This document shows, one piece after another, positions 1 to 64,000 of a DNA stretch of 64,000 bases (within the stretch, counting starts at the first letter, position 1; every line of letters begins with the position of its first letter). Below the pieces are notes generated by a model, which saw only the letters and a list, made by a program, of their open reading frames with translations, did not search any database and was not told where the DNA came from. The position numbers and the translations under genes are program-made. The stretch lies in contig JAHLKG010000009.1 in the NCBI GenBank assembly GCA_025526995.1, positions 248,001 through 312,000 on the forward strand. Reading direction: 5' to 3'. The stretch is from Powellomyces hirtus. Its lineage: Eukaryota > Chytridiomycota > Chytridiomycetes > Spizellomycetales > Powellomycetaceae.

Positions 1-316
1 CAAAGATCAGCAATTTGCCAGTCCTTCGTATGGTACAGTCAGGGTGTTGCTGTGTGACAGCCCGCGGGGCCAATTCAGAGAAGCGTTGCAAGTGAGGGTG
101 TAGTATCGAGTGTGAGGGTCACGAGTCTGAGGTTGACGAGACGGAGTAGTGATAGCGGAGGGTCTGGAATGGTAGTGCAAGTTGAAGAGCGTGGAGGGCG
201 GTTGGGGGTCAGCAGGTTGTTGTTGTTGTGGGAGTTGGAAGTAGAACGACAGTACTTGTGAAGCGAAGGCAAGGTTCCGTAATTCCCATGGAACAGCTCA
301 CAGAAACAAATGCACA

Positions 317-347
317 AACACACACACACACACACATACACACACAC
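317..347. repeat. CA dinucleotide microsatellite
   Basis: A run of alternating C and A, interrupted once by a T, spans about 30 bases. It produces artificial Val-Cys reading frames on the minus strand, which should not be taken as genes. Confidence 0.9.
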
Positions 348-987
348 GCCGGGCAAGCGGGATGGGGGTTGTTTTGAGCAGGAGGTGGGAAGTGTGCAAA
401 GAGAGGGGAATAAGGAACAGCTGGGTTTTGGTGTTCGCCCCTTTTCGCCTTGCAACTCCTAATTGATTGTGCGATGGGGGACTAGATATACGATGGATGC
501 TCCGGATGGGTCGTCTTGGCTTAACCGGTTCCAGTGAGCAAAAGTGGAGTGTGGCTGAGCAAACCAAGCAGGCATGCTAAATATAGGCACATAGATATAG
601 TGTCACCCAGAGTGTCTCCGTCAAGTCAAAGGTGTTTGTCCGTCGGTCACGCTTTGAGAGTTCCCCGACCTTTGAATCAATTGACCTTTGAATCAATCGA
701 GCCTTTGGATCTCAGGCGCTCTTGTCGGTTGTGAGGCCTGCACGTGATGTGATGCATGAGAAGCAAGTCTGTGAGGCCAATGCAATCGATGTATCAACGG
801 GGGCTTCAATGTAATCCAATCAATAGGGGTTACTTTCGTTCATCACAAGATTGACCGCTGGCTGCCCACACAGGTCTTTCAAGCTCCTTCTTCCACACAA
901 CGATATCTGAACTTTCTGTTTTGATGCGATGAGTCAAACCATGACGATTCTTTTGGATGGATGATCGCAGTCCCATCCGGTATACCG

Positions 988-1002
988 TAACCCTAACCCT
1001 AA
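988..1002. repeat. Short interstitial telomere-like motif
   Basis: Just over two CCCTAA units occur in tandem. CCCTAA/TTAGGG is the usual fungal telomere repeat. Two units can arise by chance or mark an old break repair, and the surrounding genes argue against a chromosome end here. Confidence 0.5.
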
Positions 1003-1453
1003 AAACGCGGTTGGGCCGGACAAGCCCAAAGATTCCTGGTCGCCGCGGTTCTTGGCATCTCAACAATCTCCCAACGTCAGACACAGTCTGCGGGCAAAGT
1101 CGACATCTCCCCAGACTCCGAAGATGAGATATGGACGTGGCAGACAAGATTGGTGTGTACACGCTTCACGTGCCGCATATTCTCACATGGCAAATGCTCA
1201 AGCCAACAACAATACGTGTAGATCACCGACTTCCTGAAATACGGAGAAGGGCAATCAGAACTCTGAAGGTGTAGAATAGGCAATATAGAAAAGAGCTCAC
1301 AAGTATAGATTCCACGTAGCTCACCAAGCTCTAATGTCTCTTATAGTTTAAATTAAAGACCGGCATTGTTTCAACTGGTGTGTCTTTTGATGGTCAAATC
1401 TGCCTGCCATTCACTTCACTTCAATGACTGAGGACTTTGAAAAGAGACTTTAG

Positions 1454-4400
1454 CGGTCGATGTAGATGTTCTTCGCAAGCTCGTCAGTTCCGTTCAGAGA
1501 AGTGATGTTGCGGCGGAGGAGCTCCCTGACGTTCTGGAGTTGTTGAGCGAGCTTGCAAATGTGGGTGTAGGAAGAACAATCGACACCCGCCACCTGAATT
1601 CTTAGACTTACTCGTTTCATAGCATCCCGCAGCTCGCGCCAATCTCGCGACGACAGGACTGTCGGATGTGCTTTGCACAATGGACAAAAAAGTCCTTCGT
1701 GAGGCGGCGCCCCTCGCACAGTTGCTGAAGGAAAGACTCCTGCATGCGGACATCAACGTGATTTCTCCAAAGTCCAAAGAAACCAGAGGCAGACCAGACT
1801 TCACGCCCATAAACTCTTCATGCAGAACAGGCCCAAACCGACCTCGACGCAGCGGCAGTCCCCAGAAGAGCCCCGTTCGATTTGCTCGTCCATTGAGCGC
1901 GCAAACAATTAGGTCGGGGGCTTCCCCGGTCCGATCTGCATATGAAGGTTTGTTGGCCATAAATCCTACGGGAAAACATCGGAATGCTAACGACAGTTAC
2001 AATAGCGTATCCCTCCACTCTACCTTATCTACCTAACGTCTTGCGCACATACGACTTGCTGGATCTTGGGCCCGGCGATGAAGACCTTTTCAACGAGTTC
2101 TGCGTCAATATGAACGCGGAAAGCCAGTATCAGACATTTCAGTCAATGATCTGTGATTTTGGTGCTGGAATCTTCCTCCAGAAGTCTCAGATGTTTTGGG
2201 TATACTCTGAAATTTCTGTACGCGGCGGCACGTCAGAGTACATCTAATGTCATACCCAGGTTATACTGCAGAATGCAAAGGCAGACCCGTCGTCTCAGTC
2301 TTTCGCATGTCTAGCCACGCTACTGAAAGAATGGCAAAGGGAGTTCCGCAAATCCGTGGATTCCTTACCTACTGTTAGACCGGTACCCAACGGCGCCGAT
2401 TTATCGCAGAGTTCTCACGGCAACTCAGCGTTCGCCGAACATGGCTCTATGCTCAGCGACTGCCCCATTTCTATTCCCTTCGCTTGCCACGAGATCTTTG
2501 TTGAACTGATTCCCCTGCTTCGCAAGACTGAAGCAGTACCATCAGTTCTCCGCATGCTGTACTTAACTCTTCCTTTCATAAAGATGCACGTGAGCATTGG
2601 ACTCGCTCTCTCACCTCGAGCAAACGAGGAGGCGACTGTCATTCATTATGTTGCTTCGATTTTGGAGATTGTGAAATATCTGGGAAAGGATACACGCGCA
2701 CATCAGCAACGCGTTGATGCGGATCAGATTCACACACCGAAGAGGCTGGTCACGTTTGCAATCAATGTATTCGCGGATTTATCGTCGTTAATTGAGGTAG
2801 ATTGTCGAGTCTTCGCTCGGAAGCAGTCGCAAATCAAATCTCCATTGTTTGAGTCTTCTCACATCGCTTCGTGTAGAATCCACAACATCTCTGGCAAAAG
2901 ATCCTGGATCTTTTCTCATGTCTGACCACCTGCACTGGCACAGTAGCTGAGCAGCTTCTCTCACAGCCCACCTCGCCAGCCAGAGACCGAACGCGTATCA
3001 GTTACGCCATGGATACGTTGCTAGCTTCGCAAAGCCATGCGCAGTTTCATGACGCTTTGGAAGCCCTACAGACGGCTTGTGTATGCCCAGCGGATGCCGA
3101 GGCTATTGACGAGTCCGCACTGACGAATATTCTCACAAGGTGCGTGTGGAACCATCATGGTATTTCTTCATGTCGAGTCTGACGCATCGATTTTTTGCAG
3201 AATATTGACTGTCCCACCGGCAAATGATGACGATATGACATTACTGTGCCGGATGCTGTTCTTTGTTGAAGAAGCCATGGAGTGGAACAAAGTGTCAATG
3301 GATGTTGATCATCTCTTGCTTCCAGCCTTCCAGCGATTGGTTCTGCCGATCTTGCGCAGAGGCCCGCAGGATCGTACCCGTCAAGAAGATACAGCGACGA
3401 TAAATATTGAGGAGCACATCCTACCCTTCGCTGTCCATCTCTTCTGGCGTCTTACGACGGATGCAATATCGCGCATCGAGACGCAAACCGATTGTGTCTC
3501 AGTTCTTACTGGTTGGATCCGACGGGCCTGTCATCCGGACAGGAACGCCAAGCCGTGGAACATCTGTCACGCTTTGGAGGTCCTTGCCGATTGCCTTGCG
3601 TTGCCTGGCATCTCGGGCCGTCTTGATGTAGACGTCCTGAAACATACCGTGGGCCTCCTGGTCTCGATAATCGCGGAACATCAGATGAGACGAGCACAAG
3701 AAGAGTCTCACTACATCAACCGAGGCATATATCTACGGTCTGCCATATGTCTCAGACTCGTCTGTCGCATCGGGACTGGCGCCAAAGGAGCGGACGAGGA
3801 TTGGATCTGGGGCAATCACTGGCTTCATGATGAGTCGTTTCAGTGGTTGGTAGGGCTCTTGGACGATCAAGATTCGGTCATGCAGAAGCTAGGAATGGGG
3901 ATCTTGGCCAACCTGGTCATCGTGGATCGTGCCCGACAAGCCTTGGAAGCAGAGATCCCGTTCTATGTAGAGGTTGCGCTGCAAACCTTTATGGACGTCA
4001 ATGGGGATCACGGTATTAGAAAGGAAGCTCTTTTATTGATCAAGAACGTCATTGTGTGTGCGGCAACATCCGACCAACAAATAGACGATACAGGCACACA
4101 AGAAGGCGGGAAGAATCATGCTCTACAACATGCCGTCTCAATGTTAATCGGAGGCGGATTCTTCCAGACCTTGCCATCTGCGCTTGCTTTGGATACCTCC
4201 TCAGTATGGCTTCGGGAAGGTCTTGCGGAGTTGCTGCTATGCCTGGTAATGGTGGCCCCGCAATACGTGTCACAAAGTTTCAGCGAACTCGACCTGTGGA
4301 ATGCTATAGTTCTTTCCCTCGATCACTCTTGGGATCGGCCAGTAACTGAGGAGATGCCAGAAATCTACCAGCGTTTCCAGAAGCGACAGCATCGGGATAC

Positions 4401-6644
4401 CCACTGGTCGATCGTTAGATCGTTCGGGGCCAACATGCTGCAAGTTCTGTGGATCCTGATGTGCGACAATCAGGAATTGCAGCTGCTCTTGCTAGAAAAG
4501 ACATTCATCTTGGATCGCGTGGGAAACACTTTACGGGATTGTTGGAGTGTTGTAAGCAGCGATGCTGTGCCGTCTGATCTGCGGGCCGTTGTGGAAGAGG
4601 TTCTTGAATCGGCTTTTCGTGTTTTGTGTGAGTTGCTTTTGCCCTGCGCAACCCACCGACAACGAGAATTGGAAGCCCTTTTTCACGAGCCAGAGACGGC
4701 CTTCGACACTGCCCGTGTAATAGCGTGGTCACTTTGCCGTGACTCCGACAGTCGTCTCCCGCGAGTGGCCGCCCAAGCGCTTTCTCGCCTCTTGGCAATT
4801 CACTGCGGGATGATGGCCGATCTGAACCTTTACACAGTGCTTGCAGCCAAGTGTGGCGGAGCAGGCGATAAGCGCGACGCACACCTCGGAGTCGTGATCT
4901 GCGACGCTCTGGCGAATGTGCTGTTTAAGTCGTATGAGGTGGAGGACCCAGTGTATATGGAGGCTGTGCGGCTTTCGCTGCAGTCCTTGCTTGGCTGTTG
5001 CGAATTTGTGAAGCTGCATGCCCTGCAATGTAAGTACCTGGTCTGACATCTTGCTAGAATGCGGTTTCTTCCTTAAGTCTTGGTCTAAACCTTCTCTTAC
5101 ATGTTTCTGTAGCCGGGATGATGACGTCCATGATTCGACGGCTTCAGTGTATTGCGGAACAAGCGGTACGGCATCATCAAGTGATTGTTTCAGATGTGTT
5201 ATTTCCACGCTAACCATGTTTCTCCCCCAGCAACCCTTGGATGATGCGCAGCTTCATGAGGTGTTTACTGTCTCTGCTCTCCTCCGGCATGCGCTCGCAG
5301 GTTCGAGTCAGATGAAGGTAAACAAACACACTCTTTCACACTGGGAAATACGCGGTCAATTTACAACATGTTCATGTCAGATCGCAGCCGGGAAGCAACG
5401 CCTCCACCTCCCATTCCAACACATTCTTGTTCGGAAAGAGTGCGGGGACATCCTGCTTCTGGAGGTTCTGCACTGCGTGCGCAACCTTATTGCCAACTGC
5501 ACCGTGACCAAAAAACTGCTGCTTGAAAACATCCCAACCAAACGTGTGCCGCACAACGTCACGTCGTCCATTGTCACCACCATCATCAGTCTCGTCAGAC
5601 AAAAAGCCACCTCCCTGCCAGTGTTCAATGCTGCATTTGAAGTCATGAAGCTGGTTGCGCTCGGTCAGGAGGCTAGGAGCGTCATGTGGAAGGTATGGTC
5701 GTCACGCATGCTTCCATCCTGTGTCTCATTGTAGGCTTACACGAGCTGGTTCCAGTCAAATATTGGCGCAACCATCTGTACCATCCTCTCCAACCTCGCC
5801 AAATCAAAGGAACACGTGAAAATGCAATCCGTCCTGGAATTCTTTTGCAACTCTACCTACGCTGCCGACGGGCAATTGCACATGATGCGCATTGACGGTA
5901 TGCCTGGCCAATGGATCATCGTGAGCGGCCCCCTTGGAGCGGGCAACTGTCTTACAACCTCTCCCGTTGCTACCCGGCTTTAGGCGCTTTTGATCTGTTC
6001 CTCAACCTCGCAGCCACCGGGCGCACAGTGTCCATCAAACGCACCGCGGTGCAGATCCTGCGCAACTTGGCCGTGGCGAAAGAAAACCAACCTCACTTTT
6101 TGTTGAGTGGTAAGTGGCCTTTGACAGCAGTAAACGATGCGGGACTTGGGTTCTCATAAAATGTCAATGTCTGTCTATCATGTGCAGCGACCTTTGTCCC
6201 AACCATCCGCAGTCTGATCGGCAACAAGAGTTTGGATATCCTGGCGCCCACAACAGGTCTGCTCCGCGTCTTGCTATATGACAGTGAGAAGGTAAATTGT
6301 ACTTCCGTCATCCCACACCAACCACGCTCCTAATTAGCTCCCCCGCTAACATCATTCATTTGCAGAGCAAGGTCGCCCTGAAACGCGAGATGCTAGGTGA
6401 AGATCTGACCCAGTTTCGCCAACGGCTTCAATCAGGTATGAGAAAAGCCGTCCGTCTGGATCCAAATTACCCCTATATATATCTCTCTAACCCCTCCCAT
6501 TATATAGAATACGCAGCTGTGCTTCATCGAAACGGATCGGCAGAAGCCGCCTTGGATGCACCCATTCCCGAGCAGGATTTGGTGCTGCTGCATGAGACGA
6601 TGAAACATTTGGATATTGTAAATGGGGCGTTGGCAGATGGATGA
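1454..6644 (+). CDS. RTTN: Rotatin-like armadillo-repeat centriole protein
   Basis: Large helical-repeat protein of roughly 1,400 residues encoded by many exons; the longest single reading frame is 3157-5046. In animals rotatin (fly Ana3) acts in centriole assembly and basal-body integrity. The call rests on the C-terminal third (about 5640-6450): it reads as armadillo helices with a segment about cognate repeats and unaffected neighbours (RTAVQILRNLAVAKENQPH) and ends with an SKVALKRE stretch like the end of rotatin. The N-terminal part (1454-2900) is also alpha-helical repeat but less distinctive. Visible joins include a donor near 1562 with acceptor near 1627 and short introns near 5690, 6110, 6290 and 6436. 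The initiating exon is not identified, so the start is the first exon I can support. The protein is shorter than the human one (about 2,200 residues). Another ARM/HEAT scaffold is the main alternative. Confidence 0.55.
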
Positions 6645-7299
6645 AGCAAATAAATCAACATAACATCTCGCATGCGTTAAAAATGGGAGGATCTGTTGTA
6701 ACCCGAATTGATGGTATAACCGCTAGTGTAACAAACCTTGACTCTCATCGACCCACGAAACAAAACCAGACCATGGCACAGTCTTTATACTCTCTGGACT
6801 ATTCTAGCGCTGAAGTCACCAACAATGAAAACTGCATACTCTCGCAAGCAGTATAACGGCGGGGATCGTTTTGAGCGCGGTTGTGGAACGTCCGACGAGT
6901 ACCATGTCATATAGTCACGGTAGTCACGATGGGTCTTCCACTATAGCATCGAGTGGCGATGGTCCCCATTCGTCAGAGATAGTTACGATGAGGGAGGGCG
7001 TGCGCTCAAAGACATATCCGTTGACATGGCCTTGATTCAACAGCGGATTCCTCGGTGACGGTACTCCGCAGGTAAACGTGGCTTGTCTAGTGTCGCGTTC
7101 GAAAGCGGAGTTTGAGCTCAGAAAGCGTCTTCGATAAAGGGGTCGTCTGTATGGTGGCAATTCACGTAACAACGTCGGAAATTGTTTTTATTTACGAGAT
7201 AGAGTTTATTTTGCTTCACTTGCCATGCAGAGTCTACACTAGAACACACACACAAAGCAATAACCGCTCTCCCCACTGCCTACCATTGATCAAACACGT
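6645..7299. other. Convergent intergenic region
   Basis: This lies between the 3' ends of the rotatin-like gene (+) and the E2/F-box/TerD gene (-). It should hold both 3' untranslated regions. I see no gene or repeat in it. Confidence 0.6.
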
Positions 7300-10200
7300 T
7301 TACTGCAGCTCAACAAGCGCACGACGCATATCCGGCATCATGGGACCAAAATTCCCAGCACATCCGTTGCCAATGCTCCCTAAGGCCTTCACTTGCCACC
7401 TGTCCGTCGGAGTCCTACGCCACAGCACACACATGACGATGTTGGTCTTGGCACCCAAAGAGGTGGTGGGGAGAAAGTTATATTGGCAGAGTGGGGTCAT
7501 TGTGGTTTCGTCTTTGCGGTCTGGGGCTTGGAATCTATGGAGATTTGGGTAGGTGTCAATGTTGGGATCCATTTGGAAGAAAGGCAAAAAAAAACACCAA
7601 GTACTAAATAAAAGAAATACAGAAACTTACTTGACAGTAGGCTGCTTGATGTCAGTCAAGGGCACATAATAACCCGACATGCAAAACACCATCGACTTGA
7701 CTTTTTTGGAGAGTTTTCTGACATTGATCGTGATCGTGTGCGTCCCCTGCCGCAAGGTGTTGTCGATCAGGTCACCGCTGTGAATGATGCAGCCTTCTTG
7801 GCCCCATGTGTTGCAATAAGTGATGTGTTCCATGTGTTGATCTGGAGCGGGGATGGAAAAGTTAGTTTCTGCAATGGCCAATGGCGGGAGAAGAAAAAGT
7901 CCAGCCTACTTTTGAAATCAAACACTGAACAAGTAGCATCCAGATACGCAGTGTGGTCCGTCCCCCACCGCCACGTCTCCTCCATGACGACCGTCTCCAG
8001 ATCCGGTGGTGCGCTGAACGATTCACCCTTAAGCAAGATGCTGGAGACACCCGATCTATGGACGCGGGAGAAATCCATGCCGCGGGTATGGTACCCCTTT
8101 CGCAACGAATTCCGCACAGCTTGCCACCAGTGGGCTGTGGATTGTTGGGGCGTGGGCACTGGGGCGACGCCGCAGGCTTGGTAGTAGTGCGGCCAAAAGT
8201 CAATGTTCAGCATTCGTTTGGTGTGCGATTGGAATTCATCAACCACTAGTTTTGGAGTACGTCCGTATAGCACTTCACTGCACCGTGCAAATCCGCTATC
8301 CATGTAACCCATCGCATGGACATGGAACATTATCAACCTCCTGGAAACCAACCCGGCGCTCCACACGTTTTTCAAAAGCTCCATGTCCGGCTTCCTACAG
8401 GGTCCCGCGGGGATTTTCGCAAGGTGAGGGAACTTTGCACATACCCACAAAACAGAACGGTCCGCCAATTCTCCCAGGAAAGCATTTTGGACTCGTGGGT
8501 CCGACGCCGACGACCATTTGAAGACACGCGAGACAGTGAGGAGCGGGAGAAGGTGACCGAGCGACGGCACTGCATTCTTGTGGCGGTTATTGTCTGTCCC
8601 CATGACGAAGGCACCTATGCGATTTTCCACCTCGTTCTGCAGAGCTGGGTAGGTATCCACGAACGCAGCCATCAGCCTGTGGAGGAGGAAATAACCCTCC
8701 AACGCATGACTTGACGCCGCAATGCCTTTATCGCACAAAAGCACGATAAGCGTGTTCATCATTTTAGCAAGGACATCCAGTGCCATATCGGGTCTGAAGA
8801 TCGAAGTCCCCCGTTCCGGTGACATCTTGACCATGAACCGTTCAATGTCGGGTCGTGCACGCAGGAAATGCTCTTGCGTGATGTACAACGGCATCCATTC
8901 CGTAAACTTTTCGTTCCAGACGGTTGTGCGTACCTTGTCGGTGTGGAACGCGCTTCGACTGAGGAGTTCTACCTGGCAGGAGATGTAGTCTACGGCTTTA
9001 GTTTTTGGGTTGATGGTGTAGGTGACGGGAACGCCAAGGACGTCTTCTTCCCAAGTGAGTTTTGTAGCAAAGCATCGCATTTCTTCCGTCACACAGTTGA
9101 CTTCGAGTGCGAATGCCGTCTTCCAATCTGCGAGACCCGCGGCCGTGATGGAGGAAGACGATGCAGTGGCGGCGATGCCTCCTTGTCCATGACGTTGTTT
9201 GAAGAGAGATCGCCAGAGATGGCCGTCCTGGCAGACAGTGTACATGTGTCTGCATGTCTGTGAAAGACGGAGGACGTCGGTTGCGGATAGGATCGAGGAT
9301 GCGGCGATATGTAAGATCACTTCATAAGGAAGTTTGGAGAACCGCCCAGCGTTGCGGATACTGGCTGGAGTTGTAGCGAGAAGCGGGTCGCGCTCGTGTG
9401 CGGCCGCACTATTCCCATCCTTGGTGTCGGCTGGCTTGGCAGTTACGGGAAGTGCCACTTGAAGCGCCTGCAGCTCAGACAGACTGGTCGGGATCTCTCG
9501 CATCGTAAACGTTTTGGATGGAACGCGCTTTTTCTTGGCCTCTTCTGTCTTGAGTTTCTTGAGCTTATTGGCATCTTCTTTCAAAAGAAGCTGCTGGGGG
9601 TCCACGTCGGATGATGAGAGTGCCGCCCAGTACGAAGTCTGCACAACCTGATTAGTTGACTTGATTCCTGCGCTCTTCTTATCCACAACGACATCGTCCG
9701 TCTTCTTGATTTTTTTCTCTTCCCCCACAACACCCATTTTCCCCGTCCTCCTCCTCGACTGTACAACCGTCCACTCCTCCGTCTCTCTCACACTGTTCAC
9801 CACGGCCACTGATTTCCAAACAAATGGTTCAGCAGCGGGGGCCATTTCCGTCATCTTCTTCTGCATCTGCATCTGCTGGTTCCTCGGTACAGCTCTTCGC
9901 CGAATAACAACCACCGGCGCCTTCTTCTTCATGTCCTCTTTGGTGGGGAAGGACGGCCACGGCTTAGCGAATGAATGGGTGCATTTTCCGCACTCGAAGG
10001 TCTGGGCACGGTGGAGGGCTGTGCGCATGTCCCCGTTCGCTTGGGTAAATTGGAAGGATGGGTCGAAGATGAAGGCTAGCGGGGTGTATGGGGCAAAGTA
10101 TTAGTTTCATTTGATCATGTCGCTCACACAAGAGAGAGAGAGAGCCAAAAGCGTACCTTGCAACTGCCTCAAGACACTAGCGACCGTATAACAACTCGAC

Positions 10201-10535
10201 CACCCTTCATACGGGTCCATCTTCCCACTATCCAACATATCCAAACAGATGCGATACCCTCCTAGGCTCTGTACGACATTCGCATGCGGAATAGGTGTAC
10301 ACAGCGTAACACTGGGGGGTTGCAAAGGGTAACTTTTCGGAAAGACCAGGACGAGATGTAGGGTCAGGTTAGTGTTGGTGGGATTGCGAAGGTTGGCGTG
10401 CCATTCGTAGATGGTACTGTCGAGCGGGTGCGCGGAGATGTGACGGTCGATGGGGCAAGTGGAGACTTCGGTGTAGTCGCGGAGGAGACGGCGGGTGGCG
10501 GTGGGGAGATGCATTGCGGTGGCTTGGGATGACAT
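7300..10535 (-). CDS. E2 ubiquitin-conjugating / F-box / TerD fusion protein
   Basis: Four exons join in frame: 10157-10535, 7910-10075, 7631-7868 and 7300-7534, giving about 1,005 residues. Residues 1-150 form a UBC (E2) domain with the catalytic cysteine in RICLDML and a HAN motif in place of the usual HPN, followed by a GWSS...VLRQLQ segment. A Cys-x2-Cys pair (ECGKC) follows. Residues 160-350 are basic, Lys/Gln-rich and probably disordered. Residues about 372-415 match an F-box (KLPYEVILHIA...LSQTCRHMY...LWRSLF). After a long middle region, residues about 820-1005 match a TerD-type calcium-binding stress domain: LKGESFS, W-x2-W, YLDATCSVF, IIHSGD, INVRKLSKKVKSMVF and a terminal WQVKALGSI. 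The start has a good E2 N terminus. By family knowledge, an E2 charges ubiquitin and an F-box binds SKP1/cullin, so the protein could couple both steps, with TerD as sensor or substrate binder; that is inference. The third intron-free junction chain keeps phase throughout. The intron at 7869-7909 is only 41 bp. Confidence 0.8.
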
Positions 10536-11250
10536 GTTTGGGATGAGGTGAGAGGTACGGAAAGGAGGGGTGACCCTGTGCAGACAGATGGGAGGAGGAG
10601 ACCAACTGCGAGCTGCGGTTTGGAAGCGACCGGTTGGAAAGTCGCCCTTTTATGCGTTTCGATATGGTGGGAAGGTTGGTTTTGTTCAAGGTGGAGCTGG
10701 TGGGCAGATATCGAACACTCCGAGCAGTTGCTTGTCCACACAGAGGTGAGGGGAACGCGCGACTAAGCCCCTTATCACACGGAGGGAAGAGTAGCGGTGT
10801 GGCGCAGCAGGAGCGCGCGTTTGGCGAATACCCTGGAGTAAACGGCGGCAATCAAAGGGCGGTTTTCGAACGCCCGTGATTGGGTTTAAGTTGGCAGTCA
10901 ACGATTGCGTGTTGGCTTTCGCAGCTGGCGGCCGAGTTAAAGGCGAGTTGGCTGGATTCATTGCTGAGAGTTGCAGCTGGTGATTGAATCAATGGAGGGT
11001 CGGCGACTGGCGAGTGAATCGAGGGGTTTGATTCGCAATGGGTTGGTTGTCAAATTGGAACTGGCGAATTCGGAATGCTGGCAAACGGGGCATGACAAAT
11101 CGCAAGTCGCGGGAAGGGAAATCCATGAAAGTCTCTGCAAGCCCGTCGAATCCGATAATTCTGAAAGATATCGCAAAATAAAATCCCAAAACCCAAAATA
11201 TTCGACGAACCCCAAACACCTGCAGTCCAAATAATCATTCAGGTACGCAG

Positions 11251-11436
11251 ATGTTTTACCGTAGACATGGAGCGCCCGACGAATTCATCTTGCGACATCT
11301 GGTGTATATCTTGGAAACTCCCAACAAGTTTGGCGGGGATCCGTTGGCTTTGTTGAATTCATTTCCATATGAACTGATATTTGCTGGGCAGGAAAAGGAA
11401 GATGGCGATGACGATGACGGCTACGAGGAATGGTAA
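11251..11436 (+). CDS. Possible small acidic-tailed protein (61 residues)
   Basis: An ATG-initiated frame sits directly after a CAG acceptor-like triplet and encodes 61 residues, ending in an acidic tail (EKEDGDDDDGYEEW). It could be the last exon of an unrecognised plus-strand gene or a chance frame. The apparent membrane helix read from the opposite strand is just the antisense of this acidic stretch. I recognise no family. Confidence 0.25.
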   Translation: MFYRRHGAPDEFILRHLVYILETPNKFGGDPLALLNSFPYELIFAGQEKEDGDDDDGYEEW

Positions 11437-11464
11437 ACACCCCTGCACTAGATCAAAAAAAACA

Positions 11465-11553
11465 ATGGTTGAAGATCGAAGTTGGTCAGTCGCTGGCAGT
11501 GTTGCGTTCTGAGCTAGAACTTTCGGCGACTGGCCAACTGCCATCTTCAACCA
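11465..11553. repeat. Long imperfect inverted repeat (hairpin/cruciform)
   Basis: Arms of about 28-30 bases (TGGTTGAAGAT...AGTTGG.CAGTCGC and its reverse complement GCGACTGGCCAACT...ATCTTCAACCA) flank a loop of about 30 bases, which itself contains GTTCT/AGAAC. There are about five mismatches between the arms. It could be the core of a degenerate foldback or MITE element, or a structured RNA. No target-site duplication was verified. Confidence 0.75.
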
Positions 11554-11990
11554 CTGCACACAAATATCCAGAGTGGAGTTTGCCAGAAAGATTCTTTTGT
11601 ATTCAAATAAATATGTCACAGGGTCTTGCCAGCAGCTCGTGCATCCCTTTATGACGGAGTGTTTGTAGTCAGTCCATTTTTGGAGTGCTCTTGGTGTGAT
11701 ATTTGCATGTACTGCTTGGTACCTTGGCGCGGCCCAGAGGCGTAGGCAGCCCCTTTGCGGAACGGAACGGGCGGAACGGAGATCGGGGTTCATGACCGTA
11801 GGAGGGACTCTGAACGATAATCTGGGGAAGGACATCCAAGCTATAGGAGAAAACAATGTTGATCAGCTACAACGTGCATTGAGGTTGATTGGTCCGTAAC
11901 GTCTCATTACCTCCATTCAAAAGACCTACAGAGAGCAGCAATTTGGCTCTACAGTATCTACACAGTCATATACTAAAACACAAAGAAAGA

Positions 11991-14570
11991 TTAGCACGTC
12001 GTGTACACTTTTCCTAAATCTGCATCCCAAATCTTCACCTTATATCGCGGTCCCTTGACCGGGAAAACCGCAAGCGAAGCCATAAACAACCCTATCCCAA
12101 TACTCATTCCAATCATCAACATTTCAAACACCACCTGCATCGAATCCGCCCTCTGCTCTCCGAAAAACCCCAGGGTGGCGCGCACACCCATGCTCCCCGG
12201 AACCAGCTGAACGATCCCGACAATGATGGCGGGAACGGCCACGTCCTTGGTCAGGCGGGCGTAAATGTTGGAAGCCACACCGATCACGAACGCTGCGAGA
12301 GCGTTAGGGACAATCTGGCCCGCGGAGGATTGGAATTGTTTGGGGATGGAAAGCGCGAGATAGGAGATCCAGCCCAGCGTCGCGACAACCGACACATGCA
12401 GCCACTGTTTTCGGTGCGCGTTGAATGAGCAAATAAAACATGCGCATAGGGGTGGATACAGGACAAAGCTCCATAAAGGACTCAGTTGGCTGTCCCCACA
12501 TCCGTGAATCGCGGCTTCAAGGTCGGAAGGACTCCACGATACCAATGCCCTTCCCGCCGATATACCGAATCCCAGCAGCATTGCTTATGACGAAAAAGCG
12601 GTTTGAGACCCAGGGAAAACCAAGCGGGGATAGAACGGGCATACCATGAAAAAGGGCAGAAAAGAGACGCACGGTCCCAGACACCATGTTTTTGGTCGCG
12701 ATTTCAATCAGCGATATCGTTATGGAAAGACCCTGGATATTATGATCAGTTCGCATGCACAGTAGATGCAAGAACCTCTCAATGTGGGCATCACTTACTG
12801 GCATCATCATGACCAGGGAGCTCAAAACTACGGGAACGTGATGATAGCAAAATGTCGGATAGTATGCAAGCAGTATGGTCATCAAACAGCGCGATGCAAA
12901 GCTGCAGAACAGAGCTGCGAGGAACGGAATGAGGTGCGTGAACTCGCGGATTCTGATGCGAAAACAGAGACAAAAAGAAACGGGTTGTCATTCATTAGCA
13001 ACCGCTTCGCAATTGTGCAAGAATGACCACATGAAACGAAAATTGGCCGAACCTACTACTGAACACGTTAACGCAACCAACCAGGGCTCCCAGCACACAC
13101 GCAACAACCGCATCAATCCATGTCCCACCAAACCCCAGCACGCAAATAATGAACGAAATGGTGGGGTACGTCAACCATTCGCACCAGACGGGGTAGCTGT
13201 GTTCCGCAGCAATTTCTCCCAATCGGTTGATGGCGTTGGAGATGTCCATTTCTCCAGCAATGACGCTTTTGCACAGCTGGTTCACTAGCGAGAGTTTCCA
13301 CATGTGCCATGAAAGGCTAACTTTGATGAGATGTGTGGTGGATTGGTGGTCTTCGTCCCCAAACGATATCCAAATAACTCCTGTTTATGCAATAACTCAA
13401 TGCGATACTCGGAAAGGACAGCACCCAGTCGCATCAGACTTTCCGACCACACGTACCTGGAATAACCACAAAGCTAGCCGGCTGCTCCAGCGCCAGCGCC
13501 ACCAACTCCATCATGTACTCAATCCTATGACTCGGCGCTCCATATTTCGCAAACGCGCGGGTCAGACTCATCAGGAAATCCCGAGTCCTCACCCGTTGCG
13601 CTTTGCTCAACCCGGTAAACATGGTCACAGTTGATTTCCAATGCCGCCGGGGTGGTTTGTCTGCCAGATCCGTGTACGTCTGATCTGCATCATAAATATG
13701 ATCATGCAAGTCCAAAATCTCGTCTTCGGTCATGGAGGTGGTCCGCTCCACATCACTCCCGTAGGCAGGACGGTTCGGGTTCACGGCGGAGGTGAAGACA
13801 GAGTTTGTGGTGAAAGTACTCTGTTGCCGACGCGGACCCGGCAGGAAACTGAACAGACTACCATTAATACTGATCTGCCGGCTGACAGGTGCAAGATCAC
13901 CAGCCTCCGTGGTCGGTACACGACTGGGACATCCAGCACAATGGGAATTGAAGTTGCATCCGCCATGTGGCTCCTCTGCCGGCAGGTCTCGTCGCGCACC
14001 ACTGTACATGCTCGCCGCATCCGTGTCCGATTCCTCAGCAATTTGTGGCACGTGCTCATGCCCTGCCCTGCGTGGAACATTGGGAAGTGTGCTGGCGCGA
14101 CGCGGAATCTCGGCCGTGGAAAGAATTTTGCGCAGAGGTCTGGCGATCAAAAGACCAGGGCCGTCATCAAATCGCAGTCGTTGCGGGGGATGATTGTCGG
14201 GGAAACTTGCGGTTGACGGTGATAACGAGAAGGGTGGTAGCTGGCTGGGCCGATGACCTTGTTCCATACTACCATCGTTGGGCTTCTCTCCACCCAGCTG
14301 GTCTTCCCATTTGACCCTAGCTTCGCCGGCGCCATGTGTCGTTCCCGATAGATCGCGAGGCTCTGGATCCTCAGCATCAGTTGCCGTTTGTGGTTTGATT
14401 AAGGCCTCCAACGACGACACATGCTGGGTATTCACACTATCATCACTCTCGGCCTTCCCAAGTCCTCTCGGGTCCGGATCTTCATCGACTGACTCGGGGC
14501 TGTTATCAACTCCAGAGATGGCGCTTGCTCCCGTAGATCTTCGGCGTATAAAAGTTTCCTTGTTCGACAT
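11991..14570 (-). CDS. ThrE/Prm10-family membrane protein
   Basis: Multi-exon gene encoding a protein of roughly 800 residues. The first exon (about 13455-14570) encodes a long hydrophilic N-terminal region rich in Ser, Pro, Asp and Arg, then enters the conserved domain with RDFLMSLTRAFAKYGAPSHRIEY and LEQPASFVVIPG. Later exons (about 12995-13390, 12517-12950 and 11991-12440) encode successive membrane helices. These include the hallmark stretch LSITISLIEIATKNMVSGTVR and a last half with IPNALAAFVIG-like and VPGSMGVRATLGFF segments. This order matches the ThrE/YjjP (DUF1212 plus DUF3815) family, which includes the yeast pheromone-regulated membrane protein Prm10 and bacterial threonine/serine exporters. 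Transport of small amino acids is family inference; fungal members are poorly characterised. The gene is divergent from the CUE-domain gene across a 224-bp shared upstream region. Confidence 0.8.
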
Positions 14571-14794
14571 TCACACTGATGAACGCTACATGGAAGGAAG
14601 AAAAGAATATTTCAGGTTCTGTTGACCTCCCTCCGTTCGACGCACAGTGGGGAGCTTTAGAATTTCCTGGATTGGACAAACTCCGCCCTCCGAGTAAGCA
14701 GCTGACTCAGCAGCGTCATGTCGCGGCGTTTCCCCTGGACTGCTTTTGCCAAGAAAGACCTCGCTTTCTCAGCATTAACAAACATTAAAGCAAC

Positions 14795-15700
14795 ATGGAG
14801 GTAAGGACAGCTTGACTTCACAGCGTTCCATACACCAAGATCTTCCCACTCACAAAAGTGTCCCTCGATTACCAGGAAATACGTGCGATATTCCCAGACA
14901 CCGAGCCCGAGGTTTGCGAGGCCGTCCTGTCAGCCAACGGTGGCAATGTCGAAGCCGCCATAAACGCACTTCTCGAAATGTCCAATCCCTCAGCTCAACT
15001 TCAGCAGAATGCTATACCGGATAGCAACTCACCTGTATGTATTATGGACAGAGCATTTTTTGTCTGGTAATGAAGTTGAAAAGCTAAACCAACACGCTGG
15101 TGCTTTCAAGCATATTCAAGACGACGAAGCGCTAGCAAGGGCTCTGGCACAGCAGGAGCAAGATGAGGAGTTTGCTAGACGGCTGGAAGAGGAAGATAGA
15201 CAGAGCGCGCAAGGTGCACAACCTGCCCTATGGAATCAAACCGATCCTTGGCTAATGAGTGCGATGTCCCCAGCCTCACGGCGCGTGCGGAGTGAAGGTC
15301 AGGGTCAGTCGGCGATGGGTGGTGGGACGGACAACACAGCAACGTTTCGGGAAACACGAGATAAAGTGGTGGCCAGTGCCAGCGCGTTGGGCGAGACCGC
15401 TAAGAAGAAGTTCAAAGAGTTCTACGACAAAACGTTCACGCCAAAAGAGAGTGCGAGCAATGTACCAGTGTCCAGACAGCAATACAACAATCTGCCCGAC
15501 GACGACTTTGATTCTCTGCTTGGGTCGGACGCCCCGGACACTCCTCTCGGTAAGTGCTCAATGCAACCCTCGTGCACGCGAGTCCCTGCCGATAACAGTT
15601 CCTTGCTGTATTAGAACGGTCACGCCTTCAACGCAATGATTCCTTTGGCAACGGTGGATCGGATGCATTTTCGGATGGGCGGCCGGGACGCCCTCACTAG
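14795..15700 (+). CDS. CUE-domain ubiquitin-binding protein
   Basis: The proposed first exon is only six coding bases (ATG GAG, 14795-14800). It is followed by a 40-bp intron that rejoins at 14841 in phase, giving MEIFPLTKVSLDY. Residues about 10-50 form a CUE domain with the expected IFPDTEPEVCEAVL and NGGNVEAAINALLEM segments. After a second intron (donor at 15033) a helical acidic stretch resembles a ubiquitin-interacting motif (DEALARALAQQEQDEEF). The rest is low-complexity and helical, and a last short exon reads ERSRLQRN and ends in GRPGRPH at 15700. CUE domains bind ubiquitin. Fungal Cue5 and animal TOLLIP use one in selective autophagy of ubiquitinated cargo, so an adaptor role is plausible. 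No C2 domain is present. The tiny first exon is the least certain part. Confidence 0.75.
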
Positions 15701-16123
15701 CTCTCAATCATTTGAAATGGCCCAACCTTTTTATCCACTCTATTACCGGCTGTTTTCCAACTGTACCTCCAACACATCGCGCACATCAATGACTCGACCT
15801 GTTTTTCTATCCAGCAATTGTACATGATCGATGTTGTGTGTTATTCCCTTCAAAGCCACAAAGTGGAGGTTGACTGTTTCGCACGCATTTGGACGCAGCG
15901 GCCTATTGGAGTCCATACGATGAGCGAGTGCGAAAGTTTCCCGAGGTTGCCAGCACTTACCCTAGTTCTACGTTGTTTTCAAGACAGACAAGAGAGGCCT
16001 CCCGTTTCTCCATGGAGCTATAGCGTCGCAAGAAATCTATGTAACGTGAACCGCAATCAACAACGGCGAACTGCTTATAAAAAAAAGTCGGTCATCATAG
16101 TCTCGCACCTTCTTCACTCAAAT
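15701..16123. other. Convergent intergenic region
   Basis: This separates the CUE gene (+) from the Trs65-like gene (-). I see no gene, repeat or RNA here. Confidence 0.6.
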
Positions 16124-18400
16124 TCAAGTTGGGTGCTTCCACATTTGGACTTGGATGTCTGGAAGGTGACCCTTAGTGTTATATGCATGGGCACCGACCG
16201 GAGCTTTGACGTACTGTGATTTTGAAGAAGAGGCATCCAGCACAGTGCCCGTCTTGGTCGGGACCACGACAGTGATATACCATATCTGATCAGTGCAGTT
16301 CATAAGGAACATCTGCACAGTAAAGATTTTGCGCGGGAAAACTGGTCCAGGAACTTTTGGGAAGAACACCAGAAATGCTTAGCAGAAGTCTCCGGTCGTA
16401 GCCCTTGGCGATCACTCACCAGAAAAGGATAATCGCAAACCCTTGACGTCTGCGTCAGTTGACCTCACCGGTAACTTCGCAGTGGCTTCTTTTTTGCCAT
16501 ATTGGGGGACAATGTCTAGCAGACCCTTGCTGTCCGGGCCAAATGCAACGTCTGCAAACCAGCTAGACTCGATCGTTTGCTTTCTCATTCCCGCCATAGA
16601 ACACTGTCCGCTGATGGTTATTATCAATTCGCGGTCAACGTGTGGTGAGTCAAGTGAGCCCAGAGATGCAACGGAAGAAGCCTGAAGGCTAGCGGGTGCC
16701 TCTACGGGATTGTCCGCATCGATGGGACTAACATCGAATAAGGTCGCATTGTATAGAATGTGTAACTCTTCTTCGTATTTTAGCTATATGGCTTATACCA
16801 TCAGATGTTGTCTTGCTCGGAAGAGACGTAAGTCACCAATACTTACCGACTCTTCTTTCCATGGCAAATCGTCTATGGCGTTGGTAAGGGCATGCGTCAT
16901 ATCGGCGTGCATATTGGCGATGGTATATTCTACCCCTTCCTCTATGGAACAATCCAAGATTGCGCATACCAGCGCTTTGTTCGTTCCCAGATCATTGACT
17001 TTGATTTGAAGATTTAACAGCGGCTCTACAGGCAATGACTTTTGCACGACGCGAGGTGTTATTCGATGTTGTATGATGGACTGTTTACGTGAGTGGTGTG
17101 GCATGCGATGCGTTGGCAACTTGTCAGGATTGAAGTATGGATCTGCGGCTGGGACATAAATACGCAGCCGCAATGCTTTTATGGAAGAGAAAATCTTACC
17201 ATTAGCTAAACCAGCGAGGAGATTTGGTGAATCAAAGTCTTCCGGATCGCACGTCATGGCTTCGCCATGTGCCGCATCCAGCTTTGTGGATTTCGCAGTG
17301 ACCGTTACGGCTACATTTATCTGATACGTAGTATAGGCGGACTTTGGCTTGCCTATGTCTGTGCAAGTTGTGCATGTCAATGTCGGCCCTAACACTGTCA
17401 GGAACACACTGCCATCATACTTAGTGGTATACGGAGAGGGAATATTGCTGCCGTGGATCCAGACGCCATGAGAGGCTGCACGTCGGAGTTTGCCGCTTGA
17501 TACGAGTGGGTGAATATAACTTCTTCGTCCTTATGATGTGTTACAGGCGTTGACGACAGAGGGGACTTCAACCGATCTGCCAGAAACCCTCTTCGCGCAT
17601 CGGAAGGCGAAAGACTCCCACGACTCGGTTTCAGCGACGTCGTCCTGCGTTGCAGCGTGGGACTAGCAAGATATCCGGCAGCTGTGGATACGACCGGTCC
17701 TTTTCTGGGAATAGGGGCGCCGGTCGTGGCGGCGCGACTGCGAATTGGAGCCGACACCAGGTGGTGGGCAGCAGGCGGGGGCGCCAGAGTCATTGCCGAA
17801 GTCGGAACCGTCAATGTAGGGGCACCTGTCGTCAACGGAGCATCGACTTCACTGATGCTGGCAACAACATGTAGGTCCAAACCGCGGGTTGCAATGTCGG
17901 AAAGCATCGTCGGCGTCACCTTCGTTGCGCTGACCGCTTGTGAAGGCTTGAACACAAGAAAGCAGTGCAGTACCTCATCTTATCAGAAAAGTTGTGAGCA
18001 CTATGACAGGTTAGTCCAGCGATAGCGAAAAAGGGAGGCCTGAGGGGAAGCCGTCAACACACCATAGAAAGCATTGGGCCTGCCAGCTGCCGTCAAGATG
18101 CTATCGACATTGTCCTCGTCGGTCGCTGGACACAAAATGTCGAAGTGTGCATCATCCACAATTGAATCAACTACGGAGGCGATCATCAGAAGGGCGGTGG
18201 CAATAGCACGGACAAAGAGAACTTCGGCCAACGTTGTCTACACTGACATTCGTGCTCGAGGGCTTGAGGTTCTCGTTGGGAAAGCCACGACGCGGTTGTC
18301 CGCGCGTTCCCGCCCTGCGCAGATCTCAGCATTCAGCCTATCCTCCCAGTAGAAATGACCCAGGGCGACATTGTAGCCACGCAGGACGGCACCGTAACCA
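16124..18400 (-). CDS. Probable TRAPPII subunit, Trs65-like
   Basis: Four or more exons on the minus strand. After an unresolved 5' exon, a segment near 18240-18400 reads GYNVALGHFYWEDRLNAE, and 18001-18230 is helical. A long exon (17398-17960) is Ser/Pro/Thr-rich and probably disordered. Exon 16855-17400 contains beta-rich sequence with SLPVEPLLNLQIKVND. The exons that follow contain ALKYEEELHILYNA, then ELIITISGQCSM with ESSWFADVAF, and a terminal beta segment FTVQMFLMN. This alternation of a membrane-coat-like beta sandwich with an I-x2-W strand recalls Trs65/TRAPPC-type adaptors acting in Golgi and endosome traffic. It was recognised from pattern alone, with no search, so another beta-sandwich coat protein is possible. 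The upper boundary is approximate because no convincing ATG was found. Confidence 0.4.
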
Positions 18401-18735
18401 CCGTCAGACTCCTTCCCGAGATCTGGCGGTCCACTCTCTCCTGGGTTCGCTCAGATTCTTGCAATTGGTCGCTCGCCGGGTCCCCCCCTCCCGTGGAAGA
18501 ATCTTGTTGCGTCTATATAGCTACTCAGAACAACCCTATCTGGAGAGTTGTACTGCAGAGTGTACAACGGACTGAAATCCAGGCGCAACTTAATTGACTG
18601 GAGATGAGTTTGTACAAAATGTCATAAAGTATTAAATAACAGAGGTAACAGACAAGTATGTGGGGGGCACTGGGACTATTTACTGGGGGACAAACCCCAA
18701 TCCGACGAGATATATACAAGGGACGGAAAAGCGCG

Positions 18736-20382
18736 CTACATGCATCGCTTCGCCTTCAAGTGTCTGTGAAGAGCGTCGCTCCGTGTGAATGTGGTAGTGC
18801 AGTTGGTGCATTCATATGGTTTGAAGTTTGTGTTGTGCGTCGAGGTGTGTCGCTTCAGGTCCTGGCGGCGGACGAACGCTCGGCTGCAGGTAGGGCAAAC
18901 ATGGTTACGTTCGGCGCGGTGAAGCCTCGCGTGGGATTTGAGGCTCGTGAGCTTCTCGAACAGCTTGCCGCAGACGCATTTGAACCGCGTGTTGGCGGGT
19001 AGCGCATCCGGGTTGGTCGCCCCTGTTTCCAGGTATGCCTGCGCTGCCGCTCCAAAGCCAGAAAGCGAGGACATGTCGGAGGGATCAAACAGCTCCATGT
19101 CGGACAACGACACGACCATGCCTTCGTCGTCGATGATGGTTGGCTCGCCCGACGCTGGATCAATGAAGGCTGGGATTTCGACAGGTTCCAGGCCGGGATC
19201 TTCGTTGACAAAGATATACTGCTTGTTGGAGGATGGCGTGCTAGGAGAGCGAAGATCGGCGTAGGTGGTTGATGTGGCACTCGCTGGTGATGGAAGGGTG
19301 GGGTTTTGTAGTGTCATGCTGTTCATATTGGTGTTAATATTGTTCATGTTGGTGCTGTGGGCTGAGGGGCTGAAAAGCGCGCTGGGGGCTGCAAACATCG
19401 GGTTGGGCATGTCAGGGAGGAATGGAACGGAAAACCTCCTCGACATGCCGCCGCCGGTGGAGGTGGATCCTGAGAGGAACGAGGGGGCGTGCGTGGAGGG
19501 CGACCACAATGGTGGGACGCCCAGAGGGGATGTTGCCGAAAGAGGCTCGTAGAACGCGGCGGTGGTGTTGCACCCTTGGCTCAGCATGGCAGGGGAGACC
19601 ATATAAGTGTGCGGAGGCATGTGATGCGAGTGCGGAAGAGCGCTGTAAGGTCCAGCCATTTGGGGTACGGTAAACATAGGAGTCATGGGTGACTCTACCG
19701 CCACGGACGCTCGGCGCATTGTATTAAATCCAGGATTGTTCATGTGAGCAGAGGATCCGATGGTCGGGACAGTGGGGAGACTCCGACGATGTCCAGGGCT
19801 GCTGGTTGCGGGCACGATGATTGGCCGCAGGTTGTTGTTCCCTCCACGACGTGGGAGCTGTCGCCGCTGTTGTTGTTGCTGCTGCTGTTGTTGCTGCTGC
19901 ATCATTATGTCGGAGTTCGAGCGCAGAACCGGAGCAGAGGGTAAACCGTTGGTCGAACGATCTTGCTGGTGAGGAGAGTGACTCCATAAACCATTGGAGT
20001 TGTCTTGCTCAAGCGCTAGCTGAGACAGAAACGCTTGCGTCGCAGCCATTTCTTCACTGGGGCTGCCTAACGGACTTGTCATGGCCAGAGACTCCATGCG
20101 CGCCAGTTCATCTCGGTCAAACAAACAGGTGGACGCAGCAGAACTGTATCCTTCATCCAACAACGATGACGTCGTACTGGATCGTCGGCGGTGCATAAAT
20201 TTATCGTTGCTGTTGATATTGTTGTTGTTTGCGGCGGATTTGGGGAAGGCTCCCATATTTGACAAAGGAAGATAGGACATGCCGTTGCGGGGTAAAAGGT
20301 GGCCGTTTCCGTCCTTTTCCTCGATAATGATATCCAGCGCCGCCGCAGACTCTGCCGAGGATGATATGTCCGTCAACGACAT
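18736..20382 (-). CDS. C2H2 zinc-finger transcription factor with poly-Q
   Basis: Single uninterrupted frame of 548 residues, unusual among its intron-bearing neighbours. The N-terminal 460 residues are low-complexity, rich in Ser, Pro, Asn and Met, with an 11-residue glutamine run near residue 165. An acidic stretch (VEIPAFIDPASGEPTIIDDEGMV) just before the fingers may be an activation region. The last 80 residues carry three zinc fingers. The first is atypical, with only one residue between its two cysteines (CVCGKLF). The second and third are regular (CPTCSRAFVRRQDLKRH and CTNCTTTFTRSDALHRH). The RQDLKRH recognition helix is common in fungal stress-response factors such as the Crz1 and Com2/Azf1 groups, but I cannot assign an orthologue. 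It is probably a nuclear, DNA-binding regulator. The long 5' region may hold a complex promoter. Confidence 0.8.
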   Translation of the reverse strand: MSLTDISSSAESAAALDIIIEEKDGNGHLLPRNGMSYLPLSNMGAFPKSAANNNNINSNDKFMHRRRSSTTSSLLDEGYSSAASTCLFDRDELARMESLAMTSPLGSPSEEMAATQAFLSQLALEQDNSNGLWSHSPHQQDRSTNGLPSAPVLRSNSDIMMQQQQQQQQQQQRRQLPRRGGNNNLRPIIVPATSSPGHRRSLPTVPTIGSSAHMNNPGFNTMRRASVAVESPMTPMFTVPQMAGPYSALPHSHHMPPHTYMVSPAMLSQGCNTTAAFYEPLSATSPLGVPPLWSPSTHAPSFLSGSTSTGGGMSRRFSVPFLPDMPNPMFAAPSALFSPSAHSTNMNNINTNMNSMTLQNPTLPSPASATSTTYADLRSPSTPSSNKQYIFVNEDPGLEPVEIPAFIDPASGEPTIIDDEGMVVSLSDMELFDPSDMSSLSGFGAAAQAYLETGATNPDALPANTRFKCVCGKLFEKLTSLKSHARLHRAERNHVCPTCSRAFVRRQDLKRHTSTHNTNFKPYECTNCTTTFTRSDALHRHLKAKRCM

Positions 20383-21501
20383 GGAAAAATGATGGGGGAC
20401 CCTGTCCTGCTGTGTCGTTCCTGATCTGTCTTGGCGACGGTGAGGTAAGTCGAGGTACTTGCGGGGAGTTGTGGAGCAAAAGTTATCGGGTGTTGGAGTG
20501 TGATTCTGTAAATTGCCACAAAAAAAAAACCAAAGAGTTGCAAAGATAGCGTGCGGGGGGAGAGAACTTGTAGAAGAATCTTGAACGGGATAACGAGGGT
20601 GGGTTCCGATCTTTAGTGGAAGCGAGAGTTTGTGTGTTTTGTTTGCTTGTTTGTTGACAACGCCCTTCCGGGTGTTTCCCCCTCGGGCGGCTGGAGTATG
20701 CGCGAGCGAAAAAGAGAGCAGGGAGCAGGAGCAGGTTCCCTTTTCTTTCCTTGTCCTGTTTTAATATGCGCGTCGGAAACTTAGGGGGCGGGGGGGAGTC
20801 GCGCCTGTCAGGCCAGTGTACGTCAGCAGCCAAATAGCCACTGATCCCTCCGATTGGCGCGCTGCCGTCAGTGGGTCCCTCGAGTGGCTTTTTAGCGCTA
20901 GATATGTGGGAGTCACACGCAAAAAAGAAGGCGACGCGTCCCCCGTGGCGCTGCGGTCAAAACGGTTTGGGGGGTCCATCCTTCAAGTTTTTGAGTGCGG
21001 GGCCCGCGTTTCTCGAAATGTCCTTGACTTCCGTCGTACAAGTCCATCAGATGGCCAACGGGCAGTCGGGCTCCCCGCACTTGACTCATCGTTCTCTGAT
21101 GAATCCGTGGCTTTCGGGCACAAGTGTCCGTCACAAGATTTTGCGTACCCTAGATCTAAACCGTGGGCCATTGCAGATAGCGCGGCGGAGTTTTAATTCA
21201 ATCGTCGTCGTACATGCACAATGAACGGCGCTGCCTTTCTTTCCTTCACGGACACAAGCACCAATCGACTCGGATGGCAAACAAAAAAGTGTACACCAAA
21301 AAAATTGTAAAATGAGCAATCAGCGACGATTGTACCGCGACATCGTGGCAGTGCCAGCCAAGATTCATGTGCGACAGCCTCCGCTCTTTATCTATACACC
21401 ATCCATTGTCACAAACCAAGCACAACGGAAGAACTGCTTTGCATAGCGGCTGCAGAACGAATGAGACTTGTAGTATAATTCATAACATGTGCACAGTACT
21501 T
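20383..21501. other. Intergenic region upstream of the C2H2 factor
   Basis: About 1.1 kb between the C2H2 gene and the 3' end of clathrin heavy chain, both on the minus strand. It must contain the promoter and leader of the factor. Frames on both strands are short and lack family resemblance. Confidence 0.55.
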
Positions 21502-24500
21502 CTAGAAGCTGTTGAACCCATTGACTCCACTATACGCGCCAGGTGGAACGATGGGACCACCTTGGCCACCTCCATAGCCACCTGGGGAACCGCCATATCC
21601 TCCCTGCATGGGCGCTCCAGCGTAGGTGAGCATCAATGGATTGCCTAATCCAGGCATGATGGTCGTTTCTGCACAAAGTTTAGAGAAGATCCAGTCAGTG
21701 TGGCCTCTGCATGTCCCATTCCTCATCCCATAAGCAGTCCAACGTACCTTGCTTTTCTTTTTCTTCCTCTTTCTGAGTCCGCTCAGAGTTGGACTTCTCA
21801 AGCCTGTCTATCTTGGTCATGTATTCACGGATGACTTGCACAAAGTATGGCATGGCAAAGTCGTTGAGGCGGTTTCTCCACGCAATTTCCATGATCACAT
21901 CGGGTCGCAACAGGTCATAGCACGTGAACAGGCACGCGGCGAAGCACTCCTTCTTGTCGCTTTCGATGAAGAATTGAAGCAGCTCCTCGGCAGTTTCGGT
22001 GTCGCGCGATATGGCAGCGGTCTCCATCGCATCCTTGTACAGCTTGTCCTGCTTGGAGAGCGTGATGGACTGCTTCCAGCGCCTGTTTTTCTATGGAATC
22101 AGAAGTGGGCGCGTCAGCAAAAATGTGCCAGGCGTCAAAGCGTCCAACTCGTTGCCAGAAGTTCACGGACCTTGTAGAGATGAGCGGATATGCGGCGGAA
22201 CTCCAACAATTCGTGCTTTTCCAGGCGTTGCGCAAGCGCAATGTTGTCAAAGCTGTCAAAGTTGTCAATGGAGTCGCGCAGAGACTTGTAATCCTCCTCC
22301 TCGATGAGGAGATCATTGTAAGCCATGTTGACGGCTTGGTTGTTTGCCTATAAAAAGGTCTGGTTAATGATGCTCTCCTGACTTGGGTCTCAACTTCGCC
22401 CACCTACCTGCTGTACGGCAATCAGGTAAGGCTTGATGAGCGGAAGGTTGTTGGACTTTTGGAACATCTGCACCACTCGTGTGTGATCAATCCGAGGAGT
22501 CAGTACTGTTAGCAAGTCGGTGATCGACAATGGCTGTTGTTCCAGGTAGAACTTCAGCGCTTTGTAGTAGATTTCCAGATTAGACACTTTGACAATGACG
22601 TCTTTGAAGCTAGTGTGATCCCAAGCATCGGCGGAGTGTTCCATGATTGTCAATGCGGCGTTGTCGTGCTCATCGTAATGTGTGTACAGGAAAACCAATT
22701 CAGGCCACATATGCGCAGTCTCGGTGGCTCGGATGACCTTGGGAATATTGATGCGTTGCCAGAAAAGTTTTAAGTGCTCCATAAGACGTTCATGTTTGTA
22801 CTTGGAATACAAAATGGCCAGCTCGGTGAACATTCCCATGTGCGCGCGTTCCAAGCCAAGACCAGCTTCAAGCAGCTGCATGAGCTCCTCGAAGTTGCCT
22901 CGGCGTTCGTACAGGTTAATAAGCTCCGCCAGTTCCTCAGCATGGATAATGAGATGCAGCGCACAGATCTGAGCAAGCCTGAACTCTCCATTTTCCACGC
23001 AGGCGGCGTTGACCTGCTTCCAGACCTTGGTGGCATTGGCTTTTCTCGCGCAGTCCACGGCATTTTGGTACTCGTTCAGGTAGACCAAAGTGGAGGCAAG
23101 GCGGGCCCAGTTTGAGACATTATTGAACAAGATCTTGGCAGCTTCGTACATCTTCTCATCAAAGCATCGTTCACCGACCACTGCAATTTGCGCCAAATTG
23201 GGTGTGCTGATGAATTCTTGCAGCTCTCCAAGGCGTCCGGTTTTCGCGAACGCGAAAATGAGCTCGCTTTCTACTGCGGGTTCTCGAACCTTCTTGCGAG
23301 CCACTTGCAAGTAGCGGACCAAGTCCTCGAACTTGTTGGCCCGGCTGGCAATCTGGGTAACTTCGGCGGAGTTCGACGCATCATCCGCCTTGATGTACGA
23401 GTCGATCGCTTCTGTTACTCGCATGTGATCAAGTTGCGCTTTGGCCAGCTTGCTCCACACTTCGGGTAAGTCAACTCGTTCGGCAAACTCGTAGGCACGA
23501 TCCAGATCGCCGATGTTGTCCAATAGAACGGCAATACCATCTGAGTGCTGGTCGTATTTCTTGAAGATAGCAAAGGCCTCCTCAAACAACTCGGCACCAA
23601 CAGCAATGTTGGCGATATCAGGCGCATCGTAGTTGTCCAACCTCGTGATGTAGTCCATTACCCTGGTTTTGTCAGCCTTGATCGCAGTCAAAATCAGCAG
23701 ATTCTGCAAGTTTCGATTGTCGCTGAAGGTAGAACCTTCCACAACTAGTTTCTCCAACAGCTCGATCAACTCGTTGGGCAGGTCTGCAGCCATGAAAGCC
23801 TTGACCGTGACTGAAACGTCTTCGGGATCCTGAGTTTCTGGCAGTGCCGTCGCAACGACCTGGTCGACGAGCTGCCTCCTGAACGCATTGGTTGTCTGAA
23901 GCGCAAAGTTCCAGAGCTCGGGATCTCTTCGCTTAACCAAGTAGCGAGACTGATGCTTGAACATGGAGTTGTCGTTTGTGATCTGAATCAGCTCCTGATC
24001 GCATTGCCCTCGCTCGTACGCAATGTACGCCAAGTAAGGATCGCGCTTCTCGCAGTACTTTCCAACGACGCGCGCATCGTACAAGGTGTTTTCTTTGAGG
24101 AAGTGCTCCGCATTTGCGTTGGTGTCGATGTAAATTTTGGCAACCGCGTTGTAGATGTGAGAATCCGTGTTGCCTTCCTTCACTTTGCTCTCGAGGAAAG
24201 GCAAAAGCAGCTTCAATCGATTCCTCTTCTCAGTTTCGTCAACCAGGCGATCGATCGGGACCGCCCCGCGCACAGACATCAACAAGCTTTTGATGATGTT
24301 CTCGTCGCAGTCAACATCTAGAAGAGCACCGATGACCTCAGGCGCACGTGTGGGGTTGACTTTCTGCACGTAGATCTCAATGAACTTGTACAGGTTGTTC
24401 TGGTACAGGAACATGACGAGATCGTGAACGAAATCAAAACGATCGCAGACTATGATCAACGGGAGCTGGTCCGGAAGCTTCGCTTCTTTTAAGAAATTCT

Positions 24501-27121
24501 TGACGCGCTCAGGATCATAGCAATTGCTTTCGCGGCAGATCCGCTCCACTTCTTTGAGCTGTCCGGTTCTGCAAGCGGCTTGAATGTACTTGAAGTGAAC
24601 CTCACCATCCTGGCTGAAGTTGACCACCGATCCTAAGTAGTAGTACAACCCTTCGAAACTTTTGTATGACTCAAACATATCGATCAAGTTCTTTGGTCCG
24701 AGCTGTTCAGAGTACTTGGTGGCCACCTGTACAACAATCTGCAGATTCTGACGGATGTTGTTTGAAAGCATTTCTTTCAATGACTCCAGGGATTGCTCTA
24801 CCGAGAGGCGGCCAAAGAAGTTGACAACCCATTCCGGGTTTAGTAGCTGGGTGTGGACGATGGTTCGCTTGATATCGTAGATATCCGTGTAGTGCTCCAA
24901 TGCTCTTTGGAAAAGCCCAGCTTTCTCGCAGAGGGTTGCGATGTAAGCCCGGTCGTAATGACTGAACATCTCGTTTCCAAGAATTGCATCTGCAACTTGT
25001 GGCGCATGCAGCAGATTCATCTCGAGAAGACGGGTTTGCAAGGCTCCATGTTCGGGCTTGTTGTCCTTCAATGCGTCCAACAAGAAGGAAGTGGCCTGCT
25101 GCACCATGCTCATGGACATGAAGACGTCAACGATGGATTCAAGGGGCACCAGGGGGCCGTTTTCGTCGTTGACGAGCATGCTCGCAAACTCAGCTCCTTT
25201 GTCTGCGTCTAGGCGCACGATGTATTGAAGCAAGTACGGATAATCCGGCGTATATCCGACCTTCTTCGCATAGAGAACGATCTTGTTGAACTGCTGAGTT
25301 TCGGCAAAGCATGCCACAACCTTGTTTGGAACATTAGCACGTAAGAAGACCGAGAGCGCAAGCGTTTGATCGTATTGCTTGACAATGTCTCCAAGCTCTT
25401 CGCTGCATTCCAGCTTGTCTTCCTTCAGCCACTTCTCCAACAGATTTTTCCGTCCCTGCTGGAGGACTGGCTTAGCCAGCTCAATCGATTCATACTTGTT
25501 CAGTTCCGCACTTTCCAGCAGGATACTGAAATACTGAAGAATGGGACTCATTTTTCCAGGTTCAGCGGGCACCGCTTTGAAGCGTTCTATAGTGCCCGGG
25601 GTTCGCAGCATTCCTTGCGGAGAGCTAGCGGCCAGTCTGGTGGCTGAATCCCACTGTGCAGTTTGCATGAAGTAATTAAATCGTTCCAAAATAACGTTCT
25701 CCGCTCCCTTCAGGTTTTTCCGGGTAGCCAGCTTCAAGGCCAAATCGGGGTTGTTAAGCTGAGTCATTATGAAAGGAATAAGCTGGTCTTCCTCGACGCT
25801 GACGGAAAGGACCTGGGGAGAGCGGACGTGTCAAGACACAATCTTAGGACTATTCGACATACAGTTCCTGGTACCTGTCCTTTTCGGTTAACTCCAATGA
25901 TACCGCCGGTGGCCTCCAGTTCAGCAGTCACAAAGATTGTATCCCCGCTGATTCGGTTCATGTAGATGCAGACTCCAGATTCCAGGTCGTAGAGATGGAT
26001 GAAACCGTACTTTGTCACCATAAAAATGACATCGTACTTTTTGCTAACCTGCATCGCTACTGGGAAATCTGTGACCGCATCCGCGGGGAAAAATACATCC
26101 ACCGCTCGTTTTTGGAACGGGGGTGTTCCCTCTTTGTGATCGACCTCAACGATGTGCAGCTAAATGGATGCTTCGCACTTCAGTCCAAGCGCAAAATTGT
26201 TACAGAGCTTCGAGATTGCGAACAAACCTTTGCTCCATTAGCTGTTCGGACGGCAAAGGTGAAGAGCTTGATGGGTGTTGGCGAATAATCCGTTTTCAGC
26301 TCTGCAAAAGCTCCTGCGTGTCCTTCCAGGGGCTGACTGACTTGGCGCTCTTTGGAGTAAAGTTGCATGTTGCCAACAACGCGTCCTTGCTGAAATCTAG
26401 TGTGAGTTCTCGTGGCAGCAAATGTAACGGAGCGATTTTAACCTACTTGAGCAGAGATTCCGATCAGTAAAAGCCACTTTTCGTCGGCAGAGACACGATA
26501 GTTGATGATTTGAGATCCCGCAAGGTTTGCATTACGGTCAAACATCTTCTGCGGTTGCGCATCGCCTTCCATGGACCAGTGATAAACCGTGGTTTCCGTC
26601 ACAATACCGAGCGTAGAAACGGAAACCCATTTCCAGAAAACAACATCGTCGGTCATATTGTGCGATTTTACTTTAGACTTCATCTCCAGATTGAAAATTT
26701 GGAGCTGCTTCCCAGCTGCGGGTGGGAATCTGTTGTAAATACAACGGTGTGATCGATAGGTCCTCAAATCGTGGAAGCATGCGCACCTTTCAATGCAATG
26801 ACCTTTGTGGCTGGGTTCATGATGGCAGAATCGGCAGTAATAGGTCGACGGATCACGTTCGAAACATCGTTCATATCCACAATCACCACCTGATTCTGCT
26901 CGCCAATTTTGTCCCGAACACAAATGAACTTGTCGGATTCCATAGTGAGAGTGTTGAATCCGATGTTCGCCGCATTGATGCCAAGACTCAGGAGCTTTGA
27001 TGCATCAGAAAATGACCGAACAGGTGAGCTAAAGCGCAACCTACGAACCCGACGATGGACAAGCTTTATCACATACCTGGACATGCTCCTGAAACTTGAT
27101 GGGAATTATCTGTCCCGCCAT
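21502..27121 (-). CDS. CHC1: Clathrin heavy chain
   Basis: Protein of about 1,690 residues over roughly eight exons, the largest being 22390-25767. It builds the triskelion of clathrin coats for endocytosis and trans-Golgi traffic. The start is [15 protein letters not shown], almost identical to the canonical N terminus. The next exon carries [21 protein letters not shown] and the beta-propeller signature [16 protein letters not shown]. The big exon contains the repeating helical CHCR legs (for example [25 protein letters not shown], split here to stay brief, and the trimerisation-leg region). The last exons end in a Gly-rich tail containing a PLMLT motif, the conserved binding site for Hsc70 during uncoating (QLMLT in animals), and stop at 21502. 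All family regions are present and no damage is visible. It is divergent from the TTC16-like gene, sharing a 515-bp upstream region. Confidence 0.97.
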
Positions 27122-27636
27122 GTCTAGTTTTGCGGGTACTAAAATGACAGCACCACATTTAGCAATTGATTCTCCTAGGCACCACAACGAGCACGCTGAG
27201 CAAGGCTGTCACCCACCGCCAACACCAGAGATGAGTTATGTGACACTACGCGTGTTCGCCTGTGCTGTGGGTCTCCCAAGTGCAAGGCGTGTGCAAATCG
27301 TGCTCGAGAAGAGTTTCGAGGAGCTCCAAAGATGCTGCTGCTGCTGTCGTGCGTTGGATGTAGTGTTTTTGTGGGTTGTCTATAGCCAATTCCGCGGTGT
27401 TTATGGACCGTGGGAAAGTTCGGATGAGGGTGATAGTGGCGGCCGCTAGCTGGCTGACTACGAGTATCGGCCAGGGCTGTGCCGGGCCGCGTCGCCTCCT
27501 TGTGGATCACGTGGTATACGCTCTGGCCATTCAGTCCTAAGCCACGCGTGCTGACAGCATGGGAATCTCCGCTCATTGAGATGCTGTTGCAGGTTGTGCT
27601 CAGAGAGCGAAATAGGGACATGTTGATTCGGATATA
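27122..27636. promoter_or_regulatory. Bidirectional upstream region, clathrin and TTC16-like genes
   Basis: This 515-bp interval separates the divergent start codons of clathrin heavy chain and the TTC16-like gene. It must contain both promoters. No single TATA box stands out. A NotI-like GCGGCCGC near 27442 and overall GC-rich stretches are visible. The long frames read in this interval lack any family resemblance. Confidence 0.5.
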
Positions 27637-30140
27637 ATGGATGCGCAGAAGGTTGCCTTTCGGCCCGCAACTTCCTTGGTACGTTCTGGAGCTGCGCTGG
27701 TGGAGAACCAAGCTCAAGTCTAGTGCGTAATCACTCGTCTTCCGCGGGCTATAAGCCGAAAATATGAAAACGAAAAAATGTTGACAATGCGGCTGTTTAC
27801 AGCAACTCGCGCGGGTTGAATATTATATCCATCCCTGGCAGACAAACAACTGAAGAGCTTTCCAAGGCAATTGCAAGCTTTACTCGCGCGATTCATCTGC
27901 TTCCTGATGAGCCCAGTTTCTATTGGCACCGCGCTGAAGCTTACGTCAAACTGTTGGACTTTGAGTCTGCAATCGCAAACTTTCGTCAACATGGAGTGCT
28001 CGTAAACACCCTCCGCTCAACTACAGCTTGGGAGCGGTCCTTGCTGGTTCGGCCCTTGACGGCTGATAGCAATAAGTTTGAATATCCTTACGGCTCTACG
28101 TATGTCATGCAGCGCAGGCTTGCACCACTCGCCTTCACATGGGGCCAGTGTCTGCTAGACCAGAAGCGCTTCCAAGAGGCATTAAAGATGTTTGAGTATG
28201 CTGGAAATCTCGGGATGAAAATGGAAAGCGTGCTTTTGAGATGGTAGGGGTGATGCTAGTATTCGGGTTGGCTGGGCCGTTTCACGTGGATGTTCACCGA
28301 CACTTGATCAATAGCGCGTTGGCACACATAAGTCTCAATAACTACGATGCCGCATTGGAGATCCTTTACAAACTCACTGAAGGCCTTAACTCCAATATTG
28401 AACTGTTCATTCTGCGGGCAAAGATATATCGGCACTTGGGCAACGTAAGGCACAATCGTACATGAACGCGCTGAAATCAATCATCTAATCTTATTGCCCC
28501 TGTTCCAGGTTGAGTTCACAAATGTAGATGTCCAGCGATCGCTCAAAATAGATCCGAATCATCCAGAGCTTCCTGATCTCCTGAAGTTCACGCTCACCAC
28601 CGCAATTCGGTACAAAAACCGCGCATCAGATCAGATTATGAAGGGCTGTCCATGGGCTGCGATTCAATGTCTAACGCACGCGATTGATCTCGACGAAAAT
28701 GATTGGATGCTCTACTTTAAGCGGTATGTATTCTGCATGAGGAACTCTCGTTGCAGGAGCCAGTTTGTGATACTGTTTTCCGTTGGCAGGGGAACCCTGT
28801 TGGCAGAGACAGGCCAGTACGAAGGCGCCATGCAAGATCTGGAACGAGTTTTGCAGCATCCTGACCGAGTCGGCCACAGTAATCGGGAAGTATACTTGCA
28901 ACTGAGTGAGGTCCATGTCCGGTTAGGCCTCAACGCATACCAGTGAGTGAGATATTCTTAGATACACCCCAGCCTTGTTGCTAATCGTGAAGAATACTCA
29001 GCAATCATGACATTAAAGGCGCTGCTGAACTGTTTACGCTAGCACTGGGATACAACCCCAGTGAACCGCGAACTTGGAAAAAGAGGGCAGATTGCTATCT
29101 CGCGCTCAGAGAGATCACAAAGAGCATTGCTGATCTTGCCCGAGCCGTGGAGCTGAACCCAGATGACACGCAATGCAGGGAGCGGTGCGCAGTCTTATGG
29201 GCAACAATTGCAGACAAGTTAATGGCGGATGGCGAGTGGACTTATGCTATAGATATTTGGACAACGGTACTAAGCGGTCGTGATACACATGAGGATACAG
29301 GATTTGTAGTACTGAATACCTTATGCCGTTGCAATAGGCCATACAGTACAATCCGACCATTGCAGAGTACTTCTTCCGACGTGCACGATCATACCACATG
29401 AAGGAGGTATGCGTGTACTTCGGCCTTGCGCCAGTTTGTTCTCTTCTCCAACTTATCTCCGGATCACAGTGCATTGATGAGGCCCGCCAAGATCTGCACC
29501 ATGCGTTGCACCTCGATCCCCAAAACATCGAGATTGCGGCCATGCTGTCTCAACTTACCAGCGGACCTCCTCTCCTGAATTTGGGGCCTTTCCCGCCCCA
29601 GCGTCTATACAAACCGTTAGCACCATTTGCTCTCGTACCGGCGAAGGAAAAAGGACTCGTTGGTAGGTTCTGCCGTTTTCGTGTCGAAGAGTATAAGACT
29701 GCTTACTCAAAATCCATACCTGCGCAGGAAAAACTGTTACCGCTGCCGTTCCGCACATCGTACCACCCACTGCGCCGAACATGCCGCCTAGAAGAACTGC
29801 CCCACGATCTTCCATGACATCATTGTCCTCAACCCCAGCGGGATCGTTATCATCTCTGTCCAACCGCTACGGCCAAGTAGCTGAGAGTCAAATGCACGTC
29901 TTGTCGCTGCCTCCTCTGTCACTTCCCAAGCTGTCGTTAATAGAAGGGGGACCAAACCCTCAAGAACAAAGGGATAAAGGCGCTTTCGCGCCCGGCAAGG
30001 ACATTAAGCAGCCAGCTCATGGCAAGGGAAAGGAGCAAAGCGCCATCAGACGGGAAGCAGCGGAGCAGGATAATCTCATAGTCGACACCAAGACCGCAAT
30101 GACACTGCAAAAGCTATCTCTACATTTAGACGTCCTGTGA
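27637..30140 (+). CDS. TTC16: TTC16-like tetratricopeptide-repeat protein
   Basis: Multi-exon TPR protein. The proposed start is MDAQKVAFRPAT at 27637, followed by an exon beginning at about 27807 with NSRGLN and the first TPRs. The segment FYWHRAEAYVKLLDFESAIANF lines up closely, in content and order, with human TTC16 after its first TPR. The next exon (GQCLLDQKRFQEALKMFEYA) also follows the TTC16 order, as do later repeats including ALHLDPQNIEIAAMLSQL. The C terminus (from about 29730) is Pro/Ser/Lys-rich and non-repetitive and stops at 30140. In animals TTC16 is expressed mostly in ciliated cells and testis; its molecular role is poorly known. TPRs normally mediate protein contacts. Presence here, next to a microtubule inner protein gene, fits a flagellar role (inference). 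Exon joins between 28000 and 29500 are approximate. Confidence 0.7.
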
Positions 30141-30254
30141 ATAATGTAACTCAATTCATCCCCAAAAAACAACTTTGCAGTGTTTATGGTTGAAAGTAAA
30201 CATTGATGTCTCTGTTTCAGCAGATATTTCTAGTACTAAGAGTTTTACTGATAT

Positions 30255-31018
30255 CTATGGTAGCGACTCTCTAGTCCCACCCCACCACTTCAGCACATCT
30301 CCTTGGCCACGTGCCTCTCGACCAAACTTCTCCAAAGTCCGATACTGAACGGGGTTTGGATTTGCGTCCGCTACAAAACGACGCTGCATATCATCAACAC
30401 ATGATTTCTTATCATCGTGTAGCGTGCCCATGCGCTCGACACTGGGCGTGGTCGTAATCTTTGTTTGCTCGGAAGTATCCTGTTCCCAATCCCATCCAAT
30501 TTCCTGCTGAGTCGTAGCTGGAAAAGTGTATTTCTGCTTCGGATAGAGTGATCGTGTGATTCGTGGGACGTCGTGGATGCTAAGAAGGTCGGCGGTGTGC
30601 GAGTTGGGATCCGCGGTCAAGCCTTGCGGAAGCTTGGAGGGCAGACCGGAGATGAATGCGCGCGGAACCGTGCTTCGCAGTGGCGGCAATTTGACATACT
30701 CTTTCCCACTATTTGAAACTTTCTACAAGAGGAAGGGATATTATGACTCAAATCTCCCTCCTTCCCAAAGCAGATTCTATCTCTAGGTCAGGACATACCG
30801 GGTGCTCATATAGTCCTCTCATGAAGCCCCAGTTCTGCTCCCAGTCCTTAGCAGTGGACAGCTCATAGCTGATCGTTTGTCGCCTAGTAACGATGTCAAA
30901 TAGTAAGCCTCATCCGGTTTTAAATTCCCGGGCAGTTGCATCTCGAGCCGTACCATATGGCTGCATCGTGGACCTGATTCTTGACTCGCGGGGCCGCAGC
31001 CCGTGCCGCTTCAGTCAT
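30255..31018 (-). CDS. CIMIP1: CIMIP1/C20orf85-like ciliary microtubule inner protein
   Basis: Three exons join in phase: 30954-31018, 30799-30883 and 30255-30722, giving 205 residues. The N terminus reads VKNQVHDAAIW then, across the first intron, RQTISYELSTAKDWEQNWGFM. This order (N-x-V...IW...NWGF) matches the vertebrate C20orf85 family, now named CIMIP1, a protein found inside the doublet microtubules of motile cilia. A second shared patch lies near the middle (KYTFPATTQQEIGWDWE), also reminiscent of CFAP144/FAM183. The protein is longer than the human one (137 residues). The charged C-terminal tail has no family match. The gene is convergent with the TTC16-like gene, only 114 bp apart. 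The main alternative is another small microtubule inner protein family. Confidence 0.65.
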
Positions 31019-31317
31019 TGTTTGGTCTGATGGCTAAAGCTTTGAGATGTTCTGCAGAAGAATTTTGGCTTGGACGAAGCCCGACGAGAGCGCTTTCTGC
31101 ATGCATTCTTCTATTGTTCTTAGAAGGTTAGTTTGGGGGAAAGGCACATAACGCGCGGGGTCTGCTGACGTAATCTCGATAAGCGTCACTCTAAGCGTGG
31201 CTTGTCATGGCAACAACTCCAAGTCCTCAATCAAGCAGAGCTTTGGCGAACCTTCAACGGCGACGACGAACGGTGAAAGTGCACGAAGCTGTAAGAGGCT
31301 GGGGACAACGAAACAAC

Positions 31318-32894
31318 ATGCCACCAAAATCCAAGGCCGAACAAAAGGCCAAAAGCAAGTCTGCGGAAGACAAGGTTTGTGAAACAACAATCGAAGCGCT
31401 TTCTCAGCAATGTCTTTCGGTTCTTTTGGGGTGGTATTTTACATTTGCACTTGTACAGACGTTCGGTCTCAAAAACAAAAACAAATCCGCCAAAGTCAAC
31501 CGATATGTTCAAGAGGTCAAAAGCCAGGTACCGTTCCTGAGTGCAGTGTACCTTGTGGGTCTTGGGGCCTGGGACCTATGCCACGCCATCACTAGGCCCA
31601 CGCAACTTGCCAATGATCTCTTGACTAAATTCTGACCAAAAATCCACAGGCCGCTACGTCGGGAAACCGGAAGGAAATGGTAACGATCTCAAAAATATCT
31701 GACAGACCTTAACACGTTCTCATACTAAAGAAACGATTGTTCACAGAAAGATGCCGAAGATCGGAAAGCGTCGATCGCCAATAAGAAAGCAGCGGAAGCT
31801 GCGAAGAAGGCGGAGCTAGCGGAGCTGTTCAAGATTGTGGAGAAGCAGCAGAAGGTTCCCTTCGGTAAAGATTCTTCTTGCGCAGGCAAAACGATCTTCG
31901 AAACGCGGCTGCTAACCCTTTCTGGCTTAGGTGTCGATCCGAAGACAATTCTGTGTGCCTACTTCAAAGCTGGACAATGTACGAAAGGGGCGAAATGTAA
32001 ATTTTCACACGATCTCAATGTCGGGCGAAAGGCTACCAAAGTGGATATTTATACCGATGCTCGAGATGATGCTGGTAGGAACGCTCCCGAGGACTTTCAG
32101 AGGGCGGTTTTGCGAGTTAGGAGTTGACGAATGCTGTGTCTCTGTTTAGACCAAACGATGGACACATGGGATCAAGCCAAGCTGGAAGATGCCGTCAATC
32201 AGAAGCACGGCCTTGCCAACAACAAAAACAAGCCCACAGATATTGTGTGCAAGTTCTTCTTGGAGGCCATCGACGAGCGAAAGTACGGATGGTTCTGGGA
32301 ATGTCCGAACGGTGGAAAGGAGTGCAAATACCGACACGCCTTGCCACCGGGTTTCATTCTCAAAAAGAAGGAGACCCTGGAGGAACGGACTGCCCGAGAG
32401 GAGATGGAACGGGAGAACCAGATTAGTATAGAAGCGTTCCTCGAGACCGAGGTATAGGCATTGTTTCCCTTGGTCTTCTCTGTTGGGAATGCTCTCGCTA
32501 ACGGGGATGTTTGTTGTTTCAGCGTCACAAACTTGGATCAAACACCACACCAGTCACAGCCGAATCATTCGCCAAATGGAAAGCCGATCGCAAGGCGCGG
32601 GAAGCATCCGATATGGATGCCGAAGCGAAGCGAAAGAAGGAGGCCTACGACCGCTACAAGAGCGGTATGAAGTCTGGTATGGCCTTCTCCGGAAAGGAAC
32701 TCTTCGACTTCAACCCCGACTGGGCAGTTGGCGACGAAGACGACGACGCAATGGAGGAATACGTTCGCGACGAGAGCGACCACGAAGACGACAAGCCAGT
32801 ATCAAACAACACCCAGCCGGTCGGTGTCGCCGAGGATTTGTTCGAGGGCGACGACCTGGCAGGGTTGGATCTGGACGACGACGACGAGGAATAA
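31318..32894 (+). CDS. TMA46: ZC3H15/Tma46-type CCCH protein (DFRP1 family)
   Basis: Five or six exons encode about 400 residues. The start is [19 protein letters not shown], the standard family start, although an upstream in-frame ATG exists at 31207. An exon with [18 protein letters not shown] follows. Two CCCH zinc fingers are visible: [19 protein letters not shown], and a second with C...[14 protein letters not shown]. Next comes the DFRP segment [19 protein letters not shown], then [15 protein letters not shown], and an acidic C terminus ending LDLDDDDEE. The family binds and stabilises the translational GTPase DRG1 (Rbg1 in yeast) and associates with ribosomes. Length and domain order agree with yeast Tma46 and human ZC3H15. 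No odd residues were seen. Confidence 0.92.
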
Positions 32895-32949
32895 GCGAAT
32901 CTTCTTCTCCCACTTCCACTCACTTTGTACAGCACGGATGCATCTCCAA

Positions 32950-32968
32950 CCCCCCCCCCCCCCCCCCC
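32950..32968 (+). repeat. Poly-C homopolymer run in a 3' untranslated region
   Basis: Nineteen consecutive cytosines lie about 55 bases after the ZC3H15/Tma46 stop codon. Such runs are length-unstable and error-prone in sequencing, so the exact length is uncertain. Confidence 0.9.
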
Positions 32969-33251
32969 TCCCCTTTTTATTTGCGCACACACTGGCGCTC
33001 ATGTTCCCCATTCACAACCCCATCGTGTTAATCAAACTATCCGCTTGACCCATTCCCCTGTACCGTACGTTTACTTTCCGTAGCTGCATGTATTTAGCAA
33101 TGCGTGTAGTTTTTCGCGCCAGTCAGGCCATCATCCATCAGTATCTGCAACTGCCATACCTACACAAAGGATATTTTCTACCTGCCGGTACTTTCGCATC
33201 TACGGTTGAGGAAGCATCACCCGGATGAAGTCAAGATCTCTCAATCCGGGT

Positions 33252-34974
33252 CTATTCTGCCGTATCACTTTCGTCTGACCCGTACCCAGCCAATGATGAT
33301 AAACCCGCCTTCGGCTTATCATTTTTGTTCGATGTCGCCGTCGATGACTCAGTATCCACTGGCGCTTCCGCCGGGGCTTCCGCGGTTGCATGAGAACCAT
33401 TCTCATCGGCCTGGGCGGCTTGCGCGTAATACCAATTCCTATAGGCTTCTTCATCGTACGCCGCCTGCTCGCCTGTCGCTGCCCCGTCGGTATATGCCTG
33501 CTGCTGAGCAGCTCCAGCCTCGCCAACGTATCGCCAGCCTATTCCATCCCACATCCACCCATTGTACGAGCCGTCTGCCGCCTGGGTGGTACTGTCTTCT
33601 CCGTAAGCAGCGTTGCTGGCATCTTTCAAAAACGCGAAGGTTTCGCTTTCCTCCACCTTTGCGGCTTTCGCTGGCGGTACTTCTATCGCTCCTGATTCAG
33701 AGTAGTAGTTCTCGTAATCCAATATTGTTCCCATATCTCCAATCTGTGGCAAGTTCTTCTGCACCGTGTCGGAAATGTGCTCTTCCACTTTCCGTTTCTT
33801 CATATCCTTCACTCGTGGATTCGGGTCCTCAGTTGCCCATCGTACATTAAGAATCTACCATTTCGAACAAATCGGTAAGTCCTTTACACTCAATATAACG
33901 TGCTTTGAGTGCGCAAGTTAACAACCCACCTCGTTGCTGTCTAGAGACTGCCCGTACATAGCTTCGCGCGCGAATTCGGCGTTATATCGCTTCACGTACC
34001 GCACAAATGCGACGTTCTTGGAAAACAGGATATTGACTGCCCAAAGGAAATGAGTCACCGCTCGAAACATTACAACTGCGCTCGCGCCGAATACATACTG
34101 TGTTCAATCTCTCCCCAATCGCCGAAATGCCGCCTGACAATCTCCTAGAAACGATGAAATGTCATCAGATCGCCGTCAGCGAAGATGATGAACAACGAAC
34201 GAACACAAACCTCCATCTCCGATGTTGGCGCTTTGATATTTCCAACATATAAAGTACGATTGTCTCTTTCAAACGAACCAACTTAAAATAGAAGGGGTGT
34301 CAAGTAAGCGATCGTACCACCCAAATTTGCCTGATCCTTCCCATTGCCTACCTCCTCCCATATCTTCGCGATCTTCGCTGAATCAAATGCATATAAGTGA
34401 CGCGTCCATGTACAATGGGAATTTCTAGTAATTTCTACAAACCGGAAGCGCTCCCGTCCGAAACAATCGTGAGTTTGGTCTTCTCGGTCCTCAGGGATGG
34501 GGGCTCTGTGCCAGTACTGCAAGACGAGACACTTATCAGAGAGTGGCAAAGGAGCGAGCGCCAGGATAAAATGAAAAGATCTGCTCATACCTGACATTCC
34601 TCCCCTTTCATGCAACAGCCGCGCGAGAAGTGCACACAGAACAACGAGCCCGGTTGTGCTTTCGTGTAGCCCATGTCCCGTTTCATGTTGCATCGGCGCT
34701 CGGCCTTTTCCAGGCTGTATACAGCTTGTATGAGTACAGCAGCACAAATGCGAAGTTGCAGTTCATTCATAGCTCGTACGCTTTATGCTTCCGGCCCTCG
34801 CCGCTCCATCGATTGTACCAGATATTGAAGTTGCCGCCCTGCTCGACATTAACGGTGGCCTTTGCCGGAGCGTTGACCTATGAACAGAAGTTCTCGTCAG
34901 ACTTTTCTCAACAGTTCTCTCCGTGTCTGACGAGGGATGAAATTCTTCACCTGCTTCCGTGCTGGTCTGTCCAT
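33252..34974 (-). CDS. CWC2: Pre-mRNA-splicing factor Cwc2/RBM22-type
   Basis: About seven exons encode roughly 400 residues. The order is diagnostic: a short first exon (MDRPARKQ), then FNIWYNRWSG with ALEKAERRCNMKRDMGYT across an intron (the Torus region), and a CCCH finger (C-x7-C-x5-C-x3-H in FCVHFSRGC...ECQYWH). Then come DCFGRERF, EDMGGVGSFERDNRTLYVG opening the RRM, EIVRRHFGDWGEIE, the RRM core VAFVRYVKRYNAEFAREAM, and ILNVRWATEDPNPR at the RRM end. The C terminus is Ala/Gln-rich. Cwc2 is part of the Prp19-associated NTC complex and contacts the catalytic U6 and intron RNA in the active spliceosome. All expected elements are intact. It is divergent from the Rtp1/TANGO6 gene with 187 bp between start codons. 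Confidence 0.9.
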
Positions 34975-35161
34975 CGTGTGAATGATGCACTGCAGTGATC
35001 TAATTGTTGGGAAGTAAAGCCTCTGGTACACGTATTCAAGGTCGTTGACATGGAGACGGTTATTAACATTGCCATGACATAAGCGATCGAAACTGAAGTG
35101 ACTGATCGTGGCGAAGTGGAGGGGACAGTCTGATTTCATATTGTGCATCACGACACTCTAC

Positions 35162-38100
35162 ATGTCTTTAGCTGATCACCTCCAGACAGCTTCGCTTCTG
35201 GCGGGCAGTTTACGTCCAGGTATGTTTCGATGTCTCTTCAGGGTTGGTAGACTCATTCCAAACTCAAAGACGAATGCCTCAAAAGGTTCGGGCATCACAG
35301 GTTCAGACCCTTCTGAAATCATCAAAAAGAGACTGGAACAAGCCGGCTTCCACGAAACTGACCTCGCATCGGAAGGATGTGACCTGAAAAGCCGATATGC
35401 ATTGTCTTGCCTCACATGCCTGACACGACTGCACGGCGTTCTGCGGGACGCTTCCAGCTCCCCGAGCAACGACCTGGGATCTCTCGACCTAAAGACGATC
35501 GACACACTACTACAGATCGTCATATCACTGGGGATTTATCCTTCTCTCGAACCTAGCGTGGGTATTCCGTTGGAATCACGTTCTCGTTTCCCTTTACTAT
35601 TGAATTCTGAAGGTCTGCCTTCCAACCTATCCTATTACAAATATCTTACTTCAAAGTGTATTCTAATACAAATGTCTTTTATAACAACCATCATGACGAC
35701 GCCCTTCTTTCAGACAAAGAAAATACGAATGAAAACGCTAACATATTGTATCTGATCACGAAAGACCTGACTCATCTTGCTTGCGACGGATCTGGCACCT
35801 TCATTAGCCGCGATGTAGTGTCCAAACATCTGCCTGATCTATACGCTGCACTGATTCAGCTGATACATTCACCACGGAGCTCGACGATGTCTGAACACGT
35901 CCTCTCGCACTCGGCTGAAATGCTTGAGAGTGTCTTCACAAGGTTGGCTATTATCGGCACTAAATCACCTTATCTGTGCGCTCCTGTGTCCTGATGCCTG
36001 CTACTGTAGCGCAGACTCTCATCATTCCCTGGAGGCACTGTTGATGCTCATCCGCTCTCGTCCACCACCATGGCTCAAAACCCAATGCACACAATACCTG
36101 TCCCAGATCCTTTTGCGGGCGAATGGGGTTCAGACCATCTTCGAGTGTCTTCTCCCACCAAACTCTGCGCTGGGTAAGACCTGGATGTGCTACCGTGAAT
36201 TGACTTTATAGCAATTGACTGTTTGAGCGGTGATTCTAGGGACACTGGATACCGCGCAACTACAACATGTTGCTCAGATCATTGGATCTGTGCCCAAACA
36301 ATCGATATCGGTCGAGGTAAGTGACCAGATACATCAAGTTATCCCACATCTCTGTTTAACCTCCCGGTCAGGAGTACTTTGAAAACATATGTCCTCAACT
36401 GCTTCGGTTGATGAAAACAAGTCCACGCGCATCCATGCTGTTTCGAGCGTCTACACACGTTATTGGCCATGTGATAAATAGGCGACCGGGCATCGGCAAA
36501 AAGCACCTTCTGAACAAACTAATGTTCCCGCTGCTGCAGTTTTACGAGACCATCGCTCCAATACCCACCGATAGGTACACGTGTATTAGGTTGCTGCCGA
36601 ACATCTACAATATGAGTCTACTTACATGCATTCAAGCCCAACGCAGCTGGATCTGAATGGCAATTGCATTCTGGTGGATGAGAGAACTTTGAGCGAAGCC
36701 ATCGACAATCTGCGGCACCTGCTGGTCGGAAACGACTCGAGTCCCGCCCTGATCGACGCTTTGGCATCAGTGGTCCCACCATTGTACTACATTCAAGATT
36801 TTGCTACCCAGACGGCATCCAGCATTAAACAGCCTGCGTTGGATATACTGCTCGTGTTCTTCCGCATAGCTCAATCCGCGGACGCGGGCACGGCATTGTG
36901 GAGAACCATTCTTGAGCTTCCTCTACAAGAAACGGCTATTCTGGCCCGCGGTCCGGAAGGGGGAGTGTTACTGACGGAGGGGCATGGGAAAAGGTGAGAG
37001 ACTGAATTACATGTTGAGATTGAGTGACCGTGGCAGCGTCTGAAGTTCGACTTCTACAGATTGGACGTGGACTTGGACCGGTTCATCGACTTTTTGGACG
37101 CCATCAAGAACGATGACCTAGTTGGATCATTCTTCCTGCGTTTGCTTGAACATCACGGGAAAGATCACCATGAGGGGGCTGACGAAGCTGTTGAGTATGT
37201 CATGACCAGGCTTTTTGGACTACAACGTCCTCCACCTGTTGATAAGCTTCCTTGTCACAGAAAACTTCGAACCATTCAGCTTATTCTGTCGATCATGGGC
37301 CGATATGGTGAACACATACTTAAGAAACCGGCTCAGATTGTCACTTTCTCGAAATCCATGCTGCTGAGCGAAGATGAAGAGGCTGTATCACTAGGCATGG
37401 CTCTCTTGACTGCAATTTTGTCCAATGGTAAGAGGATGCTTAATGCAGTGGAAACACTTCATTCCGCGCCCATGAAGATAACACTTTTCCCACAGACGAA
37501 ACTGTTATCGAGACGGAAATCAACACAACTTTGGAAGACATCCTCATAATCCTGCAAGCCCTCAGCGCACACGAAAAGGACGAGATCAGTTTCCTGGCTC
37601 GCGAACTCCGCGTTCTAATCGTTACCCGCAACTCGTCCCTTGAAGCCGACGACGACAGCGAAAATCAAGCCAAACGAACATCCTTGGAAACGCTGCAAGA
37701 AGCAATGAAGGAACTTGCCGACGACCTCCTTCCAGTCCGCGCCCACGGCATGCACCTCCTCCGCCATCTTGTTCTCGCAAAAGATCCGGTTTTGAAAGAA
37801 CGCATTTATGAAACCAATGCCATCTTTCTCGACCAGATCAAAGATGATGACAGGTATCAAGGAGTTTCCTCTTTGGTCGTTTCAACGATCCTCAACTTGC
37901 TCATGTGTCCGGCCTTCCACTCTTCAGTTTCATTTACTTGAATGCCATCAAGGGTCTCGCGTCTCTCACAGACGTGTACCCGGGCGCAACCCTCACTAGC
38001 ATTGCGGAGCGCTACGCTCAAGACGCGTTTAACCTAGATTATCGGTTGCGTATAGGCGAGGCGCTGCTACAGACCATGCAACGGTGCGGAGACGTTTTCG

Positions 38101-38588
38101 CCAAATATGGTAAGTGAGAGAATGCAAACTTCCTAATGATTGACAACTAGGCTGACTGCAAACTACGAAAACTGCCCGCGTCCCCAAAAAAAGCTTTGAA
38201 AATCCTCCCTCCAATCTTTCAAGTTCTCCATTCAGATGTACCAGAACTCCGTTCCAGTGCCCTCTCCCTGCTCGCCTGCGTTGCCGAAACAGCACCGCTT
38301 TCCTTACTTCCCTTCATCCACCAGCTTATGGACTACGTTCGTAACCTGCTTCTTCTCGCAAACACCAATCCGGAACCCCGGCGGGCGGCTGCCGTGCTCC
38401 TGTTGTCCCTCGTCCGCGCGCTCCGGAGCGGGCCCCTTTTCGCTGCCATCGACCGCACAGTCGTACGAGACATTGCGACGCGGCTGGATATCTTGAAAGA
38501 CACGGATACGGACGAATTGACGCGAATACACGCGCGGACGGCCCTGGCTGATCTCGACGATATTGTCGCTGAACACCTCGGGATGTGA
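35162..38588 (+). CDS. RTP1: Rtp1/TANGO6-family protein
   Basis: About ten exons encode a HEAT/armadillo protein of roughly 950 residues. The proposed start is MSLADHLQTASLLAGSLRP at 35162, which reads straight on to about 35550. The clearest signature is the Rtp1 C1 domain near 37690-37800, with LQEAMKELADDLLPVRAHGMHLLRHLV (a helix leading into P-V-R-A-H-G). The C2 domain lies near 38200-38588, with FIHQLMDYVRN, RRAAAVLLLSLVRALRSG and a terminal ARTALADLDDIVAEHLG. Yeast Rtp1 helps RNA polymerase II assemble and enter the nucleus; animal TANGO6 was found in a Golgi-organisation screen. Cytosolic location is expected. The N-terminal part diverges, as is usual in this family. Small exons around 36200-36660 make the middle boundaries approximate. 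Confidence 0.8.
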
Positions 38589-38853
38589 CCCACTTCCAGG
38601 ATAAATTTGTTATAGCGGTCGACCTGCATTCTCAGTCGATTGTCATACATAGGATGTAGATGATTCTTGATGCGTCTATTATTACGGTAGCATTTGCAGG
38701 GGCTGGAGCTTACAAGCTCCCCTCGACAAGGAGAAATACAATTGCTCCGTTGCAGCAGCCAAAAAGAAAGTCGCGAGGGAAGAGTGTACATGCGGAGGAT
38801 GTCCACAACGCGTCTTCACAGATATGTTGCCCAGATCTTTCCTTCTGAGTGGG

Positions 38854-39539
38854 TCAGACACCTTGAAGTCGCGGGTAGATGAAGAAATGAGGAATTCCAA
38901 ATCTTGTCATGTCAAGCGACCCCTGTTCATTGCGAGGGCACATACCATAATCATGTTCCTCTTTAATTCTTTCTTCTTTGACAGAGGGTTCGTCGCGTGC
39001 GGCCGCCCCACCTCGCCCGCGCCCACCTTTTCCTTTTGTTGGAGCGCCACTGCTCCCAGCGCTTCCATCGCCCCCCTCTGGTCCACCAGTCACCACAGGG
39101 TCCGGAAGGTTCTCAACCAGCGGAGCCAGGAAGTCGAACGTGTCCACCTCCAGAATCGTTCTTTTACTGCAATGAACAGGAAAACATCCGTCAGGACGAG
39201 GCATGCGAAGGAAAAGAAGATATTGGGCGGAATATTATGCTTACAGGTGGGCGGTGGTCATCTTCTTGGACATGCGCGATCTGCTTTCTTTGCACGTCTC
39301 CTCAATTAAGGCAGCCATAAATAGCTCCAAGGCCTTTGATATCAATACTGGCGTGACTTGCGCAACCTTGCCAACGTCGTCGTCGGTTCGCATGATCTTC
39401 TTTATCCGAGCCTGGGAACACACACATACAACGAGAATTAGAACGTGAAGCAGGGGAATGCATTCGCAGGGGGCAAACATTTGTCAACGGCGGATTGCAT
39501 ACGTACCACGGGAAACTTTGTTTTGTATCGTTTGTTCAT
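38854..39539 (-). CDS. BUR6: Negative cofactor 2 alpha (DRAP1/Bur6)
   Basis: Three or four exons. The first encodes [11 protein letters not shown], followed by [18 protein letters not shown] and [19 protein letters not shown], the histone-fold core shared with DRAP1. The next segment is [14 protein letters not shown], then [16 protein letters not shown]. The tail contains a Lys/Gly/Arg-rich patch with an RGRGG motif, then an acidic [12 protein letters not shown] end. NC2-alpha pairs with NC2-beta (DR1) to bind TBP-DNA and repress or tune Pol II transcription. Two readings of the 3' end (with or without a last short intron near 38880-38930) share the same stop codon at 38854. It is convergent with Rtp1. 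Confidence 0.9.
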
Positions 39540-40197
39540 GTTGGGCGTGCAAGTCTGGAGAACGAAATGGAAGGTGTGGGTGAAGGAAGGTAAAGGTCGG
39601 TCGCTGGGAATTTTTATTTACGTCGGGGAAAACAGACGCGCGTGCTGCGCTTTCCAGTACAGTAGTCGTCTCCACACCCTCCTTGGCTCATTCCCAGCTA
39701 TTCCGGGACACAGACCCATTACGGTACTGCACACTGACGCATCATGAAGCCATGCGTATGCAACGCATTTCATCCAGCGGATGGTAGGTAATAGATAAAA
39801 GCATGTGCACCAGCTCAAGACCCTCTCGAACACCGGCGGTTCACTTTGGCAATTTGTGAGGAAGAACGATTGTGTCTCTACCTGCCGCCAAGGTCATAGT
39901 ACAAAGAGTATGCGGGGTTCTATGTCTTATGCTCATTAGGATCAAGAGTGAGCGTGAAGAAGGAAGGGGTACAAGAGTGAGCGTGAAGAAGGAAGGGGTA
40001 CGAGGAGCCCTGGGTATGGAGATAGGGAACCGACTGTCAGACCAGCTGACATTACTGCTGTTGCAATGTCCTGCAGCGTATATGTGCTGTAGATTGACGT
40101 ATTTGTAGGGTCTCTCGTTATAGACGGAGAAGGTCATCAAGAGGGAAGGCTTGCGTGTGGTGCATTGTATGTGGATCATGCTGAGGTGGCGGATATC
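39540..40197. other. Intergenic region with a 29-bp tandem duplication
   Basis: This lies between the start of NC2-alpha and the 3' end of the claudin-like gene. Apart from the tandem duplication at 39943-40000 nothing distinctive is seen. Confidence 0.5.
39943..40000. repeat. Perfect 29-bp tandem duplication (two copies)
   Basis: The unit CAAGAGTGAGCGTGAAGAAG plus nine further bases (GAAGGGGTA) is repeated exactly, at 39943-39971 and 39972-40000. It is intergenic. Identity suggests a recent slippage or duplication. Confidence 0.95.
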
Positions 40198-40828
40198 TTA
40201 GAACTTGTCAATGAGGGACGGTCGGGCCCATATGGCGACGCCGATGAGGACGATGTTGATGATCCAGGCGACGGTGGCGAGCCCGAAAGCGATGCCGGGG
40301 CCAATCTTAGCGACACTCTCACCCGCCCAATCTTTGAGGTAGTTGGACATCAAGACGCCAAACGCCATGCCGGTGATCTCGAAGACTGTGGCGAGAAGAA
40401 GCAAGCCGGTAAGGGCACTGAACATGGTTCGGCCGCGCTTGTATCCGAACGCAATTGCAAAAGCGGAGCCTGGTAGCGACGGGAAGTTAAAAAAAGCGTC
40501 AAGCGCAATGCATTTCTCCGTGACATCAAAACATACCGAGGGCGAGGAAGCTTGCCATTAGGCCGAGAACCATCATAGCGGCGGTGGTCTGACGATATGT
40601 CCTGAACTTTTTGGGCTCATTGTCATCGAAATAGATATCACCGCCGCAAGCTGAGTAGCCGGCATAGGACTGGCATGCACGGAATAGACCGATCGAGACG
40701 TCAGCGTCGCCCCGCCTTCCGGGGATTCCGGAAACGTTGACCCAGGTGGTCAGATGGGTCGCCAGGATCGCGACAACCGTCGCTGCCATTATGGCGACTG
40801 TGAGCCCAACAATTTTCAACTTGCCCAT
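40198..40828 (-). CDS. Claudin-like four-helix membrane protein
   Basis: Two exons (40537-40828 and 40198-40469) join in phase to give 187 residues. Four hydrophobic helices are visible: residues about 5-27 (IVGLTVAIMAATVVAILA), 78-100, 107-140 (MFSALTGLLLLATVFE region) and 155-180 (AFGLATVAWIINIVLIGVA). The first extracellular loop has a Trp (THLTTW) followed by GLFRAC...YSACGG, close to the W...G-L-W-x-x-C...C motif of claudins, PMP22 and fungal Sur7/Fmp45 proteins. Those families shape plasma-membrane domains or cell contacts. In a fungus a Sur7-like, eisosome- or cell-wall-related role is the conservative guess. A TATA-like TATAAATA lies 95 bases upstream. Confidence 0.65.
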
Positions 40829-41308
40829 TGTTTGATGTGATTAAGGCTGTATGGGGGTGAGAGGGAGTATCTACTAGTCCGTCGTTCGTCGGAGTAGAGG
40901 GCGTCCCCGCTATGACAGGGGTATTTATATGAGAGTGCATGCCGCTGAGCTCTATTTCGCACATGGGGCAAGAAGAGTGCCCATAGCGCCCTCGTCACAT
41001 CACAAAGCTTTTCAAGTTTGGCAGGGCGCGCAAGTCAAAGCGAAATTTGCTGTCACTTTTCGGCAAAGGTGTGCTTACCATGCGCTCGGGAAGGAAATAC
41101 CTAAACCACTACCATGGTTCTTCGAGTGTTCCGGACCAGTACGACAGACAACATTTGTGCGGTACGTCGAGGTCCATTAGGCCGTATCGGGGTTATATCG
41201 ATAGTTGCAGCCGGATGCAACCACCTGAGCCCATCTGTTCAATGCATCATCTAGGGAGAACCATGGACAAACCCTTACAATCTCAACAAACAACATTACA
41301 CAGGAACT
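40829..41308. promoter_or_regulatory. Divergent upstream region, claudin-like and Pfs2/WDR33 genes
   Basis: This 480-bp interval separates two divergent start codons. It contains the TATA-like box noted above. I see no coding evidence inside it. Confidence 0.5.
40921..40929 (-). promoter_or_regulatory. TATA-like box of the claudin-like gene
   Basis: The minus-strand sequence TATAAATAC lies about 95 bases upstream of the claudin-like start codon, a typical distance for a TATA-driven promoter with a short leader. Confidence 0.45.
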
Positions 41309-44027
41309 ATGGCGGCCGCTTCAACACAGCCTTATTTCAACCAACAGCAGCAACAAAATAGGCCAGGAGGAACAGCAAACTATTTCAGGCGTTATGGTCC
41401 TGGAGGCACTCCTGGCGGAGGTGGAGGCAATCCAATGCAAGGAGGTGGCGGCGCTGGCTCGCCATACGGCAACCCGCAGCAGGACCGACGAGAGTTTGTA
41501 GAGGGAAAACGCGTTCGGAAAGCGATTCAGCGTCGCACCGTTGACTTCAATGCTTTTGTTATACGGCATCTTCAGGTGAGTGTCAACGGGACAAGGTGGA
41601 ATTGCAACGGGTCGCGCTTAAGAGCAAACTGGCAGTGGGGCAAGTTGGGAAATCATAGCCGAAAGCGTACGTCACCGGCATAAAACATTTACTGATGCAC
41701 GTATCTCCGCTCTGCACAGACGCGGCCGTCACAACGGAATTGGAAACATCACCTCGCTCTGCAACCGGATCCCAACTTCATCATCGATGTAAGTACATCT
41801 TTCGGAGAGGCATGGACAAAGGAGCGGTGATGGGAAGAGCGTTCAGGCGGTAGCAGTCTTGTTTGCGAATCGGGCTAGTTGTTCAATACATGACAAAAAA
41901 CCAATATATACAGTCAGCATCAAATCCCATCTTCGCTTGTTGCCCTGCTGGAGTTCATATCTGAATTGAGGGTTCCTGATGTCACATATACGTGGGCTGT
42001 GGCAGATGGCGACATTCTTGGTGTTACAACCGATTGACCTTTGCCCATTCCTATTCTGTTTGTCCCCAAATCATCGAACAAAAAAAGACCCTTCCTCCCT
42101 TCTGCTATCCGAACAACCCATCCACTTCAATCGCAACCAAATTTGTGCATACATCCACAAACAAAATCAGATGCCCCATCAATGCCGTTCGGGTAGCTAC
42201 TCGCATTCGTTGCTTTTGTTACTGTCCCATACTGACCCACTCAAAATATAGTGGACTCCTGACGGTCGACGTCTCATCACGGGCGCTTCCAGCGGAGAGT
42301 TTACGCTCTGGAACGGTCTGACATTTAATTTCGAGACCATCCTCCAGGCACACGATAAAGCCGTCCGAACAATGGTCTGGTCTCACAACGACACATGGCT
42401 GATAACTGGGGACGACAGTGGGATCATCAAATACTGGCAGTCCAACATGAACAACCTCAAAGTTGTCGTTGCTCACAAGGAAACCGTGCGTGATCTGACC
42501 TTTTCGCCAACGGATGGCAAATACGCCAGTTGTTCGGATGACGGGACCATCAAAATCTGGAACTTTGCGGATGGGGTGGAAGAGAGAACTTTGACTGGAC
42601 ACGGTTGGGATGTGAAATGTATCGACTGGCATCCGAGCAAAGGGCTCCTCGCCTCCGGCTCCAAAGACAATCTCGTCAAGTTGTGGGACCCAAAGACTGG
42701 GAAGGCCCTGTCCACACTGTAAGAGCATGATCGCATTTCCATTGATTTAGCATTGCGACTCGAGCTCAATTTCCCTTTTCCTGATCGCAGACATGGCCAC
42801 AAGAACACGATCTTGGGAATTGAGTGGAACAAAAACGGCAACTGGCTTGTTACGGCGTCTCGGGACCAGCTTCTGCGAGTCTACGATATCAGGACAATGC
42901 GCGAGCTACAACCTTTCAAGGGACACAAGAAGGATGTGCAATGTAAGTTGGTTGATATTGTTCAATGCAATTGCTGTGTCGAGAGGGCTCAACAGGCGTT
43001 CTCTGTGATTTTTTTTGCAGCGGTTGCATGGCATCCTCAGCACGAAACTGAGTTTGTGAGCGGCGGATCTGACGGGAGTATGATGTTCTGGAACGTCGGC
43101 ACTGAACATTCCGTCGGTGGAATGGAAGGCGCGCACGAATCCTCCATCTTTGCACTCGACTGGCATCCCATGGGTCATATCCTTGTTTCCGGCTCCAATG
43201 ACCACACCACGCGTTTCTGGACTCGCAACCGCCCTGGAGACGCCATGTCCGACCGGTTCGCGTTCACCCGCCAGCACCCGGACGCTTTCGGAGGAATGCA
43301 GGATGAGGATGATGATGGCATGGACAACGAGCCCACTGAAACCACCGTTGCGCCTCCTTTCTCAACGCAAGATTTCGGCGGTGCATTGCCCGGGCTGGGC
43401 GAGGGTGCGGCGGCGACGGCAGCGATGCCGGGAATGGGTGGATGGGACCGTCCAAGAGAGGATGGCGGCGAGCGGAGGAGAGAGGGAGGAAGCAGTGGTA
43501 GTGGTGGACATCAGGAGTACGGACAACATCAACAACAGCGACCTCAGCAAGATAACCGCGGACATCAACAGCAGCAATATCAATATCAGCAAGGATCGCG
43601 AATGGGAAGTCGTCCGCCGCCCCATCACCAGCAGCAGCAATACCATTCTCAGCACCAACAGCAGCGCCCTCAACGAGGTTACAACCAGGACGGGTATCGC
43701 AACGACGGCGCGCAACGCAGACCACCACCACCGCAACAGCAGCAATACCAGCAACAACGCCCCGGATCACAACAACAAGGCTGGCAGCAACAGAGTGGTC
43801 CACCTCCGCCATCCCATGCCACACCGCCATACCCACCGCAGCAGTATCTGCAACATCATCAGCAGCCGCCACAGCAGCCACAACAGCAGCAGCAAGATCA
43901 GCAGGGACATCAGATCTTGACCCAACTGGCCGCGCAGGGATTCAGGCTCAATGCGGGCCTCGTCAGCGCGTTGACGCAGGGCGGGCCACCCCAAACACCA
44001 CCGGGAAGTGGAGGCCAGGGACAGTGA
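41309..44027 (+). CDS. PFS2: Pfs2/WDR33 polyadenylation factor
   Basis: Seven or more exons. The N terminus is Gln/Gly-rich and leads to [24 protein letters not shown], then across an intron [22 protein letters not shown], and near 42110 the conserved [18 protein letters not shown] repeats follow from 42252: [61 protein letters not shown], and on to [20 protein letters not shown]. This is the exact order found in Pfs2/WDR33, the CPSF subunit that helps recognise the AAUAAA signal and hold CPSF30 in place during mRNA 3' processing. The C-terminal 270 residues are Gln/His/Pro/Gly-rich, like the extended tail of animal WDR33 rather than the short yeast Pfs2 tail. It is nuclear. Confidence 0.92.
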
Positions 44028-44569
44028 ATCGGCATTGTTGGCGGTGGAGCGTGAGCAAAATAGGAGTTTTTGCTGCGAGAAAATTAGTGGAAATTGCCGG
44101 CCTCCGGCCATGAGCGCAGTCAAGAGATGGACGCTGAAGCGATGAGATACGCACTTTGGGATCTGACACACATACGTGCGAGAAATTGGTAAAATAAAAT
44201 AGAAAAAAAGCAGTAGGAAGAGCTCTGCCTTGAAAACAAAATTTCAGAACTAAGATGCCGCCATATGAAACTCACATTTCGCAATCCGTGTATGGATGGG
44301 TTGTTGTTGGAAATGGCCGTTTGACTTTCAATCCTTCATAGATTGGGTTTTGTCTAGGAATTAGTGAGCCAAAATATCTGCGGAGGCAAAAACGTAGCCT
44401 CGGCCTGGCAATCGTGGACAGCGGTACCGTGTTACCGGGACCCAACTGAACGGTAGCGAGTTTCAGCTACTTTTATTCAAAAACGCGTTCCTTTTCGCCC
44501 GCTTGAAAGCTAGATTATCGACAGCTCTCCGTCCCGCACTCTACAGTAGCAACACACGAAGCAAGCACA
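44028..44569. other. Intergenic region upstream of the dynamin-family gene
   Basis: This contains the 3' region of Pfs2/WDR33 and the promoter of the dynamin-family gene. No small gene or repeat is evident. Confidence 0.55.
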
Positions 44570-46394
44570 ATGAATCTTCCGGGAGTCTACCTTCATAGTC
44601 GGATTGGCAAGCTCTTGTCGGGCATCGAAGAGATCCGCGAAGCGTTGGGTCCTGCTGGCGCGGTCGCTTCAGGCCCCACTACTGGTCCTGCGTACCCTCC
44701 CAGGTCGCGCCCACTGAACTTCGAGTTGCCACGTATCGTTGTCGTCGGTGAGGAAAGCAGTGGAAAGTCCTCGGTTCTGGCGCGCTTGTGCCAACTCGAC
44801 TTTTTCCCAAAGGCGACGGGCGTGTGTACCCGCATGCCGATCGAGCTTCACCTGCAACAGAAGACGGAACATGGGATGCGGGAGTTCTGCAGCCAGAACA
44901 ACTTCAACTTCAATCCCCGAGCAGTTCATGTGCAAGTTACAGCCGATGGTGTCACCTCAGCCTGGCTGGGAAATGACCAAATTGCGCAGCTCCGCAGCTT
45001 GATTCAAGTTATGATGAACGAGATGGTTACGGCGCGAAACCGGGCTCTGACCGGAATTATTGAAGACTCGATCGTCATCAATGTTGTTTCCATGCTGGTC
45101 CCGACCCTCACCTTGGTGGACTTGCCTGGATTGATGGCCGCCACCCGACCCAACGAGCCCCTCAACCTGCCAGAACTGACCGAAACGATGGTCAGAAGAT
45201 ACATTGGCCGAGAACACACTCTTGTGGTTGCAGTCATTCCAGCATCCGAGCGTCTGAACAACAGCAGAGTCATTGGCTTAATCCAGCGCCTCGGCAAGGT
45301 CCATATGGCCGTCGGCGTTCTGACCAAGATTGATCTAGCGGTGCCTGCTGATGTCCGCCGCCGTCTTACCGGAACCGCAGAAGATTTCATCGCCCTGGGC
45401 AAACCCTACGTAGGCACCAGGAATCCGAACACGACAAATCCCCGCGAAATGGAAGTTCCATTAGATGAATGGAGCATGGTCAACGAGAAGGAATACTTCC
45501 AGGAAAATTTCCCCGAACTTGCTCGCGACACTGGTGCGAGCGTTCTCGCCAAGCGAGTCATGATGCTTCTCGACGACTACGTCAAAAACACGTGGGCGAC
45601 AGAGGCCAGGGGAAGACTAGCGGCGTACCGCCGAGAGCTGCAGGTGCAACTACTCAGTCTTGGACTTTTCCATGACGCATCGTCTGTTGCACCAGATTGG
45701 AATGCTCTGTTTGCTTCAGTAAAGGATTATCTCGTTGATGAACTGTTGAGGAACGCCATGAATACGAGCGACACTGTGTTCGAGAAAGCAATTGACACTG
45801 CAATGCAACAGGTCAGCGAAAGGGATGTCATTTTATGGATGAAAATTGTGTATGTTAAAAAAACGGAACTTTCAGAGTTTTAGAATCAGTAGTACAAGGA
45901 GGCAGATTCCGTTTGTCCAGCAACGTATGGAGTATGTGACTGAAGCGCGTCGGTTGGAAAACGAGACGATCCCCTTGTACATCGGAAAGGTCACGACCGC
46001 CATCATTCAGCAAGTCAAGTTGTTGCTTGAAAGCGATACTGGAAACACCTGGCGAGTTTGCCGATTCAGCAAACTTTCCGACGCCATTATAAGACTGCTG
46101 GAATGGAGGCTGGCAATGACCACAGAGCATCTGGAATGCGCTTTGAAGGAACTGATCCGGCCGACGGGCACAATGGCAGACCTCCAAAACACATTTGTCG
46201 GTGGACATCCCGTGCGGATCCTCACGGTAGACGTGCTGGTTGTTCCATTGTTGAAGGTAGTCTCACAGCTGGATTATGTGGACGGATTGCTTGACGAGGA
46301 TGAGGAGACGACCAGAAGGAGAACGAAACTGAACGCGGCGATTGCACGTGTTCCTGATCTTGAGACTATCCTGACCAGCTTCGGCAGAGATTGA
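44570..46394 (+). CDS. Compact dynamin-superfamily GTPase
   Basis: Two exons (44570-45811 and 45906-46394) give about 576 residues. The GTPase motifs are complete: P-loop GEESSGKSS near residue 61, the switch-I threonine in TGVCTRMP, DLPGL (G3), and TKID (G4). The N-terminal helix IGKLLSGIEEIREAL precedes them. After the GTPase domain there is only about 270 residues of helical sequence. No PH domain, GED-like terminus or proline-rich tail is recognisable, and the protein is much shorter than dynamin or Dnm1/Vps1 (700-800 residues). It resembles the many short Mx/dynamin-like proteins of fungi and protists. Membrane remodelling is family inference. The intron at 45812-45905 could alternatively use a downstream donor, changing a few residues. 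Confidence 0.8.
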
Positions 46395-46545
46395 GGCCGG
46401 GCATAGGCAGGAAAATTTAGGCCCAGGTGTAGATAAAAGGATCTAGGCTAGGCATAGCGAAATGAATCAGGCTAGGCGTAGGTAGAAAGATTTAGACTAG
46501 GCGTAGCTAGAAACATCAGGCTAGGCGTAGCTAGAACTAGTAGGG
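46395..46545. repeat. Degenerate 24-26 bp tandem repeat, about six copies
   Basis: Starting right at the dynamin-family stop codon, the units open with AGGCTAGGC(G/A)TAG and continue with A/G-rich spacers of 24-26 bases in total. The central copies are the most alike. The array lies in the 3' untranslated region or just beyond. Confidence 0.85.
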
Positions 46546-47389
46546 CGTGGGGAAACGTGGGAACCTATACAGTTTTGGACACAAACATTGAGGTAGACTT
46601 AAGTTACATGCGCAATATCTATTAACTCACATGAACTGTTTTCGAAGAGTGTATAGAGTGTCGATGCCGATTTTTCTTACACTCAACACTTCAAGTGATC
46701 TGTTCGTTACTCTTTCTCCGGCACGACGCACCAATTTGGATGTTCGGTTTATGAAGAACGCGATTAGAGTCGAGGCAATTGTTTTATTTCTGGTTATGAA
46801 GAAGCCTACAATCAGAGGATGCCAATGTAACTCTTTTACTTCTGTTGTGGAAGTGTGCAATTAGACCAGTGTCAATGCGAATCTTTTCCATGGTGGAAAC
46901 TGTGACCTCAGACTTTCGAAACTACGGACGTTGATCTCAAACAAGGTCTGTCCATCCCTTCACTCATTAAACCCGAAAATTTGTTTTCCTTAGCAGTTGA
47001 TGCCGTTCCGCATCTGATGGACATCCCGTCTCGACACAGGCACATCAACTCTGTTGACTTCCTGCCGTCCAGCCATCGCAAGTTTCCTCCCTCATAGATC
47101 TCCAAAGACCAAATCTTGTGGTTAGACGGACGTCACATCCTGATGGCGAGTAGTCCCCCATAACGGCGTGTATAGTATTTTCGATGTTCAAGGTGATAAG
47201 TATTGTGATCTATGTACAATTACACGATTCAAGTGATCGATGTGCGTTTGGTATTTCAGGAAGACTGTCCGCCCGAATGGTGAGTTGAGGCAAGGTTGTT
47301 TGGGGACGAGGTGACCCCACATGCCGAAATGAGGCCGCTTGGATGTTCCATTACGATGGCTAACAGCTGTATGACCCATCGGTACGTAA
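46546..47389. other. Intergenic region, dynamin-family to STEEP1-like
   Basis: Convergent 3' ends flank this 0.8-kb interval. The frames here are short, and I recognise no family, RNA or mobile element. Confidence 0.55.
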
Positions 47390-48116
47390 CTATCCGTACA
47401 GCCGCACCCGTTCTTTGCTTTCCCGAATGAGCTGGTCGGCTGTCGCTTGTAAGGCTGACGGTCGTTTATCCCGAACCTGTATCAGTTAGAGACACAAAAA
47501 CGCAACTCGTCAACAAACATGTTGAAAATCGCCCATGCTGTCCATTCGTCAATTGCAGTGACTTTTGACCGGGGTACCCTGTACCTTTCCATCCGGACCC
47601 GCATCCCGCTCGCCACTCGAAGAAGCCTGCACGGCATTCTCGAGAATGTATACATATGGCTCAGAGTCGTCTCCCTGGTCGTACCCGATTGGCACGTCAC
47701 AACGTGAACAGTTCCATCCTACTTGCTTCTCGTAACCACCCTCTCTACAATTACATAATTCAACATGAGCGTGTGTAAACGTGATCTTTGATAGGAGCCT
47801 AGAGATGTTGTCCTCACCTTTTGACAATGGTTGGAGAGCCTCGTTTCATGTTCAATTTGTAGGTTCGTTGGTCAGTGATGATGTATGCATTGTCGGTCTT
47901 CCGCCGTGGTATTTTGTGTAGCCGTTTATCTGGAGGGCAGAGACCATACCATTAAGCGTGCAATACTACGAAAAGCAAAAGGTGTGCGAAAAGCGTGCCT
48001 ATGATGAGAACATATTCACCGCACAGCTGGCAGTAGTAAACATGAAGATTCTTTTCGGCGGCAGTAGCGAGATCAGAGGACGCAGAGACAGTGCTTGAGC
48101 TCACGATCTTTGGCAT
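47390..48116 (-). CDS. STEEP1: STEEP1/CXorf56 (UPF0428) homologue
   Basis: Four or more exons. The start MPKIVSSSTVSAS matches the family start (MPKVVSRS in animals). It is followed by KNLHVYYCQLCGEYVLII, the conserved LHVYYC-x2-CG metal-binding knuckle. Across an apparent GC-AG intron (47930-47998) come DKRLHKIPRRKTDNAYII and then KRGSPTIVKR. The following exon has GWNCSRCDVPIGYD, the second Cys-x2-Cys pair, and YVYILENAV. A last short exon reads VRDKRPSALQATADQLIRE and stops at 47390, making the protein shorter than the human one (222 residues). Human STEEP1 promotes STING exit from the ER, but the wider family is found in organisms without STING and has been linked to spliceosomes, so function in a fungus is unknown. 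Confidence 0.75.
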
Positions 48117-49162
48117 CTTGCAAGGGAAAAAAATAAATTGGAAAAACGAAGTGGCAAGCGCAGGTCGCGTAATCACCGCGACTTACACACTCTCGACGGC
48201 ATCAAACTGGGCTTCCCCCGCACGAAACGGGTCTTGCTTGAGGATATTGTCCGGGGTTGGAATGAGAAAAATACAGTCGAGCATTGCTTGGTAGCCTGTG
48301 TGGCCTAGGAGGATGCGAAAGAGGGAGAATGTGATAAGGTTTTGTCTGTTTTCATGGGACTCTTTTGTGACAGATGTGGCGATGATAATGTAGATATGAT
48401 GCGCATGCGGATGCTCAACAGCACAAGGAGAAAATGAGCCAGATCGCCAGTGATTACATGCCGGCAGAACCAGCCATAACATTAAGTACGGCTCTTATAC
48501 GCCGGGTCAAGAATATTTGAATCAGTGTACCACTCAGATGCCTGTGCAATTGAATAAATATTGAACATAATATAACAAATGTTTCTTCACATGCTTGCGC
48601 GATTGATAGTGTTTGACAATTTTCCTATACATTCTAAGCGTGCACTTTCTCTTTTGCAGCAACCTTCGCGCGCGCAACATGGAGCGGATTGGGCAGTAGT
48701 AGCAGCAGTCTCTTGACTTGAGATCACCGTACTGATTGCGTCTGACCTGCGGCAGTGCAGCGACCATTTTGCCATATGGGCCCATAGCATGAAGTTTTTT
48801 GATGGGAGGTTCGTTTGGTCGGCGACAACACCGCTGACAGTAAAAGAATAATCCACGGGTCTAAATCTAGATTGGCGCGTGAGTCAAGCGTGGACAAATG
48901 GGTTGCAGAACGTGCGTGATTGATGACTCTCGCGGAGGAAACGGCAAGATGGCGAGGCATTCCTTCACGTCTAGAGAAAAGAAAGAACCATAACAAGTCG
49001 GCCGCAGAACCCCCTCTTGGCATCTACATAAACCGATTGTATGAAGCGAGGTCCCTCGCATTGGACTCTTAGTGCTGTCGACGGACTCGCTTCTATCGTT
49101 ACCACACGCGTGTCCAACTATCGCAAACGTCACGGTCTCGTTTGCGAGTGCGTTCCAGGGAA
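48117..49162. other. Intergenic region with an unassigned small frame
   Basis: This is the upstream region of the STEEP1-like gene (-) and of the unknown 788-residue gene (+). It contains a 99-codon minus-strand frame (48183-48482), listed separately. Nothing else is recognisable. Confidence 0.5.
48183..48482 (-). CDS. Unassigned 99-residue reading frame
   Basis: An ATG-started frame just upstream of the STEEP1-like gene, on the same strand. The last 50 residues read like genuine protein (LFRILLGHTGYQAMLDCIF, IPTPDNILKQDPFRAG). A GTAAGT donor overlaps its end, and the next acceptor (CAAG) lies exactly before the STEEP1-like ATG. It could be an upstream exon or leader, a separate small protein, or chance. 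I do not recognise the family. Confidence 0.3.
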   Translation of the reverse strand: MLWLVLPACNHWRSGSFSPCAVEHPHAHHIYIIIATSVTKESHENRQNLITFSLFRILLGHTGYQAMLDCIFLIPTPDNILKQDPFRAGEAQFDAVESV

Positions 49163-51596
49163 ATGCCGACAGCTACTCGAGATGCGAGTTCCTCTTTGGG
49201 AGTGTATGAGCAGCGGCGAAAGAAACTGCTCGAGTTGAATGAGAAGACCTCTGGCCTGGAAACTCGGCTGCGACGGTTGAGCAGTCATTTCGGACCGAGC
49301 ACTGACGGGCTACGGAACAACGATGCTGCAAAGACGGCAGCACCTACAGCAGCAGCGGACTCGAACAAGCAGAATGTTGCGTCCATCCCGAAGCGTCAGC
49401 GACCGGCATCCTTTGTGCTCACGCGAAGAACTTCCTCGTTGCTAAACGGACCGCTCGCCGCTAACAAGCACACTACGCGGCCTCAGATGTATTCCAATCA
49501 GACTGCAGCATCAACGCCAGGCGTTGCCTTGAATAGCTCTACGATCTGCTCTGGGGATGATTCCATCAGGGATCATACGATTGCCCAGCGGAGAAGATCG
49601 TGGGCATCTGCTATGGCTGGGACATTTCTGGAAACCCCGGAACGAATCCTCAAGCAAAGGGACTCGGCAGTGGATATTACAGCTAGGACATCCTCCACTT
49701 TGGCAGCATCTGAATCAAGCAACTGTGGGGAGCGAAACGTGAACACGGTGACTCCTCCGGAGACATCGGTCCCGCTTTCAAAGATTCTTCCCATCACTGT
49801 TGGGATCTTGCGCGTTGACCATATTGGCAGAGACGAGAAGATTGCGCAAAATTTGATCGTACCGAATACTGGTCCCTTGGCACATTCGTCGCTAATGTAT
49901 AGCACCAGGACTATTGCACCTGTCGCAGTGGCTTCCATGTCCGAAGTGACTATCGCAGAGGCGGAGGCCTGCCGATCGGCGCCAACAACCATCGAGTTGA
50001 CCGCCTACCCAGCACAAACCAGTAGTCTGAATGCCGTGAGCGAGCTCGAGCAAACCGACTCGGCTGCTTGCGGTCAAGCTGAGAGAAAAAGTTTGCAAGC
50101 TGTGCCCACTGCATGGCATCCGACGGAGGCTCAGCTGCCGGATCGCATTTCTCCATTGGCGGTAGACTGCTTGTGGCTATCATCCGAACGGCGCGTCACA
50201 CGGAGTCACAGTGGAGAAGAGTTACTTCCACCAGAGAAAAGGCAACGAATGGAGACTATCGAGGTCGCCATACCACAGCAGGTAGATTGCATATTCTCTC
50301 TTTCTCATACATGCCCGCCTGTAAGACTGACGGAGTTGATGCTTTCAGATGTACAGACTTCCGATCCCTCCTGCTCGCATCATCCAGTACCCGACGTATT
50401 CGCTAGAATGGGACGAATCCTCTGAAGGATCCGACTGCGAAGGCAGCAGCCACTGTTACACTTCCGAGTCGGATGACGACGGACGGGATCCAGATGGTTT
50501 GAACGGCGACGAGCGCCGCGTGTTTGAGTTGTACTTTAGAACCAAGTCACGCGGTGAATCGCTCGACGAGTTTGTCCCGCACGTCCTGGATACCATCAGC
50601 GAGTATAGCTGCGAAGACGAGGATGAGGAAAGCGAGCGGGGCAGGAAATGTCATCAGAGTTTTGAGTGGAGCTACGATAATGAGGGAGAATATGAAGGCG
50701 TATTGGAGTATGTGGAACGCGCTTTTGCGTCCGCTTCTCAGAATGGGCTGAATGACAAGAGTCAGGCGGAGAACGTTCATGGCTCGACAGCGAACACAGA
50801 AGATTCGGTCAGCACCGAAAGCAAGGTTCCCTCTGTCCTTCGCGATCCGGGTCTCCAGCCATATCACACCATTCGGAGGTCTGCACCAGTGGAGAACAAG
50901 CGATGCGATTGGATGATTGGGGGTCTTCCCCTTGTATTACCGGAAGCGAGCACTGGGGACACGAATGAACGAGCTACGACTGAGAGAACAGTTGACATGC
51001 ACCAAGGCGATTCTGTCGCCGGGTTCCGGGATTTGTCTGAAGCTTCAGATGAGAACAACATGGTCGAGAAGAAAGAAGACACTGCCATTTCACCTGTGAA
51101 GCCACCACCACGAAGATCCAGTCTGCGGCTGAGCAGTGCTGGCTGCAAACCACCTTCTTTCCCAATACTTTCCGTAGCCTCGCCACCAGCACTGCATCAT
51201 CCCGATCCATCATCGCAACGTTTATCGGTGGGCACCAAGGCCATCACTCCCACCACCTCCTACTCACCATCAATGATCATTACTGCCACGCCAACCCAGG
51301 AGAACCACGTTTTCTCTGCGCGAACTCTCGTGGTAGCCATCACATGCTTGCTGTACATGCAGTATGCGGCGCATGGGCTTCAGCTCGTGCGCACTGCGGC
51401 CAATGCAGCGTGGCAGACCCTCGCTGCGGCGTCAGAACAATTAGAGACGGTCCGGTACGATGACGACGATGATGTTGATGACGGGGTAACCTCGTCTGGC
51501 GGTCGCACCCTCGTTGCTGTAGGTCACACTGTCTGGATTGCCATTGCGATCAAGTTTATTTGGGACCGCTCCAACAGCATTCAACGAAACTCGTAA
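49163..51596 (+). CDS. Unknown protein with N-terminal coil and C-terminal membrane helices
   Basis: Two exons (49163-50281 and 50349-51596) join in phase to give 788 residues. I recognise no family. The chosen start, MPTATRDASSSLGVYEQRR, leads into a short coiled-coil (KKLLELNEKTSGLETRLRRL). The middle is low-complexity Ser/Thr/Ala-rich sequence. After the intron there is an acidic Ser-rich patch (DESSEGSDCEGSSHC) and a Glu/Asp-rich region. Near the C terminus two hydrophobic stretches (LVVAITCLLYMQYAAHG and TLVAVGHTVWIAIAIKFI) are separated by about 35 residues with a run of aspartates, suggesting a tail-anchored hairpin with most of the protein in the cytosol. An alternative start lies 21 bases upstream at 49142. 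Confidence 0.65.
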
Positions 51597-52428
51597 AGCC
51601 AAAAGTTGTCGAAAATGTAGAAGTAGGAGTCCATAGTATAGCACATGGAAGACGAAAGAGGTAATTGTAAATGTGTGTATGTATAGTAGAGTTTGTTATG
51701 TATAATGTGTTTCCACCTCCCCGGCGACTGCTTTTTTTGTATATGATTCGATAGTATGGTAACAACCAATTCATGCCAACCTAACGTACACGATGCTTTG
51801 GTCAGTTGTCTGAGTCCGATGCTGCCCGATATGCTGATAGTTGGCAGTGAGGGTCGTCATCAGACATAATCGTAACTTTATTCGCCAGATTGGCTTTGGG
51901 TTACGCACGGTATGGGGTTTCTTTGGTTTGGAGGGTGTTGCATGAGGTTGCGCTATGGAACGCGGTCATGACTTTTGCTGACACGGCGCCTAAACGGATG
52001 GGGTCTTTGTCACACATTTCCTATTCGGAGCTCGTGAAGCGTGATGACAGTCGTCCTGGGCGTTATGCTTCCGAGGAGGTGATAGATACCCCACTGACAA
52101 TCCTCATTCCCATTTATTTTTTTTTTATACACATACGCTTGCATAAAACATACATATCTCATATATCCCTCAAATGGCTTTCCACCTTTAAGCACCTTTC
52201 CCACTTTCTCTCTCTCTCTTCTCTTTCTCGCTCGCTCTCTTCTCTTTCCCAAAGAGTCTTGAGCAAGTCAGTCAGGAACAACCACAGTTTCTCCCCAGAG
52301 TAGAGAATCCGCTAGCTAGCCTACCCGCATACGCCATATACACTCTCTCCCTCGCTCTCCATCAAGACAAGTATAGTGTGGCTGAATAGCAAGCATATCA
52401 TTCAAACGATACCCCCCTGCGAACCGAA
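51597..52428. other. Intergenic region with CT-rich promoter tract
   Basis: The 3' region of the unknown gene and the promoter of the Sel1-repeat gene. A pyrimidine-rich tract of TCTCTC and CTCGCTCTC blocks lies near 52200-52260, about 170 bases before the start codon. Such CT blocks are common just upstream of fungal transcription starts. Confidence 0.5.
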
Positions 52429-53998
52429 ATGCTAGCTCGTCTGCTGTGGCGCCGTCGAACTCAACCCCAGACAAACAGCTACCAGTATCAGCAGCTCTAT
52501 CAGCAGCCCCAGCAGGATGGTGGGCCTGCTGCTAACCACCGTAGAGCATTCTCGGCCCAGCCTGAATCGGCTGCCACCTCCACCGCGAACGACATTGCAT
52601 TCTTTCTCTCAAACTGCAAAAACAGGTACGTCCTGTGTGAAAGTCAGCGGCCCAACTTAATTGTTTTTCGTTGGCCCATTTTGTGTATATCTGTATTGTG
52701 AACTCACCGTCCCTCCTTCTTTCGTTTGGTGCAGGCCTGTGAACGGATACGCCTCACGCGCGCAGTCCCCTGGTCCCTTCCAAAGGATTTCGCCTCCACC
52801 CTCGCCCACCTCGAGCCGCCCGTCGTCCCGCGGCCGAGGTCGTCAAGGAGAGAAACATCGCCCGTTCGATTTTGAAGATGCTACCAGCGCGCACTTGACT
52901 CCAGCTACAAAGGCCTTTGTCGCAACATGTGGCACCGTTGCGGGCCACTTGGTCTCCAATCAGGAGAAGAGAGAAAAAGTCTTACTGCGCGCGGCCCTTG
53001 CCTGGGAACAACTGCAGGATCGGTTGATCTCTCCCGTACCTGGCGAAAACAACTTGCCTCAGTCTCCCACCTTTAACAGAAACAATGCCAAAGACTCTGC
53101 ATCCGCTCCCGCAGGTCCGCAGCTACAAGCGACCGGCACAACTCCAGCCGCAATCCATCGTGGCCGTACCTCTGGCAGGAAGGAAAGGCCTTCAGTTATA
53201 AAGATAGATACTACTACACGGCGCGTCTCTGCTATCGCGGCGGAGGATGTTCGCCGCAGATCATGGCCTTTAGATTCGGGCGCCGTCGTCATCGAGCCTT
53301 TCACTGCCGTCGATGTCCCAGCCGCATCAGCTCAGCCGGTCCCCAAACGCAAAGATTCCGGCCTTGAGATAGAAGTAAATGAAAGTAAAGAGACGACTCC
53401 CCTCGCCGCTGCCAAACCTTCGCAAGCCCCGCAGGAAGCCACCCCAGACGAGACCCCATCCGCTGCTTCGGCCAAAGTTCAGCAAAAGAAAGCACACGTA
53501 CAGGACATCGTTGACGAACTCGAGAACATCACTGAGTCGTACGATGCGAGAAGCAACAATATCTTGGGATTGTACACCATGGAAAAGCACAAGGCGGCGG
53601 GAACTGTTCCGAAGCGCGTACCGCTTCCGCTGGACCTCTTTGAATGCGCAGCGGAGCGCGACCACGCCGCGGCTGCATACAATGCTGGCCTGTGCCACGA
53701 GCGAGGAATTGGAGGTGCAAAGGCAGTTGATCTGGTCCGCGCTATAGTGCTCTATCGCCAGGCCGCTGTCGCCGGCCATCACCTTGCCCAGTACAACCTG
53801 GGCATCTTGCTTCTTCGCAAGAGCAGCGCTGCCGCCATGCGCGAGAACTCTGCCGCTGCCGCAAAGGATGCGGAGGAAGGGCTAAAGTGGCTGCAGGCAT
53901 CTGCTCGCCAAGGTTTTCCCAAAGCGAATGATGTCATAGCGGCGGCGGCTCCATTCGGCATTGGGGAGCTTGAGAACGACCTCTTGTCAGCATTTTGA
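52429..53998 (+). CDS. Sel1-repeat protein, possibly mitochondrial
   Basis: Two exons (52429-52625 and 52735-53998) give 486 residues. The first residues (MLARLLWRRRTQ) are basic and amphipathic with no acidic residue, fitting a mitochondrial presequence. The middle is Ser/Pro/Ala-rich and basic. The last 160 residues hold Sel1/TPR-like repeats, with the best units AAYNAGLCHERGIGGAKAV and AAVAGHHLAQYNLGILLLR, ending with LKWLQASARQGFPKAN. Sel1 repeats usually bind partner proteins. The combination of presequence-like start and C-terminal Sel1 repeats recalls DELE1-type mitochondrial stress proteins, but the resemblance is architectural only. Another Sel1 protein such as a chitin-synthase activator is possible. 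Confidence 0.65.
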
Positions 53999-54332
53999 GC
54001 CTGGTGGCCAATGTTCACGACTGGCGTTGTTAGATAAACGAGGATTCTCTTTATATAGAGGAGGAAAATCGGGTTGGTTCTTGTTTTGACTGTACAAAAA
54101 ATGGTTAGTTGTTCGCCGTCTCTGGGATGTAAGTCCACCGTCGTTCGTCGTTGCTGAGTCGGGGACAGAGGGCATGCACCCGGTTACGGTTTGTATATGT
54201 ATATTTGTATGGAAGTAAAAATGAGAGTATTATATACGAATCATAGGAGAACTCAAAAATTAAACAGGTTGGCTGGAGTGACGTGATTGTTTGTGCTTGC
54301 AATGTTTTGCTGACCGCAGGGTGGGCTGGTGT
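53999..54332. other. Convergent intergenic region
   Basis: This separates the 3' ends of the Sel1-repeat gene and a small minus-strand gene. It is AT-rich with TATATA stretches near 54190-54240. Nothing coding is seen. Confidence 0.6.
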
Positions 54333-54740
54333 TTATCTTGTTGTTGTTCTATTCTGCAGGGTTTGAAAGTCCGCCTCTGCTTCTGCATATCCTGGTCCGC
54401 CTGGACGATTCCACACATGCTCCATCTGTCCCTCCAGTGTGTCCAATCTCGCCTCCATGGACAGGTTTTCCATCTCTTCCTTTTCCATCTCCATCAACTC
54501 AGCCAACTCGGCAAATAACCGATCCAAGAACTTATCCACCTGCTCTCCGTCGAACCCAATAAATGGCACGACCTCGTCGCCGATTTTCAACGAGTACGCG
54601 TTGGTGCTGCTATCGCGGCGGCCGCACGCGATGAATTTGGCACTTCGGATCCATGACCAGGAGAGACGAACCCGCTGTGAGGCGAGGAAAAAGAGCGTTG
54701 TGCTGCCCTTGCTGCCAATAGGTTTGGGTGCGCCTCGCAT
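54333..54740 (-). CDS. Small uncharacterised protein (135 residues)
   Basis: The frame from ATG at 54740 encodes MRGAPKPIGSKGSTTLFFLASQ, then a hydrophilic body with GDEVVPFIGFDGEQVDKFLDR and a helical EMENLSMEARLDTLEGQMEHV that may form a coiled-coil. The frame stays open further upstream, with a basic stretch that could be a mitochondrial presequence, but no ATG was found there, so an upstream exon may be missing. No family was recognised. Confidence 0.5.
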   Translation of the reverse strand: MRGAPKPIGSKGSTTLFFLASQRVRLSWSWIRSAKFIACGRRDSSTNAYSLKIGDEVVPFIGFDGEQVDKFLDRLFAELAELMEMEKEEMENLSMEARLDTLEGQMEHVWNRPGGPGYAEAEADFQTLQNRTTTR

Positions 54741-55765
54741 CTTTGTGTGGGAAGTAGAGTTTGGGGGCTTTTTTGTGTGAATCGTAAGCTTGTCTTGAAG
54801 GACAAGATGGAAAATACACTGGCGTGAAAAGTTGCGATTGACGGGTGACACGGAGTAGCGGCAACTTGGGGCTGCGCCACGCGATGCCAAGGATGCCGTC
54901 AAAATTCGCTAGAACTCACCACAAAAATATGTAGTTGAGAGAGGGTGGTCTTCTGTCGATTTCGATCGGTTCTCAAAATCCATCCAACCTCTAACCCGTT
55001 TTTGTACATTACGTTGCTTTCCTCAGAATTGGCTTTATGACCAATACCCAGCCCAAGACTGGGGTATCGTGGGGTTTTCCTGTAGGGCGAAATTGTCGAG
55101 GCAAACGTGGACATTTCTTGGACATATTGTCCTACAGATGTGAACCAAGTTAACTCTGCTTTGACGTGGCACATAAAATTCCCCGATAGAGCCCGAGTTT
55201 TGGAGAGGCCTGACGTTGGGTGTTGTGGTCTGACATGTTCGAGCAGCTCTGGGCACATGGAGCCACAGAAGCTCCTGCTGAAGATGAACTGAGCTCTTTC
55301 AATGGAAGTATATGGGACCTAAAGTCCGACAACAAAGTCTGAGGATGGTAAGCCTTTGAAACGGAATCACGCAACGAAAGGACCCCAAAACCAGAGAATC
55401 AATAGAGCATCGACAGTGCATAACTGGGTATGGTAGACAAAGTCTATGTTTACTAGAAAACACGGAAGGCCACTAGGACTAAGCTAATTCTCGCCATATA
55501 GCGTCCTGGATTCGAAGAACGATGTGAAGGGGGACGGGATGAAGGACAAAGCTTCCCGTTTCCAACTCAAGTTGGCTGGTGAGAAGACGTCCTTGTTCAC
55601 CCGTCCCCCATCGCATCTCTGGAGGAAAGCCATGTGCTTGCTCTCCGTTCGAGGTCCCCTCTGAGTTCCTCCTATTTTAAGAGCAGTCGTGCAGCTTGGG
55701 ATGTCCCATAGGCTATTCGCCCTCAGATCCCAACCTGGGTGCCATCACCGCAGCTGAAATAAATC
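54741..55765. other. Intergenic region downstream of the 5S rRNA gene
   Basis: About 1 kb. A minus-strand frame near 55485-55680 reads like protein (KDVFSPANLSWKREALSFI) but lacks a start or family match, so it is not called. No repeat is evident. Confidence 0.5.
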
Positions 55766-55885
55766 GACCACAGCACGCGAGTATTCCCGTGCAGATCCCC
55801 ACACGGTACTGACTGAGCCATCACCTAGTCTAACTTCGGAGATTGGCACGGGATCCGGTGTTGCCTAGTGCGTATGGTCGTAACA
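55766..55885 (-). rRNA. 5S ribosomal RNA gene
   Basis: The minus strand from 55885 to 55766 is exactly 120 bases and reads as a fungal-type 5S rRNA. It has ACGACCATACGCAC near the 5' end, CCGGATCCCGT and ATCTCCGAAGTTAGAC in the helix II/III region, TCAGTACC of loop E, a helix IV hairpin (CCGTG...CACGG) and the GGGAATACTCGCGTGCTGTGGTC 3' end. Pol III internal control sequences (the AAGTTAGAC-TAGG region, about 55824-55839) are part of the gene. The terminal stem contains mismatches and GU pairs and the downstream T-run is weak, so a slightly diverged copy or pseudogene is possible. It is a single, dispersed copy; no tandem partner is in the window. Confidence 0.82.
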
Positions 55886-55889
55886 CACG

Positions 55890-56257
55890 AGTATGGTTGC
55901 AGATGCCCTCAGAACCAACTGAACGCATCAGATTCACTGATGCCACAAACCTCGCGGAGAGCATGATAAGATTGCCCTTGACGCGTAGAACGAATCAAGA
56001 GCCCATGCTCCACTTGTATGCGAGGAGTCCGGGTGCTGTCAGGTTCGGATGTTGCCATCGTCGGCATCGGCACCGGGGAGAATCCCTTGTTGCGATCTAC
56101 AAAAGACACCCGGAAAGGATGAATGTCAGTGAATGGCAATGGGTTGGGGAATGATGGCGAAGTGTGAGGTAGGGGATGAGAGGAAACGCGTACCTTGGCG
56201 AGGTTGTCTTCCGTGTTGAGGAGATCAGGAGGAAAAGAAGATGGCGAGCAGGCGCAG
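55890..56257 (-). other. Possible small spliced transcript upstream of the 5S gene
   Basis: Downstream of a good minus-strand TATA box, a leader ends at a GTACGCG donor near 56192. A TTTTGTAG acceptor lies near 56100. After it an ATG opens a 52-codon frame (MPTMATSEPDSTRTPRIQ... ending DAFSWF). The layout looks like a minimal Pol II gene. No family is recognised and it may be a non-coding transcript. Confidence 0.3.
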
Positions 56258-56266
56258 CCTTTTATA
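56258..56266 (-). promoter_or_regulatory. TATA box
   Basis: The minus strand reads GGCTATAAAAGG, a near-perfect TATA element, oriented toward the small spliced transcript and the 5S rRNA gene. Confidence 0.5.
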
Positions 56267-58143
56267 GCCGACCTGTCCGGATCTAAGCCACATCAGCCCA
56301 CCCGCAAGTACTCGATGGGAGTTCTTGGAAATTCATAGCCAGCGATTATCGTTCAGAGAAGAGAGGGGTATATGATCTAAAGATCTTTGCCTCTGTCGAG
56401 CAAAGTGACAATACGGTCATTTCCCGGCAAGCGGTGCAAGGCATTCATCAATGGAATATGTACACATCTTGTTTTCCAAGGTACAAGTTGGTCTAGATTT
56501 TCGTGCTTAAAAAGACGTGCCTGTCAATCACGACATCTTCAAGCGATCACAGAAGATGAATGTCCACGTCACTGCGGAGAGCCTGTGCAACTGTTGCGCG
56601 CTCCTGTTGTCCGCCAGAGGACGCAATTCGGCAGTTCTCAAGTGCGGGCAATGTCGCAGGATCTGCACGCCTTTGGGCTTCTAAGTACTATTGTTATATG
56701 TCAATGATTGGTGCGATAATGCAAACCAAAAAAGTTTGCCAGGAGTACTAGGTCCACAAGGAACGGGACAGTTGCTGATGGAAACTTGAATACCTCAAGC
56801 ATGCGACACTTTACTTGTTGTTTCTTATTTCCACTCGCATTCTCTCGTACATTGGAACAGTCCTTTGTTATCATACAACCCCCTCAAAAGAAAACAAGAT
56901 TAGAGAGAAAAAAAGTGTAATGACTTACCCTAGCGAATATGATGCTATAAGGGAGAAATTGCATGCAAACTGCCGATTTGCATTCATCGGCATCCTCTGG
57001 GTTGAATCATCACATCGTATGGCACAAAATGCGCTGGTTTCGACTCGAGGTATCCTGATCCCGTAAAATGTCTGGAGGCGGATAACATCTCGAATCAGCC
57101 GTGGCCAGGAATTTACCAACCTCGCCCCGAAGACTGATGGAGAATAACAGAGAGACACTGCAAAGGATTGGCACGATCTGATCATAGCATGATAGCTATT
57201 TACTGACCATTTGCGAGTGATTCGATGTTTCTTTGACTTTGTCAATAAATCGACGATCAACTCCACCAATAAAAGCAGCGCGAATTCACCCGATTGTTAT
57301 CTGACGGCTGCGAGTGCATCTGGGAGCATCAATTACTGGGTTACGGCCTTAGCGATCCTACGCTAATTGTCGCCCAGCCCTGAAAATCTGGGCGTATTCA
57401 GAGTCTTTTGGTATGGCATGTATGCGCTGTTGCAAATTGTCGTCATCTCTGCAAAAACTGCTCATTAAGCTGATGCATTATTACAACAAAGCCAGAGCGT
57501 TTTCCTTCACAGCATGAAAGCTAAATTCGGGAAATTCAATCATTTACATGTGGCACACAACGGCAGTTCATGAAAATGATGAAGATTGTGGCCGTGGATT
57601 TAGCCCGCCACAGAACGGAAGTCGTTTGAGTTGGGTATGAAGTGTATGATACGTCGTCCCCACCATAGACGAAAGCCGCCCGTGCGCGCTCCGGTGCGTC
57701 GTAGGCGGGCCTTCTGAGTGTTCAAAGTGTGCTCCAAACGCGTTACGCTTCTCCGCGCGGTGGTGCAAGCCACGCGTCGTGGCGCAGGACTTGCGGTTCG
57801 ACAATCCCCAATGATTCCCCATGGTGTGTATAATGCAGCCCTTTTGCAAAAGCCGGGACGTTACAATCGACACATGCATGGCGGAAACGTACTTCCGGCC
57901 ATGAAAAACGTGAAATCAAGAATGAAAGTGCGGTGTGATGGGCGGTAGTAGAGGTTGTATGCTTTTGATCCTTGGGTTTCCTACACAGTTGTCCTTGGAT
58001 GCAAGTTCTGTGCAATTCTCGAGGAGGACTTCGTTTGCTCTGTATAAAGTTGCGGCCTTCATGTCCGCTCTGTTGAAATAGCTTGACCTTACCATTGTTC
58101 TGCTGGCAGTACATCAAGTTTTGTGACTAGACATTAGACTAAG
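56267..58143. other. Gene-poor interval
   Basis: About 1.9 kb without a convincing gene. Several frames exist on both strands, but none has a family match or consistent splice signals. It may hold unrecognised lineage-specific genes or decayed sequence. Confidence 0.45.
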
Positions 58144-58767
58144 ATGAACGGCACTGGCCTCCCACCACCGACTTGGTCCCTTTCGACAACTTCCGCACAT
58201 CGGTCGCTAGTTCCGGCTCCTCTTCAATTCCTGTGCCTATCCTCCTTCTTCCTCCTGACGACAATTGCCCTGATAAGTTGCGCCGCGCGCGGCTTCATCT
58301 TTCTGGGCCCCTCAAACAGAAAATCCATAACCCGCTCAACACCCTTTGTAACAATATTCCGATTTCTGGCCGCCCTCCACGCGATTTTCTACCTGACGGA
58401 GATGACTTGCACAACAATTTTCGAGACGGAACCGTATCTTGCCGCGCATCACGCGATCGCCCTAGGAATTCTCGCATGCATGACCACTCAGCCAAAGTAC
58501 ATTATGGTCCTGAGCCTCATACCTTACTGGCTGCACGCCCTGTATCACGCTGCTGGGGGTTATGATGATTTCCGGGCACGATTGATCCTGCCGTACTATT
58601 GCGGAACATTGCTGCTGGGCGGCGTTTGGTCGGCCATTTTGTGGTTGAAGGGGATGGGGGTGGCGCTCCTGCCTGCGCTTTGCATACTAGAGGTATTTGT
58701 AAATTACAAAATGCAATGCGCGGACAACGCCGTGAGCATGTGCGTACGGCAATTTTTGGCGACATAG
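58144..58767 (+). CDS. Uncharacterised multi-pass membrane protein (207 residues)
   Basis: Single-exon frame starting MNGTGLPPPTWSLSTT and ending QFLAT. Four or five hydrophobic stretches are visible: residues about 28-50 (FLCLSSFFLLTTIALIS), 72-90 (FRFLAALHAIFYLTE), 98-115, 118-135 (YIMVLSLIPYWLHALYHAA) and 150-180 (LILPYYCGTLLLGGVWSAILW). It therefore looks like a polytopic membrane protein of about 200 residues. I recognise no family. The N terminus carries a possible N-glycosylation site (NGT). Confidence 0.55.
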   Translation: MNGTGLPPPTWSLSTTSAHRSLVPAPLQFLCLSSFFLLTTIALISCAARGFIFLGPSNRKSITRSTPFVTIFRFLAALHAIFYLTEMTCTTIFETEPYLAAHHAIALGILACMTTQPKYIMVLSLIPYWLHALYHAAGGYDDFRARLILPYYCGTLLLGGVWSAILWLKGMGVALLPALCILEVFVNYKMQCADNAVSMCVRQFLAT

Positions 58768-59488
58768 ACTATAATAAACGGAATCGGCAAAGGTGTCGCT
58801 TGTGAGACAGCCTCATATTTTCAATAATTGCCTTTTACACTCCCACTTGCCTTGTGTCTTTGGCTAAACGTAGCACCTTTTGGAGTGAATGCGCTGCACG
58901 GCATTACGCGGGCTCAATACCAATCTGGTCAGGTTCACGATAATGGAGGGTTTGACATTCCTGCTGCTGCGAGTCTTTCCACCTACAGCAGCAATGTGCA
59001 GAGAGAGTGGCACGCATGATGGCAGACAACAAGCAGCCCGGGGCGGTCACTCCGGCGATCGGAATCGGCTGCCAAGCGATGGAACCGTGACCACTCAATG
59101 CAGCCTCAATGTGGCCGAACTAAAGGGCATGTACCATCACTCATGATGGTATTCGCATATCAATAAATCATGTTTGACGAAGCAGCATGAGAAATGGGAC
59201 ATAGACACAATCAGAGCTGAGATGTTTGTCCATTAACGTGGGCTAAGTACATAGTGCTACGAAAAGAATGCGGCACCGCTGGTACAGTGATGACTACCGG
59301 GTCTCCGGGTCTCCTCTTTGGTTGCCCGAATCTCCGTCCCATCTCATTACGCTAATTCACGACTTCGCCTGAGCAGGGCTCGTTCAAATCTATGTGGTAC
59401 ACGCAGCCATTTTCTGAGGAACCGAGAGGAGACAAAAGTATACAACAGTGAGAGAGAGAGAGAGAGAGAGACGGAGAAGCCAAGCGCA
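58768..59488. other. Intergenic region and GA-rich leader
   Basis: This separates the membrane protein gene from the ankyrin gene. A GA dinucleotide repeat (59450-59471) lies just before the ankyrin start codon. Otherwise nothing is recognised. Confidence 0.55.
59450..59471 (+). repeat. GA dinucleotide repeat in the ankyrin gene leader
   Basis: Eleven GA units end about 18 bases before the start codon. Read through in frame it would encode Arg-Glu repeats; the better start is the ATG after it. Confidence 0.9.
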
Positions 59489-60814
59489 ATGCTCCGGACT
59501 CCAGCCGACTGCCGTCCGCCAAATATCCCGTTCCTTCCCACATTTTTCTTCGACGAGCTCGCGTGTTGGTGTGATGGACCCACAACCATTGCACTGCTTC
59601 AGCTCAACAAGTTTGTCAACAGAAGCATCAGTCGAAGCAATCTTCTTCGCGCAGCGGCCGAGCGGCTTGTATTTGCCCACGGTCTGGGCGGAGCAATCGA
59701 AACGGCCGCCGGTCGGGGACTCGAGGAGATTGTCAGGTTGCTGCTGGAGCGTCACGCCAATGGCACAAAGAGTGAGAAACAGAAGCGAGAGTGGAATCCC
59801 TGGCAGGCGCAGATACTCGCAGTGAGGAGTGGCAACATTTCTACGATGGCTCTTCTTTTGCCAACCAGCAAGGGAGATTCAAGATGCGATGAACTGCTAA
59901 TGACCGCTGCCACCCTTGGCAAAACAGAAGTCATGGCCTTTTTGATCGATCGAATATTACAATATACCCCGGACTTTGACCCAAAGATATTGGATCCTCC
60001 TCTTTGTCAAGCAGCGGCAAAGGGACACTGTCAGATGATCGGATACCTCCTCACCCTCGGGGCGAATCTCCACGTTTGGAAAGATGAACCGTTAAGAGAA
60101 GCTGCAGCGGCTGGCTCCGCTGAGGCCGTCACCTTCTTGCTGGATTCTGGATCAAAATTGGAAGAGAACTGGCCACTCATCCACGCAGCCCGAGGGGGTC
60201 ATGCGGAAGTCGTTGACATACTGTTGAAACGGGGTGCGGACTTGCACGCTATTCAGGATCTGGCGCTGCACGAAGCTGCCTCTTATGGCCACGTCGAGGT
60301 TCTCGCTCTGTTGTTGAAACATGGCGCACGCATCCACTCGGAGGACGATTATGCGCTTCGACACTCTGCTAGAAATGGTCATCTGGCAGCAGTGACTTTG
60401 CTTTTATCTCACGGAGCAAATTTGCACGCCAAACGCGACTGGGCTTTGCAAGCCGCAGCAAAGGGTGGTCATTTTTCTACGGTCCTTCTACTGCTTGAGA
60501 ACGGGGCGGCCGTCAACTGCAATGACGGGGAAGCGCTGCGATTGGCCGCCTTAAAAGGCCGAACTGAGATTGTTCGCCTGCTTCTCCAGTTTGGGGCGAA
60601 TGTGCATTGTAGAGATGACATTGCCCTTGTTTGCGCGGCAGAGACTGGACACACGGCCATTGTTCAAGTCCTCCTCGACAATGGAGCAAATGTAAGCACC
60701 ATGGACAATGCAGCGCTAAAGCGAGCTAGCAGAAACAAACGAATCGAGACCGTTGCACTGTTACTCAGTAGAGGAGCGGACGCCACTGAGAAACGGTCAG
60801 ACGCAGAAAAGTGA
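59489..60814 (+). CDS. F-box-like ankyrin-repeat protein
   Basis: Single exon, 441 residues from ATG at 59489. The first 60 residues (LPTFFFDELACWCDGPTTIALLQLNKFVN) resemble a degenerate F-box. About nine ankyrin repeats follow from residue 85 to the end. The better units read DYALRHSARNGHLAAVTLLL and DWALQAAAKGGHFSTVLLLL, with GA(N/D)(L/V)H between them. The usual G-x-T-P-L-H opening is replaced by D-x-A-L-(R/Q)-x-A, a style common in large ankyrin families of chytrids, amoebae and giant viruses. F-box/ankyrin proteins usually serve as substrate receptors of SCF ubiquitin ligases, but the F-box here is weak, so a plain ankyrin scaffold is possible. The last repeats are intact. Confidence 0.75.
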   Translation: MLRTPADCRPPNIPFLPTFFFDELACWCDGPTTIALLQLNKFVNRSISRSNLLRAAAERLVFAHGLGGAIETAAGRGLEEIVRLLLERHANGTKSEKQKREWNPWQAQILAVRSGNISTMALLLPTSKGDSRCDELLMTAATLGKTEVMAFLIDRILQYTPDFDPKILDPPLCQAAAKGHCQMIGYLLTLGANLHVWKDEPLREAAAAGSAEAVTFLLDSGSKLEENWPLIHAARGGHAEVVDILLKRGADLHAIQDLALHEAASYGHVEVLALLLKHGARIHSEDDYALRHSARNGHLAAVTLLLSHGANLHAKRDWALQAAAKGGHFSTVLLLLENGAAVNCNDGEALRLAALKGRTEIVRLLLQFGANVHCRDDIALVCAAETGHTAIVQVLLDNGANVSTMDNAALKRASRNKRIETVALLLSRGADATEKRSDAEK

Positions 60815-61865
60815 ATCTTTGAGATCCAGGCATAGACGCTTCTGCCATACCATGCTCATCAAATTTACCGAACATCGCAAGAACATGTAATAGAAAGAGC
60901 GTCAGAGGACTGTCATCGATCGATCGTTTACTATCGCAGCATCAATGCCGAGAGCTGCAATGTTTGCAACCGTCACGAGTACATCTTTTTGCATTTTCGA
61001 CATTTCGAGCAAATTGTTGTACGACCTAACACGAAGAGAACAGTGTTCAAATCATTCAAGAACACTTTGCACTTGTGGTCGGCATTCCATTCGCAACCTG
61101 CACATCGATTCCAGCAGGCAAGACGAACATCACGCACTTTAGTTCATCGAACTCATTGTTCTGTGGCAGCATGATTTCATCTTTGATGGCGCCAACTCAT
61201 TGCATGACCCACATGCTCACTTCCTCTCTCTCTCTCTGGTGCCTGTTTCGTTTTGCACGCAATGATACCATAACTTGCCTCCTGTTCGGCGAGTAATAAG
61301 AGTCACCAGATAGACGCGCCGCTGGTGGCAAACGAAAGTCAACGGCGGGAACCACATGTCGAGGTTGGCCCTGGCCCAGAAGCAAAGCTGGGACGCTCTG
61401 TTGCCATCTCAAGCCGGAATCCCTTCAGTAAGGCCAGGTCCACATATTATTTACGATGGAGCTGCTGATCGACATCCTGTACGGCAAATGCCCACCCGGG
61501 ACCACAGCTCCCGCCAGCCAGCCCTGGGTTTTGCGGGTCATGGTGTCGCAAAGTAGCTCGCTTGCGCTCAAGCTGCCGTCTTTGACCGATCAAGGAAACC
61601 AAGAGAAACCGAAGAGGTGGGCAGAAGAGCTATCGGATTGCGGGTTTACATATGTCTATCTATACAAGGCGTGGTAGGACGATTGGGAGGCGGGGCAGCG
61701 GGGAGAAGCAAGCGCGAGCGTAGAGACGCCATCCTGAGCATCTGCACTTATGTTCTGCCGGATACGCAATACAGCTATAGCTGCGGCACTTTGCAAAGCA
61801 AGCTATCCATCCTGATAGCAGTACTTGTGTGCATCTATGTAAAGAAGGGCGCAGGCGCTTCTGAA
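60815..61865. other. Intergenic region with one weak small frame
   Basis: This separates the 3' ends of the ankyrin gene (+) and the seven-helix gene (-). A 73-codon plus-strand frame (61456-61677) is listed separately. Short CT repeats are present near 61220-61235. Confidence 0.5.
61456..61677 (+). CDS. Possible small protein (73 residues)
   Basis: ATG-started frame, MELLIDILYGKCPPGTTAP to TYVYLYKAW. It has ordinary composition and no family match. It might be an isolated small gene or a chance frame. Confidence 0.25.
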   Translation: MELLIDILYGKCPPGTTAPASQPWVLRVMVSQSSSLALKLPSLTDQGNQEKPKRWAEELSDCGFTYVYLYKAW

Positions 61866-63045
61866 TCAGGGAAGGTTTCTAGAACTGAGGACCCTGCACT
61901 GTATGCTATTTGTGACGTGGCCTTCCTTTGCCGCTACGACCTGGGCCTTCTTCTTGGCACTTGCGTTCGCGTCGGATCTGGTGAATTCCGGACTATTGGC
62001 GGATTGGAGCCCTGACAGGCCGGTATAGGTGATTCTTGTCGTGACGATCTGATTCGAGTCCTGTGGCGAGTATTGAACAACGACCCTGATGATGTGCATA
62101 GTGTATAATAGCCACGCGCAGAAACACGCTGCATCTGACAAATGGTAGAAAAAGAGAGGGAATCACAGAAAAGCCGGTCAGAATGCGGGTGCTCTCATAT
62201 TTGACACAGGATGCCAGAAATTCATGTGCAAACTTACATAGCGTTGCCCCAGCGTCAAGCATGACTGAGTAAGGGAGTAGGTTAACAAAAGCGATGGCCG
62301 TTGTGACCGGGATGGCCACACTAGCGGATATGAAAGCCTTCCATTTCATTCTGTCCAAAATGGCGTACGGATCCGAGGGCGACAGGCCCCTAATCAACAA
62401 CGAGTTGGCGTTGCGGTTGTCTGCCATGGTTTTCTTCACAGCAATGACCATCCGTATGACGAGGATGGAAATGACACCGGCGACCGCGGGGGCGTAGGCT
62501 AACCAGACTGTGAAGAATGCGCTCCGTATAGTGAGAAGGCGACCGAGCCCCTCGGTTTCTTTCAGGATAGATTGTTTGTGCGCGATCATGACGGTGGTGA
62601 CAAAATTGCCGATGAAAGCGACGCTGAACACGACAGCTGAGACGCTCCTGGCTGCGTAATTCCAGCGCTTGTTGTAAGCCATGCGCATCTGGACTGCCGG
62701 GAGGAACCCTTCCACGACGTACATGAGGATGTAAGTCCCCGCCAAGAAGGAGAGCGATGCGAAATGCGATCCGACTTCATAATGGTACTGGTTCCCCACA
62801 CAATAAGAGTATCCGCTGAACATGCTTGCGACGTATGAGAACAGCATGATGGACTGTGATATAACAGCCGTGAAACCGCGCCTGCCCCTTTTATCAATAA
62901 TATCGCGCTTGACCACGTACGTTTCGTTCACCATCCCCACTAAAACTGCTCCGGCAAATAGCCACATGGCGAGAATAGTGTCCTCTTGGCTCACGGCCAT
63001 CTCGATTATGCCCCAATTGTGATCGCGTTCTTCTTGGGTTGTCAT
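61866..63045 (-). CDS. Seven-helix membrane protein, family not recognised
   Basis: Two exons (about 62239-63045 and 61866-62133) join in phase to give about 358 residues. The start is MTTQEERDHNWG at 63045; an upstream extension rich in Thr/His is less likely. Seven hydrophobic helices are visible: WLFAGAVLVGMV, IMLFSYVASMFSGYSY, FASLSFLAGTYILMYV, VVFSVAFIGNFVTTVMI, VWLAYAPAVAGVISILVI, FISASVAIPVTTAIAFVNLL, and in the second exon CFCAWLLYTMHIIRVVV. A basic loop (KKTMADNRNANSLLIRG) lies between helices five and six, and a hydrophilic tail follows helix seven, a topology like a GPCR. No DRY or NPxxY motif is seen, so this is topology only. Alternatives are other fungal seven-helix families. 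Confidence 0.65.
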
Positions 63046-63665
63046 GCTGGTCGACCAACTGTGACGTGGTGTGTGTGTGTGTGTGGATGTGGGAGTGAGC
63101 GTGCACTTGGGGGTAGGAGCTCCCACCAACACTTTAGTCTTCTTCCTGTGCTAACAATTTTGTCATACGGATTGATGTTATTTCCCGGTAAAGCTCCTAT
63201 TGCTCCGTTTCCAAGGGGAACCAAGCGGGAAGGTATGTTCTTTCTCTTAGAGGCGGCAACAAGCCACCAATTCTGAAATGTTTACCGTGGATGTAATGCG
63301 CCCTTTCAACGTGCATGTGAGCAAATAGAAAGGCAGATTACTCTCCCGAGTAGCCGGATGTCAAAAATAGTAGTATTTGCTTCTGCGAGCGCGCGCCCCG
63401 CAGAACCCCGATCGCTGACTCAGCAGGCCAGGATACCGCATGAACCTTTGGGGTCAAGAAAAGGAACAAAAATCACAACGATCAGAAGAACAACAATGAA
63501 CTTTTTTCCATAACAAATCAGACTTTTATGATATACATTTCTTTTTTGTTTCCTTTTCTGGTTACTAATGTTAAAATAGCAAAGATGCTGAAGACTAATG
63601 AGGAAACAAGAAAAAAGCATTGAAGTAGTGTTTGAAATTATATTGGGCCCCCTATTGCGATGAAT
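63046..63665. other. Intergenic region upstream of the seven-helix gene
   Basis: Contains a TG/GT microsatellite just upstream of the start (63064-63085) and an AT-rich stretch near 63480-63640. It must hold the promoter of the seven-helix gene and the 3' untranslated region of serine hydroxymethyltransferase. Confidence 0.55.
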
Positions 63666-64000
63666 CTATTGATACTTCATTTCAGCAGTCTCGTATCCCA
63701 CTGTCGGAAACTGACGCGCAAAGTCTACAACCTCCTTCTTGAGGGTGCTGATCTCAGGAACGCTTTCTCCATCCGCGAGGTGTTCCTTAAAGTCTTTGAG
63801 CTTCTTGCCGCCTGTACAAGGTTTGGTGAGTGGGACATGAAGGACGCGGAAACACAGGCGCATGAAACGTTGCTGGTCAGCGTTTTCATACCAGGCACGT
63901 TTGCGGCAACTTTTTGGGTCAGCTCAACTCCGCGATGGAGGAATTCTGCAATCTGCGCAAAATCCTTTTCCCGGAGACCGCGACTTGTCATGGCAGGAGA
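63666..64000 (-). CDS. SHM: Serine hydroxymethyltransferase, C-terminal part
   Basis: The last two exons of a gene that continues beyond the right edge. The visible part reads [23 protein letters not shown], matching the family segment TPALTTRG followed by a helix, then across an intron (donor near 63892, acceptor near 63812) [35 protein letters not shown] and the stop at 63666. The enzyme uses pyridoxal phosphate to interconvert serine and glycine while loading one-carbon units on tetrahydrofolate. The catalytic lysine and N terminus lie outside the window, so whether it is the cytosolic or mitochondrial form cannot be told. Confidence 0.88.

Follow-up and report, generated by a model that had tools for sequence, protein, structure and literature searches.

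An E2 protein predicted to carry an F-box and a TerD domain in Powellomyces hirtus

Ubiquitin-conjugating (E2) enzymes and substrate receptors are normally separate partners in SCF complexes. E2 proteins with further domains have been described: BIRC6 is an E2 with extra domains, or E2/E3 hybrid, and in fungal proteomes some E2-like proteins are annotated as having additional domains. F-box receptors do not absolutely require a WD40, LRR or Kelch repeat. Ter-derived domains are already known in eukaryotes. In Dictyostelium such a domain forms the C-terminal half of the proteins CapA and CapB, according to the available part of PMC3188802, and the trypanosome proteins FAZ28 and FAZ30 have a TerD domain, according to the available part of PMC10953051.

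The window, a stretch of 64,000 nucleotides from Powellomyces hirtus, lies on contig C9 of a genome of 29.3 Mb in 60 contigs. A gene of four exons is predicted on the minus strand at 10535-7300, with its ATG at 10535, and encodes 996 residues (Table 1). An earlier note, made from the letters of the window, had placed a single protein with an E2, an F-box and a TerD domain at 7300..10535. These coordinates are borne out, and the three domains are found in one predicted chain, each over its Pfam curated cut-off in the spliced product. Pfam thus detects the two domains for which the note had called for profile searches, the F-box at 45.6 bits and TerD at 30.5 bits. E2s fused to other domains are already known; what appears to be unusual here, judged from sequence, is the presence of an F-box and a TerD domain in an E2 chain. 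The three-domain combination was not found in the literature searched. No paper in that literature was found to name TerD and F-box together, or TerD, F-box, ubiquitin-conjugating and fungi together, and the available parts of the ubiquitin-system surveys PMC2408969, PMC11354881 and PMC4327156 describe no E2-F-box fusion. No relatives were confirmed in viral and prokaryotic contig collections, a result that says little about fungi.

Table 1. Predicted features of the gene and its paralogue; positions are those of the window unless a contig is named
Feature	Position	Strand	Description
Exon 1	10157..10535	-	From the start codon into the E2 domain; contains catalytic-position Cys97
Intron 1	10076..10156	-	81 nt, GT-AG
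Exon 2	7910..10075	-	E2 end, CxxC, linker, F-box, middle domain, first portion of TerD; open over its whole length
Intron 2	7842..7909	-	68 nt, GT-AG
Exon 3	7631..7841	-	TerD, middle part
Intron 3	7535..7630	-	96 nt, GT-AG
Exon 4	7300..7534	-	TerD C-terminal part and stop codon
UBC (E2) domain	10053..10490	-	Residues 16-134, split by intron 1; UQ_con 52.5 bits, cut-off 27
Catalytic-position Cys97 codon	10245..10247	-	Motif HAN...RICLDML
CxxC pair Cys155, Cys158	9981..9992	-	Just after the E2 fold; by eye
F-box	9198..9341	-	Residues 372-419; F-box-like 45.6 bits, cut-off 24.3
Unnamed middle domain	8316..9095	-	Residues 454-713, common to the paralogue
TerD domain	7351..8009	-	Residues 816-980, split by introns 2 and 3; 30.5 bits, cut-off 25.3
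Paralogue	G000:C3:662275-664588	minus 3187-874 of L013 (G000:C3:661402-665208)	746 residues, one 73-nt intron

The splicing of the TerD region was assessed with a profile made from five bacterial TerD sequences, without any fungal sequence. On this profile the 996-residue splice scores 49.7 bits, against 33.3 bits when intron 3 is kept and -0.6 bits when intron 2 is kept; exons 3 and 4 alone reach 22.8 and 16.6 bits, and the parts of the profile that they match follow one another. These scores of spliced versus retained forms give good support to introns 2 and 3. Exon 2 alone scores -1.7 bits, and when joined to exon 3 it gives 33.3 rather than 22.8 bits; because the exon 2 part adds about 10 bits, exon 2 is taken to continue into the TerD domain. 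The 1,005-residue model of the earlier note used a poorer intron 2 acceptor (an intron of 41 nt, ending at 7869) and scores 42.1 bits, and was dropped for the model with the 68-nt intron 2. The F-box and the middle domain lie within one open frame of exon 2 (stop to stop 7767-10100). Between the E2 and the F-box is a lysine-rich linker of 205 residues (166-370; 12.7% Lys) that has no cysteine. Two structure predictions from single sequences had mean pLDDT values of 49.1 and 41.5, too poor to use, and the E2 model gave no Foldseek fold match at E 0.001.

Other open frames of the window were also compared with Pfam. A frame of 640 residues on the plus strand (3124-5046), past the gene's 3′ end, matches nothing in Pfam at E 0.01. 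On the minus strand, frames at 11991-12584 and 12517-12987 match ThrE_2 (59.2 bits, over the cut-off) and ThrE (below it), which are threonine/serine exporter families; the two frames are perhaps one gene split by an intron. The genome has at least 33 chitin synthase matches (best 764.5 bits), with a profile that also gives matches in four of 14 bacterial genomes used as controls. Radial spoke matches are present as well (best 147.9 bits), with a profile that matches none of the 14. Together these matches make the source most likely a fungus that has a flagellated stage.

Profile scans of the genome were run exon by exon with the best candidates scored, and the match counts that follow are not gene counts: the F-box is the fourth best of the 68 F-box-like matches listed, and the RBX1 profile zf-rbx1 has 19 matches, 12 of which are marked as over the cut-off. 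The place of this F-box among the best in the genome suggests that it is kept in use. The Pfam sister model F-box scores 19.5 bits on the same residues, just under its cut-off of 20.5. Profile searches also found two loci with SKP1-like sequences and four cullin loci above the cut-off. Only one of 28 E2 matches, that of the window gene, lies less than 5 kb from one of the 68 listed F-box matches; the next-nearest pair is 9.8 kb apart. Of the client-binding repeats, WD40, LRR and Kelch are not detected by Pfam at E up to 1 in the whole protein, or at E up to 10 in residues 454-789 alone.

Two further features, both absent from the earlier note, are a middle domain in the protein and a paralogue elsewhere in the genome that shares it. 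Pfam gives no match for the middle region at E up to 10, in a search from which HMMER filters remove most weak hits, and PDB gives none at E up to 1. When the whole protein was compared with the genome, a single further locus matched this region (residues 451-714 at C3:662902-663708, 31% identity, E 4e-21); the other matches were to the gene itself, and weak ones to the E2 or F-box parts. In a reverse search with the paralogue, the middle domain matched nothing besides the paralogue itself and the window gene. Across their full alignment the two proteins are 29% identical. The middle domains align with a score of 272 (shuffle mean 33.1), the E2 parts with 112 (shuffle mean 28.0) and the stretches beyond the middle domain with 54 (shuffle mean 25.2), and none of 1000 shuffles reached the score in any of the three comparisons. 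The UBC domain of the paralogue scores 46.0 bits and has a cysteine at the catalytic position, in the motif YICCDIL.

Pfam lists no F-box in the paralogue and finds no TerD domain there at E up to 1. A stretch that looks F-box-like by eye (paralogue residues 226-276) was rejected, as 820 of 1000 shuffles align globally as well. A CxxC also follows the E2 of the paralogue by eye; a conserved CxxC was likewise rejected, the local alignment not being significant (124 of 1000 shuffles as good). A W-x-x-V stretch followed by arginines is seen in both proteins, as EEWTVVQSRRR in the linker of the window protein and as EGWEKVTTRRKK after the middle domain of the paralogue; these stretches sit at different places and, being noted by eye, may be due to chance. 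The E2 and the middle domain probably represent the older core of the protein. Because the paralogue has the middle domain without a detectable F-box or TerD, the comparison suggests that the partnership of F-box and E2 is not this core.

It is proposed that the gene encodes a multidomain, active E2 that carries its own client-binding module and is docked on an SCF complex by its F-box. This is the preferred reading, at somewhat less than an even chance. The middle domain, perhaps with TerD, would bind a client, while the F-box would hold the protein on SKP1-CUL1. The E2, on its long tether, would be charged by E1 and would then meet RBX1 of the same complex or pass ubiquitin to the client in cis; the 205-residue linker would be long enough for movement between E1, RBX1 and client. 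TerD would act as a binding or locating module and not as a calcium sensor. This proposal is consistent with the retention of E2 and middle domain together in two divergent paralogues, and with the SKP1-like, cullin and RBX1-profile sequences of the genome. Against it may be set the HPN motif, which is read as HAN, and the join of exons 1 and 2, which appears moderately supported.

The strongest competing reading is an E2/E3 hybrid of the UBE2O type, in which the E2 and the middle domain would ubiquitinate clients without a cullin and the F-box would serve, for example, SCF turnover of the enzyme itself or SKP1 binding outside SCF. This is a serious possibility, with a probability clearly short of even. 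Such hybrids exist, UBE2O being one (PMC12109548, available part). The paralogue, which keeps the E2 and the middle domain, points the same way: because it has no detectable F-box, the core of E2 and middle domain may work without SCF. The rank of the F-box in the genome, suggestive of maintained use, argues against a hybrid of this kind, as does a middle domain that resembles nothing of known function in Pfam or PDB.

As to the E2 domain itself, exon 1 alone matches UQ_con at 52.5 bits when the genome is scanned in six frames, and residues 1-162 match 229 PDB sequences at E 0.001, the best being UBE2J2 (4.8e-13); the 60 listed of these 229 are all ubiquitin-conjugating enzymes or UBC-domain proteins by name. 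The earlier note had proposed a catalytic cysteine, and an alignment with solved E2s and with seven E2s of the same genome, out of eight examined and 28 exon-level E2 matches, is in agreement. Cys97 falls on the cysteine of the ICLDIL-type motif in the two solved E2s aligned and on the motif cysteine of the seven others, a column that presumably holds the catalytic cysteine of E2s. In the HPN motif His84 and Asn86 are in place and proline is replaced by alanine; the HPN of the paralogue is intact. The spacing from Cys to Trp is seven residues longer than in an E2 of the same genome that we take to be RAD6-like (L001), and another E2 of this genome (L005) has a longer insertion at this place. 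Cys97, His84, Asn86 and the Cys-Trp insertion are all compatible with E2 activity. It is nevertheless conceivable, though unlikely, that the UBC fold is a pseudo-E2 that binds ubiquitin or a partner E2 and carries no ubiquitin, the protein then being an F-box receptor with an E2-like scaffold. The HAN of the window copy, the tyrosine that replaces tryptophan after the Cys loop in the paralogue and the divergent E2 sequence would fit such a role, but Cys, His and Asn remain, and the paralogue also retains the cysteine.

The join of exons 1 and 2 appears to be the weakest link of the predicted gene model, with moderate support. An E2 profile barely distinguishes the two forms across intron 1 (45.0 bits spliced, 44.3 unspliced). 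The RAD6-like E2 prefers the splice, with alignment scores of 153 versus 140, and the gap in its own gene is likewise 81 nt long, the length of intron 1. The best further support comes from the paralogue, where an open frame of 672 codons runs uninterrupted from the active-site region onward and includes the middle domain. It is very improbable that the locus consists of two genes, one for a short E2 of 142 residues with intron 1 unspliced and the other for an F-box-middle-TerD protein starting at an internal Met of exon 2, since the near-equal E2 profile scores and the non-significant paralogue alignment just after the E2 (the 124 of 1000 shuffles) that would allow this are opposed by the RAD6-like alignment across the junction, the single open frame of the paralogue and a GT-AG intron 1 equal in length to the gap of the RAD6-like gene.

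A tblastn search of plasmids with the TerD piece (E up to 10) matched 2,402 records, and in the best 20 of these a TerD/TerZ gene lies beneath the match in every case; eight of the 20 listed are at E ≤0.01 (best 5e-8, Deinococcus) and the remaining 12 range from E 0.2 to 1. The piece has no PDB match at E 1 and a single NCBIfam match (E 0.074, 11.2 bits, cut-off 600). A six-frame TerD search of the genome gave no match, probably because introns split the domain.

The earlier note had suggested that stress or calcium might be sensed through TerD. In the available part of PMC8779313, the TerD of K. pneumoniae is reported, after Pan et al. 2011, to have two calcium sites, formed by residues 40, 41, 42, 78, 79 and 89 and by residues 29, 82, 84 and 88. 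This numbering was transferred through a Polaromonas TerD (L021:182-754), which matches the solved TerD 2kxt over 1-190 on 1-190 (267.6 bits), a match that we infer to be gap-free from equal ends. By these published positions, four of ten are kept in the window TerD (Trp29, Leu41, Asp42, Asp78); residues 40, 79, 82, 84, 88 and 89 are Tyr, Leu, Asn, Leu, Thr and His. All ten are kept in each of the five bacterial TerDs aligned. With six of the ten reported positions changed, against none in the five bacterial TerDs, calcium sensing by the window TerD is unlikely, and the calcium part of the suggestion was given up.

A broader proposal joins this result to the docked E2 that is preferred above. 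The protein may represent a naturally occurring SCF receptor that comes with a charged E2 of its own, with a TerD domain turned from calcium binding to another task; taken as a whole, this is possible if rather doubtful. The choice of E2 would be hard-wired to the substrate receptor, the F-box sitting on SKP1-CUL1 and the E2 discharging onto the client or being activated by RBX1. A natural fusion of E2 and receptor would permit a direct test of how a hard-wired E2 affects chain type or speed, and targeted degradation could take it as a natural template. The middle domain, which accompanies an E2 in two divergent paralogues, is a candidate for a new client-binding domain.

Among known systems, UBE2O and BIRC6 resemble the window protein in having a UBC domain inside a long chain of several domains that could choose its clients itself. 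They differ in that the window protein has its UBC domain at the N-terminus and a middle domain that Pfam does not match, and to our knowledge neither UBE2O nor BIRC6 has an F-box or a TerD domain. The F-box receptors of SCF complexes share with it the order of an F-box and then a presumed client-binding region, whereas the window protein lacks Pfam-detected WD40, LRR or Kelch repeats and has an E2 fused in front. CapA and CapB (PMC3188802) and FAZ28 and FAZ30 (PMC10953051) are likewise eukaryotic and carry a Ter-derived or TerD domain, but no E2 or F-box is mentioned for them in the available parts of these sources. A further likeness is in the same genome: the paralogue, which at 746 residues is without a detectable F-box or TerD, has an E2 with a cysteine at the catalytic position followed by the same middle domain at 31% identity.
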